DNA of 24,960 nucleotides from a virus: positions 1 to 24,960 of IMG/VR virus record IMGVR_UViG_3300032242_000813, one strand, 5' to 3'. The notes under the pieces are model-generated. The model was not told the DNA's origin and searched no databases. It saw nothing but the letters and a program-made list of their open reading frames with translations. This document shows, in pieces, positions 1 to 24,960 of the stretch (within the stretch, counting starts at the first letter, position 1; each line of letters begins with the position of its first letter). The position numbers and the translations under genes are program-made.

Positions 1-1
1 C

Positions 2-25
2 CGAGGTGGCTGTTACGCCACCCCG
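2..25 (-). terminator. hairpin downstream of the leftward operon, possible terminator
   Basis: GGTGGC (5-10) and GCCACC (17-22) form a perfect 6-bp stem with a 6-base loop. Read leftward, three more pairs including one G-U extend it to 9 bp (2-4 with 23-25); read rightward that extension fails at an A-C mismatch. It lies just past the stop codon of the leftmost leftward gene, where an intrinsic terminator is expected, but any T-tract would lie outside the window. Confidence 0.35.
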
Positions 26-42
26 AGGCATGATGCAACGTA

Positions 43-822
43 TTACGACATCTGAGCCAAGGCGATGATGCCTGCGTCCACCTTGACGAAGAGGCCGCCC
101 TCGACACGCTTTCGCATCGCATCGGCATACGCATCCGAGGCACGCTTGATGACCGTAGTCGGATCGTTACCGGCCTTGACCAGCGCATCCAGCGCCGTCG
201 CCAGCAGATTCTCCGTCGACTCATCCTTGTTGGCGGTGAGGTAACCGTGGAACAACGCATCGGTCGGTGTCGCATTGACCGTCACGCTCGTCGCGGCCTC
301 GGCTTGAATCGCCGCGATTCGCACTGCGCACTTCTCGTCGATCTCCGCTTGATTGGTGATGTTGCCCTTGTCGTCACGCTTGGCGAAGAGCAACGCCGCA
401 TTCGCCTTCAACGTGGCGATGTTACCAGCCGCATTCTGGTCGCGGCTGTAGTTCGCAGCCCTCTCGATGTGGTCCGAAGGCTTGACGAGGAACTTCAGCA
501 GGTGCTCGTCGGCCTTACCGGATTCCGGGTTGGTGAGCTTGGTGTGGTTCCGCAACAGCCGGAAGGCCGCAGCGTATCCCATCGCCAGATTGTCGACATC
601 CAGCACGACCGGCTTGGTCTGGCCGTTGTCGTTCTCGCCCAAGGCTTCCAAGGTCGCCTTGTCCATCACGGTCTTCTGACGCGCCGGGTTGCTGTCGCGC
701 ATCACAGCGACTCCGATGCTGAAACCCAACTGCCGCAGGATTGCGGACTTGGCGAAACCCGTTGCGGCGAAACCGTAGTCGTTTGCTCCGAAGCAAGCCG
801 GTACTTTGATGTTCGAGTTCAT
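43..822 (-). CDS. hypothetical phage protein, 259 aa
   Basis: I do not recognise this family. The product is a soluble, largely helical, alanine-rich protein (for example around residues 138-146 and 170-177) with no signal peptide, membrane segment or Cys/His cluster. The leftward ATG at 822 is preceded by AAAGGA with a 9-base spacer. It is the last of four closely packed leftward genes: its start lies 5 bases from the stop codon of the upstream gene, so it is probably co-transcribed with it. Good codon structure over the full length supports a real gene. Being on the strand opposite to the virion genes suggests an early or host-takeover role rather than a structural one, but that is inference from position only. 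Confidence 0.75.
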   Translation of the reverse strand: MNSNIKVPACFGANDYGFAATGFAKSAILRQLGFSIGVAVMRDSNPARQKTVMDKATLEALGENDNGQTKPVVLDVDNLAMGYAAAFRLLRNHTKLTNPESGKADEHLLKFLVKPSDHIERAANYSRDQNAAGNIATLKANAALLFAKRDDKGNITNQAEIDEKCAVRIAAIQAEAATSVTVNATPTDALFHGYLTANKDESTENLLATALDALVKAGNDPTTVIKRASDAYADAMRKRVEGGLFVKVDAGIIALAQMS

Positions 823-827
823 GATGG

Positions 828-1178
828 TTAATCCTTTGTGGAGTGAGTGGTGTAAGCGTTGATGTTGCGTGAAGTGGTACGTTTGGATGACCGTAGTACA
901 TGTGCGTCGTGCTCTTTGCTACTGAACATGAAATGATACGGTTGGTACGGGTGCGTCTCGCAAGAACAGACAGCGAGAGGCTGGTTGTTTTCTGCCTCCC
1001 ACCGCATTGCGAGTTCTTCCGGGTTGCCAAACTCCGACGGAACATGCATCCAATACGCTTCGCCCATGCCGTCGTTCATGGAACGGAAACGATCCTGATC
1101 GCTGAGTTCATCCCCCGGCTCTGACATCTTCCGGAGGATCTCCTCGTTCGAGATCTCGCTTTTGATCACAATAGCCAT
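828..1178 (-). CDS. hypothetical phage protein, 116 aa
   Basis: No family recognised. The N-terminal half is acidic (SEISNEEILRKMSEPGDEL), the middle carries W43 and W59 and a CSCETH motif, and the C-terminal 25 residues are basic and polar and look disordered. The leftward start at 1178 has GGAG six bases upstream. It begins immediately after the stop codon of the preceding small gene (1179-1181), so the two are probably translated from one message. The small, acidic, cytoplasmic character fits the many uncharacterised early proteins of phages; nothing in the sequence indicates a specific target. Confidence 0.7.
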   Translation of the reverse strand: MAIVIKSEISNEEILRKMSEPGDELSDQDRFRSMNDGMGEAYWMHVPSEFGNPEELAMRWEAENNQPLAVCSCETHPYQPYHFMFSSKEHDAHVLRSSKRTTSRNINAYTTHSTKD

Positions 1179-1340
1179 TTAGTTCTCCAACTGGCGATGT
1201 GCCAGCATCAGTTCGTCGACCTCTGCTTCGGTCAGCAGTCTTTCACGCTGGACGCAGTGGTAATACTCCACTGTTTCACGAGCCACACGGTAGAAGTGGG
1301 TTTCGATATCTTCTTCGCGTCCGTTTTGATTGTAGTACAT
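1179..1340 (-). CDS. small hypothetical protein, 53 aa
   Basis: A longer reading starting at 1391 is possible, but the ATG at 1340 is preferred. It has AAGGAG seven bases upstream and begins one base after the stop codon of the DUF4326 gene, whereas the longer form would run into that gene. The product starts MYYNQNGREED and is charged and rich in Tyr, Arg and Glu (for example TEAEVDELMLAHRQLEN at the C-terminus, probably an amphipathic helix). No recognised family. It lies between the DUF4326 gene and the 116-aa gene in a tight leftward operon. Confidence 0.65.
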   Translation of the reverse strand: MYYNQNGREEDIETHFYRVARETVEYYHCVQRERLLTEAEVDELMLAHRQLEN

Positions 1341-1341
1341 C

Positions 1342-1602
1342 TTAGCACTCCTTCTCTGCGAGTTCTTTAAGCACGTCGCCGTGACATGCAAGCGGTGCGC
1401 AATAGCACACCAATGTCTTGTCCTTCAAGCTCTTGACGTTGTTCTTAACAAACGTATCGTTCAACGCCCAAGCCCTGTACTTGCGTATCACCTCTGCCCT
1501 GTCTCCATCCCGTCCAATTACAAACGGATTGCCCCAAGGCCCCGGCCTACCAATATACACATCGCCCTGCTGTTTGTCCTTGATGTGCTTTACGTTCGTC
1601 AT
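1342..1602 (-). CDS. DUF4326-family protein, 86 aa
   Basis: The sequence matches the DUF4326 pattern as I know it: VYIGRP..WGNPF near residues 15-27, a charged DGDR..VI.KYRAW block (32-45), and the closing CYCAP..CHGDVLKELA block (66-81) with C66, C68, C73 and H74, a possible metal or catalytic cluster. These small proteins recur in phages and plasmids; their biochemical function is not established to my knowledge. An upstream in-frame ATG at 1620 exists, but the ATG at 1602 has AGGAG five bases upstream and fits the family's usual N-terminus. It is the first gene of the four-gene leftward cluster, and its leader borders the structured-RNA region. Confidence 0.8.
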   Translation of the reverse strand: MTNVKHIKDKQQGDVYIGRPGPWGNPFVIGRDGDRAEVIRKYRAWALNDTFVKNNVKSLKDKTLVCYCAPLACHGDVLKELAEKEC

Positions 1603-1639
1603 GTCTTCTCCTATTCGCATTCACACGAATGCACCTATG

Positions 1640-2016
1640 AGTATGGCACGAGCGAAGAGCTTGCTCAAGGGTATGCCCGCGTAGCGGGCCGATCAAGCGG
1701 TTTACCCTAGGGACCGCCAACCATACCTACGAGTGCCGAAGGACACGAGCAATGACCGTAGTAAACCGATTGTCGCCCTTGACTAGGACGTGAGCCGCTG
1801 TTGATCTATGGCGAACGCCAAGCTCTGGCAGCGAGTGGCTCTAGCCCGAAGGGCGTTATCAAAGGCATGAGTGAAGCCCAAGCGGCTTGAGCGTAGTTCC
1901 TATCGCAGTGTTTGGACTAGCGACTGCTTCATCCGTCGCGGGTGAAGTCCAACCTTTGAGCCTGACACCTGACATGGTTTCACAAGTCAGGCGAACTATA
2001 ATGCAGTTGCAGTTCG
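1640..2016 (+). ncRNA. candidate large structured RNA, about 350-375 nt, class not recognised
   Basis: There is no convincing reading frame here, but consecutive nested helices fill the interval. Domain 1: 1645-1649/1733-1737 encloses 1670-1675/1722-1727, which holds hairpins 1676-1680/1684-1688 and 1697-1703/1711-1717. Domain 2: 1774-1780/1849-1855 encloses 1792-1796/1837-1841, 1797-1800/1829-1832 and hairpin 1809-1812/1817-1820. Domain 3: 1859-1865/1953-1959 encloses hairpins 1874-1878/1884-1888 and 1891-1896/1900-1906 and a pseudoknot at 1912-1952. Domain 4: 1960-1966/1986-1992. A stem at 1991-1997/2011-2017 follows. Domains 2, 3 and 4 abut with 0-3 bases between. Several helices lengthen through U-G pairs only on the top strand (1644-1738, 1669-1728, 1702-1712, 1703-1711, 1801-1828, 1932-1942), which favours rightward transcription. 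No RNase P, tmRNA, tRNA or group I core motif was seen. Boundaries and promoter are not established. Confidence 0.55.
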
Positions 2017-2145
2017 CTAGGCGAACCAACTCCTAACAACGAAACAAATGATTGTTACGATGCCAAGGATATATATGGCTGGTATGGCGAGGACAGCAAG
2101 GGTTACGATGCTTCCCCAAAAGCTGGACTTCGGCATGTCAAACAT
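2017..2145 (-). CDS. small membrane protein, 42 aa
   Basis: Translation begins MFDMPKSSFWGS and continues with an almost uninterrupted hydrophobic stretch (about residues 10-37, rich in Ile, Val, Leu and Ala, with a Pro at 22 that may hinge it) before the tail RSWFA. This predicts one long or two short membrane helices. The start codon overlaps the end of the upstream 39-aa gene by 8 bases, and GAGG lies three bases before it. Tiny membrane proteins of this kind occur in phage early and lysis regions; neither role can be assigned here, since no endolysin or spanin is adjacent. The stop codon touches the last helix of the structured-RNA region. Confidence 0.6.
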   Translation of the reverse strand: MFDMPKSSFWGSIVTLAVLAIPAIYILGIVTIICFVVRSWFA

Positions 2146-2257
2146 TTTCCTCATCCTCCAAGATCATCATCAGCCCCACCAGCCACGAAAGCTCGCGGTT
2201 GTCGAGGCGAAGGATACGTTCGTTGGTCCACTGTTCAAGCAGGAAGGCTGTGTCCAT
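2138..2257 (-). CDS. small acidic protein, 39 aa
   Basis: The frame MDTAFLLEQWTNERILRLDN...ILEDEENV is short but has a well placed AAAGGAG six bases before the ATG at 2257, and it overlaps the next gene by 8 bases, which is the usual arrangement for coupled phage genes. The product looks like two short helices with an acidic tail. No family recognised. It is the first leftward gene after the divergent control region. A rightward open frame over the same bases (2048-2326) has no ribosome binding site and is judged a shadow. Confidence 0.55.
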   Translation of the reverse strand: MDTAFLLEQWTNERILRLDNRELSWLVGLMMILEDEENV

Positions 2258-2284
2258 CTCAAGCTCCTTTCAACGGATGAAGAT

Positions 2285-2352
2285 GAGGGACTGGTTGTTT
2301 CTTCAGTACCTATATCTATTGGATGAAGAAACACCTATGGTTGTCATCCCTC
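2285..2352. repeat. long imperfect inverted repeat in the leader of the leftward operon
   Basis: A perfect 9-bp pair, GTTTCTTCA (2297-2305) with TGAAGAAAC (2324-2332), and an outer 6-bp pair, GAGGGA (2285-2290) with TCCCTC (2347-2352), form a hairpin with an 18-base loop and a large asymmetric internal loop. It lies about 30 bases upstream of the leftward start at 2257, so it would be part of that transcript's 5' leader. A role in RNA stability or translation control is inferred. Confidence 0.4.
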
Positions 2353-2411
2353 TCCCCATCCTATCTCATTGAATTGTATCGTGGGGTAAAGCATACAAAT
2401 AAAGATCCCCC

Positions 2412-2432
2412 ATAGGATGCTGTTAATCCTAT
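2412..2432. repeat. 7-bp inverted repeat in the divergent region
   Basis: ATAGGAT (2412-2418) and ATCCTAT (2426-2432) are perfectly complementary around a 7-base spacer, and a CCCCGGGG palindrome follows at 2438-2445. Read leftward, the stem is followed by a G-run and then a T-rich stretch, so it could be an attenuator, but the T-tract is not contiguous with the stem. It may equally be an operator between the divergent promoters. Confidence 0.35.
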
Positions 2433-2453
2433 AGGCACCCCGGGGGGAAAACT

Positions 2454-2482
2454 CTTATCTGCCGAGCAGGGCAGGAAGTCAA
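2454..2482 (-). promoter_or_regulatory. candidate leftward sigma70 promoter
   Basis: On the lower strand, TTGACT (2482-2477) is followed after 17 bases by GATAAG (2459-2454), a good -35 and a 4-of-6 -10. It points toward the 39-aa gene and would give a leader of roughly 190 bases containing the two inverted repeats. It is the best leftward candidate I found in this interval, but the -10 is weak. Confidence 0.35.
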
Positions 2483-2536
2483 TCAAACAAAATCTTACAA
2501 AAAACGAGTACTTTTACATCCATACAAATATTCTCC

Positions 2537-2565
2537 TTGACTTTCTCTTAGATTTATGGTAGAAT
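2537..2565 (+). promoter_or_regulatory. rightward sigma70-type promoter
   Basis: TTGACT (2537-2542), a 17-base spacer and TAGAAT (2560-2565) match the sigma70 consensus at 10 of 12 positions. The element shares CTTGACTTTC with the second promoter 273 bases downstream. The predicted start site is about 2572, giving a leader of nearly 300 bases with several hairpins before the first convincing gene at 2865. Confidence 0.65.
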
Positions 2566-2609
2566 TCAACTTATGAAGCGGACAGGTATATGAAGAACAA
2601 CAGATATAA

Positions 2610-2640
2610 AGAACTATATAAATAATAAGAACTATATAAA
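2610..2640. repeat. 13-bp direct repeat, AT-rich
   Basis: AGAACTATATAAA occurs at 2610-2622 and again at 2628-2640, and a related AAAGAACT recurs at 2653-2660. Directly repeated AT-rich motifs between a promoter and its first gene could be binding sites or part of an AT-rich unwinding element. No function is demonstrated. Confidence 0.5.
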
Positions 2641-2655
2641 GATCTATTAGACAAA

Positions 2656-2739
2656 GAACTTAAGAATAAGTTCAAAGTCTTTATGAAATAAAGACAACTA
2701 AACAAATGCTCAGGTCAAGAAAGACAAAACCCTTGACCT
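2656..2739. repeat. three consecutive inverted repeats in the rightward leader
   Basis: Three perfect stems follow one another: GAACTTA/TAAGTTC (2656-2662/2667-2673, 4-base loop), GTCTTTA/TAAAGAC (2677-2683/2689-2695, 5-base loop) and AGGTCAAG/CTTGACCT (2712-2719/2732-2739, 12-base loop). A further TTATAA pair lies at 2785-2790/2797-2802. The third stem overlaps a TTGACC that resembles a -35 box. They could be operators, leader RNA hairpins or origin iterons; the sequence does not decide. Confidence 0.5.
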
Positions 2740-2813
2740 TCGCAACAGTTATCTTACTACTATATGTTCTTTATAATCAAATACTTATAACTGTTCTTAT
2801 AAAAAGTACTTGA
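2706..2813 (+). CDS. possible small membrane peptide, 35 aa
   Basis: The frame MLRSRKTKPLTFATVILLL... has a basic N-terminus followed by a hydrophobic stretch (about residues 11-32), the profile of a small inner-membrane peptide. Against it: no ribosome binding site is visible upstream of 2706, the region is AT-rich so hydrophobic codons arise easily by chance, and the frame contains an inverted repeat and ends inside the -35 box of the strong promoter. Listed at low confidence because the topology is suggestive. Confidence 0.2.
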   Translation: MLRSRKTKPLTFATVILLLYVLYNQILITVLIKST

Positions 2814-2838
2814 CTTTCCTTAAAAACTAGTGTATAAT
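2810..2838 (+). promoter_or_regulatory. strong rightward sigma70 promoter for the late/structural genes
   Basis: TTGACT (2810-2815), a 17-base spacer and a perfect TATAAT (2833-2838) match the sigma70 consensus at 11 of 12 positions. The expected start site near 2845 leaves a short leader with GGAG (2854-2857) and the ATG at 2865. This is the best promoter in the window and probably drives the packaging and structural operon, at least until phage-specific control takes over. Confidence 0.8.
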
Positions 2839-2864
2839 CCTGTTCTCTTATATGGAGAATCCCT

Positions 2865-3110
2865 ATGCTTCTTGCTTCCTTGACTCTGTGGTTTGCTATT
2901 GTTATCTTCCCCGATGGGGATGTCAAAACTAGGACCGACAAGGACAAAGTCCAACCGTTCTCCACCAAACAGGAGTGTCTGGATGTCCAGAAGGGCGACC
3001 GAAAGGTTGCCAAGAGGGATCACCCAGAGATGACCGAAGGAAAGGATTACGTCTTTACCTGCGTTCAAGATGAAAAGATGGAAAAGGAAGTAATCAACCA
3101 CAGTGTCTAA
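2865..3110 (+). CDS. small protein with N-terminal signal or membrane segment, 81 aa
   Basis: The first 15 residues (MLLASLTLWFAIVIF) are hydrophobic and resemble an uncleaved anchor or short signal peptide. The remainder is highly charged, Lys/Asp/Glu-rich, with two cysteines (in ECLD and FTCV) that could form a disulfide outside the cytoplasm. The start is supported by GGAG seven bases upstream and by the strong promoter ending at 2838. It is the first gene of the rightward operon and overlaps the TerS gene by 8 bases. No family is recognised; an envelope-localised role such as superinfection exclusion is possible but purely inferred. Confidence 0.7.
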   Translation: MLLASLTLWFAIVIFPDGDVKTRTDKDKVQPFSTKQECLDVQKGDRKVAKRDHPEMTEGKDYVFTCVQDEKMEKEVINHSV

Positions 3111-3831
3111 ACATATAGCTCGGAAGAAGTGGGATGAGAAAACCCGACTGGAACTTGTTCAGTCATACATTCTCACTGGATCGTTGGCTGTCGCAGCAGG
3201 TATTTGTAAAGTTCCTCTGCCCACCGCTAAGGTCTGGAAACAATCCCAGTGGTTCCGAGATCTTGAACTCGAACTCCGGCAAGGAGCAAAACTCAAACTC
3301 AGTTCCAAGCTCAACAAAATCGTAGAGAGTTCTATGACCCAGTTGGCAGACAGGATTGAGAACGGCGATTACATCTGGGACAAAGTGGCGAAGGAATACA
3401 AGCGTAAACCTATCACAGCTGAAGTCGCACAGAAGATAACCGCCCAACTAATAGACCGCACTCTCCAAGTAGAGAAAGCGGCACAAACCGGTACTGTAAC
3501 AGACGAAGGGCTTGACGCCCGGCTTGAGAAGCTCCGCATGGAAATGAAGGAGTTTGCCAAGCGACCGTCTCTTAAACCTATTAATGAAAGTGAGATTATT
3601 GATGTCATTCCTCAGCTCGTTGAAGAGTCTCTTTCAATCCCTGAACGACAAGTTCTCCAAGCTCGCCAAGAAGAGCGCCCCATCCGTATCGCCGGTAGTC
3701 CCCCCGTCCGCGACGACGCCGGTCCTCCCGCCTACCGTTACCCCAACCGCACCAGCGGTGCTGGCACCCGTCCCGACTCCGATCCTTCCTCCCTCCCCGC
3801 CGACTCCAGTCTCCGTGTCACCCTCGGTTAG
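3103..3831 (+). CDS. terminase small subunit (TerS), 242 aa
   Basis: Residues about 11-50 (starting DEKTRLELVQSYILTGSLAV) look like the helix-turn-helix of small terminases (Terminase_2/phBC6A51 type), followed by a long helical segment (55-160) suited to ring oligomerisation. TerS recognises the packaging site and regulates TerL. The start is GTG at 3103, inside the end of the previous gene; AAGGAAG lies rather far upstream, so coupled translation is likely. The last 76 codons share their bases with the next gene in the +1 frame, and the final 50 residues are Pro/Arg/Ser-rich with no domain character, as expected when the other frame is the selected one. The terminase assignment rests on the HTH, the size and the position two genes upstream of TerL's HNH neighbour. 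Confidence 0.7.
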   Translation: MSKHIARKKWDEKTRLELVQSYILTGSLAVAAGICKVPLPTAKVWKQSQWFRDLELELRQGAKLKLSSKLNKIVESSMTQLADRIENGDYIWDKVAKEYKRKPITAEVAQKITAQLIDRTLQVEKAAQTGTVTDEGLDARLEKLRMEMKEFAKRPSLKPINESEIIDVIPQLVEESLSIPERQVLQARQEERPIRIAGSPPVRDDAGPPAYRYPNRTSGAGTRPDSDPSSLPADSSLRVTLG

Positions 3832-4192
3832 GAACCCGGATTTTCTCTATTCGGATGAACCCGGCTACGCTGAAGTAGCTGCGAAGGTACAAGCCAGTGG
3901 TGGTCCCGGTGCCCTGTTCTGGAAGATGGGTGATCCGATCAACCGTCAGGCTGCTGGTCTTCCGCGAGTAGTTCATGATGTAGGTACGGGTGTTAAGGCA
4001 ACTAATACGATTACCCCCAATCCGACTCAACGCGCCTATCTTGACATCATCACTGGCAAGACTCAAGGTGATGTAGCAGGAGCCTACGCCGCCATCTTCG
4101 CCAGCCTTGGTTTCCCGGGTTCGGATGGTGCTGCGGGTACATCTGCCAATGTGGCGTATGCTCAACTTGTAGCTGGATACACGCAGGGCTAA
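3602..4192 (+). CDS. proline-rich protein overlapping TerS, 196 aa
   Basis: Residues 1-25 are a basic amphipathic segment (MSFLSSLKSLFQSLNDKF), about 26-75 are a Pro/Val/Thr/Ala linker dominated by PP, PT and AP motifs, and 76-196 form a compact Gly/Ala-rich domain beginning NPDFLYSDEPGYAEVAAK. The family is unknown. An in-frame ATG exists at 3554, but 3602 is preferred because it shortens the overlap and has a modest GTGAG-type site upstream. The gene overlaps TerS by 230 bases in the +1 frame, far more than its neighbours do. A virion-associated role is possible. Alternatively the C-terminal domain could be expressed as a frameshift extension of TerS, since a run of six C (3700-3705) lies in the overlap. 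Confidence 0.65.
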   Translation: MSFLSSLKSLFQSLNDKFSKLAKKSAPSVSPVVPPSATTPVLPPTVTPTAPAVLAPVPTPILPPSPPTPVSVSPSVRNPDFLYSDEPGYAEVAAKVQASGGPGALFWKMGDPINRQAAGLPRVVHDVGTGVKATNTITPNPTQRAYLDIITGKTQGDVAGAYAAIFASLGFPGSDGAAGTSANVAYAQLVAGYTQG

Positions 4193-4194
4193 CT

Positions 4195-4503
4195 ATGCCC
4201 AGTTCTCCGGGCTACAAAAGAGACTATGCACATGAAGACGCAATCCGAGACAAAAAGCCGGGGGAAGTCCATAAGCGCGTCCTCCGCAATCAGGCTCGAC
4301 ACGCTGCTCTCGAAACTGGGCGTGTCCACAAAGGGGACCACAAGCAAGTCGACCACATCCGCCCGCTCTCCAAAGGCGGTTCCAATCAAGCGTCGAACCA
4401 AAGGGTCGTAAGCGCACATCTCAACGAATCATATCCCCGGGGTCATCACGGGGAACTACTCCGGCAAAACGCCGCTCTACGAAAGGCACTACATCATGGC
4501 TGA
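4195..4503 (+). CDS. HNH-motif endonuclease-like protein, 102 aa
   Basis: The core VDHIRPLSKGGSN (52-64) followed by N68 and H75 gives the beta-beta-alpha-metal HNH pattern (D53, H54, N68, H75); the N-terminal part is basic and helical. No zinc-binding CxxC pairs are seen. HNH proteins beside terminase genes are widespread in tailed phages, and some are required for terminase-mediated cleavage and packaging, so a packaging accessory nuclease is more likely than a homing enzyme. It starts 2 bases after the previous stop with AGGG upstream and overlaps the next gene by 8 bases. Its base composition is like that of its neighbours, which argues against recent insertion. Confidence 0.75.
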   Translation: MPSSPGYKRDYAHEDAIRDKKPGEVHKRVLRNQARHAALETGRVHKGDHKQVDHIRPLSKGGSNQASNQRVVSAHLNESYPRGHHGELLRQNAALRKALHHG

Positions 4504-4693
4504 TCTTGGAATGAAGAACTCGAAGCCGAAGCCGGTTCAACAAACTGGTAAGGCAATTGACTATCAGAACACGGCTCAAACTATGCCGAAACTAACTAAA
4601 GTTTACCCGTATGCAGAGATCGGTCAAAAGCCCCTAAAGGCTCGTGTCAAGTGGTATCATCCTGATACTGACGTAGGTCAGAACAAGCGTTAA
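4496..4693 (+). CDS. small basic hypothetical protein, 65 aa
   Basis: A lysine-rich protein (MADLGMKNSKPKPVQQTGKA...) with a short ordered-looking C-terminus around VKWYHPDTDVG. The ATG at 4496 overlaps the HNH stop codon by 8 bases, and AAAGG lies nine bases upstream. No family recognised. Position between HNH and TerL suggests a virion or packaging accessory, but nothing in the sequence proves it. Confidence 0.6.
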   Translation: MADLGMKNSKPKPVQQTGKAIDYQNTAQTMPKLTKVYPYAEIGQKPLKARVKWYHPDTDVGQNKR

Positions 4694-4701
4694 CCGAACA
4701 A

Positions 4702-4743
4702 GTAGAGAAGAACTCAAGGGGGGCCACTCGCTCCCCTCTCTAC
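4702..4743 (+). promoter_or_regulatory. hairpin immediately upstream of terL
   Basis: GTAGAGA (4702-4708) pairs with TCTCTAC (4737-4743), and a G-run (about 4718-4721) pairs with CCCC (4733-4736), giving a two-part stem with an asymmetric internal loop that ends 8 bases before the terL ATG. There is no T-tract, so it is not a standard terminator. The pyrimidine-rich 3' arm occupies the place where a Shine-Dalgarno sequence would normally be. Confidence 0.45.
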
Positions 4744-4751
4744 CCTTATAG

Positions 4752-6251
4752 ATGACTCCTGAAATAGTTGAAGGTGTAGTAAAAGCTTTCCTGATTCGGG
4801 GCTTTGATAATCCCTCCGGTATACCCGAGTGTCATCGGGAATGGTGGGACATGGTTTGTACGAAGCACAAGTTCGTAGCACTAGCAGCACCTAGAGGCCA
4901 CGCCAAGAGTACGGCAATTACGCATTCCTACGTGATTAGCAACTTGGTGTTTCGAGAGTGTAAGTTCGTCCTGATAGTAGCCGATACCGAAACTCAAGCC
5001 TCTATGTTCCTTGAAGATATTAAGAAGGAACTAAGCCACAACGAAGATCTGATGAAGACCTTCGGCATTAAAGGGTTCATCAAGGATTCCGTCACCGACT
5101 TCATCATGGAGTTCCACGACGGTACACAGTTCCGCGTAATGGCTAAAGGCGCAGGCCAGTCCATGCGAGGAGTCAAGTGGGATAACAAACGTCCTGACTT
5201 GATTATGTGCGATGACCTTGAGAACGAAGAGATGGTACTGAATAAAGAACGGAGAAGTAACTTCAGACGTTGGTTCTCCGGTACTCTGATTCCCGCCCTT
5301 AGCAAGGATGGGATTATACGTGTTGTGGGCACTATCCTTCATACGGATAGTCAACTCAACCGCCTCATGCCTCGACTAAACCGTAAAGATCGCCCGTGTC
5401 TTGTGACGGATCTTAAGGAAGTAGCTAATCCAAAAGATGTGTGGTTTTCCGCACGATATAGGGCGCATGACAAGCGGATGGAAGTAGCTCTCTGGCCTGA
5501 GTACAAGCCCATCAGTTGGTTGATGGAGCAACGGCAAGAGAAGTTGGACCAAGGTCTTGCAGATCTGTGGGCACAGGAGATGTTGAACGTACCGTTCGAC
5601 GAAGCCAACGCCCCGTTCAAGATCAAGGATTTTCACCCAATGGCTGAACACGATTGGGATCAGAACATGAACTACTACATTAGTTGTGACTTTGCAACTA
5701 GTGATAAACAGAAGTCCGACTACACAGCTTTTTTGGTTTCAGGGATCTCGTCCGATGGCACCATTAACGTAGTGAAGGCCATAAAGGACCGCCTAGAATC
5801 TCCTGAAATTCTCGAAACGTTGAAGATGTTGGTCCAAAAGTACGATCCTAGAATGGTCTTTGTAGAAGCAGGCCAGATTTGGAATACGTTGGAACCTCTT
5901 GTTACCAACGAAATGTACAAGACGGGAGATTTCTACCTCATAGAAAAACTTCCCTCAATCACAGACAAACGTTCGAGAAGTGCCAGTATCCGGGCACGGA
6001 TGAGGGCAGGAGCAGTCAAGTTTGACACTACTGCCGACTGGTACCCAGATTTCTTAGAAGAGTGTTTGAGGTTCACAGGAACCGGTAGTACGCACGATGA
6101 CCAAGTAGACACCCTCTCACTGCTTGGGCTTGCTTTAAACAAATTCGTAGATGCTCCTACTAGAGAAGAAGATCTGGAAGAGCAGTACGAAGACGAGAAG
6201 AGAGAATCAGGAATGTACGAGATAGGGAGATCAGAGATTGGCGGATACTAA
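4752..6251 (+). CDS. terminase large subunit (TerL), 499 aa
   Basis: This is the packaging motor ATPase and headful or cos nuclease. Walker A is PRGHAKST (47-54), Walker B PDLIMCDD (148-155) with a likely catalytic E157, and the coupling motif is VVGTILH (191-197). The C-terminal RNase H-like nuclease shows D313 in SCDFATSD, E372 in VFVEAG, and the closing HDDQVDTLSLLGLAL segment (448-462) with D449/D450. Length is normal for the family. An in-frame TAG directly precedes the ATG at 4752, so the start cannot lie further upstream, yet no purine-rich ribosome binding site is present: the preceding bases are pyrimidine-rich and part of a hairpin. The 3' end overlaps the next gene by 14 bases. Confidence 0.95.
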   Translation: MTPEIVEGVVKAFLIRGFDNPSGIPECHREWWDMVCTKHKFVALAAPRGHAKSTAITHSYVISNLVFRECKFVLIVADTETQASMFLEDIKKELSHNEDLMKTFGIKGFIKDSVTDFIMEFHDGTQFRVMAKGAGQSMRGVKWDNKRPDLIMCDDLENEEMVLNKERRSNFRRWFSGTLIPALSKDGIIRVVGTILHTDSQLNRLMPRLNRKDRPCLVTDLKEVANPKDVWFSARYRAHDKRMEVALWPEYKPISWLMEQRQEKLDQGLADLWAQEMLNVPFDEANAPFKIKDFHPMAEHDWDQNMNYYISCDFATSDKQKSDYTAFLVSGISSDGTINVVKAIKDRLESPEILETLKMLVQKYDPRMVFVEAGQIWNTLEPLVTNEMYKTGDFYLIEKLPSITDKRSRSASIRARMRAGAVKFDTTADWYPDFLEECLRFTGTGSTHDDQVDTLSLLGLALNKFVDAPTREEDLEEQYEDEKRESGMYEIGRSEIGGY

Positions 6252-6933
6252 AGTAGCACTATGCATCCCGAGTACGGGAATTGTTCACGCAGGTTTTGCG
6301 ATGAGTCTTCCGGGTTTGGCAATTCATTACTTGTCCACCCCGATCATAGGTCAAGAAGGCACACGCGATATGACCTGTCAAACGCTTGTTGGTTCGTGTA
6401 TTGGAGAAGCTCGTGACAAGATGGTGGAAGACGCAATCAGTAAAAACTGTACCCATGTCCTATTCATTGATGACGACATGGGTTTCTTGCCCGAAACCCT
6501 TACTACGATGCTTGCTCGGCAAATGCCCGTTCTGCTCTGCAACTATAGACGCAAAGTACCTCCCGGAACCTTCACGGCAACGAACAAAGATAACACGGCT
6601 CCGATTCAGACGACGCACGAAAGCACCTCACTAGTAGAGTGTAATTACGGTGGGTTTGGTTTCGCACTGATTGAGATCGATGTTTTCAAAGCTATCAAGA
6701 AACCTCGGTTCCTCATGTACTACAATGAGGCCATTGACACATACACAACGGAAGATAGACCCTTCTTCGACGCCATTCACAAGGCTGGTTTCCCGGTCTT
6801 TGTAGATCAAGATGCTTCGAAGATGGTGTGGCACAACGGCACCTTTGCCTACTGCTACGATCAGGTCCTTCCGGCAGAGTGGGCTACCCCCACTCCCTCA
6901 CGAATGACATTGGAACCTATTAAGAAGGATTAA
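6238..6933 (+). CDS. GT-A fold glycosyltransferase, 231 aa
   Basis: The N-terminal strand KVALCIPSTG and the metal-binding FIDDDMGF (D78-D80) are typical of GT-A nucleotide-sugar transferases. A central NYGGFGFALIEIDVF block follows (136-150), then TEDRPFFDAIHKAGF (171-185) with the acidic E172/D173 acceptor-site motif, and DQDASKMVWHNG (190-201) with the usual downstream His. All the active-site landmarks are present, so it looks functional. The start is TTG at 6238 with AGGGAGA upstream. Its position between TerL and portal, overlapping TerL, places its expression with virion assembly. Possible acceptors are a virion protein or host surface polysaccharide; phage DNA modification is less likely since no hypermodified-base pathway is visible in the window. 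Confidence 0.8.
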   Translation: MADTKVALCIPSTGIVHAGFAMSLPGLAIHYLSTPIIGQEGTRDMTCQTLVGSCIGEARDKMVEDAISKNCTHVLFIDDDMGFLPETLTTMLARQMPVLLCNYRRKVPPGTFTATNKDNTAPIQTTHESTSLVECNYGGFGFALIEIDVFKAIKKPRFLMYYNEAIDTYTTEDRPFFDAIHKAGFPVFVDQDASKMVWHNGTFAYCYDQVLPAEWATPTPSRMTLEPIKKD

Positions 6934-6935
6934 CT

Positions 6936-9281
6936 TTGGGTAACGGACCTCTCCCGCCGCAAGGTGGTCAACCACCGGCAGGCCCCCAATCACCAATGCC
7001 CCCGGCTCCGGGTGGTATGATGGGTGGGGCACAGGCACCGACAGGTCCTATTCCTCCGGGACAGCCCGTACAAGGTGGTCCTGCTGCACAGTCCCCGCAA
7101 CCCGATCCCTCGGTTCAGGAACAAGATCCTCAGGCTCAATTGAAGGCCAAGATCAATTCCATGATGATGGATGCGAATCTAGCCAAGAAGGTACAGAAGA
7201 AGGATGGTGGGGAATACATCAAGAAGATGGGTGCCAAGATCCTTGAAGGTATTGATGCCGACAAGAAGTCTATGGACCCTTGGCTAAAGAAGAACGAAGA
7301 ATGGATGAATCTAGCTCTACTCGTCCGAGAGAACAAATCCTTCCCTTGGCCCAAAGCAGCGAATGTAAAGTATCCACTCCTTGCTACTGCCGCTATGCAG
7401 TTTTCGGCAAGGGCGTACCCAGCACTTGTACCCTCAGACGGACACGTAGTCAAAACCAAAGTCGTTCAGATGAACGGCTCCGACGAGGTCTACAACTCAG
7501 CTGAAAGAATCGGCCATCACATGTCATACCAAGTCATTGAGCGTATGCCTGACTGGGAAGAGGACATGGACAAGCTTCTGATGACGATGGCTATTAGCGG
7601 CATCTGTTTCAAGAAGACGTATCACAATTCGGTATTGGGAGTCCACTGCTCGAATCTGGTTTACCCTGAGAACTTGATTGTCAATTACCACGCCAAGTCT
7701 TTGAAGAAGGCTTATCGGGTAACTGAACAACTGTTCTACAACGATAACGAGATTAAAGAGAAGGTCCTCAACGACGAGGAATTTCTTGACGTAGAATACA
7801 ATACTCCCGTAGAAGATTCGTCCACGAACAAGTCTGCCCACAAGAAGGTGGCAACGGGTGTTGTTTCTCCCCCAGTAGATAAGAGTACTCCACATACGTT
7901 CTATTCCTGCCATACGTTCTGGGATCTTGATGACGACGGATACGAAGAGCCGTACATCATTACGATCCACAAAGAAACAAAGCAAGTTGTTCGAATCATT
8001 GCTCGGTGGTGTCTTGAAGATGTCCACTATAGTGACAAGAACAAGATTGCTCGTATTGAACCGATGGAGTATTTCACAGCTTTCCCCTTCATCCCCAATC
8101 CCGATGGCTCCATCTATGCTCTTGGGTTTGGCCTCCTGTTAGGTCCGTTGAATGAATCGGTTAACGCCCTTATCAATCAACTCATGGACGCGGGTACCCT
8201 CGCTAACATGCCTGCAGGGTTCATTGGCAAAGGACTCCGTCTTCGGATGGGCCAGACCTCACTCCAACCGGGTGAGTTCAAGGTAGTCAATGCAACAGGT
8301 GAAGACCTTCAAAAGAGCGTGTACGTCATGCCCTTCAGGGAACCTTCTAGTGTGTTGTTCCAGCTGATGCAGATGTTGATTACGTCTGGTAATCAGTTGG
8401 CATCGATTGCCGAGATCTTTGTAGGCAAGATGCCCGGGCAGAATACGCCAGCAACAACGACACAAGAAACGATACAGCAAGGTATGGCTGTCTTTACGGC
8501 AATCTACAAGCGGGTGTATCGTTCACTAGCGCAAGAGTTCAAGAAGATCTTTTGGCTCAACAAGATTAACCCCGATGTAATCGAAGAGGAGTCAAAGATC
8601 AGTGGTATCCAAATGCAAGCGTCTGATTACGACCTCCCTGATTGGGTGGTTATTCCCGGTGCTGATCCCACTGGTGATACTGGTTCAACGAAACTGGCGA
8701 AGCTTCAAAGCGTGGGTCAACTCCTCCAACTCCAAACGATAGATCCGATGGGTTATACTCGTCGTGTGTTGGATGCGAATGAGATTCCGAATGCACAGCA
8801 ACTCATGCGCCAGCCTTCTCCTCCGCAACCTGATCCGAAGATGCAGACGGAACAAGAGAAGCAGAAGACAGAACAACTCAAGCAACAAGGGATGACACAA
8901 TCGCAACAAGCTGATGCTGCCAAGGCCATGCAAGATCAGCAAGATGCACAACAGAATCTTGCTATCACTGCACAGAAGCATGACATGGATCTACGCCATA
9001 CTCAGCAAATGCAAGCCCTAAAGTTGCAAGGTGAACAGAGTAAGATCCATCAGAACACGGTTATGACCACTCTGAAGGAGCATCAAGAAGTACACAAGCA
9101 TCTGATTGCATCGCTGAAAGATATCTCGAATCATGTGCAACAACTGCACCAGAAGCAACAAACCCATGTGCAGGGTCAAGTTCATGCACAACAAGAGCAT
9201 CGTCAAACGTTGACGTTGAATGCCCAACGCGCCCGACAAGAGGCAAGACTAAAAGCGAAGGCACCCACAACTACTAAGTGA
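6936..9281 (+). CDS. portal protein, 781 aa
   Basis: This forms the dodecameric portal at the capsid vertex through which TerL pumps DNA. Identification rests on position after TerL, size close to P22-type portals (about 725 aa), and portal-like features: a KSFPWPKAANVKYPLL region (about 130-145), an acidic central stem/wing region, and a long C-terminal segment (about 640-781) very rich in Gln, His and Lys, like a helical barrel. The first 66 residues are an unusual Pro/Gly/Gln-rich, probably disordered extension. The start is TTG at 6936 with AAGGA six bases upstream, two bases after the glycosyltransferase stop; two consecutive TTG-initiated genes suggest deliberately modest translation. 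Confidence 0.85.
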   Translation: MGNGPLPPQGGQPPAGPQSPMPPAPGGMMGGAQAPTGPIPPGQPVQGGPAAQSPQPDPSVQEQDPQAQLKAKINSMMMDANLAKKVQKKDGGEYIKKMGAKILEGIDADKKSMDPWLKKNEEWMNLALLVRENKSFPWPKAANVKYPLLATAAMQFSARAYPALVPSDGHVVKTKVVQMNGSDEVYNSAERIGHHMSYQVIERMPDWEEDMDKLLMTMAISGICFKKTYHNSVLGVHCSNLVYPENLIVNYHAKSLKKAYRVTEQLFYNDNEIKEKVLNDEEFLDVEYNTPVEDSSTNKSAHKKVATGVVSPPVDKSTPHTFYSCHTFWDLDDDGYEEPYIITIHKETKQVVRIIARWCLEDVHYSDKNKIARIEPMEYFTAFPFIPNPDGSIYALGFGLLLGPLNESVNALINQLMDAGTLANMPAGFIGKGLRLRMGQTSLQPGEFKVVNATGEDLQKSVYVMPFREPSSVLFQLMQMLITSGNQLASIAEIFVGKMPGQNTPATTTQETIQQGMAVFTAIYKRVYRSLAQEFKKIFWLNKINPDVIEEESKISGIQMQASDYDLPDWVVIPGADPTGDTGSTKLAKLQSVGQLLQLQTIDPMGYTRRVLDANEIPNAQQLMRQPSPPQPDPKMQTEQEKQKTEQLKQQGMTQSQQADAAKAMQDQQDAQQNLAITAQKHDMDLRHTQQMQALKLQGEQSKIHQNTVMTTLKEHQEVHKHLIASLKDISNHVQQLHQKQQTHVQGQVHAQQEHRQTLTLNAQRARQEARLKAKAPTTTK

Positions 9282-9291
9282 GGTGTAAATA

Positions 9292-9525
9292 GTGTTTACA
9301 GTACAAGAGTATTTGGAATGGCGGAACCACCCTATCACGGGAGCGTTCTACAAAGAGATGGAAAATACCGCAGCCGATCTTATGGCTAAGATTATGAATA
9401 GTGATAGTTCTAATCAAGCGAGGGATCAATTCCTCAAGGGTATGTTCAAAGGGATTGATGAAGTTGTTGCCTTCAAGCCCGACCTCATTACTGAGGAAGG
9501 CGAGGAGACTGACCCAAATGCTTAA
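9292..9525 (+). CDS. small hypothetical protein, 77 aa
   Basis: A short acidic helical protein (MFTVQEYLEWRNHPITGAFY...) ending in EEGEETDPNA. The start is GTG at 9292 with an excellent GAGGTG six bases upstream. It lies 10 bases after the portal gene and overlaps the co-chaperonin gene by 8 bases. Small acidic proteins at this place between portal and scaffold are common in podoviruses, but I cannot name a family or function. Confidence 0.7.
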   Translation: MFTVQEYLEWRNHPITGAFYKEMENTAADLMAKIMNSDSSNQARDQFLKGMFKGIDEVVAFKPDLITEEGEETDPNA

Positions 9526-9856
9526 ACCTGTCGGCTGGCATATCCTGATTAAACTGGATACGTTCGAAGAAGAAGCTAACGTACCTGAAAGCCTTAAGAA
9601 CTCTGGTTTCAAGATTAAGGCTGGTCTAGATGCGTATGATGATCGTCGAACGAAAGTAGCAATGGAGACTGGTACTGTCGTAGGAATGGGTAGTCTTTGT
9701 TTCAAAGGCTCCAAGTTTGACAACCAAGAACCGTGGTGCAAAGTCGGAGATAGAGTTATCTTCGGGAAACACGCAGGTAAACTCGTCATTGATCGTAAGA
9801 CGAAGGAAGAGTTCTTCCTTATCAACGATGATGACATTCAGGTAGTGGAGGAATAA
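9518..9856 (+). CDS. GroES-like co-chaperonin, 112 aa
   Basis: The sequence follows the Cpn10 plan: an N-terminal strand PVGWHILIKLD (4-14), a long variable segment where the mobile loop would be (about 18-46), then TGTVVGMG (51-58), CKVGDRVIFGKHAGKLV (74-90) and the closing EEFFLINDDDIQVVE (97-111), which aligns with the end of GroES. The length is slightly above the usual 95-100 aa. Like T4 gp31 it would cap the host GroEL while folding capsid protein; the location just before scaffold and capsid genes fits. A longer frame from 9401 exists, but the ATG at 9518 is at the family N-terminus and has GGAG upstream. It overlaps the next gene by one base. Confidence 0.8.
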   Translation: MLKPVGWHILIKLDTFEEEANVPESLKNSGFKIKAGLDAYDDRRTKVAMETGTVVGMGSLCFKGSKFDNQEPWCKVGDRVIFGKHAGKLVIDRKTKEEFFLINDDDIQVVEE

Positions 9857-10686
9857 TGGCCGAAGAAGGTCAAGTAGATACGGGTACAGAAAATACGGAA
9901 GGTACGACTACCGTGGAACTGACTCCCACAGAACAAAAGGCGGCAGCTGAAGGTTGGCAAAGCAAAGAAGACTGGATTGCAGCAGGCCATGATGAAGCAG
10001 ATCATCGCTCTGCTCGTGAATATCTGGATCGGGGTGAACTCCTCGGGAAGATTAAATCACAGTCGCAAGAAGCTAAAGAACTTCGAAATATGGTTGCCCA
10101 ACTGGGTGAACATAACAAGCAAGTTTACCAAGCTGGTTACCAACGGGCACTCGTTGAACTGAGAGCCAAGAAAGCTGAAGCCATCCAAAATGGTGATGGT
10201 GCTTTGGTTGTACAACTGGACGATGCTATTGATAAGACGCGGGATCATATCCGTAATATCCAAGCAGCGCCACAGGCGGCTCCACAAGCACAAACGGGCG
10301 AAGCCCCGGCCTTCACCGAATTTAAGCAAGCAGCTCCGTGGTACAACACTGACAAAGTGATGCAGAAGTGGGCACATGGAGAAGCAATTGAATACGCCCG
10401 AGAACTTGGTGACGCAGCTACGGAAGCAAAGATCTACGCCCATTTGATTAGGCAAGCGAAGATTGAGTTCCCTGACCGTGTCAATGCTCGTAAGGGTCCT
10501 CCGAATCCCGATGGTGAAGGTCGTACTTCGGGGAATGGAAAATCAAGTGGTGGTGGTAATGCCGCCTTTGAGAAGCTTATGGCTACTCTGCCTGAAGATC
10601 AGGCTCGTGCAGCCCGCAGTTTGGTGAAGAATAAAATTCTCACCGCAGAGAAATACGTAGAAGACTACAATAACATTAGGAGTTAA
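9856..10686 (+). CDS. capsid scaffolding protein, 276 aa
   Basis: A highly charged, mostly helical protein: an acidic N-terminus, a coiled-coil-like region (about 70-130, including KIKSQSQEAKELRNMVAQL), an Ala/Pro/Gln linker (136-150), and a Gly-rich segment before a C-terminal helix ending EKYVEDYNNIRS. Scaffolds guide capsid assembly and leave before DNA entry. It is called by composition and by its position two genes upstream of the head proteins. GGAGG is four bases before the ATG, and the start overlaps the previous stop as TAATG, so translation is both strong and coupled. Confidence 0.75.
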   Translation: MAEEGQVDTGTENTEGTTTVELTPTEQKAAAEGWQSKEDWIAAGHDEADHRSAREYLDRGELLGKIKSQSQEAKELRNMVAQLGEHNKQVYQAGYQRALVELRAKKAEAIQNGDGALVVQLDDAIDKTRDHIRNIQAAPQAAPQAQTGEAPAFTEFKQAAPWYNTDKVMQKWAHGEAIEYARELGDAATEAKIYAHLIRQAKIEFPDRVNARKGPPNPDGEGRTSGNGKSSGGGNAAFEKLMATLPEDQARAARSLVKNKILTAEKYVEDYNNIRS

Positions 10687-10687
10687 G

Positions 10688-11140
10688 ATGACAAGAACGA
10701 CTAGAGCAGTCGAAGAAACACGCCCGGTACGGGTTCCCGTAGCCGCAGATAGGGCACCATTAGCCGTTAAAGGTTTGGATTATTCCAAGTACAAGTATCG
10801 CTGGGTCATGGACAAAGATGATCGTATCCCTACGTTCCTAGAAGGGGGTTATGAGTTCGTGAACAAGAATGATGCTTCGCTGGCCGAACCTGCAATAAAC
10901 GATGGCTCAGGTATTGACAACCGACGTAGCAAAGCTGCTGGGGGTGAGTCCGATAAACGGCTTTACCTTATGCGAATCCCGAAGGAATTCTGGGAAGAAG
11001 ACCAAAAGCTGAAGCAAAAGGAAGTTGATGCAACTGAGGCCACAATGGTACATCCCTCAGGTAAGGTTAAATCGGCTGGTGTGGATTATGGTTCTATCAC
11101 GATGAATCGTGGGAACTTTGATTCTGCCAACAAAGAGTAA
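10688..11140 (+). CDS. hypothetical virion-region protein, 150 aa
   Basis: A basic N-terminus (MTRTTRAVEETRPVRVPVAA) precedes a region with YSKYKYRWVMDKDDRIPTF, then a charged helix (KEFWEEDQKLKQKEVDATEA). This pattern is often seen between scaffold and capsid in podoviruses, but I do not know a function. AGGAG lies five bases before the ATG, which is 1 base after the scaffold stop codon. Followed by a 49-base spacer before the head protein genes. Confidence 0.7.
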   Translation: MTRTTRAVEETRPVRVPVAADRAPLAVKGLDYSKYKYRWVMDKDDRIPTFLEGGYEFVNKNDASLAEPAINDGSGIDNRRSKAAGGESDKRLYLMRIPKEFWEEDQKLKQKEVDATEATMVHPSGKVKSAGVDYGSITMNRGNFDSANKE

Positions 11141-11189
11141 CTGGTTTTGTTGAGGGGTGTTAGCTATACAACTATAAGATGGAGTAATA

Positions 11190-11801
11190 ATGGCTAATAC
11201 GTCTCGTATTCGCGGCTTCCGTCCTATCCGCCATCTCGGTGGTTCTCCGTATAACGGCCAAGGTACCCCCTTCGTCTGTATCGGTGCCAACGAGGCGACT
11301 GCTCTCTTTATCGGAGACGTAGTTGTATCGGGTGGTACGGCAGGTGCGGCTGGCGTTGTTATTTCGGGTATGGATACGGAAGGTATGCAGTCCGTTCTTC
11401 ATGCTACGAATACCAACACTGGTGACGGCATCGTGGGTGTGATCGTGGGCTTTGCTCAAGACCAGACCTTGCCGAAGCAATATAACCCGGCTTCGACGAA
11501 CCGTATCGTGTTCGTTGAAACTGGTCGTGATGTCATCTATGAAGTACAAGAAAACGGTGTCGGTGCGAACCTCGCTGCTACTGCAATGGGCGCGAACGTT
11601 GGTATGACTTCCGGTGCGGGTTCGACGGTTACTGGTATGTCGGCTTACGCCATTACCAGCACCACGGGTACCGCGAGTTCCATTCCTTGGCGTTTGATGG
11701 GTCTTGTCAAGCGACCGGACAATGCACTTGGCCTTTCGAGTACCGACCTTGCGAAGTTTGAGGTTGTGCTGAATATGGCGCAGGGCGTTGGCGTTAACTA
11801 A
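11190..11801 (+). CDS. putative head decoration or stabilising protein, 203 aa
   Basis: Rich in Gly, Ala, Thr and Val, with no charged coiled regions, so probably a beta-structured virion protein. It starts MANTSRIRGFRPIRHLGGSP and lies directly before the major capsid gene with only 17 bases between. Strong GGAG five bases upstream and a restricted codon set (GGT, CGT, TCG, ACG favoured), shared with the capsid gene, suggest high expression. A capsid cement or decoration protein is the natural guess from position and composition; no sequence motif proves it. Confidence 0.6.
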   Translation: MANTSRIRGFRPIRHLGGSPYNGQGTPFVCIGANEATALFIGDVVVSGGTAGAAGVVISGMDTEGMQSVLHATNTNTGDGIVGVIVGFAQDQTLPKQYNPASTNRIVFVETGRDVIYEVQENGVGANLAATAMGANVGMTSGAGSTVTGMSAYAITSTTGTASSIPWRLMGLVKRPDNALGLSSTDLAKFEVVLNMAQGVGVN

Positions 11802-11818
11802 CCTAAAGGGATAATTAA

Positions 11819-12721
11819 ATGGCTATTAATACTGGCTCGTTTGGTCGTGCCCTTTGGCCCGGGGTAAACGCTTGGTACGGTAAGGCGTATGATGAATATG
11901 ATGTTGAATACACGCAGATCTTCGATACCTACAAGTCTTCGAAGTCGCGTGAAGAAGACATCAGTATCAGCTCGTTCGGTCTTGCGATTCAAACTGGTGA
12001 AAATCAGGGCGTAACGTATGACTCGGAAGTGCAAGGTTTCACGGATGTCTATCAACATGCGAAGTTTACCCTTGGCTTTGTTATCACCAAGGAAATGTAT
12101 GAAGATGACCAGTACGACATGGTTGGTCAGCGTAAAGCCAAGGGCCTTGCCTTTGCGATGCGTCAGACCAAGGAAACTGTCGCTGCTAACGTCCTGAACC
12201 GTGCATTCAATTCGAACTACACGTATGGTGACGGTAAGTCGCTGTGCGCTGCTGCCCGTCCGAACATCGCGGGTGGTACGTGGACGAATATGCCGTTGAA
12301 CGCGGTTGACATCTCGGAAATCGCACTTGAGCAAGCTGTTATCGACATTGCCAAGTACACGGATGATGCGGGTAAGAAGATTCAGGTCAAGCCGAAGAAA
12401 CTCGTCGTGCCTATCGACCTCGACTTCGAAACCGGCAAGATCCTGAAGACGGAATACAAGCTGGATACCGCTGATAACACCGTCAACTTGGTGCGTGGTC
12501 GTTTCCCGATGGGCTATGTGGTTAACCACTACCTGACGGATACGGACGCTTGGTTTATCATCACCAACGTTCCGAACGGTATGAAGTACTTTGAACGCCG
12601 TCCTGATACCTTCACGATGGATGACGACTTCAACACGGACAATGCGTTGTACAAGGCTACGGCCCGGTACTCGTTTGGTTCGTCGGACAAGAAGTCCATC
12701 TACGGAAGCGCCGGGGCCTGA
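11819..12721 (+). CDS. major capsid protein, 300 aa
   Basis: This is the HK97-fold shell protein. The call rests on position after scaffold and head protein, about 300 aa length, strongly biased high-expression codons, and features of the phage capsid families close to Mu gpT: an N-terminal arm, a charged segment (KSSKSREEDISISSFG), a long central helix with GQRKAKGLAFAMRQTKE, then KPKKLVVPIDLDFETGKIL and NTDNALYKATARYSFG near the C-terminus, resembling the conserved closing strands. A ribosome binding site AAAGGG lies eight bases upstream. The stop codon overlaps the start of an HNH gene as TGATG. Confidence 0.85.
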   Translation: MAINTGSFGRALWPGVNAWYGKAYDEYDVEYTQIFDTYKSSKSREEDISISSFGLAIQTGENQGVTYDSEVQGFTDVYQHAKFTLGFVITKEMYEDDQYDMVGQRKAKGLAFAMRQTKETVAANVLNRAFNSNYTYGDGKSLCAAARPNIAGGTWTNMPLNAVDISEIALEQAVIDIAKYTDDAGKKIQVKPKKLVVPIDLDFETGKILKTEYKLDTADNTVNLVRGRFPMGYVVNHYLTDTDAWFIITNVPNGMKYFERRPDTFTMDDDFNTDNALYKATARYSFGSSDKKSIYGSAGA

Positions 12722-13086
12722 TGATACTAGGGTCTGCCCTTGAAGCAAGGACAACCAAATCTGGTTGGGCAGCATACATGCGAAAGTATCGTGCTGCTCG
12801 ACCAGAAATAATGAAAGCAATAGATCTCAAAAAGAACTATGGTCTTTCATTAGATACTTATCAAGAATTATTTGAAAAGCAAAAAGGTGTCTGCGCGATT
12901 TGTGGTGAACCTGAAAAATCAAAAGACCATCGCACTAAAAAAGAAAGACTGCTTGCAGTCGATCATTGTCATGTAAGTAGTAAAATCCGTGGTCTACTTT
13001 GTGGTTCTTGTAATAAGGCCCTTGGTGGTTTTAAAGACAACGTGAGATTGCTTGAATCAGCAATCAAATACTTACAAGGCGCTTAG
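12721..13086 (+). CDS. endonuclease VII-type HNH nuclease, 121 aa
   Basis: The zinc and active-site pattern of the T4 endonuclease VII family is complete: CAIC (58-61), VDHCH (80-84), GLLCGSCN (91-98), with the helical lead-in YMRKYRAARPE...YGLSLDTYQEL. Such short free-standing members are usually homing-type or junction-cleaving nucleases. The base composition is visibly more AT-rich (AAA, GAA, ATT, TCA codons) than the capsid genes on both sides, a sign of separate origin. No ribosome binding site precedes the ATG at 12721, so it depends on coupling to the capsid gene; an internal ATG at 12778 would cut into the family's usual N-terminus. It separates the capsid gene from its terminator. 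Confidence 0.8.
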   Translation: MILGSALEARTTKSGWAAYMRKYRAARPEIMKAIDLKKNYGLSLDTYQELFEKQKGVCAICGEPEKSKDHRTKKERLLAVDHCHVSSKIRGLLCGSCNKALGGFKDNVRLLESAIKYLQGA

Positions 13087-13099
13087 TAGCATAACTGTT

Positions 13100-13131
13100 G
13101 GGGAGGGGTTCGCAGCCTCTCCCCACTTTTT
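13100..13131 (+). terminator. intrinsic terminator after the capsid/HNH genes
   Basis: GGGGAGGGG (13100-13108) pairs with CCTCTCCCC (13116-13124) through nine pairs including one G-U, with a 7-base loop, followed two bases later by TTTTT (13127-13131). This is a textbook rho-independent terminator. Since virion genes continue downstream with no clear new promoter, it probably acts as a partial terminator that keeps capsid message in excess. Confidence 0.85.
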
Positions 13132-13152
13132 CCTAACTAAAGGATAACAAAA

Positions 13153-14151
13153 ATGCCTCAGTTACAGATGTCCACGTTTACCAATGGCTTCTCGCCTGCG
13201 GTTGCTATCCGTGGTATTCCGGTAGCCGTGACCCATCCGGGTCGTGTCTTCTGGCTCTACAACGGTACGACTGTTCAACAGGGTTGCCAGAATGGTAGCG
13301 ATAATAACAAGGGTACCTTCCAGTCGCCGTTTGCGACTCTTGCGGGTGCCTTGCTTCAGGTAGGTAACGGTACGATTGGCGACATTATCTTCGTTAAGCC
13401 CGGTCATGCTGAGACGGTTTCGGCTGCTGCTGGTATTGCGTTGAATAAGTCGAACATCGCTATTGTTGGTCTTGGTGTTGGTTCGACCCGTCCGACGTTT
13501 ACGCTTGGTACGGCGAATACGGCAACTATCACGGTTGCTGCTAACAACGTTTCGATCTACAATTGCCTGTTCCTTGCCAACTTCCTTAATATTGCGACGG
13601 TGTTTGATATCGTCAATGCACAGGTTGCCACTGACTTTGTGGTTGACTCGTGTGAGTTCCGTGATAGCACGGCTATCCTGAACTTTGTTAAGATTGTTCG
13701 TATTGGTACGACTGCGAATATTGCAGATGGTTTTGTGTTCTCGAATAACCGTGTTATCGGTCTGGCGTCTTCGCCCGGAGCTGGTACTACGGCGATTAGT
13801 ACTGCCTCGACGATTAATCGTGTCCAGATCTTTAATAACTTCGTTTCGCATCAGGTTCTCTTGGCTGCGACGGCTGTTCTTATTGCTACTGGTGCCCTTA
13901 ATCTTACCAATTCGCTGATCCAAAAGAACATCGTTGTTCGTCCGAATACCGATGCTTCGAATCCGCTGTTGTTCTCGACTTCGGGTACGGGTTGGTTTGG
14001 TACGTTGGTTGCGGATAACTACTGCAGTCAGTTGTCGGGTGCTACGGGTCTGGTCGGTAATGTTGGTACTACGGCTGGATTCATCCAGAACTTTGCAATG
14101 ATTACCGGCGCGGCTGACAAATCGGCCTCGGTTAACCCGGTCGCTGTTTAA
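13153..14151 (+). CDS. beta-helix virion structural protein, 332 aa
   Basis: Repeating short strands with Asn, Ile and Val at regular spacing (NKSNIAIVGLGVGS, NNVSIYNCLFLANF, VVDSCEFRDS, FVFSNNRVIG, RVQIFNNFVS, SLIQKNIVV) are typical of a right-handed parallel beta-helix of the pectate-lyase type. No catalytic residues are evident. Codon choice is the same restricted, high-expression set as in the capsid gene, so it is likely an abundant virion component such as a head decoration or spike. Ribosome binding site AAAGGA eight bases upstream. A 371-codon open frame on the opposite strand is a by-product of this codon bias. Confidence 0.7.
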   Translation: MPQLQMSTFTNGFSPAVAIRGIPVAVTHPGRVFWLYNGTTVQQGCQNGSDNNKGTFQSPFATLAGALLQVGNGTIGDIIFVKPGHAETVSAAAGIALNKSNIAIVGLGVGSTRPTFTLGTANTATITVAANNVSIYNCLFLANFLNIATVFDIVNAQVATDFVVDSCEFRDSTAILNFVKIVRIGTTANIADGFVFSNNRVIGLASSPGAGTTAISTASTINRVQIFNNFVSHQVLLAATAVLIATGALNLTNSLIQKNIVVRPNTDASNPLLFSTSGTGWFGTLVADNYCSQLSGATGLVGNVGTTAGFIQNFAMITGAADKSASVNPVAV

Positions 14152-14169
14152 CCTTGATTTGCGGAGAGG

Positions 14170-14199
14170 GCGGGAACGAAAGTTCCCCCCTGTTCCCGC
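14170..14199 (+). promoter_or_regulatory. intergenic hairpins with two mutually exclusive pairings
   Basis: GCGGGAAC (14170-14177) can pair with GTTCCCGC (14192-14199) over 8 bp. The shorter GGGAAC (14172-14177) can instead pair with the nearer GTTCCC (14182-14187) closing a GAAA tetraloop. The two structures exclude one another. The distal arm runs up to the ribosome binding site (AAAGGA) of the gene at 14212. No T-tract follows, so this is not a standard terminator. Confidence 0.5.
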
Positions 14200-14211
14200 T
14201 AAAGGATCGCT

Positions 14212-14628
14212 ATGGCTAACTCTATTACTAAACGTATTCTGTACCAAGAAACTAACAGCAAGCGTGTTGTTCTCCAAGTTACTATCAAGGGTGATGGTTC
14301 TGGTGAAGAAACCAATACCGTTCTCTTTGATCCCGCCGTTGATGCATCTCCGGTAATGCCCGCTGCGGCTGGCCTTACTATTGACGAGATCTGGGGTAAC
14401 ATCCAGCTCTTCGATATTCTGCTTGCATTCAAAGGAACTACTAATACACCTATCTTTCTTATCAACCGTGCTCCCGGAGATTCCTTCCTAGACTTCCGAC
14501 AATTCGGGGGTATCAAGGATAATACTGGTGCTGGCGCAACTGGACAGATTATAATGACTACTACTGGCCTGACTGCGGCTTCTACGGCTGGTCAGGCTAC
14601 ATTCATTATAGCCTTCCGTAAGGACTAA
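14212..14628 (+). CDS. hypothetical virion protein, 138 aa
   Basis: A Thr/Ala/Ile-rich protein with alternating hydrophobic strands (RVVLQVTIKGDGSGEET, TPIFLINRAPGDSF, ATFIIAFRKD), probably an all-beta fold. No family recognised. AAAGGA lies five bases before the ATG at 14212. Placed between the beta-helix protein and the connector genes, so a virion component is likely; a head-completion or minor decoration role cannot be separated on sequence alone. Confidence 0.65.
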   Translation: MANSITKRILYQETNSKRVVLQVTIKGDGSGEETNTVLFDPAVDASPVMPAAAGLTIDEIWGNIQLFDILLAFKGTTNTPIFLINRAPGDSFLDFRQFGGIKDNTGAGATGQIIMTTTGLTAASTAGQATFIIAFRKD

Positions 14629-14630
14629 TA

Positions 14631-15233
14631 GTGTCCCTTCAGGAGTCCCGTGGTTCCTACGAATACCGAGCACTATGCGACGTATGTCGAGACAAGCTCT
14701 GGGCCTCTGATCTGAAACTTCGGTGGGATGGTTTGATGACCTGCAAACAATGCTGGGAACCACGCCATCCTTCCGACTTTTATCGTAATCGTAATGACAC
14801 GCATAAACTTCCCTTTACTCGACCTGATACAGAAGGGGAACTAACTTTCGCCGCACAAAACCCAATTATTTTAACTGGTATACCAAGAGGGAATGAAACC
14901 GCGTATTCCCCTAAAGGGGTTTACTCAGCTAATTCTCTCACAGGTAAAACACGATTTACTCAGGTTGCTTACGGATGGAAAGAAAGTGTCAACCAGTTTG
15001 GTGGTACAAGTACGATGATTGTAGATCGTCCTTTATCTGCTACAACCAGTCTAGGTAGTAGTTCTTGGTTTCTTCCTACGACACCTTCTGGGAATGGTGT
15101 TGCGACATTCTCTACTAGTCTTGGTGAGTTTCTTGGTACTGCTCCTATTACTGCTGGTGGATTAAATGTGACTGCTCCCCTGTGGACTGGTAAAGTCGGT
15201 AATGTTATTTTTTCTGGGACTTACACAACCTAA
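14631..15233 (+). CDS. zinc-ribbon virion-region protein, 200 aa
   Basis: The N-terminal domain has a four-cysteine knuckle, C16-x2-C19 and C38-x2-C41, in a motif (RALCDVC...LRWDGLMTCKQC WEPRHPSDF) that recurs in phage structural regions as I know them. The remaining 150 residues are Ser/Thr/Gly-rich beta strands. The GTG start at 14631 has AAGGA in the end of the previous gene. Function unknown; the zinc ribbon could anchor it to another head or neck protein. The downstream gp4-like gene starts in its stop codon. Confidence 0.65.
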   Translation: MSLQESRGSYEYRALCDVCRDKLWASDLKLRWDGLMTCKQCWEPRHPSDFYRNRNDTHKLPFTRPDTEGELTFAAQNPIILTGIPRGNETAYSPKGVYSANSLTGKTRFTQVAYGWKESVNQFGGTSTMIVDRPLSATTSLGSSSWFLPTTPSGNGVATFSTSLGEFLGTAPITAGGLNVTAPLWTGKVGNVIFSGTYTT

Positions 15234-16021
15234 TGGCTGATACACTAAGTACCGTAAGTCAATTTTCCCTTCAACGAGATACCCTTATTACAAGGGCTTT
15301 ACGTATTATTGGTGCCGTTGGTCAAGGTGAAGTTCCTACAGCGGGGAGTAATCCTCTCATTGAGGGTACTCGTGCGTTACATGATCTAGTCGCAGAACTC
15401 CAGACTGATGGTATGCCTTTATGGAAAATCTCTACCCAGACCATTTCATTTACTTCTACTAAATCTTACACCATTGGTCTTGGTGCTACTATCAATACAC
15501 TTGCTCCCCTAAAGATCATTCAAGCATGGGTTCGTAACACAGCTGTTACTCCAAATCAAGATCAACCTATTCTTATTGTTCCCGAACAAGACTACAACCT
15601 GATTGGTAGTAAAGATGCTACTGGACAACCCAATCAACTCTGGTATCAAACACCTAGCCAAACCCAATTTCTTGGGAGTGGATTGGTAGAACCTCGTGGT
15701 ACCATCTTTGTTTATCCTAGCCCCGATGCTAATACTGTTACCAATCGCACCCTAGTTATTGAGGGACAGTATCCTTTCCTTTCTACTCCATTAGCTACTG
15801 ATGTTATTGATTTCCCTCCATACTGGAACAACGCAATTGTCTGGGGGCTGGCAAAGGATCTCTGCTATGAGTATGGTGTTGGACCAACGGCATCTGCTAT
15901 GATTGCCAAACGTGCCGCTGAAGCGAGAGCAAATGCATTGTCTTTTGGTACTGAGGAAGGTTCATTGTTTATGCGTCCGACTGCTCACTATGACAGTCCT
16001 ACTGGAAGTAATAGTCAATAA
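15233..16021 (+). CDS. P22 gp4-like head-tail adaptor, 262 aa
   Basis: The N-terminal signature, two helices with ALRIIGAVGQGEVP (22-35) and ALHDLVAELQTDGMPLWK (48-65), is characteristic of P22 gp4-like DNA-stabilisation/adaptor proteins, and the tail of the molecule has the usual FPPYWNNAIVWGLAKDLCYEYG segment (about 193-214). Length is above P22 gp4 itself (166 aa), as in related podoviruses that carry an extra beta insertion. It forms the ring that binds the portal after packaging and receives the gp10-like hub. TAATG coupling joins it to both neighbours. Confidence 0.8.
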   Translation: MADTLSTVSQFSLQRDTLITRALRIIGAVGQGEVPTAGSNPLIEGTRALHDLVAELQTDGMPLWKISTQTISFTSTKSYTIGLGATINTLAPLKIIQAWVRNTAVTPNQDQPILIVPEQDYNLIGSKDATGQPNQLWYQTPSQTQFLGSGLVEPRGTIFVYPSPDANTVTNRTLVIEGQYPFLSTPLATDVIDFPPYWNNAIVWGLAKDLCYEYGVGPTASAMIAKRAAEARANALSFGTEEGSLFMRPTAHYDSPTGSNSQ

Positions 16022-17889
16022 TGGATAAGGGTATTGACCAAGGACGGGAGACAATCCGTCTTCCTCTTTATGATGCTCAAGTAGTACGTAGTTCCTATAA
16101 TTCCCCGGCTACTGGGTACGAACAATACTATATAAATTGCTGGGCTGAGAAATACCATGAACCGGGTAGTACTCAGAATGCTGCGGAAACAGCTATTGTA
16201 GCAAGACCGGGTCTTGCACCAGCCCCGGCATTTGGTTCGACAATGGCCTCTCTTTATTCAAGTGATTCTACAGGCGCTCGTTGGATTACACTCACCAACA
16301 TGGCAATGACGAATCTGTATGATGTTTATATCTGTGCGATGTTTGATTCGAATGGTGCTGGTGTACCATTTATCAAGATCCTGATGTACCGTCCACTTGC
16401 CCTTCAACTCTCACAAATCTGTGTACTCCAGAACGGTTTTGGTGGTGTTGGTGGTCAGATCAATCCAGGTACGAATGTTACAATCAATGATCGTGTATTC
16501 ATTACTGAAATTGTCAATGGTAATGGTCTTACTCCGGGTATTGTGTTTACTTGGCAAGGCGCAGATAAAGTCACATCAAAGGCTGGATACGCCCTTTCTA
16601 CAGCTGGTGTATTCTCCGCTGCCTCAAGTGTTGAACTGACGAGTGGTGGTGGTTTTGCTCCTTACGTCAATAACAAAATCCTGACTGGTCCTTTCCAACA
16701 GATGAATGGTAATACCTTCATCATGACGCAGGATGGTTTTATTTACAACTCGTCATTGACTACAACAGGTAATCCAGATATTACAACATGGAATACGCTT
16801 TCTACGGTAGCCGCTTCCCAATATCCAGATAATGGTATTGGGATCTTTCGTTACAAACACATGCTTTTAGCTGTAGGTACAGATTCTATTGAGTTCTTTT
16901 CGCCTGATAATAATAATCCACCAGCCTCGCCGCTAGTGCATACTGACCAAGTTTTCATTAAGTTTGGGGCCTTGAATGCCTCACTCTGTAAGAACATTGA
17001 CGACATCTTCTATTGGATAGCTTTTGGTACTGGTCCTACTCTTGGTTTGTGGAAACTGGATGGTTATACTCCTGTAAAGATTTCTACCCCAAAAGAAGAT
17101 CAGCTTCTTACAAAAGCTTATCGAAATGGTGCGAATCTTTCCTATTACACTATGGAAGCACTATCTCTCGGATATAAACGCCATATCTGTTTGAATGGTA
17201 TTTTTCCCGGATTGGATTATAGTGTATCTAACACAACTTGTCTTTGTTTTAACATCGAAGATAATGTTTGGTGGTGGTTGTATTTCCCAATAAAAAGTGG
17301 TGCGGCTGGAGGTTCTGATAAAGTCTATGCCATACTTCCCGCATCTGCTCAACCGGGTTTGACTCCGACAGCGGGCACTCCAAATGTGGGCGCTGGTTCT
17401 TATACACAATATTGTTTTAGGCGTGGGAGTGATCCTGCCAAAGATCAAACTGTTATGGATGCCAGTAACATGCACCAATGGCAATTCCCGGGTACTTCTG
17501 GTAGTGTGTATAGAGACTCTTTTGATATTTCCCCAACAACCACAAATGATGTGACTGTTATTGGTCGTATAGCACTTCGTAACTATTATTTTACAAACAC
17601 GAAAAGAAAAAGAATCAATCGTATTTCAGTAGTGTATGATCCTTCAATTCCAGTAGATTCAGTAATTACTTCCATAACTGCTTACAAGAATAACTTAGTT
17701 GAACAGGGATCTGGAATTTATCGTACTGATGGTATAGTGCAGCTAGAAGCTAATCTTACTGGTTTCCCTATTGGTACTACGTATTGGAACAACTTTGGTA
17801 CCGGGCGTTCTCTTTGTGTCACCATTGATTGGCAGGGTGGGATACGATGTACTGCCGTTGAAGTTGATATTGAACAGTATAATTCATAA
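16021..17889 (+). CDS. P22 gp10-like tail hub / DNA-stabilisation protein, 622 aa
   Basis: The opening residues (about 11-50, with NSPATGYEQYYINCWAEK and later AIVARPGLAPAPAFG) match the N-terminus usual for gp10-like stabilisation proteins. The body is beta-rich with repeated motifs compatible with a propeller (DGFIYNSSLTTTG, NGIGIFRYKHMLLAVG, DSIEFFSPDNNN). In P22, gp10 follows gp4 as here and forms the tail hub that holds tailspikes and plugs the portal. Length is larger than P22 gp10 (472 aa). TAATG overlaps at both ends suggest that gp4-like, gp10-like and the fibre are translated as a coupled set. Confidence 0.75.
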   Translation: MDKGIDQGRETIRLPLYDAQVVRSSYNSPATGYEQYYINCWAEKYHEPGSTQNAAETAIVARPGLAPAPAFGSTMASLYSSDSTGARWITLTNMAMTNLYDVYICAMFDSNGAGVPFIKILMYRPLALQLSQICVLQNGFGGVGGQINPGTNVTINDRVFITEIVNGNGLTPGIVFTWQGADKVTSKAGYALSTAGVFSAASSVELTSGGGFAPYVNNKILTGPFQQMNGNTFIMTQDGFIYNSSLTTTGNPDITTWNTLSTVAASQYPDNGIGIFRYKHMLLAVGTDSIEFFSPDNNNPPASPLVHTDQVFIKFGALNASLCKNIDDIFYWIAFGTGPTLGLWKLDGYTPVKISTPKEDQLLTKAYRNGANLSYYTMEALSLGYKRHICLNGIFPGLDYSVSNTTCLCFNIEDNVWWWLYFPIKSGAAGGSDKVYAILPASAQPGLTPTAGTPNVGAGSYTQYCFRRGSDPAKDQTVMDASNMHQWQFPGTSGSVYRDSFDISPTTTNDVTVIGRIALRNYYFTNTKRKRINRISVVYDPSIPVDSVITSITAYKNNLVEQGSGIYRTDGIVQLEANLTGFPIGTTYWNNFGTGRSLCVTIDWQGGIRCTAVEVDIEQYNS

Positions 17890-18749
17890 TGCCTTCAACA
17901 AATAATCCGGGACTGTTGCTTCCAAGTAAACCCGTACAAGACAGTTCAATATCTCCTTTGATCTTTAGTTTTCTCAAGAAGACTTGGGATTCTCTTGGGA
18001 AGATGACTAACCCAATCCAAGCCCAGACTGCTGCTTTTACTGCTGGTGATGCTTATTTATATGTAGTCAATTGTGTTAGTGGTAGTTTTACTGTAACACT
18101 TCCCGCAGCTCTTTCTTGCAAGGGTAAAGAGTATATTTTCAAACAGGTTGGAGTTACTGGTGCAAATGCTGTTACTATTGCTGTTGCTTCTGGTGACAAT
18201 ATCGACAGTCTTACTTCGATAAAACTACAAGAACAGTATGACACACTACATATTCAATCTGATGGGTATACAACTTGGAATCTTATTTCGTCTCGATCAG
18301 CTCAGGGAATTATAAAACCCTATTTCGACGCAGAAAAACAGGTTAATCAAGCTATCACTGCTGGTAGTGCTGTTAAGATTACATGGCCTACTGTAAATTA
18401 TGATACAGCTTCTTGGTGGGATGCAGTTAACAATCGATATAAACCCCTAATCAAGGGGGATTATCAGGTGCAAGGAAGTTTAATCTATACCTCTCCTACA
18501 GTCAATGCCTCTTGCGCTATCTACATTTACAAGAATGGTGCCCAATATGGCCGTTCTTTTAATGGAAATCTTATGGTCGCAGCAAATGCAGACTGTAGTG
18601 GCTTCTTTCAAAATATCATTCCAATGAATGGAAGCACAGACTATATCGAAATTTTTGTATTTTTTAGTAACAACAGTAGTGTTGAAGGAACGGGTGGTTA
18701 TGGTAATCCCTCTTCCAGCCTAGAAATTAGATTACTGGCTCAAACCTAA
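17889..18749 (+). CDS. short tail fibre or receptor-binding protein, 286 aa
   Basis: After an N-terminal virion-binding segment (about 1-40) comes a beta domain common in phage fibres (VNCVSGSFTVTLPAALSCKG to GYTTWNLISS, about 55-138), then a C-terminal jelly-roll-like domain (about 155-286) with KITWPTVNYDTASWWDA and SASCAIYIYKNG-type strands, resembling C1q/TNF-like phage tips. It follows the tail hub gene directly, the expected site of a fibre gene. Enzymatic motifs are absent, so it would bind rather than cut its receptor. Exact receptor unknown. Confidence 0.65.
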   Translation: MPSTNNPGLLLPSKPVQDSSISPLIFSFLKKTWDSLGKMTNPIQAQTAAFTAGDAYLYVVNCVSGSFTVTLPAALSCKGKEYIFKQVGVTGANAVTIAVASGDNIDSLTSIKLQEQYDTLHIQSDGYTTWNLISSRSAQGIIKPYFDAEKQVNQAITAGSAVKITWPTVNYDTASWWDAVNNRYKPLIKGDYQVQGSLIYTSPTVNASCAIYIYKNGAQYGRSFNGNLMVAANADCSGFFQNIIPMNGSTDYIEIFVFFSNNSSVEGTGGYGNPSSSLEIRLLAQT

Positions 18750-18755
18750 GGATAA

Positions 18756-20369
18756 ATGATGCCCGCCACACTTTATAAGAGGTTAAACCCAACTACCCAT
18801 CAATGGGAATGGTCTAGTAATAACAATGGGCGGGTTATGTTCTATCCGAATCAGCAAGCTCTTCAGCAGGCTGGTTTTACTTCAACTGATATGAATGCTG
18901 CTACTGTTGTTCCATATAAACCTGCTAATCCACATCCTACAACTCCCGCTGGTGCTACTGTAACTCGTACTACAACTCCTAGTGGGACTGTTGTGAATAC
19001 GCCAGTAGCCCCTGCTGACGTTCGTACTGTAGTTAATACTCCTCCTACTACACCCGCTGGTACAACCACTCCTCCGAACACTAATGCTGCGGGGTATAAC
19101 GGAAATACCAATGCTCCATCCTTTGGTGACGGCATTAATTACAATGGCCTTCCTTCCGCTCGTATAAGTGGGTATACTGCTCCGATGAATCAGGCGGCTT
19201 ATATGGCCGCACATCCGGGTTCGACTCCTGCTGAATGGCAAGCCTATTGGTCTGCTGCTCAACACACAACCGCTCCGAATGGTGCTCAGTCTGTTCTGTC
19301 ACCACCTCCCGGTGCCCATGATTTCAGAGATGGTCAATGGTATGATGCTAATGGAAAACCTGTCAGTGGTAATGGTGGTCCTCTTGACCCCAGTGGTTCA
19401 CAGAATGTCAATAGTCCTCCTCCGGGCGCGGCTCATTTCCTAAATGGGCAGTGGTATGATGCATCTGGTCAACCTGTGGCAGACCAACTCCACAACTCTT
19501 TCTCGGAGATGATGGGTGGTGCTACTGGTAAACCTCTTGGGGCTAATGCAACCCAGAATCAACGTATCCTTGGTGGTATCTATGGCCTTGGAGTACAAGG
19601 TCAAGCGGGTTCTAACATCTATCAACAATTGGGTGGTACGACTGATCAAAATACCACAGCTAGTAATGTTCTTGGTTTGAATGCCAACTTCAATCCGAAT
19701 ACGATGATTGCGAGTCGCCTGCAGATGGGAATGACACCGCAACAGGTCTACAATGAATTGAATGGTCAGGCTGGATTCCAGAACGGTGAAGCATCATTGG
19801 ATGTCATCAACCAGACACAACAGGCAATGCAAAGTGCTGGTGTTCCTATGACTGCTGCAGGAGATGATACTGATTGGGAAAAAGAAATGCTTGCTGGCAA
19901 TCCCCATGATACTACTCTATCTCCTGCTATGCACGCAGCTATTGCTGCCCAATCGGCTCAACAGAAAGCTAATCACTCTGGGTCATGGGCAAATCAAAAC
20001 GGAGTACCAAGATCAGATGCTACGTTCGGCCCGATAAATAACCCACAACCGCCCGGTGGTGGTGGTCCTACTACTCCCCCAACTACTACACCTCCTCCGG
20101 TTGATCCTAATACAGATGCGTGGGTCAATCAAGTACGAGCTACCGCTGCTGCTGGTCAACAGTACAATCCCAATGGTGCTAATTCATGGGCTATTGGTCA
20201 TAGTGATCCGAGTGTGTTGAATACTGCTTTTGGGGCAGCTCTTGTTCCGAAACCGGGAACACCCCCTTCAACACCAACTACTCCATTAAGCAATGCAAGC
20301 CCTACAACACCAACATGGGGTGCCCAAACTCCAATACAACCGCCTGTCGGTCAGATGTTCCCTAACTAA
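18756..20369 (+). CDS. low-complexity virion protein with tandem QWYD repeats, 537 aa
   Basis: Residues 55-110 are Thr/Pro/Val-rich, 120-170 more ordered, and 183-203 and 221-241 carry two copies of a PPPGA..F..GQWYDA.G.PV repeat spaced 38 residues apart. The middle (about 270-390) is Gln/Asn/Ala-rich, and the last 120 residues again Pro/Thr-rich. No catalytic motif. Two adjacent ATG codons (18756, 18759) follow AAGGA closely; the second has the better spacing. First of a series of low-complexity genes at the place where podoviruses encode internal ejection proteins, so a virion role is likely. Confidence 0.6.
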   Translation: MMPATLYKRLNPTTHQWEWSSNNNGRVMFYPNQQALQQAGFTSTDMNAATVVPYKPANPHPTTPAGATVTRTTTPSGTVVNTPVAPADVRTVVNTPPTTPAGTTTPPNTNAAGYNGNTNAPSFGDGINYNGLPSARISGYTAPMNQAAYMAAHPGSTPAEWQAYWSAAQHTTAPNGAQSVLSPPPGAHDFRDGQWYDANGKPVSGNGGPLDPSGSQNVNSPPPGAAHFLNGQWYDASGQPVADQLHNSFSEMMGGATGKPLGANATQNQRILGGIYGLGVQGQAGSNIYQQLGGTTDQNTTASNVLGLNANFNPNTMIASRLQMGMTPQQVYNELNGQAGFQNGEASLDVINQTQQAMQSAGVPMTAAGDDTDWEKEMLAGNPHDTTLSPAMHAAIAAQSAQQKANHSGSWANQNGVPRSDATFGPINNPQPPGGGGPTTPPTTTPPPVDPNTDAWVNQVRATAAAGQQYNPNGANSWAIGHSDPSVLNTAFGAALVPKPGTPPSTPTTPLSNASPTTPTWGAQTPIQPPVGQMFPN

Positions 20370-20383
20370 AAGGAAAAGATAAA

Positions 20384-20992
20384 ATGATGCCTAATGATTT
20401 GTTTGGCGGTAAACTGGGTTTCCAACAAGGTTTCCAACAAGGAGGTCAATCGATGCCACCGGCACCACTTTGGGGTCAATCTGCTGCTCCCCAAGGAACG
20501 GCAAGTGCTGGTTATGTTACGAAACCTGATTACTATAGCCAACAACAGCCGGGATATCAAACGCATGATCCGTCTCTTAGTGGTGGGCCAACACAACCGG
20601 CAAACCCCTTTAGTGGTGACATGAGTGGTGCAATACGTCCAAATGGACCGATTCAAGGTGGATATGATCCGAATCAGAGTACCGCTGTTCCTGTTGGTTC
20701 TCCCGGTGTGAGTGGTCCTCCGATTACGACTGATCCGATGGGTGGACGCTTTGACGGTAATATGGGATTGCCTCCGCGTCCTTTTAATGGTGGATTGATT
20801 CAACCGGCAATTGGTGGTGGGGCTGGTGCCTTTACTCCCGGAGGTGGGCGCATGTATGGTGTTGATCCTCGTCAACAAACAGATTTTACCAAAGGTGGAT
20901 GGCAAACCCCGCAGTATAATGGTGGTGGCTACAACAACTTTATCAACGGTGGTTTTGGTGGTAATTTGAAGCGTTGGGGTGGCGGGTACTAA
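20384..20992 (+). CDS. Gly/Pro/Gln-rich protein, 202 aa
   Basis: Almost entirely Gly, Pro, Gln, Asn and aromatic residues, predicted disordered, with a tandem GFQQ repeat near residues 12-19 encoded by a perfect 12-bp duplication. No domain recognised. AAGGA precedes the ATG pair (20384, 20387). The composition recalls prion-like or phase-separating segments and some ejected virion proteins; any function is speculative. The ribosome binding site and lack of stops across biased codons support a real gene. Confidence 0.6.
   Translation: MMPNDLFGGKLGFQQGFQQGGQSMPPAPLWGQSAAPQGTASAGYVTKPDYYSQQQPGYQTHDPSLSGGPTQPANPFSGDMSGAIRPNGPIQGGYDPNQSTAVPVGSPGVSGPPITTDPMGGRFDGNMGLPPRPFNGGLIQPAIGGGAGAFTPGGGRMYGVDPRQQTDFTKGGWQTPQYNGGGYNNFINGGFGGNLKRWGGGY
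20417..20440 (+). repeat. perfect 12-bp tandem duplication
   Basis: GGTTTCCAACAA occurs twice in direct tandem (20417-20428 and 20429-20440) and encodes the GFQQ repeat of the Gly/Pro/Gln-rich protein. A recent replication-slippage duplication is likely. Confidence 0.8.
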
Positions 20993-20995
20993 TCC

Positions 20996-21901
20996 ATGCC
21001 CGGAGATAACACGAACTGGCAAAACGGGCAAATGCCCCTTCTTGCCCAGTTACCTGAACTCCAGAATGTTCAAATTGATCCGAGCCAAACTAATGGCTCG
21101 GCAGGTCCTGTATCGTGGACTCAAGGTGATGATGGTTCCTACACCCTCAAATCAGACAATGACGCCTATCAAAAACTGATTGATAATGGTACGATCACAA
21201 TGGGTGATGGCCCTAATCACAAGGGTATCCAGATTGATTACACCAAACTCCCGAAGGTTGATGGACTCCAGAGAGATCAGATCCGTCCGGTAAATACTGA
21301 TGGTAGTGGGAAGATTGATGAGAATGCTAACTCTGTTGTGGGGAACACTAGTGATACTACTTATGATCCTAATTATGGTTGGGTAACCAATAACGACAAT
21401 ATCAAGCCTAAAGTAAACAAATGGGAAGAGGCTATTTACAACACCCTTCCCGGTATGATGATGGCTCCTATCATGGCTCCTCTTGCTGGTGCCCTTGGAG
21501 CTGGTATTGGTGACGCAATGGGTGGGGTTAGTAGCGGTCTTCAAAGTACTCTGGGCAATCTGGGGATGGGGGCAATCACTTCTGGAGGTGAGAGTCTGAA
21601 AAATCCCGCCAGCTTGATCGGAGCGGGTCTAGGAGCGATTGGGGAGATCCCCGGGGTATCCAACATCACCGGGGCCTTTGGCGGCGCACTGGACTCGATT
21701 CCAGCCCCCCTGAAGTCATTCCTCATGCAGTCCCCGAAGTTGGTACAAGCTTACATAAGTGGTGGTCCTAGTGCTTTATTGCAGGCCGCTGCTGGATTGG
21801 GAATTAATCAAGGATTGGGAGCTATCATGCCGTATCTTACTGGAGGTGTCTCCAGCATGACTCGTACTGCACCTAATTCACCTTTTGGAGATCATGGATA
21901 A
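20996..21901 (+). CDS. putative ejection protein with hydrophobic glycine-rich segment, 301 aa
   Basis: The first half is soluble and Asp/Asn-rich. Residues about 150-260 are hydrophobic and glycine-rich with small-residue motifs (MMMAPIMAPLAGALGAGIGDA, LIGAGLGAIGEIPG, FGGALDSIPAPL), the pattern of proteins that insert into membranes during DNA ejection. Its position among other low-complexity genes downstream of the tail genes fits a T7 gp14 / P22 gp7-like channel component. No homolog is named. The start at 20996 has only a weak binding site 3 bases after the previous stop, and the end couples to the next gene by TAATG. Confidence 0.55.
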   Translation: MPGDNTNWQNGQMPLLAQLPELQNVQIDPSQTNGSAGPVSWTQGDDGSYTLKSDNDAYQKLIDNGTITMGDGPNHKGIQIDYTKLPKVDGLQRDQIRPVNTDGSGKIDENANSVVGNTSDTTYDPNYGWVTNNDNIKPKVNKWEEAIYNTLPGMMMAPIMAPLAGALGAGIGDAMGGVSSGLQSTLGNLGMGAITSGGESLKNPASLIGAGLGAIGEIPGVSNITGAFGGALDSIPAPLKSFLMQSPKLVQAYISGGPSALLQAAAGLGINQGLGAIMPYLTGGVSSMTRTAPNSPFGDHG

Positions 21902-22872
21902 TGCCTTACGTTGATGATGGAGTAGGTGGAATAATTTGGCAACCAGATCCTCCCGGCCCGGTAGATACAACTATTGGTCCTCCGTCACCGACGACGGATA
22001 CTCCTCCGCCTCCTCCGGGTACTGGTCCAGCTACACCAGAGCCGGGTACTGTCCCAGCCAACCCAACAACTAGTGGTGGGATTGCTGCTGTCCTCAAAGC
22101 ATTGGGTATAAGTGGTGCTGGTCTTAGCCCTAACGTACTTACGGCTCTTGCCTCTATTGGTCCGGCACTTATTACCGCGAAGAAGCAGTGGGATTTGTCG
22201 AGTCAGATGCTTGACTATGGTAATACGGCTGCTAATAAATACGATCCTTTTGGTTCTCAGAGGGCACAGTATCAGCAAAAGCTTGCTGCACTTGAAGCTA
22301 ATCCTGATGCAATTAAGGACACTCCGGGGTATCAATTTGCCCTTAAACAGGGACTTGGAGCCGTTGCCGGTAGAGATAATAGGGCTTTCGGGTTAGGTGC
22401 TGGTAGTACGTCCAAAGACATGATGGACTATGCACAGGGCTTGGCAAGCAAGACGTATAATGATACAATATCGCAATTGTCCCAATTGTCTGGTTCGCAG
22501 TTCGGACCCACCGGACAATCCCTTCAGGTTGCTGGTATGCAGGCTGATGTCAACCTCAAGAACCAAGCTCTCCAGAGTTTGTTCCTACCGATAGGTCTAG
22601 CTAATGCTCCGGTACCAAATGTGACAAACAATAACAATAATGCTAATGGACCCCCGGGTTCACCTACACATCCTACGGCTCCTACTGCACCTACAGCCCC
22701 AACAGTACCAGTACCGGGTGGTGGTCCCGGAACTGTTGCTCAACCACCTCCGGGGATGAATGATCCGGGCAATTCAGGGACTATTCCGATGGTACCGACT
22801 ACTCCTATTGTAGACAATCCAGACCCTTGGGATTTCTTTGGTCCCGGTGGTAACCCTTTGGGAAATAACTAA
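21901..22872 (+). CDS. putative internal virion/DNA-injection protein, 323 aa
   Basis: A Pro/Thr-rich lead (about 1-60) is followed by a helical domain (about 60-225) with GYQFALKQGLGAVAGRDNRAFGLG and KDMMDYAQGLASKTYND, a motif I associate with phage gp14-like DNA-injection proteins, then a Pro/Thr/Gly tail with a PTAPTAPTAPT repeat (about 257-270). It is flanked by TAATG junctions on both sides. Function as an ejected internal virion protein is inferred from this helix motif and from gene order. Confidence 0.6.
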   Translation: MPYVDDGVGGIIWQPDPPGPVDTTIGPPSPTTDTPPPPPGTGPATPEPGTVPANPTTSGGIAAVLKALGISGAGLSPNVLTALASIGPALITAKKQWDLSSQMLDYGNTAANKYDPFGSQRAQYQQKLAALEANPDAIKDTPGYQFALKQGLGAVAGRDNRAFGLGAGSTSKDMMDYAQGLASKTYNDTISQLSQLSGSQFGPTGQSLQVAGMQADVNLKNQALQSLFLPIGLANAPVPNVTNNNNNANGPPGSPTHPTAPTAPTAPTVPVPGGGPGTVAQPPPGMNDPGNSGTIPMVPTTPIVDNPDPWDFFGPGGNPLGNN

Positions 22873-24455
22873 TGGCTGATCTTAATGTATCTTCGCTCTT
22901 CCCTGCAATTACTCCCTTCTCTGGCGGAGCGGCAGGTTTCCTTGGTGGTGTCCAAGCTGGGACAGCGGTTAATGCTGCCCAACAGCAGTTGGATGCAGCG
23001 GGTATGGCTAACCAATCTGCTGCTCTTGATTTGCAAAACAAGGTCGCGGATCAACCTAATATAGCTGCTGCTAGAACCCTTACTGGTCTTCAGACAGCAG
23101 GTGGTATTGCCAATGCACCTACTGCTACGGCAGCGAATCTGTCTGCTCTTCAAGCCAATATCGCCAAAGCAAGTCTCTCAGCATCAGATGATGATCTGAA
23201 GGAACAGGGTACTCGTTTCTCGGCTGTTGATGCTTTGGATAAATATATCAACAAGGTTGATTCGGATGGCAATAAGACCTTTGATCCGGGTAATATGGAG
23301 CATCAAAGAGCTGCAAATGAGTTGGCTAAGATAGGACACCCTGACCACCAATTCAAACTCTTTGGTCCTAGTGATCAAGCACAAATTGCTGCCGCTGCGC
23401 CTATGGCTCGGGCGGCTAATGACTCTATTCAGAACACTCTTGAACAACGTCAGAAACTTGCTCAGATCACCACTGATAACAAGGGTAAGGCTGAGATTCA
23501 GCAAGGTGCGAATCAGACTGCAATTGGTGTTGCTAATATCGACGCCGATGCGAAGAAGACTGTTGCTCTGTTTGGGATGTATGCTCAACAAGGTGCTTCT
23601 GGTCTTCAAATGGCTCAGGCTCTTATGGCTATGCCAGAAGATAAACAGACCGCTTTGTTTGCTTACTATGAGAAGAATAAAGACGGTGCTATTTCTCCTG
23701 AGACACATGACAAACTTGTGGCAATCACAAAAGCAAAACTTGACAGTAGCAAAGACCCAGATTATGAAACCGCTAAGAAAGCTGTTGCTGAAAGAGCCCT
23801 TGCTTGGAATGCAATGGATACAACTGATGTACGACAAGCGGTTCTTAAAGAGGGCCTACTGACTCAAGCAGATTTGCAGGGAATGAAGAGCAAACAAGAA
23901 ATTGTTGCTGCTGCTTCTGCTGCTGCTATGAAAGTAAAAACACAAGCGGTAGCTGAACAGAAGGTAAAAGAGATGGGTTATGGTAAGGTAGATCCCAAAG
24001 TTGAACCTTACGATATTCCAAAATCCATCTCTCAGATGGGGTTGGGTAGAGCTGCTGATCGACTCGCTGCTGGTGGTAACAATCCGCCGACAACGAATTC
24101 GTCACAACTTCCGACCACTGCTCCTGCAGTACCAGATGGGGCAACTCCCTTCACTGGTCCACAACCTAGTGGTTTACCTCCGGGAAAGAAAATTGTTGCA
24201 ACGATTGGCTCGGGTAAAAATCGTCAAGCTGTACTTGGTGATATTGAAGCACCGTCGACTGGAACCACTTCACCGCCTGCTTCGTCAGCGGCCCCAGCGA
24301 CGGCTCCTACTGGTCCCGGAAGTGCAGCAGCACTTAATCAAGCTGAGTTGGCTAGACATACTAGACCTGATTTCTCAAAGAGTGAAACAGCTGGTGATTT
24401 GTTACGAAAACTAATGAACGATAAATCAAATCCGGGTAGACAAGGCGGTCAGTAA
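22872..24455 (+). CDS. putative internal virion protein, Ala/Gln-rich, 527 aa
   Basis: The N-terminus (FPAITPFSGGAAGFLGGVQAG) has the small-residue pattern of ejected proteins. Residues about 35-380 are Ala/Gln/Lys-rich helices, some coiled-coil-like; from about 390 to 500 a Pro/Thr/Ser/Ala linker follows, and a short charged C-terminus (PDFSKSETAGDLLRKLMND). No transglycosylase or peptidase motif is visible. Size and order match the middle internal core protein of podoviruses (T7 gp15 analogue), but this is positional inference. TAATG junctions at both ends. Confidence 0.6.
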   Translation: MADLNVSSLFPAITPFSGGAAGFLGGVQAGTAVNAAQQQLDAAGMANQSAALDLQNKVADQPNIAAARTLTGLQTAGGIANAPTATAANLSALQANIAKASLSASDDDLKEQGTRFSAVDALDKYINKVDSDGNKTFDPGNMEHQRAANELAKIGHPDHQFKLFGPSDQAQIAAAAPMARAANDSIQNTLEQRQKLAQITTDNKGKAEIQQGANQTAIGVANIDADAKKTVALFGMYAQQGASGLQMAQALMAMPEDKQTALFAYYEKNKDGAISPETHDKLVAITKAKLDSSKDPDYETAKKAVAERALAWNAMDTTDVRQAVLKEGLLTQADLQGMKSKQEIVAAASAAAMKVKTQAVAEQKVKEMGYGKVDPKVEPYDIPKSISQMGLGRAADRLAAGGNNPPTTNSSQLPTTAPAVPDGATPFTGPQPSGLPPGKKIVATIGSGKNRQAVLGDIEAPSTGTTSPPASSAAPATAPTGPGSAAALNQAELARHTRPDFSKSETAGDLLRKLMNDKSNPGRQGGQ

Positions 24456-24960
24456 TGAGTGGTTTTGCAACAATCCCGTTTCCAGAGGATACCCCAGCGG
24501 AATCTTCTGGTCCTTCGGTTATTCCTTTCCCTGACAATACCCCACAGTCTGACTCTGGGGTTGATCCACAATTGTTGGATCAGATTGCACGCAAGCGCAA
24601 TTCAGCTATTGACAATACTCCTGTCAAACCCTCTAAGTGGAATCTCTACGACCACCGTACTCCTAATGAAGTTCTTCAAGATGAAAAAGCTAGTCAACTA
24701 GCGGGTAATACAGAGCCTAGTATTGATACCCCTATTCATTATGGTGATAATGGGGTAACAATGGGTGCTTCTTCAGGACTCCAAACTATATCTTTTCCTG
24801 AACCTGATAATCACATTATTCCATTCCCTGAAGAAAAGAAATCTCCTCCTGAGGGAACAATGGCGTATGTCTCTGCTCAGTTTAAAGAGTCTGGTCGTCA
24901 AGTTCTCCAAACACTGGGTCAGGTTGCTGGTGGTGTTCAATCTATAATCCCGGGTTTGAA
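24455..24960 (+). CDS. partial gene, internal virion protein with PFP repeats, at least 168 aa, cut by window end
   Basis: The ATG at 24455 overlaps the stop of the previous gene (TAATG), and the frame is open to the right edge. The visible N-terminus repeats a short motif, IPFPEDTP, IPFPDNTP, ISFPEPDN and IPFPEEKK (residues about 7-129), separated by charged disordered stretches, before a helix starting about residue 135 (YVSAQFKESGRQVLQTLG). Its place at the end of the ejection cluster suggests it is the large internal virion protein, which in podoviruses often carries a lytic transglycosylase, but no enzymatic domain lies within the window. Confidence 0.65.
   Translation, partial: MSGFATIPFPEDTPAESSGPSVIPFPDNTPQSDSGVDPQLLDQIARKRNSAIDNTPVKPSKWNLYDHRTPNEVLQDEKASQLAGNTEPSIDTPIHYGDNGVTMGASSGLQTISFPEPDNHIIPFPEEKKSPPEGTMAYVSAQFKESGRQVLQTLGQVAGGVQSIIPGL

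Follow-up and report, generated by a model that had tools for sequence, protein, structure and literature searches.

A hairpin-bearing noncoding spacer in the leftward operon of a phage genome, a candidate structured RNA

Gene order and the gene-free spacer

IMGVR_UViG_3300032242_000813 is a complete IMG/VR virus record, and the window analysed here is the whole of its 24,960 nt. The rightward genes encode a small-terminase-like protein (3103; so labelled from its position and a weak DNA-binding match), the terminase large subunit (4752), the portal (6936), the major capsid protein (11819) and an endonuclease VII (12721). A small HNH-endonuclease-like ORF lies between the terminase subunits (4195-4503); its Pfam matches are weak and below cut-off, and it is conserved in many relatives. 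The leftward genes at 43-1602 encode a 259-aa protein of unknown family, two small proteins and a DUF4326 protein. No relative of the leftward gene at 43-822 was found among phage records. The DUF4326 gene (1342-1602, minus strand; Pfam PF14216, E 1.2e-24) is preceded by AGGAG.

According to the curated gene list, only two gene-free gaps longer than 66 nt are present in the 25-kb window. The larger one, of 607 nt (2258-2864), is the divergent promoter region. The other one, of 414 nt (1603-2016), is the spacer studied here, and contains no ORF with a ribosome-binding site. The genes of the leftward operon otherwise nearly abut or overlap. Upstream of the spacer on the minus strand are positioned a small predicted membrane protein (MFDMPKSSFWGSIVTLAVLAIPAIYILGIVTIICFVVRSWFA; 2017-2154), with GGAGG and GAGGAAA upstream of its ORF, and a 39-aa small leftward ORF (2138-2257) with AAAGGAG upstream. 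As both of these small leftward ORFs have ribosome-binding-site-like sequences, the spacer lies inside the leftward operon on the strand of its neighbours (minus). It is an intra-operon stretch and does not separate unrelated genes as a free intergenic region would.

The original prediction had described the interval as devoid of any credible gene, and this holds for 1613-2016, in which the longest minus-strand frame is of 56 aa with a TTG start. The open frames of the spacer range from 38 to 56 aa. On reading, no ribosome-binding site was found for them, whereas such sites are clear upstream of the neighbouring small ORFs. Translated comparison with relatives (tblastx) revealed no similarity. 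The CTAG tetramer occurs four times in the 377 nt of 1640-2016 (1707, 1783, 1841 and 1917) and 48 times in the whole window.

The divergent region contains the most structured stretch of the window (2570-2810), with a z score of -5.4 on the plus strand and -4.5 on the minus strand. In it, a long stem encloses three perfect hairpins, and the whole is situated between two tandem sigma-70-like promoters (2537-2565 and 2810-2838). A block of this stretch, TATTAGACA...AAGTTC, recurs in the relatives L089, L107 and L168, and its hairpin is apparently not conserved. An intrinsic-terminator-like hairpin followed by T-rich sequence (2435-2409, minus strand) is present at the head of the leftward operon and is the only one in 1300-3200. 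A 15-nt direct repeat, ACAAC(G/T)AAACAAATG, is found at the edge of the spacer (2036-2050) and in the AT-rich junction (2694-2708).

Stems, stability and strand

Four tightly abutting helical domains had been proposed in 1640-2016. The stems listed for them exist (1665-1671/1776-1782, 1675-1680/1684-1689, 1698-1705/1761-1768, 1926-1935/1939-1948 and 1960-1966/1986-1992), but the four-domain layout shifts with the chosen ends. A hairpin-like domain at 1665-1782 can form on either strand. It comprises the outer stem 1665-1671/1776-1782, a side hairpin at 1675-1689 and the inner stem 1698-1705/1761-1768, with pair probabilities of 0.50-1.0 on both strands, and folding of 1660-1785 gave z scores of -2.14 (plus) and -2.67 (minus). 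The second hairpin domain (1786-1847, either strand) is formed by 1792-1800/1829-1841 and 1809-1812/1817-1820, and for 1786-1855 the z scores were -1.25 (plus) and -1.62 (minus). Next to it, two domains compete. On the minus strand, a multibranched domain (1859-1959) is closed by 1859-1866/1952-1959 and carries hairpins at 1876-1892, 1902-1924 and 1927-1947; its pair probabilities are 0.80-0.94 on this strand, while the closing stem has only 0.01 on the plus strand. On the plus strand, 1893-1899/1993-1999 encloses 1903-1923, 1926-1948 and 1960-1992 (domain 1893-1999), with pair probabilities of 0.74-0.93 on plus and 0.01 for the outer stem on minus.

Two perfect 6-bp hairpins, possible on either strand, are located at the two ends of the spacer. 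GCATTC-acac-GAATGC (1617-1632) is immediately upstream of the DUF4326 ribosome-binding site, and GTTCGC-tag-GCGAAC (2012-2026) is at the stop of the small membrane-protein ORF that precedes the spacer. In total, three perfect hairpins have arms of 6 bp or longer, against 0.52 expected, and three were reached in 12 of 1000 shuffles. At least three such hairpins were also present in 3 of 58 genome tiles.

The stability of the complete interval is modest. The z score of 1640-2016 was -2.29 (plus) and -1.35 (minus) in one shuffle run and -2.53 and -1.51, respectively, in another, while that of 1600-2060 was -2.55 (plus) and -1.66 (minus). Genome tiles of equal length, mostly coding, gave a mean z of -1.2 on the plus strand and -0.9 on the minus strand, and 8 of the 52 tiles (4 of 26 per strand) reached -2.3 or lower. 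Compared with shuffled sequence, the spacer folds slightly better, but the difference is modest and is matched by these tiles. The structural case for the spacer is weak and its overall stability marginal.

A consistent plus-strand orientation had been derived from at least six U-G extensions of helices. Six G-U pairs are indeed present in the likely helices of the plus strand, but the minus strand has 14. Several better-defined stems, for example 1859-1866/1952-1959 and 1876-1882/1886-1892, are formed on the minus strand and not on the plus strand. With three different choices of ends, the plus-minus energy difference did not leave the range of the shuffles (16/80, 54/80 and 32/80), and which strand came out as the more stable depended on the ends. 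Orientation from G-U pairs was therefore rejected, as the minus strand gains more of these extensions and the energies of the two strands differ no more than in shuffles. When G-U pairs were forbidden, z became stronger on both strands (-3.1 and -2.6), which indicates that the signal comes largely from Watson-Crick complementarity and is to that extent strand-neutral. Base composition (A.24, C.26, G.29 and T.21 on the plus strand) leans weakly to plus; the genomic context favours minus, as does the number of G-U extensions.

Homologue searches and the junction of related phages

The spacer found no match by blastn in 50,697 phage records and 72,556 plasmids. Relatives were collected from IMG/VR through their terminase, portal, flanking-gene and DUF4326 proteins, along with one genome scan, and the closest portal has 64% identity. 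The spacer was absent from all fetched relatives by blastn, nhmmer and tblastx. Two exact 16-mer pattern scans of IMG/VR gave only unrelated matches, mostly coding. Three domains, two of the minus strand and one of the plus strand, were turned into single-sequence covariance models. From 1.3 Mb of relatives these recovered only the window itself, besides one match inside a portal gene (E 0.085), and searches of 26 whole records yielded no hit beyond chance level. As each model is built from one sequence, this negative outcome carries little weight. No second copy of the spacer was found in the contig or in any collection searched. Among the DUF4326 genes of other viruses, none of 80 has a gap of at least 300 nt upstream, and on this ground a standard or cis-regulatory leader of DUF4326 genes was rejected as an explanation of the spacer.

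Known RNA classes were searched by Rfam and ARAGORN. Rfam gave no match at gathering score in the window and nothing relevant at E up to 10 in 1300-2900, and ARAGORN found no tRNA or tmRNA in the window. The earlier observation that motifs of RNase P, tmRNA, tRNA and group I introns are lacking agrees with these searches, and group II introns were likewise not matched.

The corresponding junction of the relatives is also poor in genes. Sequence upstream of the small terminase was present in 23 relatives, and with a simple ORF caller (a stretch without an ORF of 60 aa) 21 of them showed an ORF-free stretch of at least 300 nt, often of 0.7-1.1 kb. One part of it consists of AT-rich repeats beside the rightward promoter, a sequence common to the relatives and to 2784-2838 of the window. 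The other part is GC-richer and is strongly folded in some relatives. In L133, the ORF-free region 1290-1720 (plus strand) has a z score of -7.05 over 100 shuffles and a minimum free energy of -176 kcal/mol on the plus strand against -141 on the minus strand. It matches no Rfam family, either at gathering score or at E up to 5, and nothing similar was found among phage records. In L170, a chain of hairpins (5200-5640) separates the small terminase from the rightward promoter region; folded as 5090-5640, it gave a z of about -5 on either strand, and it has no match in the phage collection. Structured RNAs probably occur at the leftward/rightward junction of this lineage, and the spacer flagged in the window has a far weaker structural signal than the L133 and L170 regions.

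Other features were also noticed near this junction. The relatives L089 (6912-7069), L103 (2027-2098) and L113 (3090-3160) possess tRNA genes there. Fur-box-like palindromes (ATGAGAATNATTCTCAT) are present in the divergent region of L002, L004, L014, L019, L093, L120 and L170 and were not seen in the window on reading. A G-tract motif, AGGGGG(T)GGGGGGAAAA, is found in the junction of L004, L092, L093, L101, L103, L120, L151 and L162, and the window has CCCCGGGGGGAAAA at 2437-2452. This motif is possibly a packaging, replication or regulatory site.

Interpretation and comparison with known RNAs

A hairpin-bearing noncoding interval exists at this locus, and a structured RNA is a candidate for what it encodes. 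Tentatively, we favour the reading that the spacer is an intercistronic, noncoding part of the leftward polycistronic mRNA (minus strand, 2016 to 1603), specific to this lineage and moderately structured. It would be transcribed with the operon, between the small membrane-protein gene and the DUF4326 gene, and its RNA would fold into about three hairpin or multibranch domains under selection. Such a fold may block ribosome read-through and shield or mark a processing point. The membrane-protein ORF would thereby be uncoupled in translation or stability from DUF4326 and the downstream genes, and the two halves of the operon could be expressed at different levels. Alternatively, the spacer may be released by processing as a small RNA. 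The size of the gap in a packed operon and the same-strand flanking genes with ribosome-binding sites argue for the intercistronic RNA, along with the minus-strand helices and G-U pairs, a fold slightly beyond shuffles, the excess of hairpins and the ORF-free stretches of 21 of the 23 relatives. On the other side, the minus-strand z is only -1.4 to -1.7 and coding tiles fold equally well, no homologue was found, none of the 80 DUF4326 genes has such a gap, and the plus-strand A/G excess, slight as it is, leans the other way.

An unselected origin is almost as likely as this intercistronic RNA. The interval would then be an ordinary noncoding spacer or a decayed gene remnant, with stems arising by chance at 55% G+C. 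The range of z among coding tiles (8/52 at -2.3 or lower), the strand difference inside that of shuffles and the lack of conservation anywhere searched are all consistent with it. However, 414 nt of unused DNA is rarely kept in phage operons and the rest of this operon has almost none, and the perfect hairpins are in mild excess over shuffles.

A free-standing rightward (plus-strand) structured RNA, as put forward in the original prediction, is rather unlikely. The plus-strand z is slightly better than the minus-strand one, and the composition of the plus strand (G>C, A>T) resembles that of the plus-stranded candidate of L133. But the strand asymmetry is indistinguishable from shuffles, the G-U extensions are fewer than on the minus strand, neither a sigma-70-like promoter just upstream nor a plus-strand terminator was found, and such an RNA would be antisense to the operon.

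We consider it unlikely that the inverted repeats act in double- or single-stranded DNA, whether as an operator cluster, as a site of replication or packaging, or as a small non-autonomous insertion with a hairpin at each end. Such a DNA-level element is suggested by Watson-Crick pairs that either strand can form, by the improvement of z when G-U is forbidden, by the terminal hairpins at 1617-1632 and 2012-2026 and by the adjoining divergent, AT-rich, repeat-bearing junction. Against it, no direct repeats were found within the interval, a second copy is lacking in the contig and in the collections searched, and the interval lies inside the operon and not at the junction. Very short hidden protein genes, such as MSGVRLKGWTSPATDEAVASPNTAIGTTLKPLGLHSCL on the minus strand, are highly improbable: open frames of 38-56 aa exist and the operon includes ORFs of 39-45 aa, but the frames of the spacer have neither a ribosome-binding site nor translated similarity.

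If real as an RNA, the spacer would be an orphan phage RNA without described relatives. The original prediction had suggested a divergent GOLLD or ROOL member or a new class. GOLLD and ROOL are large RNAs of unknown function that phages and prophages encode, frequently close to tRNA islands; their folds are elaborate, multibranched in ROOL, and backed by covariation, and many GOLLD members exceed 800 nt (PMC12286853). The spacer, by comparison, is of 414 nt, well below the typical GOLLD size, and has no tRNA in the window. It likewise lacks the tRNA island of ROOL, whose fold is extensive and supported by covariation. The Rfam covariance-model search matched no family, GOLLD and ROOL included, even at E up to 10, and the suggested membership is not supported; the spacer should be filed under neither class. 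It is quite doubtful that large structured RNAs near the junction of this lineage form an undescribed class or set to which the spacer belongs as a divergent member, and L133 1290-1720 and L170 5200-5640 as stronger ones. Like the spacer, these two regions are noncoding and multi-hairpin and belong to a leftward/rightward gene junction in the same phage lineage. They differ from it in having no sequence similarity to it, far stronger folding and a position adjoining the rightward genes, whereas the spacer is inside the leftward operon. The wider value of the spacer is as a pointer to the gene-free junction regions of the relatives, including the strongly folded, clearly stranded and Rfam-unmatched candidate of L133. 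The L133 and L170 regions merit follow-up more than the flagged spacer, and L133 is the stronger lead.
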